Source: Bradyrhizobium cosmicum
Lineage (GTDB): Bacteria; Pseudomonadota; Alphaproteobacteria; Rhizobiales; Xanthobacteraceae
Assembly (NCBI RefSeq): GCF_007290395.2
Contig: NZ_CP041656.2
Coordinates: 5,766,001 to 5,830,000 of the forward strand
Reading direction: 5' to 3'
Length of the DNA stretch: 64,000 nt
Made by a program: the position numbers and the translations under genes. Below, one piece after another: positions 1-64,000 of this stretch. The number at the start of each line of letters is the position of its first letter. The first letter of the stretch is position 1. The notes below the pieces were generated by a model. That model was not told where the DNA came from and made no database searches. It saw only the letters and a list, made by a program, of their open reading frames with translations.

Positions 1-1869
1 GACCTCGGCGAGGATCATTTCGTCCCGATCGATCCGCTCGCGACCAACCAGATCGAAGTGGTGCGCGGCCCGGCTGCGCTGCGCTACGGCTCGACCTCGA
101 TCGGCGGCGTCGTCAGCGCCACCAACAACCGGATTCCGGACGCGCTGCCTGCTTGCGCACCGTCGTTCCAGGCTTACGGCCTGCCGGCCAAGGCCCCGCT
201 CGCTGCGGCCGCGACGTCGCCCTGCGTGACGGCCGAGACGCGCACCGCGTTCTCTTCGGTCGATCGCGGCGTCGAGAGCGGCGTGCTGCTCGACACCGGC
301 GGCGGCAATTTTGCGTTCCATGCCGACGTCTACGGGCGCACGACCTCGGACTATTCGATTCCGAGCTATCCCTACCTGAACGACCAGACGCGATCGGTGA
401 ACGGGCGCCAGCCGAACTCGGCGACACGCTCGGACGGCGCCTCGATCGGCGGCTCCTACTTCTTCCAGGGTGGCTATATCGGCGCGTCGATCACGCAAAA
501 CGATGCGCTCTACCACATCCCCGGCATCGACGGCGCCGACCACAACACGCGGATCGACGGCCACCAGACCAAGATCAACGTCAAGGGCGAGTATCATCCC
601 GACGCCGCCGCGATCGACACCGTGCGCTTCTGGGCCGGCGCGACCGACTACCGGCACAACGAGATCGGGCTTGCCGATCCCGCCGATCCCACCAGCGACG
701 GCGTGCGGCAGACCTTCACCAACAAGGAGCAGGAGATCCGCACCGAGGTGCAACTGATGCCGTTCAACGCGCGCTTCGCCGAGGTGACGACGGCGCTCGG
801 CTTCCAGGTCGGACATCAGGAGCTGAGCGCGCCGAGCCCGGACAATCCCGGCACGCTGTTCAATGGGCTGTGGGACCCCAACAACAGCACGCGCGTTGCG
901 GCTTACGCCTTCAACGAGTTCAAGTTCACCGAGCAAACGAAGGCGCAGATCGCCGGCCGCATCGAGCATGTCGAGCTGCACGGCACGACGCCGAACTTCC
1001 CGGCGGATTATCTGCCCGACGGCACGCCGCAGGTGGGAATCGCACGCAATCCGTCGTTCACGCCGAAGAGCGGCAGCATCGGCCTGTTGCAGGATTTGCC
1101 GGGCGGCATGGTCGGCAGCATCACCGCGCAATATGTCGAGCGCGCGCCGAAGGCGGCCGAGCTGTTTTCCCGCGGCGGCCATGATGCGACTGCGACCTTC
1201 GATATCGGCAATCCCAACCTCACCATCGAGACCGCCAAGTCGGTCGAGCTCGGCGTGCGCAGGGCGACGGGGCCGTTCCGGTTCGAGGCGACCGTCTACT
1301 ACACGCATTTCGACAACTTCATCTATCGCCGGCTCACCGGCGTGATGTGCGATGACGACTTCGCTTCGTGCGGTACGCCGGGCGCCGAACTGAACCAGGC
1401 GGTCTATTCGCAACGCAACGCCAACTTCCGCGGCGGCGAATTCCAGTCGCAACTCGATGTCGGTGCGTTCCAGGGCGGCATCTGGGGCATCGAGAACCAG
1501 CTGGACATGGTCCGCGCCACCTTCACCGACGGCACCAACGTGCCGCGCATTCCGCCGCTGCGGATGGGCGGCGGCGTGTTCTGGCGCGACGACAACTGGC
1601 TGATGCGCGTCAATTTGTTGCACGCCTTCGCCCAGAACAATGTCGCCGTGATCGCGGAGACGCCGACACCGGGCTACAATCTGTTGAAGGCCGAGGTCAG
1701 CTACAAGACCAGGCTCGATCGCAACTGGTTCGGCGCGCGCGAGATGACGGCAGGCATCGTCGGCAACAACCTGCTCAACGAAAACATCCGCAACTCGGTG
1801 TCCTACACCAAGGACGAGGTGTTGATGCCAGGCATCGGCGTGCGGGCGTTTGCGAACTTCAAGTTCTAG
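1..1869 (+). CDS. TonB-dependent outer-membrane receptor, C-terminal part (5' end outside window)
   Basis: The frame is open from base 1, so the gene starts upstream; about 622 residues are present. The first residues are the end of a plug domain (IEVVRGPAALRYGSTSIGG), followed by a 22-strand-type barrel ending in phenylalanine (ANFKF), as outer-membrane proteins do. The segment with ERAPKAAELFSRGGHDAT and IGNPNLTIETAKSVELG resembles the ZnuD-like branch of receptors, which import zinc or haem; that substrate is inference. Two cysteine pairs lie in predicted outside loops. It should import a metal or siderophore using TonB energy. It stops 37 bases before the first copy of the putative LysR operator and need not belong to that cluster. 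Confidence 0.92.
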   Translation, partial: DLGEDHFVPIDPLATNQIEVVRGPAALRYGSTSIGGVVSATNNRIPDALPACAPSFQAYGLPAKAPLAAAATSPCVTAETRTAFSSVDRGVESGVLLDTGGGNFAFHADVYGRTTSDYSIPSYPYLNDQTRSVNGRQPNSATRSDGASIGGSYFFQGGYIGASITQNDALYHIPGIDGADHNTRIDGHQTKINVKGEYHPDAAAIDTVRFWAGATDYRHNEIGLADPADPTSDGVRQTFTNKEQEIRTEVQLMPFNARFAEVTTALGFQVGHQELSAPSPDNPGTLFNGLWDPNNSTRVAAYAFNEFKFTEQTKAQIAGRIEHVELHGTTPNFPADYLPDGTPQVGIARNPSFTPKSGSIGLLQDLPGGMVGSITAQYVERAPKAAELFSRGGHDATATFDIGNPNLTIETAKSVELGVRRATGPFRFEATVYYTHFDNFIYRRLTGVMCDDDFASCGTPGAELNQAVYSQRNANFRGGEFQSQLDVGAFQGGIWGIENQLDMVRATFTDGTNVPRIPPLRMGGGVFWRDDNWLMRVNLLHAFAQNNVAVIAETPTPGYNLLKAEVSYKTRLDRNWFGAREMTAGIVGNNLLNENIRNSVSYTKDEVLMPGIGVRAFANFKF

Positions 1870-1906
1870 GTTGCTCGAGCCGGGGCCCAAAGGGTCCCGG
1901 CACAGC

Positions 1907-1952
1907 CGTTGCCTCATCGGCAACAATCAGGTGCCAAGAATGATCTTGTGAG
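1907..1952 (+). promoter_or_regulatory. putative LysR operator, copy 1
   Basis: CGTTGC, 5 unmatched bases, CGGCAACAAT, 8 mostly unmatched bases, then AAGAATGATCTTGTGAG. The first part is an inverted repeat TTGC-N7-GCAA, the classical T-N11-A LysR box; the second is an inverted repeat CAAGA-N4-TCTTG. The same two blocks with identical spacing recur at 5795-5840 (33 of 46 positions match). The layout fits a recognition site plus an activation site just upstream of the promoter of the CnbZ-like/RidA/SDR genes. Confidence 0.7.
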
Positions 1953-2037
1953 ATCCGGCCCGCCTCTTCACTCTCGCCGGCGGTGTGAGCACCCTGTTGC
2001 GTTGCTCGCGATGCAGACCTCGAATGGCGAGTGGGCA

Positions 2038-2790
2038 ATGACAGAGCTGGGATCGTTCCGCGCGGGATCGTATCAATTCATTCCCGGCGTGTTCCAGTAT
2101 TCCGCCGGGGTGAAGCCCGACGATGGATTCGAGATCGTCCGCGCTCGATTCCGGCGTCCACTGGCTCTCTCAGAGGGATTTTCCGCTGCGGCTGATCATT
2201 TGAAGTCGGTCAATCGCGGCGTCCAGGCGTTCTGTTCCTGCGAGCTGAGGTCGCCGGCGCCTTTCACCGAGCAGGGTTTCCTCGACTTCAACAAGGAATA
2301 TGTCGGCTGGCTCGACAGATGGGGGCTGACGAAGGATGGCATCAATCCGGTCGCACGCACCAACGTGTGCCCCGAGGTCGATCCTCCGAAGACGGTGAGC
2401 ATGTATGCCTTCTGCTATACGCGCCCGACATCGTCGAAAGACGGCGGTGGTTTTGTCGTCGCGGGCAGCGGCGAGGCCCCGGAGGGCAAGGCGAGCTACC
2501 GGGATTTCGCAATCAGGCCCGGGGACCAGTCGACCGAGGGCATGCTCGAGAAATGCCGCTTTGTGCTCGGCGAGATGGAACGGCGCATGAGCGCGCTGGG
2601 CGCAGGATGGGTAGATGCGACCGGCGCGCATGTTTACACCGCATACGAACTTCAGGCATTGATGAAGCGCGAGATCGCCCCGCGCGGGGCCGCGGCGAAC
2701 GGCCTCAGCTGGCATTTCGCAAGGCCGCCCGTGCAAGGCCTCGATTACGAGATGGACGTTCGTGGCGTCTCCGCGGAGGTCGTGATCTGA
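2038..2790 (+). CDS. CnbZ-like aminomuconate deaminase family protein (RidA-like)
   Basis: A 250-residue protein. Its sequence (FIPGVFQYSAGV near the start, FCSCELRSPAPFTE, NPVARTNVCPE, GSGEAPEGKASYRD, LSWHFARPPVQGLDYEMD at the end) matches my memory of proteins annotated as 2-amino-5-chloromuconate deaminase CnbZ. Such enzymes hydrolyse enamine/imine products of aromatic-amine degradation; the real substrate here is unknown. The frame is open from 1909, but that start would lie inside the operator at 1907-1952, so I use the ATG at 2038; ATG 2011 is the alternative. It is followed after 26 bases by a RidA-family gene and then an SDR gene, apparently as one operon. Confidence 0.7.
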   Translation: MTELGSFRAGSYQFIPGVFQYSAGVKPDDGFEIVRARFRRPLALSEGFSAAADHLKSVNRGVQAFCSCELRSPAPFTEQGFLDFNKEYVGWLDRWGLTKDGINPVARTNVCPEVDPPKTVSMYAFCYTRPTSSKDGGGFVVAGSGEAPEGKASYRDFAIRPGDQSTEGMLEKCRFVLGEMERRMSALGAGWVDATGAHVYTAYELQALMKREIAPRGAAANGLSWHFARPPVQGLDYEMDVRGVSAEVVI

Positions 2791-2816
2791 CGAGTTTCTC
2801 CTGAAGGTCGACGCAC

Positions 2817-3959
2817 ATGCCCCGTGAAGTCATCTACACCGATCAATTGATGCGCCCGATCGCGCATTTCTCGCATGCCTCGCGCATCGACAATCTGATC
2901 CACGTGGGCGCATCGGCGGGTGTCTTTCCGGATCTGCGCCTCGCCGGCGAGGCTCCGGGCCAGGTCGACATGGAGGCGCAGACGCGCCGCATGTTCGCCA
3001 ATCTGAAGACGACCCTTGACCTGCTCGGGGGACAAATGTCGGATGTCGTTCGGCTCAAGGCCTACGTTGCCGACACCAGGGATATCCCAAAGTATCTCGC
3101 TATCTATGCCGAGGAGTTCCCGGGCTTGCGGCCGGCGCACAGCGTGGTCGGCTCCTGGGATTTTCCGCTGCCGCAGGCGGCCGTGGAAATCGACACCACC
3201 GCGATCGTCGGCGGCCAAGCCCGCGCGACACCGGCGGGCGCCATGGTCGCGGGAGAGTGGCACCACGCCACCGCGCTGCCCATCGGCAGCAATGGCGGCG
3301 CCGACCGGCAGGTCGCGGCCACCTTGCAGAACCTCAAAACGATGCTCGAGGATGCGGGCTTTGGCCTTGGCGATGTCTGCAATCTCCACGTCACCATCGC
3401 GGACATTCGCGACTACGACCTCGTCGTGGACGCGTGCACGCGGTTCTTCGGCGACCGCTTCCCGACATGGACCGTGGTCGGCGCTCCGCTCGAACGGCCG
3501 GAGTTTTGCATCGGCATTGAGTCGGTGGCCATCAAGGGTGGCGGACAGGTGATTTCGAGCGAACTCTCGCCTCATCTGCCCGGACGCCCCGCGCCGGCCA
3601 TGCTGGCGGGCGATACGCTGTTCCTGAGCGGACAGGGCACGCCTGACGATGCCGATCTGAGCGCGGAGCAACAGGCGAGAGCGATCTGGAAGCGGCTTCA
3701 TGCGCTGATCGAGGCCGCCGGTTTTCCGAAGGACTCGCTGCTGCGCACCAACAACGTGCTGACCGACTGGCGCGACTTCCAAGGCTTCAACCGCGGTTAC
3801 GGCCCCAACGTGGCCAAACCCTATGTGCCCCGGGCGACGGTAGTCGGTGCCCTCCCCGACCGGCGCGCGCGGGTGCAGACCGAAGGGATCGCCCATCGCA
3901 ACGGAAGTCATTCGAAGATCGTGCAAGTCGCGCCGCTGGTCGAACAGACCGGTGCCTGA
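2817..3959 (+). CDS. RidA/YjgF family protein with three tandem domains
   Basis: 380 residues containing three RidA-type repeats at about 1-135, 140-245 and 255-370. RidA enzymes hydrolyse reactive enamines and imines to ketones plus ammonia, using an arginine in a P-x-R-S-x-V type motif. Domain 1 has PAHSVVG, domain 2 has PTWTVVG and domain 3 has VPRATVVG, so only the third repeat keeps an arginine at that position. Ordinary RidA is one domain of about 130 residues that forms a trimer, so this looks like a trimer fused into one chain with a single surviving site. It lies between the CnbZ-like gene and the SDR gene (15 bases to the latter). Confidence 0.85.
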   Translation: MPREVIYTDQLMRPIAHFSHASRIDNLIHVGASAGVFPDLRLAGEAPGQVDMEAQTRRMFANLKTTLDLLGGQMSDVVRLKAYVADTRDIPKYLAIYAEEFPGLRPAHSVVGSWDFPLPQAAVEIDTTAIVGGQARATPAGAMVAGEWHHATALPIGSNGGADRQVAATLQNLKTMLEDAGFGLGDVCNLHVTIADIRDYDLVVDACTRFFGDRFPTWTVVGAPLERPEFCIGIESVAIKGGGQVISSELSPHLPGRPAPAMLAGDTLFLSGQGTPDDADLSAEQQARAIWKRLHALIEAAGFPKDSLLRTNNVLTDWRDFQGFNRGYGPNVAKPYVPRATVVGALPDRRARVQTEGIAHRNGSHSKIVQVAPLVEQTGA

Positions 3960-3974
3960 GCGTCAGGAAGGATC

Positions 3975-4718
3975 ATGGAACGTTTTCGCGGAAAGGTCGT
4001 CCTCGTCACCGGCGGCACGCGCGGGATCGGCGCGGGCCTCGTCGGCGCGTTCCTGAAAGAAGGGGCGGCAGTCGGCTTCTCCGGCACGAGCGAGGCCGGC
4101 ATTGCCGAGGCTTTGGTGAAGTTCGGCGCTCCTGAAGCAACCTGCGGCATCGTTGCCGATCTCGCGCATCCGGATGCCGGCCCGGACCTCGTGCAGGCGG
4201 TGTTCGATCGTTTCGGCCGGATCGACGTCGTGATCAACAACGCGGGCGTCGGCAGCATCCTGAACGAGTGGGAGATCACGCCCGCGGAATGGGATCGCGT
4301 TCACGCCGTCAATTTGCGCGCCACGTTCTTCGTGGCCCAGCACGCCGCGCGGTCGATGCGCGACAATGGCGGCGGAAGCATCATCAACGTGTCGTCGATT
4401 GCCGGACAACATGGCGGAGTCGCCGGCAGCCCGGCCTACGCCTCGTCCAAGGCCGCCGTGATCGGCCTGACCAAGTCGCTGGCGCGGCGCTTCGCGCCCC
4501 ATGGCATCCGCGTCAATTGCATCGCGCCCGCCGACATAGAAACCGACATGACCGCCGGCTGGCCGGCCGCGTTGCGCGACAGGCTGAATGCCATGACGCC
4601 GCTCGGCCGGTTCGGAACGACAGACGAGGTCAACGGCGCGGCGCTGTTCCTGGCCTCAAGCGAAGCAAGCTTCATCACCGGACAGACGCTGGCGATCAAC
4701 GGCGGCGCCTACATGTAA
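3975..4718 (+). CDS. short-chain dehydrogenase/reductase
   Basis: 247 residues, the usual classical SDR length. It has the nucleotide-binding motif TGGTRGIG near residue 13, the NNAGV motif, and the catalytic Ser...Tyr-x3-Lys set (NVSSIAG, then YASSKAAV). It ends with the common ITGQTLAINGG segment. It probably oxidises or reduces a keto/hydroxy intermediate of the pathway shared with the two upstream deaminase-like genes. A Shine-Dalgarno (AGGAAGG) lies 4 bases before the ATG. Its stop codon abuts that of the convergent LysR gene with no spacer. The substrate cannot be told from sequence. Confidence 0.9.
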   Translation: MERFRGKVVLVTGGTRGIGAGLVGAFLKEGAAVGFSGTSEAGIAEALVKFGAPEATCGIVADLAHPDAGPDLVQAVFDRFGRIDVVINNAGVGSILNEWEITPAEWDRVHAVNLRATFFVAQHAARSMRDNGGGSIINVSSIAGQHGGVAGSPAYASSKAAVIGLTKSLARRFAPHGIRVNCIAPADIETDMTAGWPAALRDRLNAMTPLGRFGTTDEVNGAALFLASSEASFITGQTLAINGGAYM

Positions 4719-5639
4719 TTAGTGCGGTCGATCCGACGCCGAAGCACGATCGGCTTCCACCTTCAGCATGTCAACGAACGCACTGACCGCCAGAGGCAGC
4801 CGCCTGCCGGCCATGACGCAGACGTCGTGCGATGCGCGCTGGAAGGAGTCCTCGACAATCGGAATGCTGACGAGAGCGCAGCTTTCGAGCTCCTGCAGGG
4901 TCGGCAATGTCGGCAGGAAGGTGACGCCGCCGCCGTAGCGGGCGAAGCCCTTCAAGGCCGCGATGGAATTGGTTTCCAGCGTCGGCGACAAATGCAGCCG
5001 TCTTGCGCTGACGGCGGAGTCGATCAGCCGGCGAATCCCGAAGGTCTTTTCCGGTACGGCCAAGGTGTGGCCGACCACTTCCGACAGGTCGAGCGACGGC
5101 GCCCGCGCAAGCGGATGGCCTGGCGCCACCACGGCACAGAGCGGGTCGTGAATGTGCGCGGCGAAGCTCAGGAGCTCGTCGGCCTCCGCATTGAAGACGA
5201 GGCCGATGTCGCCGGTGCCGTCGTGCAGGCTGCGCGTGATGGCGGAGGTGCCGGCGACCTCGAGCTCGTAAGTGATGCCCGGAAACCGCTTGTGAAACGA
5301 AACGACAGTCCGGGTCAGCAAATAGTCGACGAGTCCCTCGTTCGCCATGATGCGAATATGGCCGCGCTGCAGACCGCGCAGCGAGTCGATCTCGCCGCGC
5401 AGCCGCTCGACATCCAGCAGGAAATTGCGGGAGAAGCGCGCCAGCGTGTCAGCCGCTTCGGTCGGGGCCACGCCGCGCGGCAGCCGCTCGAACAGCGGCA
5501 CACCGACCATCTGCTCCAGCCGCGAGATCTGCCTGCTGACGGCCGAGGGCGCGACATTCAGGGAGGACGATGCGTGCCGTATCGACTTCAGCCGATACAC
5601 CTCCCGGAAATAGCGGATGAGCGTTGACTCAAGCTGCAA
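4719..5639 (-). CDS. LysR family transcriptional regulator
   Basis: An N-terminal winged helix-turn-helix (LNVAPSAVSRQISRLEQMVGVPLFER) is followed by a periplasmic-binding-like effector domain. The frame is open to a TTG at 5690, but a TTG at 5639 has a perfect GGAGG 8 bases upstream and gives 306 residues, the normal length for the family, so I use it. The gene is convergent with the SDR gene and divergent from the DUF3830 gene. The two copies of a LysR-type operator at 1907-1952 and 5795-5840 flank its gene set, so it most likely controls both blocks in response to a pathway intermediate. Confidence 0.9.
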   Translation of the reverse strand: MQLESTLIRYFREVYRLKSIRHASSSLNVAPSAVSRQISRLEQMVGVPLFERLPRGVAPTEAADTLARFSRNFLLDVERLRGEIDSLRGLQRGHIRIMANEGLVDYLLTRTVVSFHKRFPGITYELEVAGTSAITRSLHDGTGDIGLVFNAEADELLSFAAHIHDPLCAVVAPGHPLARAPSLDLSEVVGHTLAVPEKTFGIRRLIDSAVSARRLHLSPTLETNSIAALKGFARYGGGVTFLPTLPTLQELESCALVSIPIVEDSFQRASHDVCVMAGRRLPLAVSAFVDMLKVEADRASASDRPH

Positions 5640-5794
5640 GAGAGTTGCCTCCAGGGAAACATTATCAGTGAAAGACGACAATGCGGGCAACCCAAAAATC
5701 GCCGCTACCGGAACGCAGCCGATAAAAACCTAATGTCTGCAGTTATTTCGAGCACTCTGGAAGTCCTCAGGGCAGCAATTGCCCGCGGCATGTG

Positions 5795-5840
5795 CGTTGC
5801 GCAGGCGGCAACAATGCATTCGTAAGATTGATCTTGTGAG
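5795..5840 (+). promoter_or_regulatory. putative LysR operator, copy 2
   Basis: CGTTGC, 5 unmatched bases, CGGCAACAAT, 8 unmatched bases, AAGATTGATCTTGTGAG. It contains TTGC-N7-GCAA (T-N11-A type) and AAGAT-TG-ATCTT. It lies between the LysR gene and the DUF3830 gene, in the same orientation as copy 1, 56 bases before the DUF3830 start. A separate GGGCA-N5-TGCCC repeat is at 5770-5784. Confidence 0.7.
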
Positions 5841-5896
5841 TACGGTTCATTGCGAGAGACTGGCTCCCATCGATCGTATGGGGAGCGCCAACGGGA

Positions 5897-6334
5897 ATGC
5901 CCAAGCTATTATTCAGTTTTGCCCGCGGGGGCAGCTTCACGGCGAACGTGATGGCCGACAAGGCTCCCAAGACCTGGGCGACGCTGCGCGCCCACCTCCC
6001 CGTCACCGTCAAGGCCTACAACGCGCGTTGGACGGGGCGGGAGACCCACATCAAGCTCGACGTGCCCAACAAGCCGCCGCGCGAGAACCAGATCCTCAAC
6101 GCGGGGCTCGGGGACGTCATCTACGCGTGCGAGTGGTCCGATCGCGACGTAACCGGCTTCGAGGCCATCGGCTGGTTCTACGGGACCGAGACGGTGCGCG
6201 ACTGGCGCGGCGAGTCGCGCGTCAACCTTTTCGCCCGCGTCAATCAGAGCCAGTGGCCGTTCCTGGAGGAAGTGGGCCTGCGCACGTGGCGCGAGGGCGG
6301 TGAAGATTGCACGGTCACCGTCGTCGAGGACTAG
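5897..6334 (+). CDS. DUF3830 family protein
   Basis: 145 residues with no signal peptide or membrane segment. The pattern (FARGGSFTANVMADKAPKTW near the start, ETHIKLDVPN, NAGLGDVIYACEW, LFARVN) matches DUF3830, a small cyclophilin-like fold found beside transport and amidase genes in proteobacteria; no activity is established to my knowledge. It is the first gene after operator copy 2 and is followed after 78 bases by a solute-binding protein, so it probably belongs to the LysR-controlled set. Confidence 0.75.
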   Translation: MPKLLFSFARGGSFTANVMADKAPKTWATLRAHLPVTVKAYNARWTGRETHIKLDVPNKPPRENQILNAGLGDVIYACEWSDRDVTGFEAIGWFYGTETVRDWRGESRVNLFARVNQSQWPFLEEVGLRTWREGGEDCTVTVVED

Positions 6335-6412
6335 TCGTCAGGCGCCCGGCGTCGTGATGCGGCGCCGGCGCATCTTCGCAGATCTCTGAAACCAGAATTT
6401 GGAGTCGGCCAC

Positions 6413-8059
6413 ATGAGTTCCCGTCGCACCATTTCCGTCCTCGCCGCCATGGCGGTCACGCTTGCCACGTCGACGTCGGCTTTTGCACAGGGCAAGACTC
6501 TCCGGATCGGAATGACGGCCAGCGACATTCCGAAGACTCATGGCCAGCCGGACCAGGCCTTCGAGGGCAACCGCCTGACCGGCCTCACGATGTACGACGC
6601 CCTCACCGCCTGGGACTACAAGACCGGCACCAAGATCATGCCGGTTCTCGCCACCGAATGGGCGGTGAGCCCGGACGACAAGACGAAATGGACCTTCAAG
6701 CTGCGGTCCGACGTGACGTTCAAGGACGGTTCTCCCTTCAACGCCGACGCCGTGGTGTGGAACGTCCAGAAGGTTCTGGACAAGACCGCGCAGCAATTCG
6801 ACCAGAGCCAGGTCGGCTGGACCGTTCCGCGCATGCCGACGCTGCGATCCGCTCGCAAGATCGACGACACGACGGTCGAATTCACGACCTCGGAGCCGGA
6901 CTCCTTCCTGCCGCTCAACCTCGCCAATCTGTTCATGGCCTCGCCTGCGCATTGGCGCGCCAAGCTGGCCGCGGTGCCGGCTGAGGTCACCGACCCGGCG
7001 CAGCGCTCTGCAAAAGCCTGGGAGCAATTTGCCAAGGATCCGTCAGGCACCGGCGCGTTCACCCTCGCACGCTTCGTGCCGCGGGAACGGCTCGAGCTCG
7101 TCCGCAATGACAAATATTGGGACAAGAGCCGCGTGCCCAAGATCGATCGCATCGTCATGATCCCGCTGCCGGACGTCACGTCGCGGACGGCTGCGCTGCT
7201 CGCCGGCCAAGTCGATTTCGTGGAAGCACCGGCACCTGATGCCGTGGCGTCGATCCGCGCCCGCGGCTTCAACATCGCGACCAGCCAAAGCGCTCATGTG
7301 TGGCCCTGGCAGCCATCCCTGCTGCCCGGTTCGCCCTGGCAGGACAAGCGCGTGCGGCAGGCGGCCAATCTCTGTATCGATCGCAACGATCTTGTCGCGC
7401 TGAACGGCGGCATTGCGGAGCCGGCGCTCGGCATGATGCGCAGCGGACATCCCTGGTTCGGCAAGCCGACCTTCAAGCTGCGCTACGATCCCGACGAAGG
7501 CCGCCGTCTCATGAAGGACGCCGGCTATTCGGACGGCAAGCTCGCAACCGTCAAGGTCATCACGGCGATCTCCGGTTCTGCGATGATGCAGCCGCTGCCG
7601 ATGAACGAGCTGATCCAGGAAGCGTTCCGGAAGTGCTACATCGACGTCAAGATCGAGGTTCTCGAATGGGGCACGCTGTTCACGAACTGGCGTGAAGGTC
7701 CGACGGCCGCCTCTGCGCGCGGCGCCAACACGACCAACGTGTCGATCGCGACCATCGATCCGTTCTTCGCGCTGGCGCGCTTTGCGGATTCACGCATGGC
7801 GCCCCCGGTGTCGAACAATTGGGGCTCCATCAACGATCCGGAACTGGATCGTCTGTCCAGAGCCGCACGGACGACGTTCGAGCCCGAGGCGCGCGATCTT
7901 GCTCTCTCGAAGGTGCATGAACGGCTCGTGGACGAAGCCATGTTCATCTTCTTCGTGCACGAGGTCGCACCAAGAGTGCTGTCGCCTCGCATCACCGGCT
8001 TCTCGGCGCCCAATGGCTATTACATCGACTGGGCGGCACTGGACATGAAGCCGGAATAG
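6413..8059 (+). CDS. ABC transporter substrate-binding protein, family 5 (peptide/opine type)
   Basis: 548 residues with a signal peptide (residues 1 to about 25, ending TSAFAQG). The body has the family-5 order: TLRIGM, an LATEWAVSPDDKTKWTFKLR segment, FKDGSPFNADAVVWN, and the C-terminal GYYIDW. Such proteins capture peptides, opines or other amide compounds in the periplasm. GGAG lies 8 bases before the ATG. No permease or ATPase gene follows, so it is an orphan here and must use components encoded elsewhere. It follows the DUF3830 gene and is probably co-regulated with the RidA cluster. Confidence 0.9.
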   Translation: MSSRRTISVLAAMAVTLATSTSAFAQGKTLRIGMTASDIPKTHGQPDQAFEGNRLTGLTMYDALTAWDYKTGTKIMPVLATEWAVSPDDKTKWTFKLRSDVTFKDGSPFNADAVVWNVQKVLDKTAQQFDQSQVGWTVPRMPTLRSARKIDDTTVEFTTSEPDSFLPLNLANLFMASPAHWRAKLAAVPAEVTDPAQRSAKAWEQFAKDPSGTGAFTLARFVPRERLELVRNDKYWDKSRVPKIDRIVMIPLPDVTSRTAALLAGQVDFVEAPAPDAVASIRARGFNIATSQSAHVWPWQPSLLPGSPWQDKRVRQAANLCIDRNDLVALNGGIAEPALGMMRSGHPWFGKPTFKLRYDPDEGRRLMKDAGYSDGKLATVKVITAISGSAMMQPLPMNELIQEAFRKCYIDVKIEVLEWGTLFTNWREGPTAASARGANTTNVSIATIDPFFALARFADSRMAPPVSNNWGSINDPELDRLSRAARTTFEPEARDLALSKVHERLVDEAMFIFFVHEVAPRVLSPRITGFSAPNGYYIDWAALDMKPE

Positions 8060-8086
8060 CAGAACGCAGGCGCGCGTCGTAACCGC

Positions 8087-8121
8087 GTAGCCCGGATGGC
8101 GTGCAGCGAAATCCGGACTAC
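8087..8121. repeat. palindromic intergenic repeat, type D
   Basis: GTAGCCCGGAT and ATCCGGACTAC form a near-perfect inverted repeat (10 of 11) just after the solute-binding protein gene. A related core, CCCGGAT...ATCCGGG, is at 49291-49319. It resembles REP-type elements and may serve as a transcript end. Confidence 0.6.
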
Positions 8122-8133
8122 GGACTGAAAGGC

Positions 8134-8616
8134 TCACGCGGAAGGTGTAAGCCGCTTCTCGAAGCGCCACTGCTCGACCGGGAACGGCCCGTTCGAGGTC
8201 TCCGAGAACATCATGAAGGTGCCGGCATTGCGCCAGCCGCTCTTCTCGTAGAATCGCGCGGCCCGCGCGTTGCCGACCGCGCATGCCAGCCAGGCCAGCT
8301 CCACGCCACGCGCGGCGAGCCGCGCTTCCGCATCGGCGATCAGCGCCGCGGCCACACCCGAGCCGCGGGCTTCGGCCGACACGAAGAGCTGATTCAGTTC
8401 GTCTCCCTTGAGGGCGCAGAAGCCGAGTGGCGCACCGGCTGGGCCGACGACGCAGACATCGGGAAGCTTGACCGCGAGCCGGTCGCGAAAGCTTGGAACG
8501 GTCCGGAGCCGGACCAGCTCGGGCGGCGCCAGATGCGCATGCGACTCATGCCAGGCGTCGTGCCAGACTAGCGCGAGATGATCGACCTCACCGGCAGCAG
8601 CGGGACGCACCTGCAT
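8134..8616 (-). CDS. GNAT family N-acetyltransferase
   Basis: 160 residues. The acetyl-CoA binding segment is LNQLFVSAEARGSGVAAALI, followed by ACAVGNARAARFYEKSGW, typical of GNAT enzymes that acetylate small molecules or proteins. The start at 8616 (MQVRPA) is preferred because GGAG lies 9 bases upstream; ATG 8637 would add 7 residues. It is the downstream gene of a three-gene minus-strand group with another GNAT gene 50 bases away. Substrate unknown. Confidence 0.85.
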   Translation of the reverse strand: MQVRPAAAGEVDHLALVWHDAWHESHAHLAPPELVRLRTVPSFRDRLAVKLPDVCVVGPAGAPLGFCALKGDELNQLFVSAEARGSGVAAALIADAEARLAARGVELAWLACAVGNARAARFYEKSGWRNAGTFMMFSETSNGPFPVEQWRFEKRLTPSA

Positions 8617-8666
8617 TGTCGACACTCCGAAAGGCATGTGTTGCAGCCCTTGTCGAGCGAACCAAC

Positions 8667-9185
8667 CTAGCCTGCCCGCGCCTTGCTCCAGTCGGGTCCG
8701 ACCGGTCCCGATACGCCTGCGAAGGCGCCGTCGACCAGCTCGAACACCAGGATGCGGGCGGCATCGACCGGGCCCGGCATGGTGATGCGGCCCTTGTCGA
8801 CCCGCTTGAAGCCGACGCGGCTGTAATAGGGCTCGTCGCCGACCAGCAGCACGAGGCGGTGCCCCTTTTCCCTGGCGTCCTTCAGCGCGCGCTCCAGCAA
8901 CAGACGGCCGACGCCGCGGCTGCGGAACGGCGGCTCGACGGTGAGCGGCCCGAGCATCAGCGCCGGCGTCTCGCCGATCAGGATCGGCAATTGCCTGACC
9001 GAGCCGACCAGCAGCGTGCCGATATGCGCCGTGAAGGACAATTCGAGCAGATGGTCGACATGCTCGCGGATACGGTAGGCGCTGAGCACGAAGCGGCCGG
9101 GGCCGAAGGTACGTTCGTGCAGCCGTTCGATCGCCTGGGCGTCGCCGGCGGCTTCGGGATGGATGGTGAGCGAGAGATCGGTCAT
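8667..9185 (-). CDS. GNAT family N-acetyltransferase (YhbS-like)
   Basis: 172 residues: MLGPLTVEPPFRSRGVGRLL is the acetyl-CoA loop and VLLVGDEPYYSRVGFKRV the C-terminal YxRxGF part seen in YhbS-type acetyltransferases. Its ATG overlaps the stop of the upstream membrane-protein gene by four bases (ATGA), so the two should be translationally coupled. Substrate unknown. Confidence 0.87.
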   Translation of the reverse strand: MTDLSLTIHPEAAGDAQAIERLHERTFGPGRFVLSAYRIREHVDHLLELSFTAHIGTLLVGSVRQLPILIGETPALMLGPLTVEPPFRSRGVGRLLLERALKDAREKGHRLVLLVGDEPYYSRVGFKRVDKGRITMPGPVDAARILVFELVDGAFAGVSGPVGPDWSKARAG

Positions 9186-10354
9186 GTTGACCGGCGGGAT
9201 AACATCTCGGCGGGCCGTGGTCCACCGGGCTCTTGCGCGATCGACCCCTGTGACATGCCGCGGGTAAAGACGACCGTGAACAGCAGCGTCCAGAGCGTCA
9301 GCATCAGGATGGGAGTGATGTAATACGGCGTGAAGACGGGATGCGTGGCAAAGAAACCGAGATTCAGCACGAGATTGCCGGCGACCAGCAGCGCGAGTTT
9401 CCTGACTCCAGCATGGCCTGCGAAACGCCACAACAGCGCGGTCCAGACACAGGCGATCACGATCAACGGGAATTGCGTGTCGCCGAGATAGGCCCGCAGC
9501 ACGGCAGGATCGAGGCTCCGCGGAGCCGTATCCTGGCCGCCATAGGCCGAGACCAGCGGGTTACCCGAATTGACAAGGTTGGCCGCGAACACCGGCAACA
9601 GACCGACGAGGAACGCAACGCCGAGCGTCAGACCCGACACGAAAGCCTCGCGGCTGCGCCAGATCAGGAACGACAGCCCGAAGAACAGGAAATAGCCGGC
9701 CGACAGAACCACGTTCGCGATCCTGAAGCTCGCGGACAGGCCGAGCAGAAGGCCGACGGCCGCGACCGCGAGCAGGCGGCGCCGGCCGTCATCGACGAAC
9801 AGCCTCGCGGTGAACAGGCCCGCCAGCACGCACACGACCATGGTCGGCGCGATCGAATAGCTCGCCTTGGCCGGGTTGATCATGAAGTAGATCGACAGCA
9901 CGCCCAACATTGCGGCCGCCGTCAACGACACCGGCTCCCGCGCCCGCCACAGACCGTACAGCGCAAAACCGGCGACGATCATGTTCGCCAGCGCATACAG
10001 CGGAATGACCTGGAATCCCTCCGGGAAAAGCGCCAGCGCGAAGCCCGTGCCCGGCGGCGGTGTCATCACCCATTTGCTGCCGTCGGCGGTCTGGGTGTGG
10101 CAAGGCGCGCGCGTCGGATCGGGCCAGTTCGGAAAATCGATGCTGCGCAACTTGCCCGCGAGATAGCCGTCGGTTTCACGGGCGAGGCTGGTGTCGAGCC
10201 CTTGCCATCCGAACCGCTGGAACAGATGCGCTTGCCTGAGATAACAGATGTCGTCATAGACGCCGCGGCTCTCGCTCCAATGCGAGATCAGCCTGACGTT
10301 GCTGGCCAGAATTGCCAGAAACACAATTGAAAAAAATACTTTGACAGCTCTCAT
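9182..10354 (-). CDS. multi-pass membrane protein, possible lipid-linked sugar transferase
   Basis: 390 residues from ATG 10354 (the frame extends to 10429). About ten hydrophobic segments, with a soluble stretch at about 40-100 containing the acidic VYDDICYLRQAHLFQ near the first loop. That layout recalls GT-C type transferases, in which an acidic motif after the first helix is catalytic, but there is no clear family signature. It is divergent from a GT2 glycosyltransferase gene 102 bases away, which supports a role in cell-surface glycans. Treat as hypothetical. Confidence 0.75.
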   Translation of the reverse strand: MRAVKVFFSIVFLAILASNVRLISHWSESRGVYDDICYLRQAHLFQRFGWQGLDTSLARETDGYLAGKLRSIDFPNWPDPTRAPCHTQTADGSKWVMTPPPGTGFALALFPEGFQVIPLYALANMIVAGFALYGLWRAREPVSLTAAAMLGVLSIYFMINPAKASYSIAPTMVVCVLAGLFTARLFVDDGRRRLLAVAAVGLLLGLSASFRIANVVLSAGYFLFFGLSFLIWRSREAFVSGLTLGVAFLVGLLPVFAANLVNSGNPLVSAYGGQDTAPRSLDPAVLRAYLGDTQFPLIVIACVWTALLWRFAGHAGVRKLALLVAGNLVLNLGFFATHPVFTPYYITPILMLTLWTLLFTVVFTRGMSQGSIAQEPGGPRPAEMLSRRST

Positions 10355-10456
10355 GGGCTCTCGCCGGGCCTGCCGGCCTAGCCTGGAAATGGTTCGCCTG
10401 TACAGGAAAAGCACCGGCAAGTATAGCAAGGTGGGGATTTTGGAGGTGAAGCGGCC

Positions 10457-11227
10457 GTGGCCGACATGAGTTTGGGTCCGAGCTTGGGTTCAAGCGACAC
10501 GTGCCGAAGCGCCGCAGGGCAGGCCGGCGTGCCGCGGATCCTGCTCATCATTCCCTGCTTCAACGAGGAGGCCTCGATCGGCGGTCTCCTCAGCGAGATC
10601 GCCGCGATCGGCCGCGGCTACCACACCCTAGTCGTCGACGACGGCTCGTCCGACGCGACGTGCGCGGTGGCAACCTGCCGCTCGCCCGTCGCCCGCCTCG
10701 CGCAGAATCTCGGCATCGGCGGCGCCGTGCAGACCGGCATCAAATACGCGGCGCGGCAGGATTTCGATTTCTGCATCCAGATCGACGGCGACGGACAGCA
10801 TGATCCGCGCGCGATCGAAACGCTGCTCGATGCCTATCGCAGCCACCCGACCAACATCACCATCGGAAGCCGCTTCATCGACCATTCCGGCTTCTGCTCG
10901 ACGCCGATGCGCCGCGCCGGCATCAGGCTGATCGTGCTTGCGCTCAACGGGCTCTTCACTGGCGGCCGCATCACCGATCCGACCAGCGGCATGCGGCTGC
11001 TCGACCGCTCGGCCATCGCCTTCTTCGCCAGGTCCTATCCTGCTGATTTTCCGGAGCCAATCTCGCTCGCCTGGGCGATGCGCGCGGGGCTGACCGTCAG
11101 CGAGGTCCCGGTCGAGATGCGGGCGCGGAAGGCCGGCGTCAGCTCGATCGACGGATTGAAGTCGGCAAGTTACATGATCCGCGTCCTCGGTTACATCCTG
11201 CTCGCGCGCCTGGTGAGAGCGCCATGA
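10457..11227 (+). CDS. glycosyltransferase family 2 (polyprenyl-phosphate sugar synthase type)
   Basis: 256 residues from a GTG with GGAGGTGA 7 bases upstream. The GT-A fold motifs are LLIIPCFNEEASIGG, LVVDDGSSD, and the metal-binding IQIDGDGQHDP. These match enzymes that move a sugar from a nucleotide donor to a lipid phosphate, such as DPM1-type synthases, although no membrane anchor is obvious. The next gene encodes a DUF2304 membrane protein, a frequent partner of such transferases, 64 bases downstream. Confidence 0.88.
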   Translation: MADMSLGPSLGSSDTCRSAAGQAGVPRILLIIPCFNEEASIGGLLSEIAAIGRGYHTLVVDDGSSDATCAVATCRSPVARLAQNLGIGGAVQTGIKYAARQDFDFCIQIDGDGQHDPRAIETLLDAYRSHPTNITIGSRFIDHSGFCSTPMRRAGIRLIVLALNGLFTGGRITDPTSGMRLLDRSAIAFFARSYPADFPEPISLAWAMRAGLTVSEVPVEMRARKAGVSSIDGLKSASYMIRVLGYILLARLVRAP

Positions 11228-11291
11228 CGCCCAGACTTCCAGCGATGATTTGCAATCCCATCATTCCATCGAACCTTCCGAGGAGGCAGCC

Positions 11292-11669
11292 GTGACAAAT
11301 GCCCTTCCGAGCCCGGAGACGGTCGTCATCATCTCCGCCTTCGCGTCGATCTACATGCTGGTACTGCTGCGCAAGACGTTGCAGGGCAAGTTCGATCTCT
11401 ATGACTTCATGATGCTGTCCATGGTGGCGATCATACCGGCGGGCTTCGCGCTGTTTCCAAACCTGGCCTATCTGGTCAGCCATCTGACCGGCGTCGTGTT
11501 TCCGTTCGTCGTGATGTTCGGCGCGCTGTTCCTGGTGGTGTTCGCTTTCATGCACAACATGACGGCGCGGCTGCACCGGCTGGAGCGGCAGAACTGCGCG
11601 CTGATCCAGGAGCAGAGCCTGCTGGCGCTGGAACTGAAGGCGAAAGAGAGCGGGCGGCCGGGCGGTTGA
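11292..11669 (+). CDS. DUF2304 domain membrane protein
   Basis: 125 residues. The GTG at 11292 has AGGAGG five bases upstream; an upstream ATG at 11250 in the same frame has no such site. Three hydrophobic helices are followed by a coiled-coil-like tail (HNMTARLHRLERQNCALIQEQ), the DUF2304 layout. It probably anchors or partners the adjacent GT2 transferase at the membrane. Function inferred from neighbourhood only. Confidence 0.8.
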   Translation: MTNALPSPETVVIISAFASIYMLVLLRKTLQGKFDLYDFMMLSMVAIIPAGFALFPNLAYLVSHLTGVVFPFVVMFGALFLVVFAFMHNMTARLHRLERQNCALIQEQSLLALELKAKESGRPGG

Positions 11670-11673
11670 ATGC

Positions 11674-12165
11674 TCAACGCCACGTCGCCATCAGCGGCTT
11701 GCCATCCAGCACTTCCGCGAGCCTTTGCCGCGTGCCATGCGTGGTCCCATCCGGCAGCGCCGTGATCGCGAAGAAGCCGCACTCGACGATCTCGTGGTTC
11801 GGTTCGGGCAAACGATCCTGCGTGAACTGCCTGACCACGTAGACCGCGACATGGTCGCGGCGGGAGACGTGGCTGTTGAGAAAGATGCCGTGCAGCAGAG
11901 CCTCCCCGGTGAGATCGATATCGCCCTCCTCCTTGAGCTCGCGCCGCATCGCCTGCTCCATGGTCTCGCCGAGATCGACGCCGCCGCCGGGCAGATACCA
12001 GCCGCTGATGTAGCTGTGCCTGACCAGGAACACCCTGTTCTCGTCGTCCAGCACCACGGCGCGAACGCCGAGCGTCATGCCGCGAGCCAGCAGGAAATAG
12101 GCGTGGAAGATTCGCCGCAGCAGCGGCTCGAATTTCCGTCGGACGCGGTTCAGACGATCCCCCAT
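11674..12165 (-). CDS. Nudix hydrolase
   Basis: 163 residues from ATG 12165 (GGGAG just upstream); a GTG at 12240 would add 25. The Nudix box is GGGVDLGETMEQAMRRELKE followed by EGDI. The catalytic RE..EE core is intact, but the conserved glycine after EE-x is an aspartate. Nudix enzymes cleave nucleoside diphosphates linked to another group, using Mg2+ held by the glutamates. It is convergent with the DUF2304 gene (4-base gap). Substrate unknown. Confidence 0.85.
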   Translation of the reverse strand: MGDRLNRVRRKFEPLLRRIFHAYFLLARGMTLGVRAVVLDDENRVFLVRHSYISGWYLPGGGVDLGETMEQAMRRELKEEGDIDLTGEALLHGIFLNSHVSRRDHVAVYVVRQFTQDRLPEPNHEIVECGFFAITALPDGTTHGTRQRLAEVLDGKPLMATWR

Positions 12166-12293
12166 CAGGCTCCCAAGAGACTTCGCAATAAAACTCGCAA
12201 GAAAACTCCCAACAGGCCCCTGCCCGGACCCCGCTTGCACGTTGCCCGCGACCTTGCCATTACAGCAAACGAATAGCGAGGCAATCGCGCGTC

Positions 12294-13175
12294 ATGGCCC
12301 CCTTCACGCTCGCCCATCTGTCCGACCCGCATCTGCCGCCCTTGCCGAAGCCGCGGCTGATCGAACTCGCGGGCAAGCGCGCGCTCGGCTACGTCAACTG
12401 GGCCCGCAACCGCCACAAGTACCAGCGCCGCGAGGTGCTCGACGTACTCGTCGCCGACGTCAAGGCGCAGGCACCCGACCACATCGCCGTCACAGGCGAC
12501 CTCGTCAATCTGGCGCTCGAGGCGGAGTTCGCGCCCGCGCGGGCCTGGCTCGACGATGTCGGCCCGCCCGACCGGGTCACCACGATACCCGGCAATCACG
12601 ACGCCTATGTCCGCGCCACCTTTCATCGCTTCGGCGAGACCTTTGCTCCCTATCTTGCCGGCGACGACGGCAGCACGGGTTTTCCCAGTCTGCGCCGGCG
12701 CGGGCCGCTGGCGCTGATCAGCCTGTCCACGGCGGTGCCGACCTTGCCGCTGATGGCCACGGGCACGCTCGGCCGCGAGCAGCTCGCGGCCCTCGAACAG
12801 GTGCTCGAACGGCTTTCGGCCGAGGATGTTTTCCGGGTGCTGCTGGTGCATCATCCGCTGAAGTCGGACGCGCGCCAGAAGCGGATGACGGATTCGGCGG
12901 ATCTGCTGGCACTGTTGAGACGCCACGGCGTCGAGTTGATCCTGCACGGGCACGACCACATTCATTCGACGATGTGGTTCGAGGGCCCCAACGGCAAAAT
13001 CCCCGCGGTCGGCGTGCCGTCGGCCTCCGCGCTCGCGCACGGGGGCTACCCGGCCGCGGCGTATAATCTGTTCACGATCGAGAAGGACAATGCCGGCTGG
13101 CGCTGCGAGCAGACGGTGCGGAGTCTGGAGTCCGGATTTCAGATCCGGCAGATCAAGCATACGAGGCTGGTTTAG
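12294..13175 (+). CDS. calcineurin-like metallophosphoesterase
   Basis: 293 residues with the full set of metal-binding motifs in order: LSDPHL (about 9-14), TGDLVN, PGNHD, LLVHHP and HGHDH. This is the CpdA-like group, which hydrolyses phosphodiesters such as cyclic nucleotides; the real substrate is not known. No signal peptide. It is a single gene followed by a palindromic repeat. Confidence 0.88.
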   Translation: MAPFTLAHLSDPHLPPLPKPRLIELAGKRALGYVNWARNRHKYQRREVLDVLVADVKAQAPDHIAVTGDLVNLALEAEFAPARAWLDDVGPPDRVTTIPGNHDAYVRATFHRFGETFAPYLAGDDGSTGFPSLRRRGPLALISLSTAVPTLPLMATGTLGREQLAALEQVLERLSAEDVFRVLLVHHPLKSDARQKRMTDSADLLALLRRHGVELILHGHDHIHSTMWFEGPNGKIPAVGVPSASALAHGGYPAAAYNLFTIEKDNAGWRCEQTVRSLESGFQIRQIKHTRLV

Positions 13176-13181
13176 CTTTCC

Positions 13182-13265
13182 GTCATTGCGAGCGAAGCGA
13201 AGCAATCCAGAGTCCCTCCGCGGGAAGATTCTGGATTGCTTCGTCGCTTCGCTCCTCGCAATGAC
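13182..13265. repeat. long palindromic intergenic repeat, type A copy 1
   Basis: Left arm GTCATTGCGAGCGAAGCG followed by AAGCAATCCAG; right arm CTGGATTGCTTCG, then GCTTCGCTCCTCGCAATGAC. The arms pair over about 29 bases around a 20-base centre. A degenerate copy is at 47905-47966. This sequence is frequent between genes in Bradyrhizobium-type genomes (recalled, not searched). Confidence 0.85.
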
Positions 13266-13278
13266 CGCGCAGAGAAAT

Positions 13279-13833
13279 TCACCAGCTCCGCAGGGCCGCC
13301 AGCACGGCAACCCCGAACAAGGCGGCGGCACCGAGCACGAATCCGAACACGAACGGCCAGATTCGCGAGCGGCGTGGCGGCGGCGCGGCCTCGAACTTCG
13401 GCTCCGATGGCACCACCAGCGCGCGCTCGCGTTCGATCATGCGGCGGGCGACATAGTCGGTGACGGCTTCGACGATCACCGCAATGTCGTGCGATTCGGC
13501 AAGCACGATGCGGCCGAAGCGGGTGTCCTGGACGAAGCGGTACATCCGCTTGTCGCGCCCCATCAGGATGTGCGCGACGACGTCGATCCAGAGCCTCGGC
13601 GTATCGCCCTGGCTGACACCGCGGTCGAACAGGTCGATCTTATCAGGCACCTGGGCGAACAGGGGATCGAGCGCGTCGTTGAGGATCTCGAGCCGCGCCA
13701 CCTCGGCGTCGCGCAGATCGACGACCACGCCGGTCCGGTCCGCAGCCTCGATCCGTGCGCGCAGCAGCGCGTCGCGCAGCCGCACCGGGCGCGGCTGGCT
13801 GGGATGGGTCCCGCTGGTCTCGGGCTCTGACAT
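13279..13833 (-). CDS. conserved hypothetical protein with C-terminal membrane anchor
   Basis: 184 residues: a soluble region of about 150 residues (GDTPRLWIDVVAHILMGRDK, FVQDTRFGRIVLAESHD) and one hydrophobic helix near the end (WPFVFGFVLGAAALFGVAVL). It reads like a tail-anchored cytoplasmic protein. I do not recognise a characterised family. It stands alone, convergent with the metallophosphoesterase gene. Confidence 0.75.
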   Translation of the reverse strand: MSEPETSGTHPSQPRPVRLRDALLRARIEAADRTGVVVDLRDAEVARLEILNDALDPLFAQVPDKIDLFDRGVSQGDTPRLWIDVVAHILMGRDKRMYRFVQDTRFGRIVLAESHDIAVIVEAVTDYVARRMIERERALVVPSEPKFEAAPPPRRSRIWPFVFGFVLGAAALFGVAVLAALRSW

Positions 13834-13952
13834 TGTCGGCCTCGTCCTCGACTATCCTCCGTTAACCTATCAGCAACCAATCCCTCCGCAAAGGCCTCAC
13901 AATTCCAGAGACTTACGGCGCCGCAGCCGGCTCACCTGTGCCAAAAACAGAC

Positions 13953-13981
13953 GATCCCACCCAGGCAGAGCCTGGATGGGA
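13953..13981 (-). terminator. terminator of the aceA-DUF4170 transcript
   Basis: A 12-base stem (13955-13966 with 13970-13981, one mismatch) and a 3-base loop. Read on the minus strand it is followed by a T-rich run (plus-strand CCAAAAACAG at 13941-13950), 37 bases beyond the DUF4170 stop. Confidence 0.7.
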
Positions 13982-14017
13982 CCATCCGTCCTTGGACGTC
14001 TTCTTGAATTGAGACCG

Positions 14018-14227
14018 TCAGGCCGAGACGCGCGCCGGCTCTTCCACGATCGAGAAGCGGACGCCGGCCTTGTGGCGGTTCTCTTCCGAGACGGTGCGCC
14101 AGGCGTCCTCGGCCTCCGTGCGGGTCTTGAACGGACCCTGCACCTGGGCCGAGCCTTCCACGAGCTTGTGGAAATTCATCGAACCGAACTCGCCGCCGAT
14201 CACCCAGAAATTGCTGCCTTTGGTCAT
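14018..14227 (-). CDS. DUF4170 small protein
   Basis: 69 residues beginning MTKGSNFWVIGGEF, with a good AGGAG before the ATG. The short all-soluble fold matches DUF4170, a small alphaproteobacterial family without known function. It follows isocitrate lyase on the same strand (30-base gap) and is followed by the terminator, so it is probably co-transcribed with aceA; the sequence gives no direct hint of function. Confidence 0.8.
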   Translation of the reverse strand: MTKGSNFWVIGGEFGSMNFHKLVEGSAQVQGPFKTRTEAEDAWRTVSEENRHKAGVRFSIVEEPARVSA

Positions 14228-14257
14228 TGTCAGTCTCCTGTTTGGTAGCGTGATGCG

Positions 14258-15892
14258 TTAGCCGAACTGGTTCATCGTGTTGTGAGCGCCGCCCGCCTTC
14301 AGGGCAGCCTCGCCGGCGAAGTATTCCTTGTGGTCGTCGCCGATGTCGGAGCCGGCCATGTTCTGATGCTTGGCGCAGGCGATGCCCTGGCGGATTTCCG
14401 CGCGCTGGACGTTCTTGACGTAGCCCAGCATGCCCTGCTCGCCGAAATACTCGCGTGCGAGATTGTCGGTCGAGAGCGCTGCCGTGTGATAGGTCGGCAA
14501 CGTGATCAGGTGGTGGAAGATGCCGGCACGCTTGGCGGAATCGGCCTGGAAGGTGCGGATGCGCTCGTCGGCTTCGATGGCCAGCGGCGTATCGTCGTAT
14601 TCCGGCTTCATCAGCTCGGCCCGGTTGTACTTGCTGACGTCCTTGCCCGCTTCCTTCATCGCGTCGTAGACCTGCCAACGGAAGTTGAGGGTCCAGTTGA
14701 ACGACGGCGAGTTGTTGTAGGCGAGCTTGGCGTTCGGAACCACCTTGCGGATCCGATCGACCATCTTGGCGATCTGCTCGATATGCGGCTTCTCGGTTTC
14801 GATCCAGAGCAGGTCCGCACCGTTCTGCAGCGAGGTGATGCTGTCGAGCACGCAGCGATCTTCGCCCGTTCCGGCGCGGAACTGGTAGAGATTACTGGGC
14901 AGGCGCTTCGGACGCAGCATCTTGCCGTTGCGATTGATGATGACGTCGCCGTTGCGGGCGTTCTCCGGCGTCACTTCCTCGCAATCGAGGAAGCTGTTGT
15001 ACTGATCGCCGATATCGCCCGGCTTGTGGCTGACGGCGATCTGCTGCGTGAGGCCGGCGCCTAGTGAGTCGGTGCGGGTCACGACGACGCCGTCTTCGAC
15101 GCCCAGCTCGAGGAACGCATGGCGGCAGGCCCGGATCTTGGCCAGGAACACCTCGTGCGGCACGGTGACCTTGCCGTCCTGGTGGCCGCACTGCTTCTCG
15201 TCAGAGACCTGGTTCTCAATCTGCAGCGCGCAGGCGCCCGCCTCGATCATCTTCTTGGCGAGCAGATAGGTCGCCTCGGCGTTACCGAAGCCCGCGTCGA
15301 TGTCGGCGATGACGGGGACGACATGGGTCTGGAAGTTGTCGATCTTCTCGATCAGCTCCTTCTCGCGGGTCTTGTCGCCTTCCTTGCGCGCCTTGTCGAG
15401 GTTGCGGAAGATGTCGTTGAGCTCGCGCGAGTCGGCCTGACGCAGGAAGGTGTAGAGTTCTTCGATCAGCGCCGGCACCGAGGTCTTCTCGTGCATCGAC
15501 TGGTCGGGCAGCGGTCCGAACTCGGAGCGCAGCGCCGCGATCATCCAGCCGGAGAGATAGAGGTAGCGGCGATCGGTCTTGCCGCCGAAGTGCTTCTTGA
15601 TCGAGATCAGCTTCTGCTGCGCGATGAAGCCGTGCCAGCAACCCAGCGACTGGGTGTACTTGGTCGGATCGGCATCATAGGCCGCCATGTCGGCCCGCAT
15701 GAGCGCCGCGGTGTAGCGGGCGATGTCGAGGCCAGTCTTGAAGCGGTTCTGCAGGCGCATGCGCGCGACGGCCTCGGCCTTCACCCCGTTCCAGGTCGGC
15801 TTGGTTTCGAGGAGCGCCTGGGCGGCCTCGATCTCGCTCTGATACGAGGCCGGGCGCTGCAGGGCGTTGATGCCACGGGGCTGGTAGTTCAT
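14258..15892 (-). CDS. aceA: isocitrate lyase
   Basis: 544 residues, the long form found in Pseudomonas and rhizobia (short forms are about 430). The signature around the catalytic cysteine is KQCGHQDGKV, with VVTRTDSLGAGLT, NNSPSFNW and DRRYLYLSGW also present. The enzyme splits isocitrate into glyoxylate and succinate, the first step of the glyoxylate shunt, needed to grow on acetate or fatty acids; this fits the beta-oxidation operon at 37-43 kb. It is transcribed away from a RamB/PrpR-type regulator that probably controls it. Confidence 0.97.
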   Translation of the reverse strand: MNYQPRGINALQRPASYQSEIEAAQALLETKPTWNGVKAEAVARMRLQNRFKTGLDIARYTAALMRADMAAYDADPTKYTQSLGCWHGFIAQQKLISIKKHFGGKTDRRYLYLSGWMIAALRSEFGPLPDQSMHEKTSVPALIEELYTFLRQADSRELNDIFRNLDKARKEGDKTREKELIEKIDNFQTHVVPVIADIDAGFGNAEATYLLAKKMIEAGACALQIENQVSDEKQCGHQDGKVTVPHEVFLAKIRACRHAFLELGVEDGVVVTRTDSLGAGLTQQIAVSHKPGDIGDQYNSFLDCEEVTPENARNGDVIINRNGKMLRPKRLPSNLYQFRAGTGEDRCVLDSITSLQNGADLLWIETEKPHIEQIAKMVDRIRKVVPNAKLAYNNSPSFNWTLNFRWQVYDAMKEAGKDVSKYNRAELMKPEYDDTPLAIEADERIRTFQADSAKRAGIFHHLITLPTYHTAALSTDNLAREYFGEQGMLGYVKNVQRAEIRQGIACAKHQNMAGSDIGDDHKEYFAGEAALKAGGAHNTMNQFG

Positions 15893-15952
15893 GTGCTCGA
15901 TCCTTTCGCTGATGACAAAGCGCTTGGCCTTGTCATCGACATTTTTGACAGT

Positions 15953-16078
15953 GCATTGCGAAATGCGTGTCCTGAGCTAAACGCGAGAAAGGGAAGTTCG
16001 TATAGAGGGCTTGTATTTGAATGGTGATGTCATGTAACATCGGAACATGTAATAGATGTTATTTTGTAAATCTTGTAA
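15953..16078. promoter_or_regulatory. aceA / RamB-type regulator intergenic operator region
   Basis: Within the 233-base divergent spacer there is an inverted repeat GCATT-GCGA-AATGC (15953-15966) containing TTGCGAAA, similar to the TTTGCAAA-type half-sites of RamB/PrpR regulators, 61 bases before aceA. On the regulator side are four TGTAA half-sites at 16033, 16048, 16065 and 16074. Together they look like separate control sites for aceA and for autoregulation. Binding is inferred. Confidence 0.5.
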
Positions 16079-16125
16079 CAAGATAGGACAGCAATACTGT
16101 CCTTCGCGACTCTGGAGCCCTGAAG

Positions 16126-17571
16126 ATGCCCGCCGAGCCCGGGAAGAAACTGTTCGTCGGCCCGCGCTTCCGGAGGATCCGGCAGCAATTGGGGCTGTCG
16201 CAGACCCAGATGGCCGAGGGCCTCGGAATCTCGCCGAGCTATGTCAACCTGATCGAGCGCAACCAGCGTCCGGTGACCGCACAGATCCTGCTGCGGCTGG
16301 CCGAGACCTACGACCTCGACCTGCGCGACCTCGCCACCGCGGACGAGGACCGCTTCTTCGCCGAGCTGAACGAGATCTTTTCCGATCCGCTGTTCCGCCA
16401 GATCGACGTGCCCAAGCAGGAGCTGCGCGACCTCGCCGAGCTATGCCCGGGCGTGACTCACGCGCTGCAACGGCTCTACGCGGCCTACACCGAGGCCCGC
16501 CAGGGCGAGACGCTGGCCGCAGCGCAGATGGCCGACCGCGATGTCGGCACGCGCTACGAGGCCAATCCGGTCGAGCGCGTGCGCGAGCTGATCGAGGCCA
16601 ACCGCAACTATTTTCCGGAGCTCGAACAGGCCGCCGAAACCTTGCGCGACGAGCTGAACGTGCCGGCCGAAGGGCTCTATGCCGCGCTCGCCGCGCGGCT
16701 GCGCGAAAAGCACTCGATCCAGACCCGCATCATGCCCGTCGACGTGATGCGCGAAACGCTGCGGCGTTTCGACCGTCACCGCCGCCAGTTGCTGATCTCG
16801 GAACTGGTCGACCCGCCCGGCCGCGCATTCCAGCTCGCCTTCCAGCTGGGCTTGGGGGAATGCGCGCAGGCCCTGGAGACCATCATCGGCCGCGCCGGCC
16901 CGCTGGACGACGCGCCGCGCCGGCTGTTCCGCATCACGCTCGCCAACTATTTCGCGGCTTCCGTGATGATGCCCTATCCGGCGTTCCTGGCCGCCGCCGA
17001 GGCCTTGAACTACGACATCCATCTGCTGGCGCAGCGCTTCAATTCCGGCTTCGAGCAGGTCTGCCATCGCCTCACCACGCTGCAACGGCCGAACGCGCGC
17101 GGGATTCCGTTCTTCCTGCTGCGCGTCGACAACGCCGGCAACGTCTCGAAGCGGTTTTCCTCCGGCACGTTCCCGTTCTCGAAATTCGGCGGCACCTGCC
17201 CGCTGTGGAACGTGCACTCGACCTTCGACACGCCGGATCGCCTGCTCAAGCAGGTGATCGAGCTGCCCGACGGCACGCGCTATTTCTCGATCGCGCAGAT
17301 GGTGCGCCGGCCGGTGGCACCGCATCCGCTGCCGCAGCCGCGCTTCGCCATCGGCCTCGGCTGCGAAATCCGCCACGCCTCCCGCCTCGTCTATGCCGCC
17401 GGAATGGACCTCGAGAAGACCGAAGGCACGCCGATCGGCGTCAACTGCCGCCTCTGCGAGCGCGAAAACTGCGCCCAGCGCGCCGAGCCGCCGATCACGC
17501 GTACGCTGATCCTGGACGAGACGACACGGCGGGTGAGTTCGTTTGCGTTCTCGAATGCACGGGAGCTCTGA
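16126..17571 (+). CDS. RamB/PrpR/ScfR-type XRE regulator of short-chain acyl metabolism
   Basis: 481 residues. An XRE helix-turn-helix (RRIRQQLGLSQTQMAEGLGI, then SPSYVNLIERNQRPV) is at about residues 14-50, an IrrE-like middle region follows, and the C-terminal domain carries cysteines in GGTCPLW, GLGCEIRH and CRLCERENC. This is the family of RamB (glyoxylate cycle) and PrpR (methylcitrate cycle) in actinobacteria. Mycobacterial PrpR has been reported to hold an iron-sulfur cluster in this domain, and the cysteines here would allow the same. It lies divergent from aceA, so control of the glyoxylate shunt is the natural role. Confidence 0.88.
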   Translation: MPAEPGKKLFVGPRFRRIRQQLGLSQTQMAEGLGISPSYVNLIERNQRPVTAQILLRLAETYDLDLRDLATADEDRFFAELNEIFSDPLFRQIDVPKQELRDLAELCPGVTHALQRLYAAYTEARQGETLAAAQMADRDVGTRYEANPVERVRELIEANRNYFPELEQAAETLRDELNVPAEGLYAALAARLREKHSIQTRIMPVDVMRETLRRFDRHRRQLLISELVDPPGRAFQLAFQLGLGECAQALETIIGRAGPLDDAPRRLFRITLANYFAASVMMPYPAFLAAAEALNYDIHLLAQRFNSGFEQVCHRLTTLQRPNARGIPFFLLRVDNAGNVSKRFSSGTFPFSKFGGTCPLWNVHSTFDTPDRLLKQVIELPDGTRYFSIAQMVRRPVAPHPLPQPRFAIGLGCEIRHASRLVYAAGMDLEKTEGTPIGVNCRLCERENCAQRAEPPITRTLILDETTRRVSSFAFSNAREL

Positions 17572-17686
17572 GGGTTGCCATTGGCGCCGTCACCATAACG
17601 GCCCTCGCAGATGAAGGAACTTCCGTTTTTCCCCCACGTTATCGCTGTAGAAGGGCGGCGCGGCTTATTTGACGCCGGTCGGCGAC

Positions 17687-17905
17687 ATGAAGAACTTTTC
17701 AAATGCGGCTTTCGCACCCGACGTGATCGAGGCCATGACGGCCGCCCTTGGCGCTGCGGTCGCCACCCTGCCGGAGCCGGTGCATTCGGGGCACGTCGAC
17801 ACCATTGCCCAATCCATTCTCCGCACGGCCAGCACGGGCGAGCGCAACGTTGCGGTCTTGCAGCGGATTGCGCTGATGGAGCTCAGCCTTACGCCGGGAA
17901 CATGA
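17687..17905 (+). CDS. small hypothetical protein
   Basis: 72 residues from ATG 17687 (MKNFSNAAFAPDVIE); a TTG at 17669 is also in frame. Mostly helical and soluble, with no recognised motif. It runs the same way as the secreted-protein gene 12 bases downstream, which supports a real coding region. Function unknown. Confidence 0.6.
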   Translation: MKNFSNAAFAPDVIEAMTAALGAAVATLPEPVHSGHVDTIAQSILRTASTGERNVAVLQRIALMELSLTPGT

Positions 17906-17917
17906 CGAGGTGAACCC

Positions 17918-18379
17918 ATGAGAGTTGAGGCGGGCGTTGCAGCAGCCGTTCTGGCGCTTTGCGGCTCTGCGGTTGCTCACGCGGAGAGCTGGGCCGCCTA
18001 TCGCATTCCTGAAACCGGCACCACGGTGGACATCCCCGCCTCGATCTTCACGGAGGACGCCGGCAAGCCGGACGGCCACGGGCAGCGGTTTCGCTCGGCT
18101 GACGGCAGAGCCGATCTGACCGTGCAAGCGGTGCCCAGGACGGGCGAATCTCCCGCCGCCTTCCTGGCCCGGAAGAATCCACCGTCCGGCATCGTCTACA
18201 AGCGGATCACGCCGCACTTCTTCGTCGTGTCGAGCGTCAAGCGCGACACCATCTGGTACGACCGCTGCAACTTTTCGGTCCGCTACGTCCACTGCGTGCT
18301 GATCAATTATCCCGCAGCCGAGAAGCGCCAGTGGGACCCCGTCGTGACCAGGGTCAGCCACAGCCTTGGCGGCAGCTGA
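17918..18379 (+). CDS. secreted hypothetical protein
   Basis: 153 residues with a signal peptide (cleavage likely after AVAHA, residue 21). The mature part has IPETGTTVDIP, then RSADGRADLTVQA and a cysteine pair RCNFSVRYVHC. This resembles a family of short periplasmic proteins common in Bradyrhizobium, with no known function. It follows a 72-residue gene at close spacing. Confidence 0.75.
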   Translation: MRVEAGVAAAVLALCGSAVAHAESWAAYRIPETGTTVDIPASIFTEDAGKPDGHGQRFRSADGRADLTVQAVPRTGESPAAFLARKNPPSGIVYKRITPHFFVVSSVKRDTIWYDRCNFSVRYVHCVLINYPAAEKRQWDPVVTRVSHSLGGS

Positions 18380-18543
18380 CGCCCTCGCGGCTCTGTTTGG
18401 TTAACCCAGCGCTAATCCGCCCACGCGATCTGCAACCCAGGATTAAGCACGCTTCAACATCGCTCCCATAGTCTCGCCCCACTCACTTTTCGCAAACAAC
18501 GGCGGCCTATCCTGCCGGGCGAAGTGACACCAGGGGGTCCATC

Positions 18544-19344
18544 ATGCGCATTGCGTTGCTGCTGACCGCAACCATCGTCGGCGCGCTCTTCACCAGTCCA
18601 TCCAGTGCCGGATCGCTCGATGCCGACGCAGCGCAGCCGCTGCCGCCGGGCTTCCAGAGCTACCGCGGCTACATGTTCGACGTGTCCGAGAACCGTGACC
18701 GCAAGGACGTCGACAAGCTCATGGACAATCTGAAGAGCCAGATCGACGTCGTCGAAGGCGCCGGCCTCTCGCCGCGCGTGCTGCGCTTCTTCCATACCGT
18801 TCCGATCGTGGCGAGCGAGCTCGCCTGCCTCGACGAAGGCGCCGCGACGGCGTGCTACGGCCGGGTCACACCGGATATCCAGCGCACCGCGCCGCGGACG
18901 CTGACGGTCTGGGACCCCGCCAAGCAGCGCTGGAGCAATCCCAATGCCGTCGACCTCGCGGTCGATTCGGGCCTCGGCGTGATCATGCTGCGCCCGGACA
19001 TGATGCGCTACGAGAAGGAAGCCGTGCTGCTGCACGAGATGCTGCACGCCTTTCACGCGCGGCTGCTGCCGGACGGCTACGCCAACAAGGGCGTGATCGG
19101 CTATTACGCCCTGGCCAAGTCCAAGGACCAGCTGCCCAAGGACTCCTATGCGATGAAGAATCCCATGGAATTCTTTGCCGTGACCTCCAGCATTTTCCTG
19201 GCGGGAAAAAGCGAATTCCACGACCCGAAGTCGCGCGAGGCGCTCAAGGAGAAGATGCCGGACTATTACAAATATCTGGTCGGCGTGTTCGGCTTCGACC
19301 CCGAGCCGGCGGCGTCCAACGGCCCGGTCGCCTCGCTGAAATAA
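18544..19344 (+). CDS. secreted putative zinc metallopeptidase (HExxH)
   Basis: 266 residues with a signal peptide (ends PSSAGS, about residue 22). The centre contains LLHEMLHAFHARLLPDG, an HExxH zinc motif, and about 40 residues later KNPMEFFAVTSSIF, where the glutamate could be the third zinc ligand as in gluzincin-type peptidases (compare the EFFA block of MtfA and anthrax-lethal-factor-like domains). No family name is certain. It has its own terminator at 19378 and stands alone. Periplasmic peptidase is inferred from motifs only. Confidence 0.75.
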   Translation: MRIALLLTATIVGALFTSPSSAGSLDADAAQPLPPGFQSYRGYMFDVSENRDRKDVDKLMDNLKSQIDVVEGAGLSPRVLRFFHTVPIVASELACLDEGAATACYGRVTPDIQRTAPRTLTVWDPAKQRWSNPNAVDLAVDSGLGVIMLRPDMMRYEKEAVLLHEMLHAFHARLLPDGYANKGVIGYYALAKSKDQLPKDSYAMKNPMEFFAVTSSIFLAGKSEFHDPKSREALKEKMPDYYKYLVGVFGFDPEPAASNGPVASLK

Positions 19345-19377
19345 AAGGCCTACCGTTTCCAGGCCAGACAGGACCAA

Positions 19378-19411
19378 GGGCCGCGCCAACAGCGCGGCCC
19401 TGACGTTTTTG
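19378..19411 (+). terminator. rho-independent terminator
   Basis: A perfect 9-base stem GGGCCGCGC / GCGCGGCCC (19378-19386 and 19392-19400) with a 5-base loop, then TGACGTTTTT. It ends the metallopeptidase transcript. Confidence 0.8.
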
Positions 19412-19542
19412 TCGAGGATATCCCCCTGCGACAGGCCTCGATGACGCAATGTGACGTCACGCACAGCCGCGCCATGGAGGATCAGGCATCGTTCGCGTCA
19501 TGGGGACTGCATCGGGCAGCCACAAATCGAAAGTCAACGACC

Positions 19543-19779
19543 ATGACAAAGATCGCGCTCTTCGCCTCCGCCGCTCTTCTCGCCACCACGCTTCTCGCCG
19601 GCACCGCGAGCGTCTCGCCGGCCTCCGCCGGCAACCTCGACTTTCTCAGCAACCAAAACTACATGCGCTGCCTCCAGTATTTCAGCATCCGCGCCCACGG
19701 CGATGGGGCTGCGTATGACCAGGGCCGCAGGTTCTGCAACCGGCAATATTTCCCGGGACGCCCCGGCGGCCAGTACTGA
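19543..19779 (+). CDS. DUF3551 family small secreted protein
   Basis: 78 residues: a signal peptide (MTKIALFASAALLATTLLAG, then up to about SPASAG) and a short mature part with MRCLQYFSIRAHGDG and RRFCNRQYF. The two-cysteine layout and size match DUF3551 proteins, which are abundant in Bradyrhizobium and of unknown function. The ATG at 19543 is preferred to an in-frame ATG at 19441 because the signal sequence starts there. A terminator follows at 19801. Confidence 0.75.
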   Translation: MTKIALFASAALLATTLLAGTASVSPASAGNLDFLSNQNYMRCLQYFSIRAHGDGAAYDQGRRFCNRQYFPGRPGGQY

Positions 19780-19800
19780 GCCGGGCGCCGACGACACCGG

Positions 19801-19831
19801 GGCCGCGCGAACAGCGCGGCCTTTTCGTTTT
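19801..19831 (+). terminator. rho-independent terminator
   Basis: Perfect 8-base stem GGCCGCGC / GCGCGGCC with loop GAACA, followed by TTTTCGTTTT, 22 bases after the DUF3551 stop. Confidence 0.82.
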
Positions 19832-19941
19832 GGATACGGGAGATGTTGATCACCCCACGCCGGGGAATTGCCAAGCCGGGGCCCGATCTGCATAGTCCCG
19901 CGCGCCGATTTGGTAGGACTGTTTCAAGAGGATAGAAGAAC

Positions 19942-20292
19942 ATGGCGGACGCCGACCTGGATGTCGTGATCCGGCAACTGGCCAGACAGCTGCATACGGG
20001 CCTGATGACCCGCGCCAAGGAGCGTCGGGATCGCTTCAACGGCCTCGCGGCCAAGGCCAAGGGCAAGGAGACGGGCGAGCGCTTCAAGATGCTGGCCAAG
20101 GCCAGCATGGAGCAAGCTACCGCCGCGGCAAAACGCCTGCAGATGTCCGCCGACAACGTCGCCGACAGCTACGCCCGCGCAATGCGCCTCGCCGCCAGCA
20201 CGCCGATCGCAGTGAAGGCGGAAAAGAAGGCGAAGGAAAAGCCTGAGAAGGCTGCCAAGGCGAAGAAGGCCAAGGCCAAGAAAGCGAAGTAG
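19942..20292 (+). CDS. hypothetical protein with lysine/alanine-rich tail
   Basis: 116 residues. The first 80 are helical and soluble (DVVIRQLARQLHTGLMTRAK); the last 25 are almost only Lys, Ala and Glu (KAEKKAKEKPEKAAKAKKAK), like the tails of histone H1-like bacterial proteins. The tail could bind DNA or another polyanion. No known family for the N-terminal part. Confidence 0.72.
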   Translation: MADADLDVVIRQLARQLHTGLMTRAKERRDRFNGLAAKAKGKETGERFKMLAKASMEQATAAAKRLQMSADNVADSYARAMRLAASTPIAVKAEKKAKEKPEKAAKAKKAKAKKAK

Positions 20293-20357
20293 GCGCGAGG
20301 TTCTTCCTTCTCCCTTGTGGGAGAGGGTTGCAGCGGCGCATGCAGCTCTAGATATCA

Positions 20358-20999
20358 TCACCGACGGGGCGCGGCCCCCTGGGTCGGCTCGGCGCTCGCG
20401 AGTTCGGCGAGTTTGGCGCGCGCCGCATCGTGGGTGCGGGCGTCTTTGCCGGCCGGCAGCGCAAGCGCGGCTTCGAAATCGGCGCGGGCATCATCAGCCT
20501 GGCCGCGGGCGAGGAAGGCAAGACCCCGGTCGAGGCGGGGCTGGGCAACCGACGGATCGAGGCGGATCGCCGTGTTGTAGCTCAGGATCGCGCGATCGAG
20601 ATCGCCGCTGCCAGCAAGCGCCAGACCGCGCTCGTGATAGGGCGCTGCGAGCTTTGGATTGTGCGCAATCGCCTCATCGTAATCCTCGATGGCAAGCGCG
20701 AGGTCGCCGTTCTGCCGGCGCGCCAGCGCCCGGTCGCGATAGAGCGTGGCGCGGTTGGGATTGAGGTGGATGGCCTCGTCGAAATCCGCGATCGCCCGCC
20801 GCCAGTCGCCGTGGCGGAGCGCGATCCGGCCGCGTCCCTCATAGGCGAAAGCGATCAGCGAGCCGCGCAGCGGCGAGAAGCCGATCACGGCCGAGCAGAT
20901 GTCGGGCTCGTCCTCGTCCCCGCAATTGACGACGGTATGCGTGGACAGGCCGACGAGCACGCCCAGGACGATCAGCAATGGTACCGCGGCTTTGGTCAT
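20358..20999 (-). CDS. TPR repeat protein
   Basis: 213 residues: a hydrophobic N-terminal helix (VPLLIVLGVLVGLSTHTVV) that is a signal or anchor, a short linker with two cysteines, and four tetratricopeptide repeats (for example WRRAIADFDEAIHLNPNRAT and LALAIEDYDEAIAHNPKLAA) at about 60-185. TPR proteins act as scaffolds; a periplasmic or membrane-tethered role is likely. It is 135 bases upstream of htpX (same strand), without a clear functional link. Confidence 0.88.
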   Translation of the reverse strand: MTKAAVPLLIVLGVLVGLSTHTVVNCGDEDEPDICSAVIGFSPLRGSLIAFAYEGRGRIALRHGDWRRAIADFDEAIHLNPNRATLYRDRALARRQNGDLALAIEDYDEAIAHNPKLAAPYHERGLALAGSGDLDRAILSYNTAIRLDPSVAQPRLDRGLAFLARGQADDARADFEAALALPAGKDARTHDAARAKLAELASAEPTQGAAPRR

Positions 21000-21134
21000 C
21001 TTCGACGGCGACCGGCATTGGGCCGGCCACGCATCCCCTTTCGAAGAAACAATCTCCTCGCGCTGTTACCACCGCTGCGGGCGATTCTGTGTGCGCCAAG
21101 TCACAAAGCGGGACCCAATTTCCGGCCTGTTCCC

Positions 21135-22079
21135 TCAACCCCAGGGACCACGAGCAGGACCGCGCGACGAGCGGCCCCACGGGCCCCGCGGCGGATAGTT
21201 TTCGTTGGCGCCGACCGACGGCGCGGCCCGCGCGCCAAGCTCGCCCGCGAGTTGCCGGAGCGCCGCGACGCGGTTCTGCGTCAAAGGATGTGTGGCGAAC
21301 AGATTGTCCACGCCATGGCCCGACAGCGGATTGATGATGAACATATGCGCGGTCGCAGGATTTCGTTCGGCATCATAGTTCGGCACCTGATGCGCGGCAC
21401 CTTCGATCTTGACCAGCGCCGAGGCCAGCCACATCGGCTGTCCCACGATGCGCGCGCCGAGATCGTCGGCTGCATATTCGCGCGTGCGGCTGATCGCCAT
21501 CTGCACCAGCATGGCCCCGAGCGGAGCGAGGATCATCATCAGGATCGAGCCGACGATTCCCGGACCGTTGTTGTTGTCGCGGTGGCCGCCGAAGAACATG
21601 CCGAACTGCGCCAGCATCGAGATCGCACCAGCGATGGTGGCGGTGATCGTCATCAGCAGCGTGTCGTGGTTCTTGACGTGGGCAAGCTCATGCGCGATCA
21701 CGCCGGCAAGCTCCTCACGGCTGAGCTGCCGCATCAGGCCGGTGGTGACGGCGACGGCCGCGTTCTCGGGATTGCGGCCGGTCGCGAACGCGTTGGGCTG
21801 TGCCTCGTCCATCAGGAACACGCGCGGCATCGGCAGCCCCGCGCGGCCCGCAAGCTCGGCGACGAGACCGACCAGCTCGGGCGCGCTGTTACGGTCGACC
21901 TCATGGGCGCCATACATCGAGAGCACCATGCGGTCGGAATTCCAGTAGGTGAAGAGATTGGTCGCGGCGGCAATGACGAGCGCGATCATGGCGCCTGAGG
22001 CGCCGCCGATCAGATAGCCCACGCCCATGAACAGGGCGGTGAGGCCTGCGAGCAGCATTGCGGTACGAAGATAGTTCAT
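21135..22079 (-). CDS. htpX: membrane zinc metalloprotease HtpX
   Basis: 314 residues from ATG 22079, which has AGGAGA six bases upstream. Two N-terminal membrane helices, the zinc motif [16 protein letters not shown], two more hydrophobic stretches ([19 protein letters not shown]) and the C-terminal [11 protein letters not shown] are all standard for HtpX, which degrades misfolded membrane proteins. The C-terminus carries an extra [16 protein letters not shown] tail with a repeated RGPWG unit. Single gene, convergent with nothing. Confidence 0.95.
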
Positions 22080-22254
22080 GGCCGTCTCCTGGGCGGCCGC
22101 GGGCGAGCCTCGGCCAGCGCACTTGAGGTAGGGATGACCCCGGCCCTGGCGCAAGGTTTCAGGGTGCGTCGCGGAGCCGCGGCACTGGTTTGCGCCCGAT
22201 CATTCCATTAAACTTCGTCAAGAATCCAAGCGTCTCCCTCCCCCCGGAAACCTC

Positions 22255-23571
22255 ATGCTCCAGACCCGATTTGCGATCGCGGCCGCCGCTCTGCTCACGC
22301 TCGCCGTTCCCGCCTCCGCCCAGCTCGCGCCGCCGCCCGCCAAGCCCGCCGTTCCCAAAACCACGGCCCCCAAAGCCACCGCCCCCTCGCCGCGCGCGGC
22401 CTCGTGCCACAATGGCGCGAGCTTCGATCGCTTCCTGGCCGATGTGAAACAGCAGGCCGTTGCCGCCGGCGTGTCGCAGCGGACGATCGCGGAGGCCTCG
22501 CCCTACCTCGTCTACGACCAGGGCATCGTCAACCGCGACCGCGGCCAGCGCGTGTTCGGCCAGCTCTTCACCGAATTCGCCGGCCGCATGGCCGCGCCCT
22601 ATCGCATGCAGAACGGCCAGCAGCACATCAAGCAACATGCAGCCGCGTTCGCGCGCGCGGAAAAGGAATTTGGCGTGCCGCCGGCGGTGATCGCGGCGTT
22701 CTGGGGCCTCGAAAGCGATTTCGGCGTCAACATGGGCAATCTGCCGACACTGAAATCGCTGGTGTCGCTGGCCTATGATTGCCGGCGCTCGGAGATGTTC
22801 GTGGGCGAGACCATCGCCGCGCTGAAGATCATCGACCGCGGCGATTTGCATCCGGACGAGATGATCGGCTCCTGGGCCGGTGAGCTCGGCCAGACGCAGT
22901 TTTTGCCGGTCCATTACGTCAACTATGCCGTCGACTATGACGGCGACGGGCGGCGCGACCTGCTCCGCAGCGAGGACGACGTGATCGGCTCGACCGCGAA
23001 CTACATCGCCAACGGACTGAAGTGGCGGCGCGGCGAGCCGTGGCTGGAAGAGATCAAGGTGCCCTCGAGCCTGCCGTGGGATCAGACCGATCTCACCGTG
23101 CAGCAGCCGCGCTCGAAATGGGCGCAGCTTGGCGTCACCTATCCCGACGGACGGCCGCTGCCGAGCGACAATCTCGCAGGCTCGGTATTGCTGCCGATGG
23201 GACGCTTCGGGCCGGCCTTCATGGCCTACCCGAATTTCGCGGCCTACACCGAATGGAATAACTCGCTGATCTATTCGACCACCGCGGGCTATCTCGCCAC
23301 CCGCATCGCGGGCGCCGCCCCGATGCGCAAGCCGGCAACGCCGGTCGCGCAACTGCCGTTCAACGAGCTCAAGCAATTGCAGCAGCTTCTGGTCCAGGCC
23401 GGCTTCAATGTGGGCAAGGTCGACGGCGTGCTCGGCCAGCAGAGCCGCGCAGCGGTGAAGGCGATGCAGATCAAATACGGCCTGCCCGCGGATTCCTGGC
23501 CGACCGCCGAGCTGCTGGCGAAGATGCGCGGCGGCACGGCGCAGGCGCAGCCGGCGGGGATGGTCCGGTAG
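22255..23571 (+). CDS. lytic murein transglycosylase (MltB family) with peptidoglycan-binding domain
   Basis: 438 residues: a signal peptide (about 1-22, ASA-QL), a proline/lysine-rich linker, an MltB-type catalytic domain with the glutamate in IAAFWGLESDFGVNMGNLPT, the GELGQTQFLPVHYVNYA region, and a C-terminal PG-binding-1 domain (about 370-430, LVQAGFNVGKVDGVLGQQSR). It cleaves peptidoglycan glycan strands to anhydromuropeptides in the periplasm. No lipobox, so it should be soluble. Confidence 0.93.
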   Translation: MLQTRFAIAAAALLTLAVPASAQLAPPPAKPAVPKTTAPKATAPSPRAASCHNGASFDRFLADVKQQAVAAGVSQRTIAEASPYLVYDQGIVNRDRGQRVFGQLFTEFAGRMAAPYRMQNGQQHIKQHAAAFARAEKEFGVPPAVIAAFWGLESDFGVNMGNLPTLKSLVSLAYDCRRSEMFVGETIAALKIIDRGDLHPDEMIGSWAGELGQTQFLPVHYVNYAVDYDGDGRRDLLRSEDDVIGSTANYIANGLKWRRGEPWLEEIKVPSSLPWDQTDLTVQQPRSKWAQLGVTYPDGRPLPSDNLAGSVLLPMGRFGPAFMAYPNFAAYTEWNNSLIYSTTAGYLATRIAGAAPMRKPATPVAQLPFNELKQLQQLLVQAGFNVGKVDGVLGQQSRAAVKAMQIKYGLPADSWPTAELLAKMRGGTAQAQPAGMVR

Positions 23572-23681
23572 ATTTTTCGCGCTGCACAGGCCGCTGTCCG
23601 CGATTGTATTTTTCCATGACGTTCCCATGTGAGTGGCTCAGGTTTTCTCCTGATTTTTCCCCTCATTGAAGCGAGCATCAC

Positions 23682-24185
23682 ATGTCCTTCTACGACGCCG
23701 TCGTCCCCGCGTATCTGCAAATGCTGAACAGCCTTACCGGCCTCCTCACCAAGGCTGAGGCGCATTGCGCGGCGAAGAAGGTCGACCCGAGCGTCCTGCT
23801 TGGCTCCCGCCTCTTCCCGGACATGCTGCCGCTGTCGAAGCAGATCCAGCTGGTCAGCGATTTCGCCGCCAAGGGCTGTGCCCGGCTAACCCACAGCGAC
23901 GTGCCCACCACGCCCGACACCGAAAAGACGTTTGAGGAGCTGAAGCAGCGGCTCGCCAAGACCATCGACTACGTGAAGTCGTTCAAGCCGGAGCAGTTCG
24001 AGGGGGCTGAGAGCAAGGACGTCACCTTCCCGAGCGGACCCGACAAGACCACGACCCTGAAGGGCCAGCAGTTCCTGAGCGCGTTCTCGCTGCCGAACTT
24101 CTATTTCCACTGCGCGACCGCCCACGGAATTTTGCGCCACAACGGCGTGGAGATCGGCAAGCGGGATTTCATGGGCCTGAACTGA
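23682..24185 (+). CDS. DUF1993 family protein
   Basis: 167 residues beginning MSFYDAVVPAYLQMLNSL and ending RDFMGLN. This all-helical pattern (FLSAFSLPNFYFHCATAHGI near the end) is the DUF1993 family, distantly like DinB four-helix bundles. No function is established. It stands alone between the transglycosylase and an ene-reductase. Confidence 0.85.
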   Translation: MSFYDAVVPAYLQMLNSLTGLLTKAEAHCAAKKVDPSVLLGSRLFPDMLPLSKQIQLVSDFAAKGCARLTHSDVPTTPDTEKTFEELKQRLAKTIDYVKSFKPEQFEGAESKDVTFPSGPDKTTTLKGQQFLSAFSLPNFYFHCATAHGILRHNGVEIGKRDFMGLN

Positions 24186-24364
24186 TTTGCGCCATCGCGC
24201 GGCCGCGGCAGCAGGATTCCGCTGCCGTGGCCGGAATTGCACATGAATCATGCTACGCGGTCGCCCCCGCGTAGCTCGCCTGCACTTTCCGTATGGCTCC
24301 TCCCTTGCGCTGATTGCCGCAATGCACAAGTGTTCCGGACCTCTCACCGCCTGGAAGCATTCCC

Positions 24365-25465
24365 ATGAGTCGTCCGACCAAATTGTTTGAGACCTACAAG
24401 CTTGGCCCGATCACGCTGGCCAACCGCCTCGTGATGGCGCCACTGACGCGTAACCGCGCCGTTCCCGGCACTTTCGTACCCGGTGCACTCGCCGCCGACT
24501 ATTACGCCCAGCGCGCTTCCGCAGGGCTTCTGATCACCGAGGCGAGCCAGGTCTCGCAGCAGGGCCAAGGCTACCAGGATACGCCCGGCATTTACACCAA
24601 GGACCAGGTCGCCGGCTGGCGCAAGGTCACCGACGGTGTCCATGCGCGCGGCGGCAAGATCTATATCCAGCTCTGGCATGTCGGCCGCATCTCGCATGTC
24701 GATCTCCAAGCCAATGGCGCAGCTCCCGTGGCGCCGAGCGCGATCCGCGCCAAGGGCAAGACTTTCGTGAACGGCGGCTTCGCCGACGTCTCCGAGCCCC
24801 GCGCGCTCGAGCTCTCCGAAATTCCGGGCATCATCGACGACTTCAAGCGCGCCACGAAGAATGCACTCGAAGCCGGCTTCGACGGCGTCGAGATCCACGG
24901 CGCCAACGGCTATTTGCTTGAGCAATTTGCGAAGGACGGCACCAACAAGCGCACCGACGCCTATGGCGGCTCGATCGAGAACCGCGCGCGGCTGATGCTG
25001 GAAGTCTCCGAGGCCGTAGTGTCCGAGGCCGGCGCCGACCGCACCGGCATCCGCATCTCGCCAGTGACGCCGGCCAACGACATCTCGGACTCGAACCCGC
25101 AAGCCTTATACGACCATATCGTCGACGGCCTCAGCGCACTAAAGCTGGTCTATCTCCACGTCGTCGAAGGCGCCACCGGCGGTCCGCGCGACATCGCTCC
25201 GTTCGACTATGCCGGCCTGCGCAAGCGCTTCTCCGGCGCTTATGTCGCCAACAACGGCTACGATTTCGATCTCGCGACCAAGGTGCTGGACGCCAACGCC
25301 GCCGACCTCATCGCGTTCGGCAAGCCGTTCATCTCGAACCCCGATTTGGTCGAGCGGCTGAAGAAGGGTGCTGCGCTGAACGACTGGGACAAGAACACGT
25401 TCTACGGCGGCGGCGCGAAGGGGTACACGGATTACCCGACGCTGGCGGCGCAGGCGGCGGAGTAA
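24365..25465 (+). CDS. Old Yellow Enzyme-type alkene reductase (NemA-like)
   Basis: 366 residues from ATG 24365 (MSRPTKLFETYKLG). FMN-dependent TIM-barrel features include MAPLTRNRAVPG, the substrate-binding HGANGYLLEQF with His and Asn, and RTDAYGGSIENRARL. These enzymes use NAD(P)H to reduce activated C=C bonds, for example N-ethylmaleimide, and often detoxify electrophiles. Single gene; no regulator adjacent. Confidence 0.93.
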   Translation: MSRPTKLFETYKLGPITLANRLVMAPLTRNRAVPGTFVPGALAADYYAQRASAGLLITEASQVSQQGQGYQDTPGIYTKDQVAGWRKVTDGVHARGGKIYIQLWHVGRISHVDLQANGAAPVAPSAIRAKGKTFVNGGFADVSEPRALELSEIPGIIDDFKRATKNALEAGFDGVEIHGANGYLLEQFAKDGTNKRTDAYGGSIENRARLMLEVSEAVVSEAGADRTGIRISPVTPANDISDSNPQALYDHIVDGLSALKLVYLHVVEGATGGPRDIAPFDYAGLRKRFSGAYVANNGYDFDLATKVLDANAADLIAFGKPFISNPDLVERLKKGAALNDWDKNTFYGGGAKGYTDYPTLAAQAAE

Positions 25466-25480
25466 TTTTCTCTCCACACA

Positions 25481-25590
25481 TGACGGTGTTATGCCCCGCG
25501 AACGCAGGGCATCCAGTACGCCGCGGCTTCTCGGTTCAATCACCCCGGTCTCTGGAATACTGGATCGTCCGCCTTCGCGGACGATGACAC
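25481..25590. repeat. intergenic repeat, type B copy 1
   Basis: Contains GGGCATCCAGTAC, CGGTTCAATCAC, TCTGGAATACTGGATC and a closing GGACGATGACAC. The same blocks in the same order and at similar spacing occur at 58752-58871. CCAGTA and TACTGG pair as the arms of a long imperfect hairpin. Confidence 0.75.
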
Positions 25591-25614
25591 CGAGAATGTG
25601 GAACGTATGCGCCA

Positions 25615-25645
25615 CAAAGAAAAAAGGCCGGGATCGCTCCCGGCC
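25615..25645 (-). terminator. terminator of the glp operon
   Basis: An 8-base perfect stem GGCCGGGA / TCCCGGCC (25626-25633 and 25638-25645), loop TCGC; on the minus strand it is followed by a T-run (plus-strand AAAGAAAAAA before it). It lies 22 bases after the glpV stop. Confidence 0.85.
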
Positions 25646-25667
25646 TTTCGTCGTTATGAGCCGTCGC

Positions 25668-27461
<1,794 letters not shown>

Positions 27462-27538
27462 GTTGTTTCCTCCGTTGCAGCGACAAACTTTTGTACAGGC
27501 CCGGGTTGGTCCCGGATCTGGCCGTCCCTTCGCGAGTT

Positions 27539-27868
27539 TCAGACCGTGCGGAAGATGAGCGCGGCCGTGACCAGCGAAATTCCTGATGCGAGCCACAGGC
27601 TCGAGATTTCAAAACCTTCCTCGCCGATCGGCACCGTGGCGAGCGCGTCGGTGCCCATGAAAGCGATCCACAAGAGGTGGATCACGGCCGCCGTGATCAG
27701 CGAGATGAACAGGCGGTCGCCGCGTGTGGTCGGAATGCGGAGCACGCCGACGCGCTCGGCTTCGGGATAGACCGCGGCCAAGTACGTCATCACGGCCAGC
27801 GTGCATGCGAGCGCGACGAAGAAGATCGCCGTCGGCAGCGTCCAGGCCATCCATGCGATGGATTCCAT
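27539..27868 (-). CDS. glpU: small membrane protein of the glycerol transporter locus (DUF2160)
   Basis: 109 residues from ATG 27868 (GGAGG five bases upstream). Three hydrophobic helices (WTLPTAIFFVALACTLAVMT, FISLITAAVIHLLWIAF and a C-terminal one). It sits between permease glpQ and the binding-protein gene glpV, the position of glpU in Rhizobium, a DUF2160 protein of unresolved role. It may be an accessory membrane subunit. Confidence 0.85.
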   Translation of the reverse strand: MESIAWMAWTLPTAIFFVALACTLAVMTYLAAVYPEAERVGVLRIPTTRGDRLFISLITAAVIHLLWIAFMGTDALATVPIGEEGFEISSLWLASGISLVTAALIFRTV

Positions 27869-27878
27869 GAGAGCCTCC

Positions 27879-28684
27879 TCAGACCCGACCAAGCGCGAAA
27901 CCGCGCGCGATGTAATTGCGGACGAACCAGATCACGAGCGCCCCCGGAATGATGGTGAGCACGCCGGCCGCGGCCAGCAGACCCCAATCCATGCCGGCCG
28001 CCGAAACCGTGCGCGTCATGATCGCGGCGATGGGCTTGGCCTGTACCGAGGTCAGCGTGCGCGCGAGCAGGAGCTCGACCCAGGAGAACATGAAGCAGAA
28101 GAAGGCGGCGACGCCGATGCCGCTCGCAATCAGCGGCACCAGGATCTTGATGAAGAAGCGCGGAAACGAATAGCCGTCGAGGAAGGCGGTCTCGTCGATC
28201 TCGCGCGGCACGCCGGAGACGAAGCCTTCGAGGATCCAGACCGCCAAGGGAACATTGAAGATGCAATGCGCGAGCGCGACCGCCCAGGGCGTATCGAACA
28301 GGCCGATCGCCGAATAGAGATTGAAGAACGGCAGCGCATAGACCGCCGCCGGCGCCATGCGGTTCGACAGCAGCCAGAAGAACAGATGCTTGTCGCCGAG
28401 GAAGCGGTAGCGCGAGAAGGCGTAGGCCGCCGGCAGCGCCACCGAGATCGAGATGATGGTGTTGAGGACGACGTATTCCAGCGAATTGATATAGCCGGAA
28501 TACCAGCTCTCGTCGGTGAAGATGCGCTTGTAGTGCTGCAGCGTCGGGGTATGCGGCCACAGCGTCATCGTCGAGACGATCTCGGCGTTGGTCTTGAAGC
28601 TCATGTTGACGAGCCAGTAGATCGGCAACATGAGAAAGATGAGGAACAGCGCCATGATGACGCGACGGCCGGGAATCGAGTGCA

Positions 28685-28688
<4 letters not shown>
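27879..28688 (-). CDS. glpQ: glycerol ABC transporter permease
   Basis: 269 residues, six membrane segments, and the cytoplasmic EAA loop EIDETAFLDGYSFPRFFIKI that docks on an ATPase. It is the MalG-like permease of the operon. Its ATG overlaps the glpP stop by four bases (ATGA), so the two permeases should be made in equal amounts. Confidence 0.93.
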
Positions 28689-30672
<1,984 letters not shown>

Positions 30673-30684
30673 GTCGCATCTCCC

Positions 30685-31761
30685 TCACGAGCTTGGTGCC
30701 GCGACCAACCGGTCAGCGGCATCAAACACAAAGACATCATTGGGATCGAGCACCGCATCCAACGTCTGGCCGGGCTCGAATTCGTGCACGCCATGCAACA
30801 CCGCAACCCAGTTCGATCCGTCGCGGGTCAAATGCACGAAGCTCTCCGAACCGGTGATTTCGGTTACCGTCACCGTGGCGTGGAAGGCGTGGCGGTCGGC
30901 CTCGCCGTTGGCGAGCGCCAATTGATGGGCGCGAAAGCCGACGCGATAGGCGCCGTCGGCGAGAGAGGAATAGAGGCCGGAGGCAGGCGCGGCGATGCCT
31001 CCCGCATATTGCACGGAGCCGTTCTTCTTCTCGATGCCGACGAGGTTGAGCGGCGGATCCGAGAACACCTGCGCGACGCGCAGCGTCTGCGGCCGGCGGT
31101 AGACGCTCGGCGTCTCGCCGATCTGGAGCGCCTGGCCTTCCCACATGCAGACCGTGTTGCCACCGAGCAGCAACGCTTCGGTCGGCTCGGTGGTGGCATA
31201 GACGAAGATCGCGCCCGAGGCCTCGAAGATGCGCGGCAGTTCGGCGCGCAGCTCTTCGCGGAGCTTGTAGTCGAGATTGGCGAGCGGCTCGTCGAGCAGC
31301 ACGAGATCGGCGCCCTTGACCAGCGCGCGCGCCATCGCGGTACGCTGCTGCTGACCGCCGGAGAGCTGAAGCGGTGTGCGCTTCAGGAACGGCTCGAGCC
31401 GCAGCAGCCTTGCGGCTTCCGCCACGCGCGTCTCGATCTCGTCACGCGGCTTGCCCTGCACGCGCAGCGGCGAGGCAATGTTCTCGTAGACCGTCAACGA
31501 GGGATAGTTGATGAACTGCTGATAGACCATCGCGACCGAACGCTTGCGCACGTCGACGCCGGTGACGTCCTTGCCGTTGACCAGCACCTTGCCCGCAGTC
31601 GGCTTGTCGAGACCGGCGAGCAGCCGCATAATCGAGGTCTTGCCCGACAGCGTCGGCCCGAGCAGCACGTTGAGCGTGCCGCTCTCGAGCGTCAGCGAGA
31701 CGTCGCGGATGTGCTCGATACCGTCGACGGTCCGGGTCACGTGATCGAGTGTCACGGTCAT
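30685..31761 (-). CDS. glpS: glycerol ABC transporter ATP-binding protein with altered H-loop
   Basis: 358 residues. Walker A GPTLSGKTS (35-43), Q-loop VYQQF, a canonical signature LSGGQQQR (133-140) and Walker B LVLLDEP are present, but the switch-loop histidine is a threonine (YATTEPTEA where MalK has VTHDQ-x-EA). Its start overlaps the glpD stop by four bases. It pairs with GlpT; see the finding on the asymmetric ATP sites. Confidence 0.93.
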   Translation of the reverse strand: MTVTLDHVTRTVDGIEHIRDVSLTLESGTLNVLLGPTLSGKTSIMRLLAGLDKPTAGKVLVNGKDVTGVDVRKRSVAMVYQQFINYPSLTVYENIASPLRVQGKPRDEIETRVAEAARLLRLEPFLKRTPLQLSGGQQQRTAMARALVKGADLVLLDEPLANLDYKLREELRAELPRIFEASGAIFVYATTEPTEALLLGGNTVCMWEGQALQIGETPSVYRRPQTLRVAQVFSDPPLNLVGIEKKNGSVQYAGGIAAPASGLYSSLADGAYRVGFRAHQLALANGEADRHAFHATVTVTEITGSESFVHLTRDGSNWVAVLHGVHEFEPGQTLDAVLDPNDVFVFDAADRLVAAPSS

Positions 31762-33308
31762 GAGCGACCTCCTGCTTCCAGCAGGGGACTTTGCCGCACA
31801 CCATGGGCTGCGATCCAGTCGCTCAAAGCCGCGATCTCGTCGGCAGATAGTCGCAGGCCGAGCTTGGAGCGGCGCCAGACGACGTCCTCGGCGGTGACGG
31901 CCCATTCGTTGGCCATGAGGTAGCGGACCTCGCGCTCGGTCAGCGTCGCGCCAAAGGCCTGGCCGAGATCGGCGGCCGATTTCGCGTCGCCGAGCAGCTT
32001 GGACGCCCTGGTGCCATAGGCGCGCGCAAGGCGCCGCGCGTGCTCGTAGCTGATGAAGGGATAGCCGCGCTGGAGCTCGGCGATCAGGCCGTCCACGTCG
32101 GACACACCCATGTCGCCACCGGGCAGCGGCGCCTTGCCGGTCCAGCCCTCGCGCGCTTTCGCACTGCGAAGATAGGGTGCCAGCCGTTCCAGCGCCTCTT
32201 CAGCGAGACGGCGATAGGTCGTGATCTTGCCGCCATAGATCGACAGAAGCGGCGCGTTGCCGGGCATGTCGAGCTCGAACACGTAGTCGCGGGTTGCAGC
32301 CTTGGCCTCGCTGGCGCCGTCGTCATAGAGCGGACGCACACCGGAATAGGTCCAGACCACGTCCTCGGGCGTCACCGGCTTGGCGAGATATTCGCTGGCG
32401 GCCTTGCAGAGATACTCGATCTCCTCGACCGTCGCCTTCACCTTGGAAGGATCGCCGTCATAGTCGCGGTCGGTGGTCCCGATCAGCGTGAAATCGTCCT
32501 GGTACGGGATCACGAAGATAATGCGGCCGTCGGCGTTCTGGAACATGTAGGCGCGATCGTGGTCGTAGAGTTTCTTCACGACGATGTGCGAGCCCTGCAC
32601 CAGGCGCACCTTGGCCTTCGCATTCACACCGGCGCCACGGCCGAGCACGTCCTCGACCCAGGGACCGCCCGCATTGACCAGCGCGCGCGCCTGGACCTGC
32701 GAGCGTGCACCGGTCAGCGTATCGACCATGCTGACCGTCCAGATGCCGTCGGACTGGCGGATTTCGGTGGCGCGGGTGCGGGTGCGAATCTCGGCGCCCT
32801 TGTCGGCGGCGTCGCGTGCGTTCAGCACCACGAGGCGCGCGTCATCGACGAAGCAGTCGGAATATTCGAATGCGCGGCTGTACCGATTGGGGATCAGCGG
32901 GCGGCCGACCTCGTCGCGCCGCAGATCGACCGAGCGGGTTGCGGGCAGCAGGTGACGGCCACCGATGTGGTCATACAGGAAGAGGCCGAGGCGCAGCAGC
33001 CAGGCCGGGCGCAGGCCGGCATGATGCGGCAGAACGAAACGCAGCGGACGGATGATGTGGGGCGCGATGCCCCAGAGAATCTCGCGCTCGATCAGCGCCT
33101 CGCGGACCAGGCGAAACTCGTAATATTCGAGATAGCGCAGTCCGCCATGCACCAGCTTGGTCGACCAGGACGACGTCCCGCTCGCCAGATCGTTCATTTC
33201 GCACAGGAAGACACTGTTGCCGCGGCCCACCGCGTCGCGCGCGATGCCGCAGCCGTTAACGCCGCCTCCGATGATGGCGAGGTCGAATATCCGCTCCAAC
33301 AGACGCAT
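31758..33308 (-). CDS. glpD: aerobic glycerol-3-phosphate dehydrogenase
   Basis: 516 residues from ATG 33308. FAD-binding motif DLAIIGGGVNGCGIARDAVG at 9-28, then SGTSSWSTKLVHGGLRYLE and GGKITTYRRLAEEALE, the classical GlpD/GlpA markers. It oxidises glycerol-3-phosphate to dihydroxyacetone phosphate at the membrane and passes electrons to quinone. It is the first gene of the transporter operon here; its 291-base upstream region also holds the divergent promoter of a toxin-antitoxin pair. No glycerol kinase gene is in the window. Confidence 0.96.
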   Translation of the reverse strand: MRLLERIFDLAIIGGGVNGCGIARDAVGRGNSVFLCEMNDLASGTSSWSTKLVHGGLRYLEYYEFRLVREALIEREILWGIAPHIIRPLRFVLPHHAGLRPAWLLRLGLFLYDHIGGRHLLPATRSVDLRRDEVGRPLIPNRYSRAFEYSDCFVDDARLVVLNARDAADKGAEIRTRTRATEIRQSDGIWTVSMVDTLTGARSQVQARALVNAGGPWVEDVLGRGAGVNAKAKVRLVQGSHIVVKKLYDHDRAYMFQNADGRIIFVIPYQDDFTLIGTTDRDYDGDPSKVKATVEEIEYLCKAASEYLAKPVTPEDVVWTYSGVRPLYDDGASEAKAATRDYVFELDMPGNAPLLSIYGGKITTYRRLAEEALERLAPYLRSAKAREGWTGKAPLPGGDMGVSDVDGLIAELQRGYPFISYEHARRLARAYGTRASKLLGDAKSAADLGQAFGATLTEREVRYLMANEWAVTAEDVVWRRSKLGLRLSADEIAALSDWIAAHGVRQSPLLEAGGRS

Positions 33309-33530
33309 CCCCCGGCGCACCGCTCGTTCCTTCGAGCAGCTACTTTCGTTTTTGATTAGATCACACCGAAAACCGAAAGCAAGATGAAAGACAGGAGACG
33401 GGAAGTGAAAGCAAAACATTTTTTATGGGCGGCTGGCGGAGAAATCGGCAGAGAAATGGCCAAATTCGAGAGCAAATGGTCCGATGGATCGGCATGGGGG
33501 GCATGACCATCCCGCGGCCCGATGCGGATA

Positions 33531-33559
33531 TTGAATGTAGCAACATATCTACATATAAT
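33531..33559 (+). promoter_or_regulatory. promoter and operator of the toxin-antitoxin pair
   Basis: TTGAAT (33531-33536) and TATAAT (33554-33559) are spaced exactly 17 bases apart, a near-consensus housekeeping promoter. An inverted repeat ATGTAG-N8-CTACAT (33535-33554) fills the spacer, so antitoxin binding would block polymerase. This is the usual autoregulation of such modules. Confidence 0.75.
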
Positions 33560-33599
33560 TCGCGCTGGTAAGTCTAACCACGGCGTGGAGGAGCTGAAG

Positions 33600-33851
33600 A
33601 TGGTGACCACCCTGACCAGCCGAGAGTTCAACCAGGATACAAGCGGCGCCAAGAAAGCCGCCTCGCAGGGACCCGTCTTCATTACGGATCGCGGCCGCCC
33701 GGCTCATGTCCTGCTGACGATCGAGGATTATTTGCGCCTGAGCGGCGGGCACATGAGCCTTGCCGAAGCTCTGGCGCAGGCGAACACGGACTTCGAGTTC
33801 GATCCGCCCCGCGTGTCCGGCGGAGTCTTGAAGCCCGCCGATCTCGACTGA
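33600..33851 (+). CDS. type II antitoxin, Phd/YefM family
   Basis: 83 residues from ATG 33600 with GGAGGAG 7 bases upstream. The N-terminal SREFNQDTSGAKKAA and FITDRGRPAHVLLTIEDY are the Phd/YefM DNA-binding fold; the C-terminal tail (FEFDPPRVSGGVLKPADLD) should wrap the toxin. The stop overlaps the toxin start (TGATG). The pair is inserted opposite to the glp genes. Confidence 0.9.
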   Translation: MVTTLTSREFNQDTSGAKKAASQGPVFITDRGRPAHVLLTIEDYLRLSGGHMSLAEALAQANTDFEFDPPRVSGGVLKPADLD

Positions 33852-34273
33852 TGTTTCTGCTGGACACCAATGTCATCTCCGAACTGAGGCGACCTGACAA
33901 AGCGGATCGCAATGTCGTCGCCTGGGCCAATGCGATTCCCGCTGCGAATTTTTTCATGTCGGCGATCTCGATTCTCGAAATCGAACTTGGCGCGCGCCTG
34001 ATCGCGCGCAAGGACGCGGCGCAGGGGGCTGTCTTGCGCACGTGGATCGACGATCAGGTTCTAGCTCGTTTCGAAGGGCGAATCCTGGCCATTGATACGG
34101 TGGTGGCACAGCGTTGTGCGCAACTTCACATTCCCAATCCGAAGGCTGAACGCGATGCTCTCATCGCGGCAACCGCGCTTGTTCACGGCTTGACGGTTGT
34201 TACGCGCAATGTTGGGGATTTCGAACCTACGGGTGTGACGCTACTCAACCCGTGGAAACCAGCAGCAGGTTAG
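33851..34273 (+). CDS. type II toxin VapC-like PIN-domain ribonuclease
   Basis: 140 residues. The PIN acidic residues are visible: LLDTNVISE (Asp5), ILEIELG (Glu), ERDALIAATA (Asp) and TRNVGDFE (Asp). PIN toxins cut RNA, often tRNA or rRNA loops, until neutralised by the antitoxin. Translation is coupled to the antitoxin by a 1-base overlap. The gene ends 12 bases before the stop of the convergent glpR gene, so it lies between glpR and glpD. Confidence 0.93.
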   Translation: MFLLDTNVISELRRPDKADRNVVAWANAIPAANFFMSAISILEIELGARLIARKDAAQGAVLRTWIDDQVLARFEGRILAIDTVVAQRCAQLHIPNPKAERDALIAATALVHGLTVVTRNVGDFEPTGVTLLNPWKPAAG

Positions 34274-34284
34274 GACGCCTCCCG

Positions 34285-35124
34285 CTATCGCAGGCGGACG
34301 ACCGAACCCGGGTCTTGAGGTGGCTCCGCTGCTGTCTCATCCGATTCCCCCGCCCCTTTCGGCATTGCCGCCATCACCTCGATGCCTTTGCTGTGGCAAA
34401 TCGTGGCGAGGCGCTCGGGCAGTTCCTGATCGGTCACGAAGGTCTGGATCTGGCTGATATGGGCGATGCGCACCGGCGCGCTGCGACGGAGTTTCGTGGA
34501 ATCGGCAACCAGCATGACGCTGCGGGCGTTGGCGATGATGGCTTGCGCGACCTGCACCTCGCGATAGTCGAAGTCGAGCAGCGCGCCCTCCTCGTCGATC
34601 GCCGACGCGCCGATGATGGCGTAATCGACCTTAAACTGTCCGATCAGCTGCGTCGCGGTCGAGCCGACCACGGCACCGTCGGCACGCCGCACCGTGCCGC
34701 CGGCGACCACCACCTCGATGCGAGGATGTCGGTAGAGCAGCATCGCGACATTGAGGTTGTTGGTGATGACGAGGAGATCCTCGTGCGAGGTCAGCGCGCT
34801 CGCCACCTCCTCGGTGGTGGTGCCGATGTTGATGAAGAGCGAGCAACCGTTCGGGATCAGCGAGGCGGCCGCAATCCCGATCGCCTTCTTCTCGTCGGCG
34901 GCGACGAAGCGCCGCGCCTCGTAAGCAAGGTTCTCGACGCCGGACGCGATGATCGCGCCGCCATGGATGCGGGTCAGCGAGCGGCGCTCGCAGAGATCGT
35001 TGAGATCCTTGCGAATGGTCTGCGCCGAGACCTCGAACTTGCGCGCCAGCTCCTCCACCATGACACGGCCCGAAGCACGCGCGATGTTGAGGATTTCTGC
35101 TTGGCGATGGGTCAATCCGGTCAC
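34285..35124 (-). CDS. glpR: DeoR family repressor of glycerol genes
   Basis: 279 residues from a GTG with GAGG seven bases upstream. DeoR helix-turn-helix near 20-45 (MVEELARKFEVSAQTIRKDL, then NDLCERRSLTRIHGGA) and a phosphosugar-binding C-terminal domain (NIGTTTEEVASAL). GlpR represses glp genes until glycerol-3-phosphate binds. In R. leguminosarum glpR is directly before glpD; here a toxin-antitoxin pair separates them, so glpD must have its own promoter. Confidence 0.92.
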   Translation of the reverse strand: MTGLTHRQAEILNIARASGRVMVEELARKFEVSAQTIRKDLNDLCERRSLTRIHGGAIIASGVENLAYEARRFVAADEKKAIGIAAASLIPNGCSLFINIGTTTEEVASALTSHEDLLVITNNLNVAMLLYRHPRIEVVVAGGTVRRADGAVVGSTATQLIGQFKVDYAIIGASAIDEEGALLDFDYREVQVAQAIIANARSVMLVADSTKLRRSAPVRIAHISQIQTFVTDQELPERLATICHSKGIEVMAAMPKGAGESDETAAEPPQDPGSVVRLR

Positions 35125-35212
35125 GGCGATGGCCTCAAATCAGGATGCCGCATGGTGCGGCGGTTCGCAGCTGCGGTCAATGCGGACGCCGATCACGGTT
35201 AACGGCCGCCTC

Positions 35213-35873
35213 TCACCATGCCATCGCGGCGGCGAGACGCGCGAGCAGATCCGGATCGTCGAAGGCGCTGGCGGACGCGACTGCGCCTGATCCAACAAGG
35301 TCAGCATGGCTGAGGCTGGTGCGGATTCCGATGGTCGGAATGCCCGCGGCGGCCGCCGATTGCACGCCGGAGCGGGAATCCTCGAACGCGATGGAGGCGG
35401 CCGCGATGGCGCCGACGAAGCGCAGTCCCTCCTGATAGGGCAGCGGATGCGGCTTGCCGTGCGGCAGCTCGTCACCGATCACGATCGCCTTGAAGCGATG
35501 CGTGATGCCGAGACCGGAAAGCAGCAGTTCGGCATTCAGGCGCGGCGCGTTGGTTACCGCGGCCATAGGAATGCCCGCGCCATCCGCCAGGTCGAGCAGC
35601 GCCATCAGACCAGGCAGCGGCTCGATCTGCCCGGCGACGAGCGTGCGGAAGACCTGCTCCTTCTCGCCGAGGATCTCCGCGCGCTTGTCCAGCGCCTCAT
35701 CGGCCAGGAAGCGCTCGCCGATCGATACATTGGAAAAACCTTGCAGCTCCCTTGAGAAGCGCGCGTGATCGAACACATGTCCACGGCCCCAGCACCTGGT
35801 TGAAGGCCTTCAGGTGCAGCGGGTCGGTATTGGCGAGCGTACCGTCGATGTCGAACAGCAATGCCTTGCTCAT
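35213..35873 (-). pseudogene. HAD superfamily phosphatase, frameshifted
   Basis: The N-terminal part (from ATG 35873: MSKALLFDIDGTLANTDPLH, LKAFNQVLGP) carries the catalytic DxDGT motif, but the frame then shifts at about 35781-35787. The rest (FDHARFSRELQGFSNVSIGE... GDELPHGKPHPLPYQEGL... AFEDSRSGVQSA) continues in another frame to 35213. The total, 661 bases, is one more than a multiple of three, so two bases were lost or one gained. It would be a phosphoglycolate-phosphatase-like enzyme. Either a pseudogene or a sequencing error. Confidence 0.8.
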
Positions 35874-36051
35874 GTGCTTGCCGAGAGCCTCGATCATTTC
35901 CGTACTTTCCCCGATGCGCGATGCATCAATGCGAAAGACGTATCAATACAGGCTCCATCGCGCAATGACACATCGATATGACCGTCACGGACACTCGACA
36001 AAGCGGCGCACGGCTGCAACACTCCATGCAAGATCAAAAAAGGAGGAAACG

Positions 36052-36534
36052 ATGACGATCAATCGACGCGATCTGGTTCTCTCGACTCTCGCAGTCTCTG
36101 CGCTTGCCGTCTCAGCTTTTGCCGTCTCAGCGCTCGCTGTCACGACACCAGCACTGGCGGCCTCGGCCGACGAGGACGCCGTGGCAAAGAAGGTCGAGGC
36201 CTTCCGCCTCGCCCAGATCGCGGCAGACCCCAAGGCGCTCGCCGCGCTGTGCTGGGACGATCTCAGCTACAGCCATTCCAGCGGCAAGGTCGAGGACAAG
36301 GCGACCTTCATCACAAATGCCACCGACGGCAAGTCGAAGTTCCTGTCGATTGAATACAAGGAGCCGACCATCAAGGTCGTCGGTCCCGCCGCGATCGTGC
36401 GCTTTCACTGGATCGCGGAACAAGAGATGGCGGCCGATGGGAAAAAAGTGCCGACCAACCTTCACATCCTGATGAACTGGCAGAAGCAGGGCGACGACTG
36501 GAAGCTGTTGTCGCGGGCTGCGACGAAGTTGTGA
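36052..36534 (+). CDS. secreted NTF2-like (SnoaL/DUF4440 type) protein
   Basis: 160 residues from ATG 36052 with AGGAGG five bases upstream. The long signal region is twin-arginine-like at its start (NRRDLVL) and contains three exact-phase units of Ala-Val-Ser-Ala-Leu/Phe, then cleavage near PALAAS. The mature part (AKKVEAFRLAQIAADPKALAA, LSYSHSSGKVEDK, MNWQKQGDDWKLLSR) is a nuclear-transport-factor-2-like fold. The substrate or binding partner is unknown. Confidence 0.85.
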   Translation: MTINRRDLVLSTLAVSALAVSAFAVSALAVTTPALAASADEDAVAKKVEAFRLAQIAADPKALAALCWDDLSYSHSSGKVEDKATFITNATDGKSKFLSIEYKEPTIKVVGPAAIVRFHWIAEQEMAADGKKVPTNLHILMNWQKQGDDWKLLSRAATKL

Positions 36535-36542
36535 TGGGCGGT

Positions 36543-36583
36543 GTCGTCCCGGGACGCGCCGAAAGGCGCGGGCCCGGAATGAC
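36543..36583. repeat. palindromic intergenic repeat, type C copy 2
   Basis: GTCGTCCCGGGACGCGCC, GAAAG, GGCGCGGGCCCGGAATGAC: a short hairpin sharing its CCCGGAATGAC end and CGCGCC core with the longer element at 43251-43347. Confidence 0.6.
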
Positions 36584-36591
36584 ATCGACTA

Positions 36592-36783
36592 TTACGCCGC
36601 TTCCCTCACATCGCCGTTAACCAGCTTGCGCGCGGCGCGCTCGGCTTCGCGGGCGTTGCGGAAGAGCTGGCCTTCAAGGCGGTTGAACTGGTGGGACGAG
36701 GCGAAGAAGCAGTATCCGCCCTGGCCGCGAACGACGATACCCGCGGTCTGTGAATTGACTTCGATGATGTAGCTGTCCGGCAT
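36592..36783 (-). CDS. small conserved hypothetical protein
   Basis: 63 residues from ATG 36783 (MPDSYIIEVNSQTAGIVVRG). Soluble, with a beta-rich first half and a helical, arginine-rich end (AREAERAARKLVNGDV). I recall similar short proteins in Bradyrhizobium but no function. The 222 bases upstream to the thioesterase gene contain nothing I can identify. Confidence 0.65.
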   Translation of the reverse strand: MPDSYIIEVNSQTAGIVVRGQGGYCFFASSHQFNRLEGQLFRNAREAERAARKLVNGDVREAA

Positions 36784-37005
36784 GGCCCGTAGATTCCTCA
36801 ATGCGGGCAAATAACCGGATCTCTGCCCAAAAGTTCCTCAGGCAAATCAGCCGGTTTCCACCCCGAATCGACGTGCAATTAAGTACTTGGGGACCTCATC
36901 CGTTTTATGACTGGTTGTTGGCGAAGCCGCGACGCGTTGACTCAGTCACGCCGCGTTTGGCCGCCCTGCACATCTTCGTGAGATGGGACAGAGCGCCGCG
37001 CGCGA

Positions 37006-37416
37006 CTACGTCGCGATCGGCGGATCATCCCGACGGATCGCCTGCGGACGTCCCTCGTCGTCGATCGAGACATAGGTGAAATTGCCGTCGGTCACCAAGA
37101 TCGGCCGAAGCTCCCTGCGCCGCAGCGCCCAGGCTTCGAGGTGCACGGTCATCGAGGTGCGACCAACGCGCACGAGATTGGCGTAGACGGAAACGAGATC
37201 GCCGACATAGACCGCTTTACGAAAATTCATCGCCTCGATCGCCACCGTCACGGTGCGAGATCTCGCCACCTTCGATGCGAACACACCGCCGCCGACGTCC
37301 ATCTGGCTCAGCAGCCAGCCGCCGAAGATATCGCCATTGGCGTTGGTGTCGGCGGGCATCGCCAGCGTGCGGATGCAGAGATCGCCGCTCGGTTCGGTGT
37401 CGGACTCGTCAGTCAT
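37006..37416 (-). CDS. acyl-CoA thioesterase, YciA-like hotdog fold
   Basis: 136 residues from ATG 37416 with GAGGA five bases upstream. The hallmark MPADTNANGDIFGGWLLSQM at about 20-40 contains the conserved Asn-Gly-Asp-x-Phe-Gly-Gly motif of YciA/acyl-CoA hydrolases. It splits acyl-CoA to acid and CoA. It starts 7 bases after the fadJ stop, as the last gene of the beta-oxidation operon, where it could relieve CoA trapping. Confidence 0.92.
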   Translation of the reverse strand: MTDESDTEPSGDLCIRTLAMPADTNANGDIFGGWLLSQMDVGGGVFASKVARSRTVTVAIEAMNFRKAVYVGDLVSVYANLVRVGRTSMTVHLEAWALRRRELRPILVTDGNFTYVSIDDEGRPQAIRRDDPPIAT

Positions 37417-37423
37417 ATGGTCC

Positions 37424-39520
37424 TCACTTGAAATTGTCCCAGCCCGGATCGGGCGCAAAGCGCGCGCCGAACCGCTCGGCCAGCGCGCGCATGGTGGATA
37501 CGACATTCTCCACCCCGCGCGTGCGCGCATAATTCAGCGGCCCGCCGCGGAAGGGCGCGTAGCCGGTGCCGAAGATCATCGCGCCGTCGACGGCGTCGGG
37601 ATCATCGACGATGCCTTCGCGAAGGGCCGCGACGCAGACATTGGACATCGGCAGCACCAGCCGGTCGATCATCTGGTCGGTGACGCGCGGGCCGGTCTCG
37701 GCCAGCGGTGCCTTCTCCGCCTTGCCGTCCTTCCAGGTGTAGAAGCCCTTGCCGGTCTTGCGGCCGAGCTCGCCCCTGGCGACTTTCTCGCGCAGCCAAG
37801 CCGGTGTCGGCGGCAAGAGATCGCCGAACCTGGTGCGCAGCATGTCGCCGACGTCGAGGCAGATGTCGAGCCCGACCTGGTCGGCCAGTTCGATCGGCCC
37901 CATCGGCATGCCGAATTGCTCGGCGGCGGCGTCGATCAGGCGCTGGTCGATCTTCTCGTCCAGCATCACCATCGCTTCCAGCATGTACGGCGTCAGCGCG
38001 CGGTTGACGAGGAAGCCGGGCGAGCTCTTCACGGGCAGCGGCAAACGGTCGATCGCGCCGACAAAGGCGAGCGCCTCTTTCAGGACCTGTGCATCGTTGC
38101 CGTCATGGCTGACAACCTCGACCAGTTGCAGCCGCGAGACCGGGTTGAAGAAGTGAAGGCCGACGAGCCGCTCCGGCCGCGCCAGCGTGGTGCGCAGGTC
38201 CTGAAGCGGAATGCTCGACGTGTTGGTCGCAAGAATCGCGCCTGGCTTCATCTTCGGCTCGAGGCCGGCATAGACTTTTTGCTTGAGCTCCAATTTTTCC
38301 GGCACCGCCTCGATGATGAGATCCGCGTTGCGGACGCCCTCTCCATCCATGTCGGGGATCAGCCGATCGAGCGCGTCACGCACCTCGGTCGGTTTGCGGA
38401 TGATCTTGCCGTAGAGCTCGGCCGCGCGCTTCACCGCGCCGGCGATCGGCTCCGCCTTCATGTCGGCGAGCGAGACGCGTATCCCCTGCCCGGCTACCCA
38501 GGCGGCGATATCCCCGCCCATGGCGCCGGCACCGATGACGTGGACCTGCTTGATCGTATTCCCGCCGCCCGTCGTCTTCTTCATCTGCTCACGCAGGAAG
38601 AACACGCGGATCAAATTCTGCGCGGTCGGCGTCACCATCAATTTGGCGAAGGAGGCCTGCTCGGCCTTCAGCATCGCGGCCTTGCTGCCACCATGGGTCT
38701 CCCAGAGATCGATCAGCGCGTAAGGCGCGGGATAATGCTCCCGGGATGCGGCCTTCGCCGCCTCCGAGCGCATCCGCTTGGCCAGCAAGCCACGCACCGG
38801 CCCGAGATTGGCCGCGCGCGTAAGCAGGCCGGGCCTGGCCCGCTTCAGCCGGCCGAACAGGACGTCTTTCACCGCGCCCCGGACATGGCGCTCCTGCGTC
38901 ACGGTGTCGACGAGGCCGAGCGATTTGGCGCGGCGCGCATCGATGGTGCGGCCGGTCAGCATCAGCGCCATCGACTGGGCCGGATTGACCAGCGCGGTGA
39001 AGCGCGCGGTGCCGCCGAGACCGGGATGCAGGCCGAGCATCACCTCGGGGAAGCCGAAGCGCGCGCCGTCGATGGCGATGCGCGACTGGCAGGCGAGCGC
39101 GACCTCGAGGCCGCCGCCGAGACAGAAGCCGTGGATCACCGCAACCGTCGGCAGCTTCAGTGCTTCCAGATGATCGACCACGGCATGCGCCGCGCGGATG
39201 CGTGTCTCCACCATCGTAGGATCGCTGGCGCCGCGGAATTCGTTGACGTCCGCGCCGGCGATGAAGCCGGACGGCTTTGCGGAACGGATCACGAGGCCGG
39301 CGGGGCGCTCGGTCTCGATCGCCGCGAGCACGGCGTCGAATTCCTCCATCACGTCCGAGGACAGCGTGTTGGCGCTTGTCTCGGCGCGGTCGAACAGCAG
39401 CCAGGCGACGCCGTCGGCATCGCGCGTCAGCTTGAAATGCTTGTAAGGGCCATCGGCCGCAGGCTTGGGTCCCAGCTCCAGCACGCGATCGCCGAGCGCG
39501 GTCATGATCTTCGAATCCAT
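37424..39520 (-). CDS. fadJ: 3-hydroxyacyl-CoA dehydrogenase / enoyl-CoA hydratase (FadJ-type)
   Basis: 698 residues. N-terminal crotonase domain (about 20-210; SGFIAGADVNEF and GFCLGGGLEVALAC form the oxyanion hole), then the NAD-binding 3HCDH domain (HVIGAGAMGGDIAAWVAGQG near 320) and two C-terminal dimer domains with HFFNPVSRLQLVEVV. It carries out hydration and oxidation of beta-oxidation. It begins 2 bases after the thiolase stop. The name fadJ follows domain order; fadB-like is equally possible. Confidence 0.93.
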   Translation of the reverse strand: MDSKIMTALGDRVLELGPKPAADGPYKHFKLTRDADGVAWLLFDRAETSANTLSSDVMEEFDAVLAAIETERPAGLVIRSAKPSGFIAGADVNEFRGASDPTMVETRIRAAHAVVDHLEALKLPTVAVIHGFCLGGGLEVALACQSRIAIDGARFGFPEVMLGLHPGLGGTARFTALVNPAQSMALMLTGRTIDARRAKSLGLVDTVTQERHVRGAVKDVLFGRLKRARPGLLTRAANLGPVRGLLAKRMRSEAAKAASREHYPAPYALIDLWETHGGSKAAMLKAEQASFAKLMVTPTAQNLIRVFFLREQMKKTTGGGNTIKQVHVIGAGAMGGDIAAWVAGQGIRVSLADMKAEPIAGAVKRAAELYGKIIRKPTEVRDALDRLIPDMDGEGVRNADLIIEAVPEKLELKQKVYAGLEPKMKPGAILATNTSSIPLQDLRTTLARPERLVGLHFFNPVSRLQLVEVVSHDGNDAQVLKEALAFVGAIDRLPLPVKSSPGFLVNRALTPYMLEAMVMLDEKIDQRLIDAAAEQFGMPMGPIELADQVGLDICLDVGDMLRTRFGDLLPPTPAWLREKVARGELGRKTGKGFYTWKDGKAEKAPLAETGPRVTDQMIDRLVLPMSNVCVAALREGIVDDPDAVDGAMIFGTGYAPFRGGPLNYARTRGVENVVSTMRALAERFGARFAPDPGWDNFK

Positions 39521-39522
39521 GG

Positions 39523-40806
39523 TCACACCGCCTCGATCAGCATGGCGCCGCCGAGGCCGCCACCGATGCATTCGGTGGCAATTCCGCGCCGCGTGCCGAG
39601 CCGCTTCATCGCGTTGACGAGGTGCAGCACGATGCGGTTGCCGGAGGTGCCGACGGGATGGCCGAGCGAGATCGCGCCACCATCGACATTGAGCTTGTCA
39701 CGGTCGATCTCGCCGGCCGCGCCGTCGAGGCCCAGGATATCACGGCAGAATTTGTCGTCGTTCCAGGCGGCGAGACAGCCGAGCACCTGCGTCGCAAAAG
39801 CCTCGTTCAGCTCCCAGGTCTCGACGTCCTGAACAGTGAGGCCGTTACGCTGAAGCAGCGGCGTCGCCGACATCACCGGGCCGAGCCCCATGATGCTGGG
39901 ATCGAGCGCGGCCCAGTTGCTGTCGACGATGGCGGCCTTCGGCGTCAGTCTGTGCTTTGCCACCGCCGCGTCGGAGGCGACGATCACCCAGGAGGCGCCG
40001 TCGGTGATCTGCGAGGAATTGCCGGCGGTGACCTGCCCCCAGGGCCGCTCGAACACCGGCTTCAGCTTTGCCAGCGTCTCGGCCGTCGAGTCCGGACGTA
40101 CGCCGTCGTCGTGGTCGAAGAATTTTCCATTACGGGAGAACGCGGTCTCGACCTCACCCTTGAGATAGCCCTCCGTCTGCGCATGTGCGAGCCGGCGATG
40201 GCTCTCGGCGGCGTAGGCGTCGGACTGTGCGCGGGTAATGCCGAAGAGATGGCCGACGACTTCGGCGGTCTGACCCATGTTCAGATCGGTGATGGGGTCG
40301 GTCAGACCGCGCTCCAGGCCAATGATGGGCTTGAGATCGCGCGGCCGCAGCCTGAAGGCGGCGGCGGCCTTCGCGGCGATGCCCTTGGCCGTGGCAAGGC
40401 CGGCAAACCAGCGCACGCCGGAATTCGGCCAGACCAATGGCGCGTGGCTGAGCGCCTCGGTACCGCCGGCGAGGATCATGTCGGCGTGGCCCTCGCGAAT
40501 GTAGCGGTAGGCGGTATCGATCGATTGCATGCCGGAGCCACAGTTGATCTGCACGGTGAAGGCGACCATGTCCTCGCCCATGCCGAGCCGGAGCGCGGCG
40601 ACGCGAGCCGGGTTCATCTCGTCCGCGATCACGTTGACGCAGCCGAGGATGACCTGGTCGAAATCATCCGGCGAAAACGGCTGGCGCGCCAGCAGCGGCC
40701 GTCCGCATTGCACGGCAAGATCGACCGGCGTGAACGGCCCGGGCCCCGAGCGCGCCTTCAAGAACGGCGTCCGGCTGCCGTCGACGATGAAAACCGGTCG
40801 TGCCAT
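39523..40806 (-). CDS. fadI: acetyl-CoA C-acyltransferase (thiolase)
   Basis: 427 residues. The active-site cysteine lies in VQINCGSGMQSID, the conserved GGTEALSHAP follows, then the basic histidine in GGAISLGHPVGTSGNRI and the last cysteine in ATECIGGGLGGAM. It cleaves 3-ketoacyl-CoA to acetyl-CoA and a shortened acyl-CoA. Its ATG shares a base with the stop of the acyl-CoA dehydrogenase gene, so it is coupled to it. Confidence 0.93.
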   Translation of the reverse strand: MARPVFIVDGSRTPFLKARSGPGPFTPVDLAVQCGRPLLARQPFSPDDFDQVILGCVNVIADEMNPARVAALRLGMGEDMVAFTVQINCGSGMQSIDTAYRYIREGHADMILAGGTEALSHAPLVWPNSGVRWFAGLATAKGIAAKAAAAFRLRPRDLKPIIGLERGLTDPITDLNMGQTAEVVGHLFGITRAQSDAYAAESHRRLAHAQTEGYLKGEVETAFSRNGKFFDHDDGVRPDSTAETLAKLKPVFERPWGQVTAGNSSQITDGASWVIVASDAAVAKHRLTPKAAIVDSNWAALDPSIMGLGPVMSATPLLQRNGLTVQDVETWELNEAFATQVLGCLAAWNDDKFCRDILGLDGAAGEIDRDKLNVDGGAISLGHPVGTSGNRIVLHLVNAMKRLGTRRGIATECIGGGLGGAMLIEAV

Positions 40807-43073
40807 CAGCTCGCCGCCCTCTGTTCACCGAGTTCCTGAAAGAACTGATGCACATCTCCGGTTTTCTTGTAAATCGGCGACAGCGCCTCCGGCGCAAAAT
40901 CGTCGACCTCGATTACTTTTGTGACGGCTTCGTGAGCCTCGGCAAGCTGCTCGCCTTCGGCCTGCGTGATCACGCCCTTGGCCACGGCGTCCTTCCAGTC
41001 GCGGATGTGCGCCGCGCGCATGCGCTTGGCGATGGCGTCGGTGCCCGTGACCAGCGTGAACGCGCGCTCCAGCCGGGCGAAGCCTCCGTCGTCATCGACA
41101 TGGGCCAGGTCCGGCGTGAGCCGCTCACGCGCGGCCGAGGGCTCCAGCACGATGCCAGCGCATTGGTGCACGACGCGGTCGGACGGGCCGAGCACGCGGG
41201 CGCCGAACGGCTGGATCACGAGCTTGAGGAAGCCGGCGACGAAACGGTTGGGCAGATTGGCGAGGATTTCCGCAAGCCTGTTTTCGATTGTCTTGAAGCC
41301 GGTCGCCATGCACCATTCCAGCGCGGCGAAGTCTTCCTTCTGGCGGCCCTCGTCCTGCCAGCGTTTCAGCGCCGCCGATAACAGGTACAGCTCGGACAGG
41401 ATGTCACCGAAGCGCGCCGACAGCATCTCCTTGCGCTTGAGTGCACCGCCGAGCGTGAGCAGCGCCATGTCGGCGCAGAGCGCGAACGCGGCGGAGTAAC
41501 GCGAGAGCTGGCGATAGAACGGCGTGGCGTCGCCTGCGTTCGGTGCCGGAGCGAAGGCACCGAATGTCCAGCTCCGGCCGAAAGCTCGCAAGAGCGTTTC
41601 GAAGCTATGGCCGACATGTTTCCAGAACGCCTTGTCGAACGCGGTGAGCCCGCGGTCGCGGTCGGTGTCGGCAAGCGCGGTCATCTCGGCGAGCAGATAG
41701 GGATGCGCGCGAATCGCGCCCTGCCCGAACACGATGAGGTTGCGGGTCAGGATGTTGGCGCCCTCCACCGTGATGCCGACGGGAACGGCGCGGTGTAGAT
41801 TGCCGAGATAGTTTTGCGGTCCGTCGATCACGGCCTTGCCGCCATGGATGTCCATGGCGTCGTCGACAGCGGTGCGCATTCGCTCGGTCGCATGCAGCTT
41901 CATGATGCCGGAGATGACGGCGGGATGAACGCCGGCGTTCAGCGCCGCGCAGGTGAGCCGCCGCGCCGCGTCGAGCTGATAGGCGGTGGCGACAATGCGC
42001 GCCAGCGGCTCCTCGACGCCTTCGAACTTGGAGATGGAGATGCCGAACTGCTCGCGGATTCGGGCATAGGCGCCGGTGGTGCGCGCCGCGTAGGCGGCGC
42101 CGGCCGCCGACAGCGACGGCAGCGAGATGCCGCGGCCGGCGGCGAGCGCCGTCATCAGCATCTTCCAGCCCTGCCCCAGCCGCTCCTGGCCGCCGATGAC
42201 ATAGTCGAGCGGAATGAAGACATCGCGGCCCCGGTTCGGGCCGTTCTGGAACACCTGCATCGACGGCAGATGGCGTTGGCCGATCTCGACGCCGGGCAAA
42301 TGAGTCGGGATCAACGCCACGGTGATGCCGAGCTCTTCCTGGCTTCCCACGAGATGATCGGGATCGTAGGCCTTGAACGCCAGCCCAAGCAGCGTCGCGA
42401 CAGGGCCCAGGGTGATATAGCGCTTGTGCCAGTTCAGCCTGAGGCCGACGACCTTGCGACCTTCAAAGGTGCCCTTGCAGATGATGCCGGTGTCGATCAT
42501 CGACGCCGCATCGGAGCCGGCCTCGGGGCTGGTGAGGCCGAAGCAGGGAATGTCACGGCCATCGGCGAGGCGTGGCAACCAGCGCTCCTGCTGCTCCTTG
42601 GTGCCGAAGTGCAGCAGAAGCTCGCCGGGTCCAAGCGAGTTCGGCACCATCACGGTGACGGCCGCCGCGATCGAGCGGGTCGAGAGCTTGCGCACGACTT
42701 CCGAATGCGCATAGGGCGAAAAGCCGAGGCCGCCGAACTCCTTCGGGATGATCATGCCGAAGAACTTCTCGCGCTTGATGAAAGCCCAGACGTCCTGGGG
42801 CAGGTCGCGCCATTCCCAGAAGATCTTCCACTCGTCGAGCATGGCGCAGAGTTCGTTGACGGGACCGTTGAGGAAGGCCTGCTCCTCGTCCGTTAATCTG
42901 GCCGGTGCGATTTTGAGCAGCTTCGACCAATCGGGATTGCCGGTGAAGAGATCGGCGTCCCACCAGACGTCACCGGCCTCCAGCGCCTCGCGCTCGGTGT
43001 CGGACATCGCCGGCAGCACGCCGCGCGCCCAGGAGAAGATCGGCTTGGTGATGGTGTCGCGGCGGAAGCTCAT
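40806..43073 (-). CDS. fadE: acyl-CoA dehydrogenase (FadE-type, long form)
   Basis: 755 residues from ATG 43073 (GAGG upstream; an ATG at 43085 lacks one). A standard acyl-CoA dehydrogenase core (CFGLTSPEAGSDAASM, then the middle and helical domains) is extended by a C-terminal DUF1974-like domain of about 280 residues, as in E. coli FadE. It does the first, FAD-linked oxidation of fatty acyl-CoA. First gene of the fadE-fadI-fadJ-thioesterase operon. No regulator adjacent. Confidence 0.93.
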   Translation of the reverse strand: MSFRRDTITKPIFSWARGVLPAMSDTEREALEAGDVWWDADLFTGNPDWSKLLKIAPARLTDEEQAFLNGPVNELCAMLDEWKIFWEWRDLPQDVWAFIKREKFFGMIIPKEFGGLGFSPYAHSEVVRKLSTRSIAAAVTVMVPNSLGPGELLLHFGTKEQQERWLPRLADGRDIPCFGLTSPEAGSDAASMIDTGIICKGTFEGRKVVGLRLNWHKRYITLGPVATLLGLAFKAYDPDHLVGSQEELGITVALIPTHLPGVEIGQRHLPSMQVFQNGPNRGRDVFIPLDYVIGGQERLGQGWKMLMTALAAGRGISLPSLSAAGAAYAARTTGAYARIREQFGISISKFEGVEEPLARIVATAYQLDAARRLTCAALNAGVHPAVISGIMKLHATERMRTAVDDAMDIHGGKAVIDGPQNYLGNLHRAVPVGITVEGANILTRNLIVFGQGAIRAHPYLLAEMTALADTDRDRGLTAFDKAFWKHVGHSFETLLRAFGRSWTFGAFAPAPNAGDATPFYRQLSRYSAAFALCADMALLTLGGALKRKEMLSARFGDILSELYLLSAALKRWQDEGRQKEDFAALEWCMATGFKTIENRLAEILANLPNRFVAGFLKLVIQPFGARVLGPSDRVVHQCAGIVLEPSAARERLTPDLAHVDDDGGFARLERAFTLVTGTDAIAKRMRAAHIRDWKDAVAKGVITQAEGEQLAEAHEAVTKVIEVDDFAPEALSPIYKKTGDVHQFFQELGEQRAAS

Positions 43074-43250
43074 GGCGGACCTCATGCAACGGCGCGGTTG
43101 TCGGGCATTTTAGCGGAAAGTGACGGGGGTAAGTGAACACTTCGCCGGCAAAAAGAAGCGAATTGACGCGGCCGGGCGGCCGCCCCGGGGACCATAACGG
43201 CCAGGGCGTGGGGGCAGTTCCGGGGAGGGGTTGGGGTGGGAGGCCCAGCT

Positions 43251-43347
43251 GTCATTCCGGGGCACGCGAAGCGTGAGCCCGGAATCCAGAACCACGATCA
43301 GGAGTATGGATTCCAGGCTCGCGCCTGACGGCGCGTCCCGGAATGAC
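43251..43347. repeat. palindromic intergenic repeat, type C copy 1
   Basis: GTCATTCCGGGGCACGCGAA, then GCGTGAGCCCGGAATCCAG; an inner ATTCCAGGCTCGCGCC; and a closing GCGCGTCCCGGAATGAC. The ends pair as a large hairpin. It fills most of the 296-base gap between the fadE and flavin-reductase genes, which otherwise shows nothing. Confidence 0.75.
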
Positions 43348-43369
43348 GGTGGAGAGAGAAGCGCCGGCC

Positions 43370-43993
43370 TTAATCCGGCCGGACCATCTCGAACATGTTT
43401 TCCGGCTTGATCTCGAAATAATCGCCGCGGCGTCCCGCGCGCACGATCGGGCGAGCAGCGGCGGTCTGGTAGACGCCGTCCTTGATCATGGCCTTGTCGA
43501 TGTGGACGGCGACGACCTCGCCGAGCGTCAGCCAGGCGTCGGCCTCCTTGCCGTCGGCGCCCTTGAGGCGGACGATATCGGACACCTTGCACTCGAAGGC
43601 GACCGGGCTCTCGCCGACACGCGGCACGTTGACGAGCTTGCCCGGTACGGCGGTTAGGCCGGCGAGCTCGAACTCGTCGACCTCGGGTCCGACATGCGCG
43701 GCGGTCGCGTTCATCTGCTTGGCGAGGTCCATGGTGGTCAGATTCCAGACGAACTCCCTGGTCTGCTCCATGTTCGAGACCGTGTCCTTCCAGTTAGTGG
43801 AGGAGAAGCCGATGATCGGCGGCACGTAGCAGAATGCGTTGAAGAAGCTGTAGGGCGCCAGATTGACGTGGCCCTTGGTGTCGCGTGAGGAGATCCAGCC
43901 GATCGGCCGCGGCGCGATGATGGCGTTGAAGGGATCGTGCTTGAGGCCGTGGCCTTTGGATGGCTCGTAGAAGTACAGATCTTTGTCGGTCAC
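43370..43993 (-). CDS. flavin reductase family protein
   Basis: 207 residues from a GTG. The FMN-binding split-barrel pattern is clear: IIAPRPIGWISSRDTKGHVN near residue 25, NLAPYSFFNAFCYVPPIIGF, then FVWNLTTMDLAKQMNATAA. Such proteins reduce FMN or partner a monooxygenase. It is downstream of the TetR gene on the same strand, 86 bases away. Substrate unknown. Confidence 0.88.
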   Translation of the reverse strand: MTDKDLYFYEPSKGHGLKHDPFNAIIAPRPIGWISSRDTKGHVNLAPYSFFNAFCYVPPIIGFSSTNWKDTVSNMEQTREFVWNLTTMDLAKQMNATAAHVGPEVDEFELAGLTAVPGKLVNVPRVGESPVAFECKVSDIVRLKGADGKEADAWLTLGEVVAVHIDKAMIKDGVYQTAAARPIVRAGRRGDYFEIKPENMFEMVRPD

Positions 43994-44078
43994 GCTGGCT
44001 TCCCCTGCCCGTCCTCGCCTGCCACCAGCCGGTCGGTCTGGGGCGCTCAGCCTGCTTACAGGAGAAATTCCCCGCCCG

Positions 44079-44678
44079 TCAGGGGCGCGGGGACAGACCC
44101 GCGATGACGAAATCGATCATCTGGTCGATGGTCGGGCCGGGCTTGGTGGTGCACTGGGCGATCATCTGAGGGTGGAAGAAGCGCATCATCGCGGTGCAGG
44201 CGCACATCGAGGCCAGTTGCAGATCCGGCGCGGCGAACTCGCCGGAGGCCGCGCCTTGCGCGATCATCTGGGCGATCGTCGTGGTGATCAGCTCCATATG
44301 GGCGACGCAGACCTCCCAGTCCTCCTGCATCGCGATCTCCACCATCTCATGCAGCTTGTTGTCGCCGACATAGCGCTCGGTGTTCATGCGATGGATGGTG
44401 GTGAGCAGCTCGCGGAAACGCGGGAGCACGGGACCGGGCCGCGCCACGATCCGCTGCGCCTCCAGCTCGACCTCGCCCATCAGCGAACGGGCCACCGCCT
44501 GATGGATCGCCTTCTTCGATTCGAAGAAGCGATAGACATTGGCGGGGCTCATCCTGAGCTCCTTGGCGATGTCCCCGACCGTGGTCTTCTGGTAGCCGAT
44601 CTGGCGGAACAGCCGCTCGGCCACCTCGAGAATACGATCCCGGGTGTCGCCTTCGATATGTTCCGAAATAAGGGCCAT
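44079..44678 (-). CDS. TetR family regulator
   Basis: 199 residues. The N-terminal helix-turn-helix is GYQKTTVGDIAKELRMSPAN with VYRFFESKKAI following, typical of TetR repressors; the rest is a ligand-binding helical domain. It is 34 bases after the RND pump gene on the same strand, so it probably controls that operon. A perfect inverted repeat before the adaptor gene (49180-49205) is the likely operator. Confidence 0.9.
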   Translation of the reverse strand: MALISEHIEGDTRDRILEVAERLFRQIGYQKTTVGDIAKELRMSPANVYRFFESKKAIHQAVARSLMGEVELEAQRIVARPGPVLPRFRELLTTIHRMNTERYVGDNKLHEMVEIAMQEDWEVCVAHMELITTTIAQMIAQGAASGEFAAPDLQLASMCACTAMMRFFHPQMIAQCTTKPGPTIDQMIDFVIAGLSPRP

Positions 44679-44711
44679 CAGTCAGGACTCGTTCGTCAGC
44701 AGTCTTCTCAT

Positions 44712-47700
44712 TTATTCAGCCGCTTCAGCAAGCGGAATTGCGGGATGCTCATCGCTGCCATGCTGCGACGCAGCGGACTTGTCGGGAGTCCCCGCCTCAT
44801 CCAAGCTCCTCCTGAACCAAAGTGCATAGAGGCCCGGCAGGTACAGGAGAGTCAGGAATGTCGCGACAAACAGGCCTCCCATGATCGTGATGGCCATCGG
44901 GCCCCAGAACGCCGAGCGCGACAGCGGGATCATGGCGAGGATCGCGGCGAGCGCCGTCAGCACCACCGGACGGGCGCGGCGGACGGTCGCCTCCACGATC
45001 GCCTCGCGGCGGGTCAATCCGTGCGAGACGTCGGTCTCGATCTGATCGACCAGGATGACCGTGTTGCGCATGATCATGCCGGCGAGCGCGATCAGGCCGA
45101 GCAACGCCACGAAGCCGAACGGGGCGTTGGCGATGTTGAGGCCGAACGAGGCGCCGACGATGCCGAGCGGCGCAGTCAGGAACACCAGGATCAGGCGCGA
45201 GAAGCTCTGCAGCTGGATCATCAGCAGCGTCAGCATCACCATGACCATCAGCGGGAAGAGGACGAAGATCGAGGCGTTGCCCTTGGCGGATTCCTCGAAC
45301 GCGCCGCCCGGCTCGATGCGGTAGGCCGGCTCGAGGTGATCCTTGATCGCCTTCAGCTTCGGCGTGATCTGGTTGGTGACGTCGGGCGCCTGCACGCCGT
45401 CGACGACGTCGGAGCGCACGGTGATCGCCATGTCGCGGTTACGCCGCCACATGATCGGCTCCTCGTGGGAATACTCGATCTTGGCGATCTGCTGCAGCGG
45501 TACGGCAACGCCGTTGCGCGAGGTGATGGTGAGATCACCGACGCCGCCGAGATCGAGGCGCTCGGACGGGATCGCGCGGGCGACCACGGCGACCTTCTCG
45601 ATACCGTCGCGGATGGTCGTGACCTGCGCACCCGAGATCAGCATCGCGAGTGCCTGCGACACGTCCTGCGGGGTCAGGCCCATGGCACGGGCGCGGTCCT
45701 GGTCGACGACCAGCTTGAGGTAGGGCGACTGCTCGTTCCAGTCGAGCTGGACGTCCTTGACGTTCTTGTTCTGCCGCATGACGTCGCGAACCTGGTAGGC
45801 GATCTCGCGCACCTTGTTGGCATCGGGTCCGATCACGCGGAACTGGACGGGGAAGCCGACCGGCGGGCCGAAATTGAAGCGGTCGACACGGACCCGCGCC
45901 TCACTCAACATGCCGTCGGCGGCGGCCTTCTCGATCTTGGCCTTGATGCGCTCGCGCGCCTCGACGCCCTTGGCGACGATGACGATCTCGGCGAAGGCCT
46001 CGTTCGGCAGTTGCGGGTTGAGGCCGAGCCAGAAGCGCGGCGAGCCCTGGCCGACATAGGACGTATAGGTCTCGATGTCCTTGTCGTCCTTCAGCAACGT
46101 CTCGGCCTGCTTCACCGACTTCTCGGTGACGTTGAAGGCGGTGCCCTCCGGCAGGCGCAGCTGGAGGAACAGCTCGGGCCGCTCCGACAGCGGGAAGAAC
46201 TGCTGCTGGACATGGCCGAAGCCGACGATCGAGGCGATGAACACACCGACGGTCGCGACCACCACGGTGATGCGGTGGTTGACGCACCACTGCACGATGG
46301 CTCGGAGGCCGCGATACATCCGGGTCTCGTAGACCGCGTGCGGATCGTGATTGTGGTGCACCTTGATGTTGGGCAGCAGCATGACGCCGATATAGGGCGT
46401 GAAGATCACCGCCACGAACCAGGAGGCGACCAGCGCGATCGCCACGATCCAGAAGATGCTGCCGGCATATTCGCCGACCGCGGAATTGGCAAAGCCGATG
46501 GGGAGGAAGCCGGCGGCCGTGACCAGCGTTCCCGTCAGCATCGGAAACGCGGTCGATTCCCAGGCAAAGGACGCAGCCCGGAAACGGTCCCAACCCTGCT
46601 CCATCTTCACCACCATCATCTCGACCGCGATGATGGCGTCGTCCACCAGCAGGCCGAGCGCGATGATCAGCGCGCCGAGCGTGATGCGGTGCAGGTCGAG
46701 CGACATCGTGTTCATGACGATAAAGACGATACCGAGCACCAAGGGCACCGACAGCGCGACCACGATGCCGGTGCGCCAGCCGAGCGCCAGGAACGAAACG
46801 AACAGCACGATGACGAGCGCTTCCATGAAGGAGTGCACGAACTCGCCGACGGCATGCTCGACCACCTTCGGCTGGTCGGCGATCAGCTTGACGTCGATGC
46901 CCTGCGGCACGGCCTTCATGAACTCGGCGGTGGCCTTCTCGACCTCCTTGCCGAGCTCGAGGATGTTGGCGCCCTTGGCGGTGACGACGCCGATGCCGAT
47001 CGCGGCCTTGCCTTCCTGGCGCACGATGAAGCTCGGCGGGTCGACATAGCCGTGGGTGACGGTGGCGATATCGCCCAGGCGGAATACGCGGCCGTTGCTC
47101 TCGACCGGCGTTTCGGCGACGGCCTTGGCGCCGTCGAGCGCGCCGGTGACGCGCAGCGGCACGCGCTGCGACGAGGTCTCGACCGTGCCGGCGGGCGTCA
47201 CGTTGTTCTGCTTGGCGAGCGAGTCGAACAGCGCCTGCGGCGTGATGCCGAGGGTGGCGAGCTTGGCGTGCGAAAATTCGACGAAGATGCGTTCGTCCTG
47301 ATTGCCGTAGACGTCGACCTTGGTCACACCGGGTACCTTCAGCAGGCGCTGACGGAAGCCTTCTGAGACCTTCTTGAGCTGGGCGTAGTCGGCGCCGTCG
47401 CCGGTCATCATGTAGAGAATGGAATCGACGTCGGAGAACTCGTCGTTGACGACCGGACCGAGGATGCCCGAGGGCAACTGGCCCTGCACGTCGGCGAGCT
47501 TCTTGCGCAGCAGATAAAACAGATACGGCACGTCCTTCGGCGGCGTGGAATCGCGGAAGGTGACCTGGAGCGCGGTGAAAGCGGGCTTGGAATAGGTCTG
47601 CACCTTCTCGAAATAGGGCAGTTCCTGGATCTTCTTCTCGATGGGATCGGCGACCTGCGTCTGCATCTCCTGCGCGGTCGCGCCCGGCCAGATCACGGAG

Positions 47701-47849
47701 ACGTTGACCACCTTCACGGTGAAGAACGGATCCTCGGCACGTCCGAGCTTCTGATAGGAGAAGAAGCCGGCGACTCCGAGCACCAGCATCAGGAAGAGAA
47801 CCAGCGTTTGATGGCTGACGGCCCAGGCCGAAAGGTTGAAGCGCTTCAT
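44712..47849 (-). CDS. RND family multidrug/metabolite efflux pump
   Basis: 1045 residues, the standard RND inner-membrane pump length. Features: the first transmembrane helix (VLFLMLVLGVAGFFSYQKLG), a periplasmic loop, the GLLVDDAIIAVEMM segment with paired aspartates for proton relay in helix 4, and a second half with matching layout (GLIALAGMIMRNTVILVDQI). Energised by protons, it exports drugs or metabolites with the adaptor encoded upstream. No outer-membrane channel gene is near. Confidence 0.93.
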   Translation of the reverse strand: MKRFNLSAWAVSHQTLVLFLMLVLGVAGFFSYQKLGRAEDPFFTVKVVNVSVIWPGATAQEMQTQVADPIEKKIQELPYFEKVQTYSKPAFTALQVTFRDSTPPKDVPYLFYLLRKKLADVQGQLPSGILGPVVNDEFSDVDSILYMMTGDGADYAQLKKVSEGFRQRLLKVPGVTKVDVYGNQDERIFVEFSHAKLATLGITPQALFDSLAKQNNVTPAGTVETSSQRVPLRVTGALDGAKAVAETPVESNGRVFRLGDIATVTHGYVDPPSFIVRQEGKAAIGIGVVTAKGANILELGKEVEKATAEFMKAVPQGIDVKLIADQPKVVEHAVGEFVHSFMEALVIVLFVSFLALGWRTGIVVALSVPLVLGIVFIVMNTMSLDLHRITLGALIIALGLLVDDAIIAVEMMVVKMEQGWDRFRAASFAWESTAFPMLTGTLVTAAGFLPIGFANSAVGEYAGSIFWIVAIALVASWFVAVIFTPYIGVMLLPNIKVHHNHDPHAVYETRMYRGLRAIVQWCVNHRITVVVATVGVFIASIVGFGHVQQQFFPLSERPELFLQLRLPEGTAFNVTEKSVKQAETLLKDDKDIETYTSYVGQGSPRFWLGLNPQLPNEAFAEIVIVAKGVEARERIKAKIEKAAADGMLSEARVRVDRFNFGPPVGFPVQFRVIGPDANKVREIAYQVRDVMRQNKNVKDVQLDWNEQSPYLKLVVDQDRARAMGLTPQDVSQALAMLISGAQVTTIRDGIEKVAVVARAIPSERLDLGGVGDLTITSRNGVAVPLQQIAKIEYSHEEPIMWRRNRDMAITVRSDVVDGVQAPDVTNQITPKLKAIKDHLEPAYRIEPGGAFEESAKGNASIFVLFPLMVMVMLTLLMIQLQSFSRLILVFLTAPLGIVGASFGLNIANAPFGFVALLGLIALAGMIMRNTVILVDQIETDVSHGLTRREAIVEATVRRARPVVLTALAAILAMIPLSRSAFWGPMAITIMGGLFVATFLTLLYLPGLYALWFRRSLDEAGTPDKSAASQHGSDEHPAIPLAEAAE

Positions 47850-47904
47850 CGCTCTCTCCGAAGACGATCCAGTTGCAAAAAACGACAGCCGCTCTGTTCA
47901 GCCG

Positions 47905-47966
47905 TCGTCGCGAGGCAGCGAAGCAATCCAGGGGGCTGGGCAGGTTCTGGATCGCTTCGCCGCTTC
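47905..47966. repeat. palindromic intergenic repeat, type A copy 2
   Basis: GCGAGGCAGCGAAGCAATCCAG and TTCTGGATCGCTTCGCCGCTTC fold back on each other, as in the copy at 13182-13265. It lies between the adaptor and pump genes and could reduce read-through or stabilise the upstream mRNA segment. Confidence 0.7.
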
Positions 47967-48027
47967 AGCCTTCGCATTTGCGCTCGGGCCGAAACTCACC
48001 TCACACGACGAAACTCGTAAAAACGCC

Positions 48028-49134
48028 TTAGAACGAAAGGGACGAGACGATCCGCACCTTCTGGCCCGGATCGAGCTTCTGCACGCCGAGGGCCACGATC
48101 TTGGCGCCTTCATCCACACCACTGGTGATGATGACGTCGTTGCTCTCGTAGGACTTCACAACGACCGGCTTCAGCGTGACGGCGCCATTGTCGTCGACGA
48201 CGTAGAAAGAAGGCTTGCCGCCTTCGTTGAACAGCGCCGACAGCGGCAGCCGTGCGACGCGCTCGGTGGCGGCATCCGACAGCGTCAGCGTCGCGGTCAT
48301 GCCGAGCGACACCTTGTCGTCGGCCTCGGGCAGCGAAAATTTCGCGAGATAGGTGCGCGTCGCGGAATCCGCGGTGGGCGCGATCTCGCGCAGCTTGGCC
48401 GCGTACTTCTTGCCCGGCTCCGACCAAAGAGTGACGCTGGCGGCGCCCGACTTGGCACGTCCGACCAGCGTCTCAGGGATCGCGACGACCGCTTCCTTTT
48501 CGGCAAAGCGGGCGACGCGGATCGAAGTCTGGCCTGCGGCAACCACCTGGCCGGGCTCGATCAGCGTTGCGGTGACGACGCCACGGGCGTCGGCGTTGAG
48601 CGTCGCGTAGGAAAGGGAATTCTTGGTCAGCTCGACCGAGCGCTCGGCCCGGTTCAGACGCGCCCGGGCCTCGTCGGCCGCGGCGCGACTCGAATCCAGC
48701 TGGGCATCGGTGGTCCAGCCCTTGGCCTTCAGATCCTTGGCGCGCTGCTCGGCGGCGGCGGCCTGGGCCAGCACGCCGGTCGCGGCGGTCTGCTCGGCGA
48801 CGGCCTGCTCGGCCTGGAGCTTCAAATCGACCTCGTCGAGGGTGGCGAGCGGCTGGCCGATCTCGACGGTCTGACCGACCTCGACCAGGCGCTTGGCGAC
48901 CTTGCCGGCAACACGGAAGCCGAGATCGCTCTCGATCCGGGGTCTGACGGTGCCGACGAAGCTGCGCTCCGGCGTCTCGGCATCATAATGCGCGGTCGCG
49001 ACCAGAACCGGCCGCGGCGGCTCGGCCTTTTCAGCGACGGTGTCATTGCACCCGGCCAGCGCGGCGGCCATCAGGGCCAGCGACACACCCGCCAAGAGCT
49101 TGGAATAGCTGGACAAAACTGACCGAACGAACAT
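48028..49134 (-). CDS. RND efflux periplasmic adaptor lipoprotein
   Basis: 368 residues from ATG 49134. The signal sequence ends in a lipobox (MAAALAGCNDTV), so the protein is lipid-anchored. It has the hairpin and lipoyl domains of membrane fusion proteins (FVGTVRPRIESDLGFRVAGK, LVEVGQTVEIGQPLATLDEV). It links the pump to an outer-membrane channel. The gene precedes the pump gene with a 178-base gap holding a repeat. Confidence 0.92.
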   Translation of the reverse strand: MFVRSVLSSYSKLLAGVSLALMAAALAGCNDTVAEKAEPPRPVLVATAHYDAETPERSFVGTVRPRIESDLGFRVAGKVAKRLVEVGQTVEIGQPLATLDEVDLKLQAEQAVAEQTAATGVLAQAAAAEQRAKDLKAKGWTTDAQLDSSRAAADEARARLNRAERSVELTKNSLSYATLNADARGVVTATLIEPGQVVAAGQTSIRVARFAEKEAVVAIPETLVGRAKSGAASVTLWSEPGKKYAAKLREIAPTADSATRTYLAKFSLPEADDKVSLGMTATLTLSDAATERVARLPLSALFNEGGKPSFYVVDDNGAVTLKPVVVKSYESNDVIITSGVDEGAKIVALGVQKLDPGQKVRIVSSLSF

Positions 49135-49179
49135 CTGAGGACACTCCTGCGGCTGCAATGCCAAGAATGTCGACTAACT

Positions 49180-49205
49180 ACTGACGAAAGTCAATAATCG
49201 TCAGT
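49180..49205 (-). promoter_or_regulatory. operator of the RND efflux operon
   Basis: ACTGACGA and TCGTCAGT form a perfect 8-base inverted repeat with a 10-base spacer. The spacer holds TTGACT on the minus strand (49194-49189), a good -35 hexamer for the adaptor gene 55 bases downstream; the -10 is not clear. The TetR protein encoded after the pump is the likely binder. Confidence 0.6.
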
Positions 49206-49290
49206 CATCAGGAAAGCGTGATCGTTAAGGAGGAGTAAGGATTGGGATGAACGTCATTGGGGTCCGATTGTAGGGCCGGCAAAAGCCGGC

Positions 49291-49319
49291 AGCCCGGATC
49301 GCGCAGCGCAATCCGGGCC
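49291..49319. repeat. palindromic intergenic repeat, type D copy 2
   Basis: AGCCCGGAT, 11 bases, ATCCGGGC. Shares the CCCGGAT/ATCCGGG core with the element at 8087-8121. It lies after the MFS gene. Confidence 0.5.
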
Positions 49320-49343
49320 TGCACACTCGCAGACGGGCCGTCC

Positions 49344-50666
49344 CTACCGCCCCTGTCCGGCAAACTCGTGCTTGCTGTCGTGACCGCCGATGAAGACCAG
49401 AATGCCGGCGATCAGGGGCAGCACGGCGAGCACGAGCAAGCCGTTCGAGGTCTGCCCGGTGGCTTCCTTGACCCAGCCGATCAGATAGGGCCCGCAGAAG
49501 CCGGCGAGATTGCCGATCGAGTTGATCAGGGCGATGGCGCCGGCGGCGGCCGTGCCTGAGAGCCAGGCGGTCGGCAGGGTCCAGAACACGCCGAAGCAGC
49601 AGAACACGCCGATCGCGGCCACCGTCAGCACCACCATCGTCATGGCGGGATCGGAGAGATAGGAGGACACGCCAAGCGCAACGGCGGTCAGCAGCAGCGG
49701 CGCGCCGACATGCATCACGCGCTCGCGCGTGGCATCGGAATGCCGCGCCCACAGGATCATCGCGATGGTGCCGAACAGATAGGGGATCGCGGTGACGAAA
49801 CCGGTCTGCGCATTGGTGAGACCGAACGCCTTGACGATCTGCGGCAGCCAGAACTGCATGCCGTAGAGCGCACCGACGAAGCCGAAATAGATCAGGCTCA
49901 GCGTGATCACCTTGGGCGAGGACAGCGCTTCGCCGAGCGTCAGATGCTTCACGGCCTGCTTGGCCGCGATCTCGGCGTCAAGCTTCGCCTTGAGCCAGGC
50001 CTTCTGCTCGGGCGAAAGCCAGTCCGCCTTCTCCGGCTTGTCGGTGAGATAGAACCAGGTGACGATGCCGAGCAGCACCGAGGGGATGCCCTCCAGAATG
50101 AACAGCCACTGCCAGCCCTTCAGGCCCATCGCTCCGTCGAGCCCGAGCAGCAGGCCCGAGACCGGCGCGCCGATCACGGTCGAGACCGGGACGGCGATGG
50201 CGAAGGCCGCGAGGAAGCGGGCACGATATTCGGCCGGATACCAGTAGGTGAGATACAGGATGATGCCGGGGAAGAATCCGGCTTCGGCGACGCCGAGCAG
50301 GAAGCGCAACACGTAAAAGCTGGTGACGCCGCTCGTGAGCGCCATCAACGCCGAGATGATGCCCCAGGTCACCATGATGCGGGCGATCCAGCGGCTGGCG
50401 CCGAACTTCTCCAGCGCCAGATTGCTCGGCACCTCGAAGATGAAATAGCCGATGAAGAAGATGCCAGCGCCCCAGGAAAAGATCAGCGGCGTGAACTTCA
50501 GCTCGGCATTCATGGTCAGCGCGGCGAAGCCGAGATTGACGCGGTCGAGATAGGAGAAGAAGTAGGCCAGCACCAGGAACGGTATCAGGCGCCAGGAGAT
50601 GGCGCGGATGGTCGAGGTCTCGATGGCGCTCTTGGCAGCGCCGGAATAGGTCGTGGTCTGGCTCAT
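49344..50666 (-). CDS. MFS transporter, anion:cation symporter (ACS) family
   Basis: 440 residues from ATG 50666, twelve hydrophobic helices. Early motifs FSYLDRVNLGFAALTMN and the loop GVAEAGFFPGIILYLTYWYP are characteristic of the ACS family (phthalate, tartrate, glucarate and similar organic anions). It imports an organic acid with protons or sodium. No catabolic genes are next to it, so the substrate cannot be named. Confidence 0.9.
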   Translation of the reverse strand: MSQTTTYSGAAKSAIETSTIRAISWRLIPFLVLAYFFSYLDRVNLGFAALTMNAELKFTPLIFSWGAGIFFIGYFIFEVPSNLALEKFGASRWIARIMVTWGIISALMALTSGVTSFYVLRFLLGVAEAGFFPGIILYLTYWYPAEYRARFLAAFAIAVPVSTVIGAPVSGLLLGLDGAMGLKGWQWLFILEGIPSVLLGIVTWFYLTDKPEKADWLSPEQKAWLKAKLDAEIAAKQAVKHLTLGEALSSPKVITLSLIYFGFVGALYGMQFWLPQIVKAFGLTNAQTGFVTAIPYLFGTIAMILWARHSDATRERVMHVGAPLLLTAVALGVSSYLSDPAMTMVVLTVAAIGVFCCFGVFWTLPTAWLSGTAAAGAIALINSIGNLAGFCGPYLIGWVKEATGQTSNGLLVLAVLPLIAGILVFIGGHDSKHEFAGQGR

Positions 50667-50744
50667 GGCTTTCCCCCGGGTTATTGCTTTTGTGAGCTGA
50701 TCCGGGGTTTTCAGCATCGCGGGCAAAGAGTCAATGGAGCAAGG

Positions 50745-50816
50745 GTGGGCAAAGGCGCGCTAGCGCCGTGCCCACTATTTCTCTTCACTTATTACGATGG
50801 TGGGCACGCTCCGCTT
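50745..50816. repeat. palindromic intergenic repeat, type E
   Basis: GTGGGCA (50745-50751) and TGCCCAC (50769-50775) flank the core AAGGCGC-GCTA-GCGCCG; a third, direct GTGGGCACGCTCCGCTTTAC begins at 50800. It lies between the convergently placed ends of two minus-strand genes. Confidence 0.6.
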
Positions 50817-50852
50817 TACCGCCTACGAGACCGGCGCCGTGGCGAGCAGCCT

Positions 50853-52013
50853 TCACTCCGCCAATTGAAACCGCGCAAAGCGATCAAGTTCTTCCTCAAT
50901 CGCACGCTTCAGCTCCCTGCGCCCCGCGGTCTTCTTCCCCTGCCCGACCCAGGTCCATTTCTGCATCAGCAGCTTCTTTGCCTGCCGGTCGGTCTTGAGG
51001 TCCAGCGCGGCAACGATCTCGTCACCGACCAGCACGGGCAGTGCGAAATAGCCGAGCTTGCGCCTGGCCTTCGGCACATAGGCTTCGAACAGGTGATTGT
51101 AGCCGAAGATGAGATTGGTGCGCTTGCGCTGGATGATCAGGGGATCGAACGGCGAGAGGATATGAGCGAGATCCGGCGACACTTCGCCGGGCTCCAGCGC
51201 CGCGGGCGCTGCCCAATGCTCCTGCTTGCCGGCGCCGTCGATCGCGACAGGCACGAGGTCGCCGCGGCGGACACGTGAGGCGATCAGGCCCGCCACCGCC
51301 TGCTTGCTGGGCGCATCGAGGTGGCAGATCGAATCCAGGCTGACCACGCCCTGTGACCGCAGCGCGCGATCGAGCAGATAGGCCGTGAGCTCCCGCGCCG
51401 ACGCCGGCTTCGGCAGCCTGTCCCAACCGAAATGACGCGTCATCAGCTCGTAAGTCTTGAGCATGCCCTGGCGCTCGCTGACGGTCGCGACGCCGGTATA
51501 GAAGGCGAGCTGCAACGCGCGCTTCGAGGGCTTTCGGCTCTGCCAGAGGTGCGCCTTCTCGGTGAGCACATCGTCCTCGATGTCGCGGATCGTCAGCGGG
51601 CCGGCGCGCAGCAGCCGCATCACCTTGCGCGTGTCGGCCGGCGTCACCGAGGCGTACCATCTGTGGCCCTCGCGCCGGTGCTCGCGCATCGCCGGCAGGA
51701 AGAAGCGAAAATCGTTCGAGGGAACGTAGGAGAGTGCATGCGTCCAGTATTCGAACACGCTCCTGTCGACGCTCTGGGCCTGGCGCAGGTCGGCGCGACG
51801 GTAGGACGGAATGCGGCTGAACAGGATGTGGTGATGACAGCGCTCGATCACATTGATGGTGTCGATCTGCACATAGCCGAGATGGGCAACTGCATCCGCC
51901 ACGGCCTGCGCCCCCTCCCCGAACGGCGTACGCGCATCCAGCCGCTGGGCATGCAGCCAGATATGCCGGGCCTGTGTCGTGGTGAGCGGGATCGGTTTCA
52001 GCGCGCGTGACAT
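50853..52013 (-). CDS. YcaQ/AlkX-type DNA glycosylase (winged helix)
   Basis: 386 residues from ATG 52013. The family (HTH_42, formerly DUF1006) markers are VAHLGYVQIDTINVIERCHH near residue 45, HALSYVP and DWRYFF-like FRFFLPAM, and a C-terminal DRFARFQL. The catalytic motif is Gln-Ile-Asp (VQIDT), the Q-x-D version of E. coli YcaQ, which unhooks DNA interstrand crosslinks, and not the Q-x-Q form of Streptomyces AlkZ. Role in repair of alkylated DNA is inferred from family. Confidence 0.88.
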   Translation of the reverse strand: MSRALKPIPLTTTQARHIWLHAQRLDARTPFGEGAQAVADAVAHLGYVQIDTINVIERCHHHILFSRIPSYRRADLRQAQSVDRSVFEYWTHALSYVPSNDFRFFLPAMREHRREGHRWYASVTPADTRKVMRLLRAGPLTIRDIEDDVLTEKAHLWQSRKPSKRALQLAFYTGVATVSERQGMLKTYELMTRHFGWDRLPKPASARELTAYLLDRALRSQGVVSLDSICHLDAPSKQAVAGLIASRVRRGDLVPVAIDGAGKQEHWAAPAALEPGEVSPDLAHILSPFDPLIIQRKRTNLIFGYNHLFEAYVPKARRKLGYFALPVLVGDEIVAALDLKTDRQAKKLLMQKWTWVGQGKKTAGRRELKRAIEEELDRFARFQLAE

Positions 52014-52076
52014 TGCGGAAGGCAATGTAGCTGGATTCGCGCGACGGAAAAGCAGGGACCAAGGAGGCGGGCCAAG

Positions 52077-52109
52077 AAAAGCCGCGCTGCCAACTGCTGA
52101 CAGCGCGGC
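52077..52109 (-). terminator. terminator of the Met-rich peptide gene
   Basis: A perfect 9-base stem GCCGCGCTG / CAGCGCGGC (52081-52089 and 52101-52109). On the minus strand it is followed by TTTTCTTGG. 24 bases beyond the gene. Confidence 0.8.
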
Positions 52110-52132
52110 AGGATCATGCGCGCGCCCCGCGC

Positions 52133-52387
52133 CTATTTCATCGACATCGCCTTCTGCGACTTCATGTAGTGCATGCAGGCGCTCTTCATCTTGCCATTGC
52201 TCATGTCGGTGTTGGCCATGGCCATTTCCTTGTTCGCCGCCATCTTGGCCGGCGTGTCGGGTGTGCCGCCCATCATGGCGGCAGACTTCATCATGTTGTC
52301 CTTGGTGCATGCCATCATCGCGGCGGATGCGGGCGACAGGGAAAAAGCGAATGCACCAACGACTGCGGCGGTGAGCAAGATCCTCAT
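52133..52387 (-). CDS. small secreted methionine-rich protein
   Basis: 84 residues with a signal peptide (MRILLTAAVVGAFAFSLSPA, SAA). Of 84 residues 16 are methionine, mostly in the mature part (CTKDNMMKSAAMMGG, MAANKEMAMANTDMSNGKM, ACMHYM), together with two cysteines and one histidine. Met-rich secreted peptides often bind copper or are oxidant sinks, but no metal motif is definite. A single-gene transcript with its own terminator. Confidence 0.78.
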   Translation of the reverse strand: MRILLTAAVVGAFAFSLSPASAAMMACTKDNMMKSAAMMGGTPDTPAKMAANKEMAMANTDMSNGKMKSACMHYMKSQKAMSMK

Positions 52388-52509
52388 CGAAAAGTCTCCT
52401 CCGTAAAAACCAAACCGGCGCCATGCCGATATTCGTTAGTACGTTTCTCCAGAGAGAACGTTTCGCGGAGAATAAAATTTCTCGTCGCTGCGGTGCGAAG
52501 GTGGAGGGA

Positions 52510-52824
52510 TCAGCGCACGCCCTTGGGTGCCCCGGAGCGGTCGCCAACGCTTCCCGTAGCCATGTCCTGCTCGCACGAGGCCTTGCCGCGCGCCTCCGCC
52601 TGGCAGCGATAGACGCTGCCGGTGAGGCGGTCGACCAGCCACATGTTCTCGTCGTTCGGGCCATCGAGGCCGACATAGCGACCAGTCAACCCGCTGATCA
52701 GCGTCGACAGCAAGATCGCCACCGCAATCATCGCCGCTCCCACGTAGATGGGCATCGAACTCAGGGACACAGTCCGATCCGGCGGGCCGCTGCGATAGAA
52801 CTGGTAGTCACTCGGCCTCGGCAC
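52510..52824 (-). CDS. small membrane protein
   Basis: 104 residues from a GTG (an in-frame ATG at 52755 would remove the first 23). One clear membrane helix (YVGAAMIAVAILLSTLISGL) follows a short N-terminus; the C-terminal part holds two cysteines (YRCQAEARGKASC). Unknown family. Possibly exposes its tail to the periplasm. Confidence 0.65.
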   Translation of the reverse strand: MPRPSDYQFYRSGPPDRTVSLSSMPIYVGAAMIAVAILLSTLISGLTGRYVGLDGPNDENMWLVDRLTGSVYRCQAEARGKASCEQDMATGSVGDRSGAPKGVR

Positions 52825-52959
52825 TGGGCGGAACTCTGCTCCACTTGTTCGCGACTAGCGGTGAAAGGCTCTGCTAGGCGTGCATCTGGCCGAAAGCTTG
52901 TTCACGGGCAGGCCATGCCGCGACCGCTTTGCGACGATCGATGTGCGCAGGTTTCCAAA

Positions 52960-52986
52960 GCAAAAGCGGCCCGATCTCGGGCCGCT
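52960..52986 (-). terminator. terminator of the caspase-like gene
   Basis: A 10-base perfect stem AGCGGCCCGA / TCGGGCCGCT (52965-52974, 52977-52986). On the minus strand TTTTG follows. 22 bases past the stop. Confidence 0.75.
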
Positions 52987-53008
52987 TCGCATCTTGCGGC
53001 TCTTCACG

Positions 53009-54388
53009 TCACCGCCGGAACAGGCCGCCCATCATGTGACCGAAGAGATTGCCGGGGCCACCCATGCCGCCTCCGCCGTGCGCGCGGCGGCTGCCACCGC
53101 CGGAGGAGCGGCGGCGCGCGGGCTCGTCAGTGGAATCCTCAGAGGCCACGCGGCTGGAGACGATCTCGGACTGCATCGCCTTGTGCTGGAGCTTGTTGAG
53201 ATAGCCGGTCGTGGGGTAGCCGCGCGCGGCCTGCCAGCGCCTGATCACGGACCGGGTCTCCTCGTCGAACTTGCCGGTCGCCTTGATGTCGAAGCCGAGA
53301 CCGGTGAGGCGGCGCTGCACGTCGCGGCGCTGGTTCTTGTCGAGACCAACCTGGTCTTCGGCGATCTGGTCAGCCGTATCCGTGAAGATCGCGGGATCGA
53401 TTCCTGCGCTGAGGTTGCGTGTCATCGTGGACGGACCGTCCTGGAGCGCGGCGATGCGAGCAAGCGCCAGCGGCTTGAAGGTGCCGTTCGGATAGTTGGT
53501 GAGATAGGCGTTGAGCTCCTCGACCTTGTTAGTGTCCTTGATCGAGCGCCAGAACTCGAGTTCGACTTCGCCGGCCTGGGCGACAGCTACCGGAGCCGCC
53601 GCGTCGGACGCCGTCGCGGCGGCCGGGTTGAGATAGACTGTGCCGGTGAGATTGGTGTGGCCCCAGGGCAGCTGCGCCTTGCCCGTCTCGTCGTTGACCT
53701 GGGCACGAACCTTGGTCATGGCCTGCTGGATCTCGAGGCCGGGAGACGCGATGTTCGCAAGGAGCGCGCGGGTAAAGGGGCTGTTGGTGCCGGCCTCGCC
53801 GTCGAGGGCGGTCTGGCCGGGACCGGTGGCGAACGCGATCAGCGTGCCCTCTCCGGACTTCATCTCGGCAAGACCGCTGGCCACGTTGACGGAGCGCGTC
53901 GCCTTGGCGGAACGGATCTTTGCGGCGAAGGGATTGTCGCGGCAGGCGTCGAGGAACACCAGCTTCACCTTGGCATCCGCCATGGTCTGCTCGAGCGTGA
54001 GATCGACATTGATCGCCGCGCCCAGCTTGACGTCCATCTCGGATTTGAGGTCGGCGTCGACAGGCAGCAGATAATTGGTGCCGTTCACCGCGATGCCGTG
54101 GCCGGCATAAAAGAACAGCGCCACATCGGCGCCCTCGCTCTTCTTGCCGAACTCGAGCAGCTTCGCCGTCATGGCGTCGCGGGTGAGATTGGCACCCTCG
54201 ACCACGTCGAAGCCGACATTGCGCAGCACCCGCGCCATCGACTTGGCGTCGATCGCTGGATTCGGGAGCTGCGGGACATTCTTGTAGGCAGCGTTGCCGA
54301 CCACGAAGGCGACACGCTTTTCGGCGAGCGCCACGTTGCTGCCAAAGACGAAGGCTGCGAGAGACATTGCCGCGAACAGGAAACGCAT
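53009..54388 (-). CDS. caspase-like (C14) protein with C-terminal peptidoglycan-binding-like domain
   Basis: 459 residues from ATG 54388 with GGGGAG upstream. A signal peptide (about 1-22, NVALAEKR) precedes a caspase fold at about 22-250: the catalytic pair is His in FFYAGHGIAVNGTNYLLPVD and Cys in VKLVFLDACRDNPF. Middle region with TPR-like YLTNYPNGTFKPLALARIAA, then a PG-binding-1-like domain (RRDVQRRLTGLGFDIKATGK) and a Gly/Arg/Ser-rich end. A secreted orthocaspase-like peptidase is inferred. Divergent from an OmpA-family gene. Confidence 0.88.
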   Translation of the reverse strand: MRFLFAAMSLAAFVFGSNVALAEKRVAFVVGNAAYKNVPQLPNPAIDAKSMARVLRNVGFDVVEGANLTRDAMTAKLLEFGKKSEGADVALFFYAGHGIAVNGTNYLLPVDADLKSEMDVKLGAAINVDLTLEQTMADAKVKLVFLDACRDNPFAAKIRSAKATRSVNVASGLAEMKSGEGTLIAFATGPGQTALDGEAGTNSPFTRALLANIASPGLEIQQAMTKVRAQVNDETGKAQLPWGHTNLTGTVYLNPAAATASDAAAPVAVAQAGEVELEFWRSIKDTNKVEELNAYLTNYPNGTFKPLALARIAALQDGPSTMTRNLSAGIDPAIFTDTADQIAEDQVGLDKNQRRDVQRRLTGLGFDIKATGKFDEETRSVIRRWQAARGYPTTGYLNKLQHKAMQSEIVSSRVASEDSTDEPARRRSSGGGSRRAHGGGGMGGPGNLFGHMMGGLFRR

Positions 54389-54452
54389 GGTCTTTCTCCC
54401 CAGATCAAGAACCACCGATGACCGCAGTGTGATCTCTTCCACGGAAGCCGAA

Positions 54453-54468
54453 TGTGATCTAGATCACG
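54453..54468. promoter_or_regulatory. CRP/FNR-like palindrome upstream of the caspase-like gene
   Basis: TGTGA-TCTAGA-TCACG matches the CRP consensus TGTGA-N6-TCACA at 9 of 10 positions; the inner 14 bases GTGATCTAGATCAC are a perfect palindrome and also match the FNR/FixK box at 8 of 10. It lies 64 bases upstream of the caspase-like start. Confidence 0.6.
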
Positions 54469-54607
54469 TTAGGGATCGCAACGGCTCAAACCGACCTCAA
54501 GAAAAACGCGACTACCGGCGTTCGCGCCGTAGCGCCGGCCTTTCCCTGTGGAAGCGCCCGAACGCCCCCAAATGCGCTAGAATGAGTTAGGAGGCCTTTC
54601 TGACCTG

Positions 54608-54623
54608 CGTGACCAGGATCACA
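54608..54623. promoter_or_regulatory. CRP/FNR-like palindrome upstream of the OmpA gene
   Basis: CGTGA-CCAGGA-TCACA matches TGTGA-N6-TCACA at 9 of 10 positions. It is 71 bases upstream of the OmpA start, mirroring the first site. Both lie in the 306-base gap between the divergent genes, which otherwise holds nothing I recognise. Confidence 0.55.
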
Positions 54624-54694
54624 TCAAGGCCTTTGAACCTTCCCTATGCTCGCGGCATCAAATCGCCATCAGGCGTAACAGCGAGGATACCACG

Positions 54695-55336
54695 ATGACC
54701 CGTTTTGATAAGTTCTTTGCACTGAAGGCGATCACTCTGACGGCAGCGCTGTCGATGACGGCGGGCCTGGCCCTGGCCGGCGACAATGTCTCGTCCGACA
54801 AGATCCTGGATGCTTTGAAGCCGAAGCCGGTGACGCGCGGCCTGTCCGTCGGGCCGCAGGCCGATCCGGCGGTGCAGGCCAAGGAATCGACCTTCCTGAA
54901 CACAGTGCGCAACCGCTCCACCCGGTCGCTCTCGACGGGCGAGCGTGAGCAGATCGCCGAGCTGGCTGCGACCAAGCCGAAGATCGATCTGGAGATCCAG
55001 TTCGACTATAACTCGGCCGACATCGCCAAGACCTCGGTGCCGTCGGTGCAGGCGCTTGGCAAGGCGCTGTCCGACCCGTCGCTGAAGGGCTCGACCTTCG
55101 TGGTCGCCGGCCACACCGATGCGGTCGGCACCGAAGAGTACAATCAAGGCCTGTCCGAACGTCGGGCCGACACCATCAAGAAATACCTGATGCAGAACTA
55201 CGGCCTCGCGGGCACCGATCTCGTCACGGTCGGCTACGGCAAGACCAAGCTGAAGGACACCGCCAACGGCGCCGACCCGATCAATCGCCGCGTCCAGGTG
55301 GTGAACATGGAAGCCAAGACGACGGCGTCCAAGTAA
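54695..55336 (+). CDS. OmpA-family peptidoglycan-associated protein
   Basis: 213 residues: a signal region (AITLTAALSMTAGLALAGD) and an OmpA C-terminal domain from about 105 to 210, with IQFDYNSADIAKTSVPSVQA, VVAGHTDAVGTEEYNQGLSE and RRADTIKKYL. The Asp and Arg that grip meso-diaminopimelate are present. It tethers the outer membrane to peptidoglycan. It is divergent from the secreted caspase-like gene and has a strong terminator. Confidence 0.9.
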   Translation: MTRFDKFFALKAITLTAALSMTAGLALAGDNVSSDKILDALKPKPVTRGLSVGPQADPAVQAKESTFLNTVRNRSTRSLSTGEREQIAELAATKPKIDLEIQFDYNSADIAKTSVPSVQALGKALSDPSLKGSTFVVAGHTDAVGTEEYNQGLSERRADTIKKYLMQNYGLAGTDLVTVGYGKTKLKDTANGADPINRRVQVVNMEAKTTASK

Positions 55337-55360
55337 CCCCAATTGATCGCCAATGAAACG

Positions 55361-55395
55361 CGCCGCCTGCCGTAACCCGGCAGGCGGCGATTTTA
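55361..55395 (+). terminator. rho-independent terminator of the OmpA gene
   Basis: A perfect 12-base stem CGCCGCCTGCCG / CGGCAGGCGGCG (55361-55372, 55378-55389), loop TAACC, followed by ATTTTAT. It overlaps the last codon region of the convergent glycosyltransferase gene. Confidence 0.88.
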
Positions 55396-56685
55396 TATCC
55401 AGCTCTGGAACAGCATTAGCCGGTTGAAGGTCTGCATCGACGTCCCGACGAAAGCCGCCGAGATCGGCAGCATCACCGCAAAGCCGATGGCGGCGACAGC
55501 GACATAGGCCCATAGCAGCCAGTGCGGCAGGCCCTCCCGACGCAACACATAGACCAGCGCGAGCGACGCGATCGTTGCGGCCGGCAGATAGTAGTAGATG
55601 AAGCCCAGCGTACGCGGCAGCAAAGCCCAGGCGAGCCAGCAGCCGAAATAGAACATCGCAATCAGGAATGCATCCCAGCGGCGCGTGACGATGAAATCGC
55701 GCAGCACGATCGCGAGCGCGGCCAGCGCCGGCCACAGCACCAGCGGGTTGCCGAGAAAGACGATCGCGGAGACGTTGCCCTCCGTCGTCTTGTCAAACAG
55801 GAACCACACCGGTCGGGCGAGCAGCGGCCAGGATGGCCACGAACTCATATAGGTATGGCCGGCGATCGCGGTGGTGGTGTTGTCGGCAAAGATCCGGCGC
55901 TGCGCCTCGATCAGGTCGGTTAGCGACAACCCATAGAGGGGAACGAATGTGGCAAGATAAGTCACCGCCGGCAGAACGGCGAAGCAGAGCGCGGCATGCT
56001 GCACGCGAAAATCGGTCCAGAGATCGGGGCGATACCAATCGCCCGGCTTCGCGTCGGCGAACAGCGTGCGCCAGCCCTGCATCAGGCGGATCACCGCAAC
56101 GATGACGATGCAGATTCCGAGCGGGAACAGCCCGCTCCATTTGCAGGCCGCGGCAAGACCGAACAACGTACCCGCCAGCGCGAACAACGCATGCGGGCGC
56201 TGCCTTCGAAAGCCATGCATGAAGGCCGCGATCGCGAGTAGGCTGAAGCCGAGCGCAAAGATGTCGAGCATCGCGATACGCGCCTGCACGTAGAGCATCT
56301 GGTTGAAGGCCGCGATCAGCGCTGCTGCGATCGCCGGTCCATGTGCCGAGAACAGCGCCAGCCCGCACAGATAGATCGCGACGATCGCGAGCGCGCCGAA
56401 CAACGTCGCCGGATAGCGCCAGCCGAGCGCGTTGTCGCCGAAGGCCGCGATCGACGCCGCCATCAGCTCCTTGGCCAGCGGCGGATGCATCGGATTGAGC
56501 ATCGGCTGCGACATCGCTGGTGCGAGCATCTGCCGTGCCGCGGGCACGTAATGGATCTCGTCGAAAACGAACTTCTCCGGCGTCGTCAGGCCGATCAGCA
56601 GTGCAAGATGGGCAACCAGGAAAATCGCGACAGCCAACACTGCGCTCCGCGACATCTTCGGAACCGCAGGCAGATCGAGCGACAT
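55393..56685 (-). CDS. PMT/ArnT-type GT-C glycosyltransferase
   Basis: 430 residues if started at ATG 56685; in-frame ATGs at 56655 and 56760 are possible. The GT-C marks of the protein-mannosyltransferase family are clear: FDEIHYVPAARQML in the first periplasmic loop (acidic catalytic pair) and HPPLAKELM, plus about ten membrane helices. It moves a sugar from a lipid phosphate to a protein or lipid on the periplasmic side. It is a plausible consumer of the sugar lipid made by the GT2/DUF2304 pair at 10.4 kb, but this link is speculative. Confidence 0.85.
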   Translation of the reverse strand: MSLDLPAVPKMSRSAVLAVAIFLVAHLALLIGLTTPEKFVFDEIHYVPAARQMLAPAMSQPMLNPMHPPLAKELMAASIAAFGDNALGWRYPATLFGALAIVAIYLCGLALFSAHGPAIAAALIAAFNQMLYVQARIAMLDIFALGFSLLAIAAFMHGFRRQRPHALFALAGTLFGLAAACKWSGLFPLGICIVIVAVIRLMQGWRTLFADAKPGDWYRPDLWTDFRVQHAALCFAVLPAVTYLATFVPLYGLSLTDLIEAQRRIFADNTTTAIAGHTYMSSWPSWPLLARPVWFLFDKTTEGNVSAIVFLGNPLVLWPALAALAIVLRDFIVTRRWDAFLIAMFYFGCWLAWALLPRTLGFIYYYLPAATIASLALVYVLRREGLPHWLLWAYVAVAAIGFAVMLPISAAFVGTSMQTFNRLMLFQSWI

Positions 56686-56869
56686 GTGTGGGGACGTTTT
56701 GCGTGGCAAATCTGCTTCACCGTGGAGAAAAATCTGGCTGGCACTTTTCATTGAACGCATTCTGCCGCAACTGTCACTAAGGATAACGCTCGTCCCGCGC
56801 CCTTTGTGATAATTCCGCCACGAAGCGCGCGCGGTCCGGTACGATCAGGGACCATCGATCGGTTGTGAA

Positions 56870-57571
56870 ATGAATTTGCGTTTCTGGCTTTTCCCCACTC
56901 TGTTGGCGGTCGTTGCATGCGTGGCGCCTTGCGCGCAGGCGCAGACGCGCGTCGGCGAAGCCGTCGTGATCCAGAACGAAGTGGTGCGCGTGGCCGCGAG
57001 CACGACGCCGATCAATGTCGGCGACAGCATGCTGCGCGACGAGACCGTGCGCACCGGCGCCGACAGCGCGGCGCGCTTCGTCATGGCCGACAGCACCAAC
57101 CTGTCGCTGGGGCCGAGCGCGACGCTCAAGCTCGACCGCACCGTCTTCAACGACGAGCACAGCTATCGCGACGTCGCGATCCGCATGACCACGGGCGCCT
57201 TCCGTTTCGTCACCGGACATTCGGAAAAAACCGCCTACAAGATCACGACGCCGCTCGCGACCATCGGCGTGCGCGGCACAACGCTCGACATCCTGTCCCA
57301 GCGCGGGCGCTCCGTCGTCGTGCTTCAGGACGGTGCGGCCAGCGTCTGCACGACCAGCCGCCAATGCGTGCAGCTCACCCAGCCGGGCGACACCGCGGTG
57401 ATCGTTTCGGCCGGCGGCAAGGTCAGCATCACCAAGGCCAACACGCCGCCCTGGACCTTTGCCGCCAACTGCGCCGCGAGTGCCGGGCTATGCTCGGTCA
57501 ACCAATATGCCGGCGCCTCGCCGACCATCACGCCCGCCGTCAATGACGACGGCATGCTGTGCGGGCGGTGA
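56870..57571 (+). CDS. secreted FecR-domain protein
   Basis: 233 residues with a signal peptide (WLFPTLLAVVACVAPCAQA, QT). The FecR domain is at about 50-150 (DSAARFVMADSTNLSLGPSA, then TTPLATIGVRGTTLDI). No membrane helix or sigma-factor gene is near, so it is not a classical anti-sigma FecR; the domain is likely a periplasmic or surface structural module. Several cysteines follow (CTTSRQC, NCAASAGLC). Overlaps the next start region, so the two are one operon. Confidence 0.85.
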   Translation: MNLRFWLFPTLLAVVACVAPCAQAQTRVGEAVVIQNEVVRVAASTTPINVGDSMLRDETVRTGADSAARFVMADSTNLSLGPSATLKLDRTVFNDEHSYRDVAIRMTTGAFRFVTGHSEKTAYKITTPLATIGVRGTTLDILSQRGRSVVVLQDGAASVCTTSRQCVQLTQPGDTAVIVSAGGKVSITKANTPPWTFAANCAASAGLCSVNQYAGASPTITPAVNDDGMLCGR

Positions 57572-57573
57572 CG

Positions 57574-58713
57574 ATGGCAGGAATGGCAAAACGGCTCATG
57601 GCCTGGGCGGCGCTCGCGGCGGCTGTCCTCGTCTGTTCTCTCGCGTTCGATGCGCGGCCGGCCGCGGCAGACGAATGCGATGCCGGCTATTGCGAGCCGA
57701 CTCCCACGCCGACCTATTCGCCATCGCCGTACCCATCGCCGACACCGACGCCCTCTCCGTCGCCGAGCCCCTACCCGTCGCCCTCGCCGAGCCCCTATCC
57801 GCCACCGTCGGGCCCGACCGGTGCGGACTCCAGCGGCAATTCGATCGGCGGCCTCGCCGACCAGCGCTTCAACCAGATGATCACCAACCGGGTGCTCGGC
57901 ACGGTGCTGCTCGGGGTCAACGAGCAGGTCAATTGCAGCGACTGCATCAGCGCGTTCGGCTCTGCCGGTTCGTTCTCGGCAGGCATCCACGGCCGCAAGG
58001 AGCTGACCAACAATCTGTCGCTGCTGGCCGGCATCGCCTACACGCAATACAACGAGGGCGGCTACAAGATCACCAGCGCCCCGATCGGCGCCTTCGCGCT
58101 GCGCTACGACTTCACGGACTGGGGCTCGTCACGGCCGTTCTTCGACGTCGGCACGATCCTGACGCCGTGGGAGAAGGCGCGCTACACCCGCAGCTACAAC
58201 ACCAGCCTCGGCCCGGTGAGCGTCACGGGTTCGACCAACGCCTCGAACTACGCGGTCTACGGCCGCGCGGGCTGGATGAGCCGGGTGTCGCCACGCGACG
58301 AGGTCGCGGCTTCCATTGAAGTCTGGCAGCTCTGGCAACGCGTGTCCGGCTACAGCGACAGCGCCGTGGCGTTCAATCCGTTCGACGCCACCATCGCGAC
58401 GGGCACCGACCGCACCAGCCTGGTCAAGATCGGCGGCCAGTGGACCCATCTCTTCGGCGGCAACATCGAGACCAACATCAACGGCGGCTGGGTGCAGTCC
58501 TTCGCCAGCCATAGCGGCATCGTCGCCACCGTGACCGGCGACGGCACTGTGGTGCCGACCATGGGCAACCAGGGCTGGTTCGAATATGGCGGCCGCCTCG
58601 GCTTCCGCGTGCAGAAGGGCTGGATCGTGGATCTCTTCGCCAACGGCACGCTCGGCCCGCAGCCGGTAGGGAATACGATCCATGGCGGCGTGGGGCTGAG
58701 GATCAATTACTAG
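57574..58713 (+). CDS. outer-membrane beta-barrel protein with proline-rich repeat linker
   Basis: 379 residues from ATG 57574. A signal peptide ends near RPAAADE; residues about 35-80 are a tandem Pro/Ser/Thr/Tyr repeat (units like SPSPYPSP and TPTPSP), then a barrel of about 290 residues (FGSAGSFSAGIHGRKELTNN, IAYTQYNEGGYKI, NTIHGGVGLRINY at the end). The layout is that of autotransporter-like or Opa-like barrels with a linker through the peptidoglycan. It follows the FecR-domain gene (stop and start 3 bases apart). Confidence 0.8.
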   Translation: MAGMAKRLMAWAALAAAVLVCSLAFDARPAAADECDAGYCEPTPTPTYSPSPYPSPTPTPSPSPSPYPSPSPSPYPPPSGPTGADSSGNSIGGLADQRFNQMITNRVLGTVLLGVNEQVNCSDCISAFGSAGSFSAGIHGRKELTNNLSLLAGIAYTQYNEGGYKITSAPIGAFALRYDFTDWGSSRPFFDVGTILTPWEKARYTRSYNTSLGPVSVTGSTNASNYAVYGRAGWMSRVSPRDEVAASIEVWQLWQRVSGYSDSAVAFNPFDATIATGTDRTSLVKIGGQWTHLFGGNIETNINGGWVQSFASHSGIVATVTGDGTVVPTMGNQGWFEYGGRLGFRVQKGWIVDLFANGTLGPQPVGNTIHGGVGLRINY

Positions 58714-58751
58714 CGGCGGTTTCGAACGCGCAAAGCAGCCTCAAATTCCGC

Positions 58752-58871
58752 TGTCATGCCCCGGCTTGACCGGGCATCCAGTACTCCACGGCCTTTCGGT
58801 TCAATCACTATCGCCTCGGAATACTGGATCGCCCGCCCCATTGCGCAAATGCGCACAAGGCGGGCGATGAC
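58752..58871. repeat. intergenic repeat, type B copy 2
   Basis: CGGGCATCCAGTAC, TCGGTTCAATCAC, CGGAATACTGGATC and a closing GCGGGCGATGACG follow the same order as at 25481-25590. It lies after the beta-barrel gene. Confidence 0.75.
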
Positions 58872-58898
58872 GCTTGTCGGGTAGCGAGAGCATCACGA

Positions 58899-59387
58899 CT
58901 ACGCCGCAGACTTGCCCTCAAACGCGCGACGCAGAACCTCAACATCCAACTTCACCATCTTCATCATGGCCTGCATCGCACGCGCAGCCGCCGCCTTGTC
59001 GGGGCTCGACAGGAAATCGAACATCACCTTCGGCACCACCTGCCAGGATACGCCCCAGCGATCGCTGATCCAGCCGCACTGCTGCTCCTTGCCGCCATGA
59101 GCGAGGAAGGCACCCCAGACGCTGTCGACCTGGGCCTGATCGTCGCAATGGATCATCAGCGAGATTGCGTGGGTATATTCCACCTTCATGCCGCCGTTGA
59201 GCGCGACCAGCGGCTGTCCAGCGACCGTGAACTCGACGACGAGCACGGAACCTGTTTTGCCGGACGGGCCATCCGAGACGTTGCGCTGGACGTGCGTGAT
59301 CTCCGAGTTCGGGACCAGCGAGACATAGAACTTCGCGGCTTCCTCGGCATCGCCGTTGAACCACATGCAGGGGACGACCTTGGACAT
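58899..59387 (-). CDS. PhnB-like VOC-fold protein
   Basis: 162 residues. MSKVVPCMWFNGDAEEAAKF, VEFTVAGQPLVALNGG and GWISDRWGVSWQVVPKVM are hallmarks of the PhnB/3-demethylubiquinone-methyltransferase-like VOC group. These are dimers of the glyoxalase fold with mostly unknown substrates. It is followed on the minus strand by nothing; the next VOC gene (59431) is 43 bases upstream in its transcript. Confidence 0.88.
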   Translation of the reverse strand: MSKVVPCMWFNGDAEEAAKFYVSLVPNSEITHVQRNVSDGPSGKTGSVLVVEFTVAGQPLVALNGGMKVEYTHAISLMIHCDDQAQVDSVWGAFLAHGGKEQQCGWISDRWGVSWQVVPKVMFDFLSSPDKAAAARAMQAMMKMVKLDVEVLRRAFEGKSAA

Positions 59388-59430
59388 CGTGGGCTCTCCT
59401 CTCTGGCGTTTCGAAATGGGTGGAGTTTGG

Positions 59431-59859
59431 TCAGGCGTTCGTCATGTCGGACTGCGCTGCGAAGGCGGCCATGTCCATCCAGTTCACGCCCCACATGTGG
59501 CCATCCGGATCCTCGAAGCTGCGGCCGTACATGAAGCTGTATTCGTCCTTCGGGCCGGGATCCGCCACCCCGCCGGCGCCCTCGGCCTTGCCGACGATCT
59601 CGTCGACCTCATTGCGGCTGTCCGCTGACAGACAGAACAGCGCCTGGTTCGACAGCTTTGCATCTGCGATCGGCTTCGGCGTGAATTGACGGAATTTGTC
59701 GTGGGTCGTCAGCATCGCGTAGATGGCCTCGGAAAAGACCATGCAGCTCGCCGTGTCGTCGGAAAATTGCGGGTTCCTGACCGCGCCGATCGCCTCGTAA
59801 AAGGCGGTCGCGCGTTCGAGGTCGGTCACCGGCAGATTGAGGAAGATCATCCTCGGCAT
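59431..59859 (-). CDS. VOC family (glyoxalase-like) protein
   Basis: 142 residues from ATG 59859, which has AAGGAG six bases upstream. It shows the typical start (MIFLNLPVTDLERATAFYEA), FRQFTPKPIADAK and a C-terminal YGRSFEDPDGHMWGVNWMDM with metal-ligand-like His and Asp. Probably a small-molecule binding or lyase/dioxygenase-like protein. Tandem with the PhnB-like gene, likely one transcript. Confidence 0.87.
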   Translation of the reverse strand: MPRMIFLNLPVTDLERATAFYEAIGAVRNPQFSDDTASCMVFSEAIYAMLTTHDKFRQFTPKPIADAKLSNQALFCLSADSRNEVDEIVGKAEGAGGVADPGPKDEYSFMYGRSFEDPDGHMWGVNWMDMAAFAAQSDMTNA

Positions 59860-59941
59860 CGGAAGCTCCTTGGGCGGGGTTCTGCCCGAGGACGGACGGC
59901 GTGGCGCCGATCCGACACGGCTTCCGGAAATTTTTTCTGGA

Positions 59942-59967
59942 GCCGCGGGGTGAGACACCCCCGCGGC
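59942..59967 (-). terminator. possible stem-loop after the cupin gene
   Basis: GCCGCGGGG and CCCCGCGGC (59942-59950 and 59959-59967) pair perfectly across 8 bases just past the cupin stop. The T-run expected on the minus strand is weak, so termination is uncertain. Confidence 0.45.
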
Positions 59968-59977
59968 CCCGAGCAGC

Positions 59978-60493
59978 CTACTTCTTCTCGTTGGGGTCCC
60001 GATGCACCGGGTCGATCCACAGCACTGTCTCGGGCTTTTCGACCGGTTCGATGTCGAGGTTGATCGCAACCGCCTCGCCGTCGCTGCGCACCAGCACGCA
60101 TTCCAGCACCTCGTCCGGGCTGGCGTTGATCTCCTGATGCGGCACGTAGGGCGGCACAAAGATGAAATCGCCGGGGCCGGCCTCTGCGGTGAACTGCAGG
60201 CTTTCGCCCCAGCGCATGCGCGCCTTGCCCTTCACCACATAGATGACGCTTTCGAGATGGCCGTGATGATGCGCGCCGGTCTTGGCGTCAGGCTTGATGC
60301 TGACGGTGCCCGCCCACAATTTCTGCGCGCCGACGCGTGCGAAATTGATCGCGGCGGCGCGGTCCATGCCCTTGGTCGACGGCACGTTGGTATCGAGCTG
60401 GTTGCCGGGGATGACGCGCACGCCGTCATGTTTCCAGCGATCGTCGTGATGATCGTGGTCATGGTGGGAATGCGTGTGATCATGGCCGGTCAT
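59978..60493 (-). CDS. cupin domain protein with histidine-rich N-terminus
   Basis: 171 residues from ATG 60493. Residues 4-19 are nearly all His and Asp ([15 protein letters not shown]), a metal-chelating tail. The cupin core at about 60-140 has the metal motif [20 protein letters not shown] and PHQEI. The core could bind iron or another divalent metal; the tail could store or pass one on. Enzymatic role unknown. Confidence 0.88.
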
Positions 60494-60621
60494 GGGACTT
60501 GCTTTCTGTTGGTTCCGTGCGCGCGAAACTAACCAAAGCCGCGACATCAAGCCATACCCAAAACGGGAACCCAGACAGCCGTCAGGTGTTGTCCCCCCGA
60601 GCAAACTGGAAGGAGAGTTTC

Positions 60622-60840
60622 ATGGGTAGCACCAGCGACAAGATCAAGGGCACCGCCAACGAGGCGATCGGCAAGGCCAAGCAGGGTATCGGCGAAGCCA
60701 CCGGTTCCGACCGCCTCAAGGGTGAAGGCGTGGTCCAGGAAGTGAAGGGCAAGGGCCAGCAGGCCATGGGCGACGCCAAGGACGCCGCGAAGGACGCGAT
60801 CGATCGCGCCGCAGCGGCGGCAAAGCGCGCGGCGGAGTAA
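60622..60840 (+). CDS. CsbD family stress protein
   Basis: 72 residues with AAGGAGAG upstream. [20 protein letters not shown] and [20 protein letters not shown] match the CsbD family, small hydrophilic helical proteins induced by general stress. It has a strong terminator after it. No function beyond stress association is established. Confidence 0.93.
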
Positions 60841-60863
60841 CGCACGTCAACTCGATAGCGAAA

Positions 60864-60888
60864 GACCGGCCTCGCGGCCGGTCTTTTT
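60864..60888 (+). terminator. rho-independent terminator
   Basis: GACCGGCC / GGCCGGTC (60864-60871, 60876-60883), loop TCGC, then TTTTT. It ends the CsbD transcript; on the other strand the A-rich flank could end the FKBP transcript, which converges here. Confidence 0.9.
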
Positions 60889-60909
60889 GTTTACGGGGTG
60901 ACCCCGAGG

Positions 60910-61374
60910 TCACTTCACCGCGAGCAATTCGACGTCGAACATCAAGGTCGCATTCGGCGGAATCACGCCGCCGGCGCCGCGGGCGCCGTAGCCGAGCTGT
61001 GGCGGGATGATGAGCGTGCGCTTGCCGCCGACCTTCATCGTGGCAACGCCCTCGTCCCAGCCGCCAATGACGCGGCCCTTGCCGATCGGAAACTCGAACG
61101 GCTCGTTGCGGTCGACGGACGAGTCGAATTTCTTCCCCTTCTGGCCGTTCTCATAGAGCCAGCCGGTGTAGTGCATCACGCAGATCTGGCCGGGCTTCGG
61201 CGAGGCGCCGGTGCCGACAACGCTGTCGATGGTCTGCAAGCCTGAAGCTGTGGTCATGGTCTTTCCTGCGGTCTGGGCCGAGGCCGTGGTGGAAACGAAG
61301 CCGGACACGCCGCCGATCACGGTGATCGCGAGAGCCGACATGATGGCGAGGAGTGCGCGCTGGAAACGCTGCAT
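60910..61374 (-). CDS. secreted FKBP-type peptidyl-prolyl cis-trans isomerase
   Basis: 154 residues. A signal peptide ([19 protein letters not shown]) is followed by a short linker and a single FKBP domain at about 50-154 ([58 protein letters not shown]). It speeds up proline isomerisation in the periplasm during protein folding. Confidence 0.93.
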
Positions 61375-61442
61375 TAGGCACCTTCCGTTTGAGCCGGGAG
61401 GTGTCTAGCCCAACAAGGATACCGTTTCCAGCCCCGCGCCCA

Positions 61443-63029
61443 TCAATAGCCGAGCGCGCAGCCGTCCTTGCGCGGGTCGGAACCGCCGGTGAGCGTGCCC
61501 TTGTCCCAGTCGATCCAGATCGCCTGGGCGCCGCCGAGCGGCCCGACCACGCTGGCGGTCTTGTGGCCGAGCTTCTTCAGACCCTCGACGATGTCAGCCG
61601 GCACGCTGTCCTCGAGCTGGTACTGGCCCTCGTAGTGCAGGCCGCGGGGCATGTCGATCGCTTCCTGCACGTCGCAGCCGTAGTCGAGGATGTTGGTCAG
61701 GACATGGGTCTGGCCGGTCGGCTGGTACTGGCCGCCCATCACGGCGAACGGCATCACGGAGCGGCCGCCCTTGGTGAGCAGACCCGGCATGATCGTATGC
61801 AGCGGGCGCTTGCCGCCTTCGATGCAGTTGGGATGGCCCGGCTGGATGCGGAAGCCGCCGGCGCGGTTCTGCAACAGCACGCCGGTCTTGTTCGAGACGA
61901 TCGCCGAGCCGAAGGAATGCGCGACAGAGTTGATGAACGAGCAGACGTTGCGGTCCTTGTCCACGACCGTGATGTAGATGGTCGAGGGGTTCATCGGCGG
62001 CGCGACGTTCGGCAGGTCGAGCATGCCGTCCATGCGGATCTTGCTGATGTACTCGTCGGCAAAGCTCTTTTCGAGCATCTCGGCGACGTTGATCTTCATG
62101 TGCTCTGGCGAGGCGACATGCATCTCGCGGTTCATGTAAGCGATGCGCGCGGCTTCCGCCTCGAGATGGAAGCGCTCGACGCTGACGGGCGCATACTTGG
62201 TCAGGTCGAAGCGCGACAGGATGTTGAGCATCAAGAGCGCGGTGACGCCCGGGCCGTTCGGCGGGCACTGCCAGACGTCATGGCCCTTGTACATGGTGCC
62301 GATCGGCGTCGTCGTCTCGGTGGTGTGCGCGGCGAAGTCGTCGAGCGTGTGCAGGCCGCCGATGCCCCGCAGGGTCTCGACCATATCTTCCGCGATCGCG
62401 CCCTTGTAGAAGGCATCGCGGCCGTCCTTGGCGATCGCGCGCAGCGTCCTGCCGAGCTCGGCCTGGCGGATGACGTCGCCGGCCACGGGCGGCTTGCCTC
62501 CCGGCAACAGGTAACGCGCGGTGTTGGTGCCGTTCTTGAGCTTCTCGAACTGGTTCTTCCAGTCGAAGGCGATGCGGGGGGCAACGACATAGCCCTCTTC
62601 CGCCGCCTTGATCGCGGGCTGCAGCAGGCGGTCGAAGCCGAACTTGCCGTGGTCGCGCAGCACGGTGGCGAAGGCGTCGATCACGCCGGGGATCGAGACC
62701 GCGTGCGCCGAGGTCAGCGGCACGGAGGTAATCTTGCGCTCGAGGTACCAGTCGGCGTTGGCCGCCTTCGGCGCCCGGCCGGAGCCGTTATAGGCGATGA
62801 TCTTGCCCTCGCCGCGCGGCTGGATCAGCGCAAAGCAGTCGCCGCCGATACCGGTCGATTGCGGCTCGATCACGCCGAGTACGGCAGAACCCGCCACCGC
62901 TGCGTCCACCGCCGTGCCGCCCTCACGCAGCACCTCGATCGCGGCGAGCGACGCCTGCGGATGCGAGGTTGCCACCATTGCGTTGGTGGCGTGGACAGTG
63001 GACCTGCCGGGGAAGTGGAAGTTTCTCAT
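61443..63029 (-). CDS. gamma-glutamyltransferase family protein
   Basis: 528 residues from ATG 63029 (no signal peptide, so likely cytoplasmic, unlike E. coli Ggt). The Thr nucleophile, made free by self-cleavage, is in NPSTIYITVVDKD; the C-terminal GGSDPRKDGCALGY and the N-terminal EVLREGGTAVDAAVA are conserved. It hydrolyses or transfers gamma-glutamyl groups, for example from glutathione, or acts as an acylase in some subfamilies. Next to the FKBP gene (68 bases), with no functional link seen. Confidence 0.92.
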   Translation of the reverse strand: MRNFHFPGRSTVHATNAMVATSHPQASLAAIEVLREGGTAVDAAVAGSAVLGVIEPQSTGIGGDCFALIQPRGEGKIIAYNGSGRAPKAANADWYLERKITSVPLTSAHAVSIPGVIDAFATVLRDHGKFGFDRLLQPAIKAAEEGYVVAPRIAFDWKNQFEKLKNGTNTARYLLPGGKPPVAGDVIRQAELGRTLRAIAKDGRDAFYKGAIAEDMVETLRGIGGLHTLDDFAAHTTETTTPIGTMYKGHDVWQCPPNGPGVTALLMLNILSRFDLTKYAPVSVERFHLEAEAARIAYMNREMHVASPEHMKINVAEMLEKSFADEYISKIRMDGMLDLPNVAPPMNPSTIYITVVDKDRNVCSFINSVAHSFGSAIVSNKTGVLLQNRAGGFRIQPGHPNCIEGGKRPLHTIMPGLLTKGGRSVMPFAVMGGQYQPTGQTHVLTNILDYGCDVQEAIDMPRGLHYEGQYQLEDSVPADIVEGLKKLGHKTASVVGPLGGAQAIWIDWDKGTLTGGSDPRKDGCALGY

Positions 63030-63262
63030 CGAATTCTGCTCTCTCAAGGCGCTCTTGTAAGGCTCTGTTGGCCCGGGCTAAGTCTTGAGGCGCGCGCGGG
63101 TCGCGCCACCTCGGAAAAACCGCGCCTACATGACACATTCCGGCCCGTCCGGGCAATGCTGGCATACCAGAGAAATGGCTGCCATCCGCTGGGCGTATGG
63201 ACCTTTCGCGCCCCGCGCGATGCGGGTTTTCCGGGCGCCGGCCGCCTGCTAAACGAGCCGAC

Positions 63263-64000
63263 ATGATCCACAAGGTTGCCGCCTTCTACCAATTCGCCGC
63301 CCTGCCCGATTACCGCGAGCTGCGCGACCCACTGCGCGCGTTCTGCGCTAGGCTGGCATTGAAGGGCAGCGTGCTGCTGGCCAGTGAAGGTATCAACGGC
63401 ACGATCGCCGGAGCAGTTGAGGCGATCGACGCCTTCGCCCATGAGCTAGCACACGGCGAAATGTTCGGTGGCCGGCTGAACAATCTCGAATTGAAGTTCT
63501 CGACCGCGGAAGCCATGCCGTTCGGCCGGCTCAAGGTGCGGCTGAAGAAGGAAATCGTCACGCTCGGCGACGCGGCCGCCGATCCGACGCGGCAGGTCGG
63601 GACCTATGTCGATGCGAGTGAATGGAACGCGCTGATCTCGGCGCCCGATACGTTGCTGCTCGACACCCGCAACGCCTTCGAGGTGGCGATGGGAACGTTC
63701 GAGGGCGCGGTCGACCCTGATATCAAGAGCTTTGGCCAGTTCAAGGATTTTGCCGCCGAGCAGCTCGATCCGGCAAGGCACCGCAGGATAGCCATGTTCT
63801 GCACCGGCGGCATCCGCTGCGAGAAGGCGAGCGCCCATCTGCTCGCGCGCGGCTTTGCCGAGGTCTATTACCTCAAGGGCGGCATCTTGAAATATCTCGA
63901 GGAGGTGCCGGAGGCGGAGAGCCGCTGGCGCGGCGAATGCTTCGTGTTCGACGAGCGCGTCGCGCTCGGCCACGGTTTGCGCGAACGGGACAAGGGGCAC
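63263..64000 (+). CDS. trhO: tRNA uridine-34 hydroxylase TrhO (rhodanese), 3' end outside window
   Basis: 246 residues are visible with no stop before the window end; the start is ATG 63263 (MIHKVAAFYQFAAL). The N-terminal acylphosphatase-like part has LLASEGINGTIAGAVEAIDA, and the rhodanese domain has LLLDTRNAFEVAMGTFEGAV and the catalytic cysteine in MFCTGGIRCEKASA. TrhO (YceA) makes 5-hydroxyuridine at the wobble base of tRNA using O2. The end (RWRGECFVFDERVALGHGL) leads into the C-terminal cysteine region outside the window. Confidence 0.93.
   Translation, partial: MIHKVAAFYQFAALPDYRELRDPLRAFCARLALKGSVLLASEGINGTIAGAVEAIDAFAHELAHGEMFGGRLNNLELKFSTAEAMPFGRLKVRLKKEIVTLGDAAADPTRQVGTYVDASEWNALISAPDTLLLDTRNAFEVAMGTFEGAVDPDIKSFGQFKDFAAEQLDPARHRRIAMFCTGGIRCEKASAHLLARGFAEVYYLKGGILKYLEEVPEAESRWRGECFVFDERVALGHGLRERDKGH

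What the first reader, a model, noticed from the sequence alone, without database searches (positions are those of the whole stretch)
1907..1952. A two-part LysR-type operator occurs twice with identical spacing around one catabolic gene set
Seen: CGTTGC-N5-CGGCAACAAT-N8-AAGAWTGATCTTGTGAG at 1907-1952 and 5795-5840; 33 of 46 bases match and all mismatches but one fall in the two spacers. Known: LysR regulators bind T-N11-A inverted repeats (TTGC-N7-GCAA here) plus a second activation site. Inference: the LysR encoded between the copies controls CnbZ-like/RidA/SDR and DUF3830/SBP as one regulon.
Basis: partly seen in the sequence, partly recalled or inferred. Interest (0 to 1): 0.72.

Follow-up and report, generated by a model that had tools for sequence, protein, structure and literature searches.

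The report
Paired LysR operator flanking its regulator
A soil bacterium carries two copies of the same two-part switch, one before each of two neighbouring gene groups, and comparison with other bacteria indicates that the switch belongs to the regulator gene lying between them: a well-supported but ordinary kind of control circuit around genes whose substrate is unknown.

Summary
CGTTGC-N5-CGGCAACAAT-N8-AAGAWTGATCTTGTGAG lies at 1907-1952 and 5795-5840 (33 of 46 bases equal; 0 of 2000 resamples reach 33), with no third copy in the 7.27 Mb genome at up to 3 mismatches. Among 265 genus genomes the motif (up to 3 mismatches) occurs in the same 2 that have a full close LysR. The second, G541, also has one copy before each gene group. 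A third, G031, keeps a more diverged copy but only a truncated LysR. A matrix from five Bradyrhizobium copies scores 15 bits or more in 24 of 88 regions upstream of more distant LysR relatives, against 0 of 88 on the other strand and 5 of 5154 control scans. CTTGT follows RTTGC-N7-GCAAY at exactly 20 bases in 27 of 33 cases. Binding is not shown and the inducer is unknown. New member of a known kind.

The parts
1907..1924 (+). Copy 1, first half: palindrome GTTGC-N7-GCAAC (T-N11-A), proposed recognition site
1936..1952 (+). Copy 1, second half: AAGAATGATCTTGTGAG, proposed activation site overlapping the -35 region
2038..2790 (+). CnbZ-like protein (250 aa); predicted Rid/chorismatase-like fold
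   Evidence: NF049982 360.5 bits, cut-off 220; model pLDDT 82.4, fold matches
2817..3959 (+). Three tandem Rid domains in one chain (380 aa, 3x-Rid type)
   Evidence: PF01042, 3 stretches; each third passes the Pfam cut-off on its own
3975..4718 (+). Short-chain dehydrogenase/reductase (247 aa)
   Evidence: PF13561, PF00106
4719..5690 (-). LysR-type regulator, HTH_1 + LysR_substrate; true start probably near 5639 (inference: the closest homologues are 306 aa)
5795..5812 (+). Copy 2, first half: palindrome GTTGC-N7-GCAAC
5824..5840 (+). Copy 2, second half: AAGATTGATCTTGTGAG
5897..6334 (+). DUF3830 protein (145 aa)
   Evidence: PF12903
6413..8059 (+). Family 5 extracellular solute-binding protein (548 aa)
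   Evidence: PF00496

Best explanation
The two 46-bp elements are the cognate operators of the LysR-type regulator encoded between them (4719-5690, minus strand). Each has a strong T-N11-A palindrome (recognition site) and then a second block, ATTGATCTTGT or nearly so, whose CTTGT starts 20 bases after the palindrome (activation half overlapping the -35 region). A LysR tetramer would sit on both halves and, with its inducer, activate the CnbZ-like/3x-Rid/SDR operon from copy 1 and the DUF3830/SBP operon from copy 2. At copy 2, about 156 bp from the likely lysR start, it may also control its own gene. Shown here: the sequence, its rarity, its co-occurrence with the LysR, its position and the fixed spacing. 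Inferred: binding, tetramer, activation, autoregulation and inducer.
For: Exact copies, far from chance. Only two sites in the genome at up to 3 mismatches. In 265 genus genomes a LysR match at E<=1e-75 and the motif at <=3 mismatches occur in the same 2. In 391 genomes drawn from the family, the 23-position pattern at <=2 mismatches occurs in the own genome only. G541 repeats the two-copy, two-operon layout. Matrix from 5 Bradyrhizobium copies: >=15 bits in 24 of 88 LysR-divergent regions, 0 of 88 reverse complement, 0 of 88 mirror image, 5 of 5154 control scans; 2 of those 5 (L010, L013) lie just before periplasmic-binding-protein genes about 4 kb from a LysR relative. CTTGT offset is 20 in 27 of 33 cases, 25 of the 27 within 400 bp upstream of lysR on the opposite strand. 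With separate half matrices the window's spacing is commonest (15 of 31; next 3). Over 40 sites, weak -10-like columns (T63, A64, G66, T68) lie 16 bases after positions 41-46 (TTGTGR), which would put the palindrome centre near -65.
Against: No binding or expression data. G031 has a CnbZ-side copy (0 mismatches to the 23-position pattern; outside the limit of the stricter genus-wide pattern) but a LysR with only the HTH domain. 64 of 88 distant LysR-divergent regions score under 15 bits. Five loci with 44-47% orthologues (L008, L009, L013, L014, L075; L009 and L075 are near-duplicates) carry a TTC-N9-GAA palindrome at lysR instead, with the same 20-base gap. With the 23-position pattern at <=3 mismatches, 6 of 16 genomes chosen for having LysR relatives have no match, and four matches at 3 mismatches (two in G011, two in G549) are away from the LysR loci and look like chance. 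Neither window copy is followed by a convincing -10. G541's first copy was seen before the genus-wide pattern was written. 16 of the 27 loci with the 20-base offset are Variovorax, so they are not independent. The control pieces are mostly coding, not promoter, DNA.
Confidence: 0.9

Rival explanations
1. The element belongs to another DNA-binding protein (a paralogous LysR or a wider regulator) that happens to serve these two promoters.
For: The genome holds many LysR-like candidates (65 in the first look, 8 scored). G031 keeps a copy although its LysR is truncated. In Reyranella soli (G549) two further matches at 3 mismatches lie elsewhere (L141, L145); L141 may be a paralogue's site.
Against: A regulator with other targets should have other sites; at up to 3 mismatches there are none in G000 and no match in the 263 genus genomes other than G000 and G541 (G031's copy is more diverged). 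The motif sits beside relatives of this LysR in distant genera.
Confidence: 0.06
2. The similarity reflects a duplicated promoter or dispersed repeat without regulatory meaning.
For: 33 of 46 identity between two places 3.9 kb apart.
Against: Flanks do not align, spacers diverged while blocks did not, no further copies, and blocks and spacing recur in distant relatives.
Confidence: 0.02
3. The LysR binds both copies but mainly represses, or only copy 2 (the divergent, autoregulatory one) matters in the cell. (A variant of the best explanation, not exclusive with it.)
For: The sequence cannot tell activation from repression; in most relatives' loci with a site, only the lysR-divergent one was seen.
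Against: The second half overlaps a -35-like position and is strongly conserved; G541 also has both copies.
Confidence: 0.15

Closest known systems
LysR-type transcriptional regulator operators (recognition + activation site), e.g. GcvA IR1/IR2
   Same: Palindrome near -65 (here inferred) with a second site nearer the promoter; PMC5002191 (passages seen) gives GcvA inverted-repeat centres at -65 and -43.
   Different: Half-site is GTTGC/GCAAC, not the CTATA-N9-TATAG consensus of that paper; distance between the two half-centres is about 25 bp, not 22.
CatR/ClcR-type operators of aromatic catabolism
   Same: Divergent lysR beside catabolic genes and a motif conforming to T-N11-A (PMC6449761, passages seen).
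   Different: Their consensus is AkACC-N5-GGTAT; none of the seven window proteins scanned at this locus matched a ring-cleavage family.
CnbZ, 2-amino-5-chloromuconate deaminase (NCBIfam NF049982)
   Same: 360.5 bits against a cut-off of 220.
   Different: Substrate not shown here; the neighbours scanned in the window and relatives are Rid, SDR, DUF3830, transporter parts and, in Reyranella, an FAA-hydrolase-family protein.
3x-RidA proteins (three fused Rid domains)
   Same: Three Rid domains in one 380-aa chain, as described in PMC4433059 (passages seen).
   Different: Assignment to the RidA subfamily not tested.

Membership tests
LysR-type regulator (protein 4719-5690) | N-terminal HTH_1 and C-terminal LysR_substrate domains | tested here: met
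   PF00126 71.4 bits, PF03466 137.4 bits, both above cut-off
LysR-type operator | T-N11-A inverted repeat | tested here: met
   GTTGC-N7-GCAAC in both copies
LysR-type operator | Site between lysR and a divergent target gene | tested here: met
   Copy 2; 24 of 88 relatives' lysR-divergent regions score >=15 bits, only in the orientation away from lysR
LysR-type operator | Second (activation) site near -35, recognition site near -65 | tested here: inconclusive
   Fixed 20-base gap and weak -10-like columns in 40 sites, but no mapped start site and no clear -10 in the window
LysR-type operator | Bound by and responsive to the LysR and an inducer | not testable with these tools
   needs protein and cells
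CnbZ (NF049982) | Score above the curated cut-off | tested here: met
   360.5 against 220 bits
CnbZ (NF049982) | Deaminates 2-amino-5-chloromuconate | not testable with these tools
   enzyme assay needed
3x-RidA | Three Rid domains in one chain | tested here: met
   66.0, 38.0 and 39.2 bits against cut-off 27.3 for the three thirds
3x-RidA | Domains belong to the RidA subfamily (not Rid1-Rid7) | not tested
   no subfamily assignment was made

The most novel reading that the evidence does not exclude
A LysR subfamily spread over alpha-, beta- and gammaproteobacteria (classes recalled from the organism names) keeps an operator of fixed geometry (palindrome, 20 bases, CTTGT, about 19 bases, -10) while its regulated transporter is exchanged (SBP5, Liv-type ABC, TRAP, tricarboxylate-type). 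In the CnbZ-bearing branch it governs an undescribed pathway in which two Rid-fold proteins, a chorismatase-like CnbZ and a one-chain triple Rid, deaminate an imported amino-muconate-like or other enamine compound.
Probability: 0.3. Interest if true: 0.5.

Novelty: new member of a known kind. Interest (0 to 1): 0.35.

Why it matters
It gives a concrete, testable regulator-operator pair and a predicted regulon (two transcription units, two sites in the genome) for genes with no shown substrate: CnbZ-like, 3x-Rid, SDR, DUF3830. The operator can be used to find the same pathway in other genomes and to build an inducer screen that would identify the substrate.

Tried and rejected
Dispersed repeat: rejected, two copies only. 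Recent duplication: rejected, flanks do not align. Chance: rejected. The sigma-70 scan of 1800-6000 found no promoter at either copy; its one hit is on the minus strand at 5690-5661, about what shuffles give (mean 0.5, sd 0.7). The first regular expressions had a gap one or more bases off and printed nothing; they were repeated with the right gap. The second part was sound and was recounted by script.

Literature: searches for LysR with TTGCC/GGCAA or ATTGCC/GGCAAT (15 of 101 and 10 of 10 papers listed, listings only) and for LysR recognition/activation sites (one listed, listing only) showed no title or abstract start evidently about this operator. Searches for CnbZ or 2-aminomuconate deaminase (20 of 23 listed) and for DUF3830 or 2-amino-5-chloromuconate (2 papers) showed none on this gene set. 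One search (12 listed) gave the footprinting paper PMC5002191; (10 of 28 listed) was for fused Rid proteins. The library holds open-licence papers only, and listings are not full texts, so this is no proof of absence.

PDB sequence search with the CnbZ-like protein found nothing; with the LysR it found 10 distinct LysR-type sequences, best E 6e-20. The closest LysR relatives by sequence other than the own record (P0002 94%, P0003 88%, P0004 90%, and P0018 Bradyrhizobium sediminis 73%) were not read as DNA: the one genome-contig scan did not return them and no metagenome scan was available.

Full report
Observation. The two 46-base elements are at 1907-1952 and 5795-5840 on the + strand, 33 of 46 bases equal, with all mismatches but one in the two spacers. 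Resampling of the two intergenic stretches gave at most 29 (0 of 2000 reached 33). A 28-position pattern with up to 3 mismatches has two matches in the window and the same two in the whole genome of 7,271,215 bases, none with the pattern read backwards. The flanks do not align.

Gene setting. Copy 1 lies between a TonB-dependent receptor gene (end 1869) and a row of a CnbZ-like gene (2038-2790), a gene for three tandem Rid domains (2817-3959) and an SDR gene (3975-4718). A LysR gene runs the other way (4719-5690). Copy 2 lies between lysR and DUF3830 (5897-6334), followed by a family 5 solute-binding protein gene (6413-8059). The closest LysR homologues are 306 aa, so the true start is probably near 5639; this is inference. 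Of the six further ORFs scanned up to 12240, none matched a transporter permease or ATPase family (one of the six, 9182-10429, matched nothing).

Does the motif follow the LysR? In the 265 genomes of the genus that searched, a LysR match at E<=1e-75 occurs in 2 (G000 and G541, the latter 70% identical); 8 candidates per genome were scored in full. The motif with up to 3 mismatches (30 fixed positions) occurs in the same 2 and in none of the other 263. G541's first copy was known before this pattern was written, so the test is not blind to it. In an earlier draw of 146 genus genomes at E<=1e-60, 4 had a match: the own genome, a partial 76% match in G031, and matches of 42% and 40% in G011 and G014. 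In 391 genomes drawn from the family, the 23-position pattern with up to 2 mismatches occurs in the own genome only; G541 and G031 are not among the rows of that draw. A profile search of the family draw at E<=1e-85 matched 33 of 391; most are more distant relatives.

Close relatives. One (L118:9110, minus) precedes genes for a periplasmic binding protein, Liv-type permeases and ATPases, and DUF3830. The other (L118:15960, minus; 26 of 31 positions) precedes TRAP transporter, CnbZ-like, Rid and SDR genes. So the two-group layout recurs with other transporters. G031 has one site (26 of 31 positions) before its TRAP-CnbZ-Rid genes, but its LysR shows only the HTH domain; this speaks against a strict link, or shows recent decay. 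That copy is too diverged for the pattern.

Whole genomes of relatives. I searched 16 genomes chosen for having LysR relatives with the 23-position pattern at up to 3 mismatches: 10 have a match, 6 do not (G014, G554, G555, G556, G558, G559); the pattern read backwards has 0 in all 16. Of 15 matches, 10 have 0-1 mismatch, in G000, G541, G031 and the five genomes of loci L010, L011, L012, L013 and L015. The one in L011's genome is on a stretch (L131) whose neighbours I did not annotate. Of the five with 3 mismatches, one is L007's lysR-divergent site and four (G011, G549) lie elsewhere and may be chance.

Distant relatives. The genome-contig scan with a LysR alignment gave 80 loci, chosen by LysR similarity only (301 candidates confirmed, best 80 kept). 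Iterated matrix scans first showed the motif upstream of lysR in Reyranella, Arsenicitalea, Sneathiella, Variovorax, Halomonas/Vreelandella and others. For a held-out test I built the matrix from five Bradyrhizobium copies only (2 window, 2 G541, 1 G031) and scored the stretch upstream of lysR in the other loci, with G541, G031 and known duplicates left out. Of 109 regions, 88 non-redundant ones were kept: 24 reach 15 bits in the orientation away from lysR, 0 in the reverse complement, 0 in the mirror image; of 5154 control scans (370-base pieces of the same loci, both strands, mostly coding) 5 reach it. Two of those 5, in L010 and L013, lie just before periplasmic-binding-protein genes. 64 of 88 do not reach 15 bits. 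The motif had already been seen in some of these loci, so the choice of test was not blind, although the matrix held none of their sites.

Spacing. In loci L007-L086 (80 loci, 1.25 Mb), RTTGC-N7-GCAAY has 158 matches counted on both strands; 33 are followed within 60 bases by CTTGT, at an offset of exactly 20 in 27; the other six offsets occur once each. Of the 27, 25 lie within 400 bp upstream of lysR on the opposite strand; the two others are the L010 and L013 sites about 4 kb away. 16 of the 27 loci are Variovorax. With separate matrices for the two halves, the window's spacing is commonest (15 of 31 regions with a strong first half; next 3). At lysR in L008, L009, L013, L014 and L075 a TTC-N9-GAA palindrome stands instead, with the same 20-base gap to CTTG; L015 has both kinds.

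Mechanism. Over 40 sites (50 at 15 bits or more, 40 after removing those 80% alike) further conserved columns appear at positions 63-68 of the element (T, A, G, T at 63, 64, 66, 68; 0.40-0.63 bits), 16 bases after positions 41-46, TTGTGR. The Variovorax sites contribute much of this, and a few of the 40 look like chance matches. If this is the -10, the start would lie near position 75, the palindrome centre near -65 and the second half at -35, the layout I recall as classical for LysR-activated promoters; GcvA's repeats are at -65 and -43 (PMC5002191, passages). The window copies show no clear -10.

Verdict. The circuit is a typical LysR operator pair; I saw no description of this operator or regulon in the search listings, which are not full texts.

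Noticed in passing
window 2038-2790: The CnbZ-like protein has no Pfam match at E<=0.001 but its predicted fold resembles chorismatases and Rid proteins, which may place the CnbZ family in the Rid superfamily.
   Followed up: partly
window 2817-3959: Three tandem Rid domains in one chain, a presumed one-chain trimer.
   Followed up: partly
L119:9605-10333: In G031 the LysR orthologue shows only the HTH domain while an operator copy stands before the TRAP-CnbZ-Rid genes.
   Followed up: partly
L008:2803, L009:7928, L013:7939, L014:7932, L075:7928: Orthologous LysR genes carry a TTC-N9-GAA palindrome with the same 20-base gap to the second half: possible co-evolution of operator and regulator.
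   Followed up: no
L042, L058, L064, L080, L037: Variovorax and Cupriavidus relatives have motif-like sites on both sides of lysR, facing outwards, in the iterated scan; those in L042 precede a tricarboxylate-type binding protein and an FAD-dependent oxidoreductase.
   Followed up: partly
window 6413-8059: The solute-binding protein gene stands without transporter permease or ATPase families among the six following ORFs scanned, unlike in G541, where DUF3830 lies with a Liv-type ABC transporter.
   Followed up: partly
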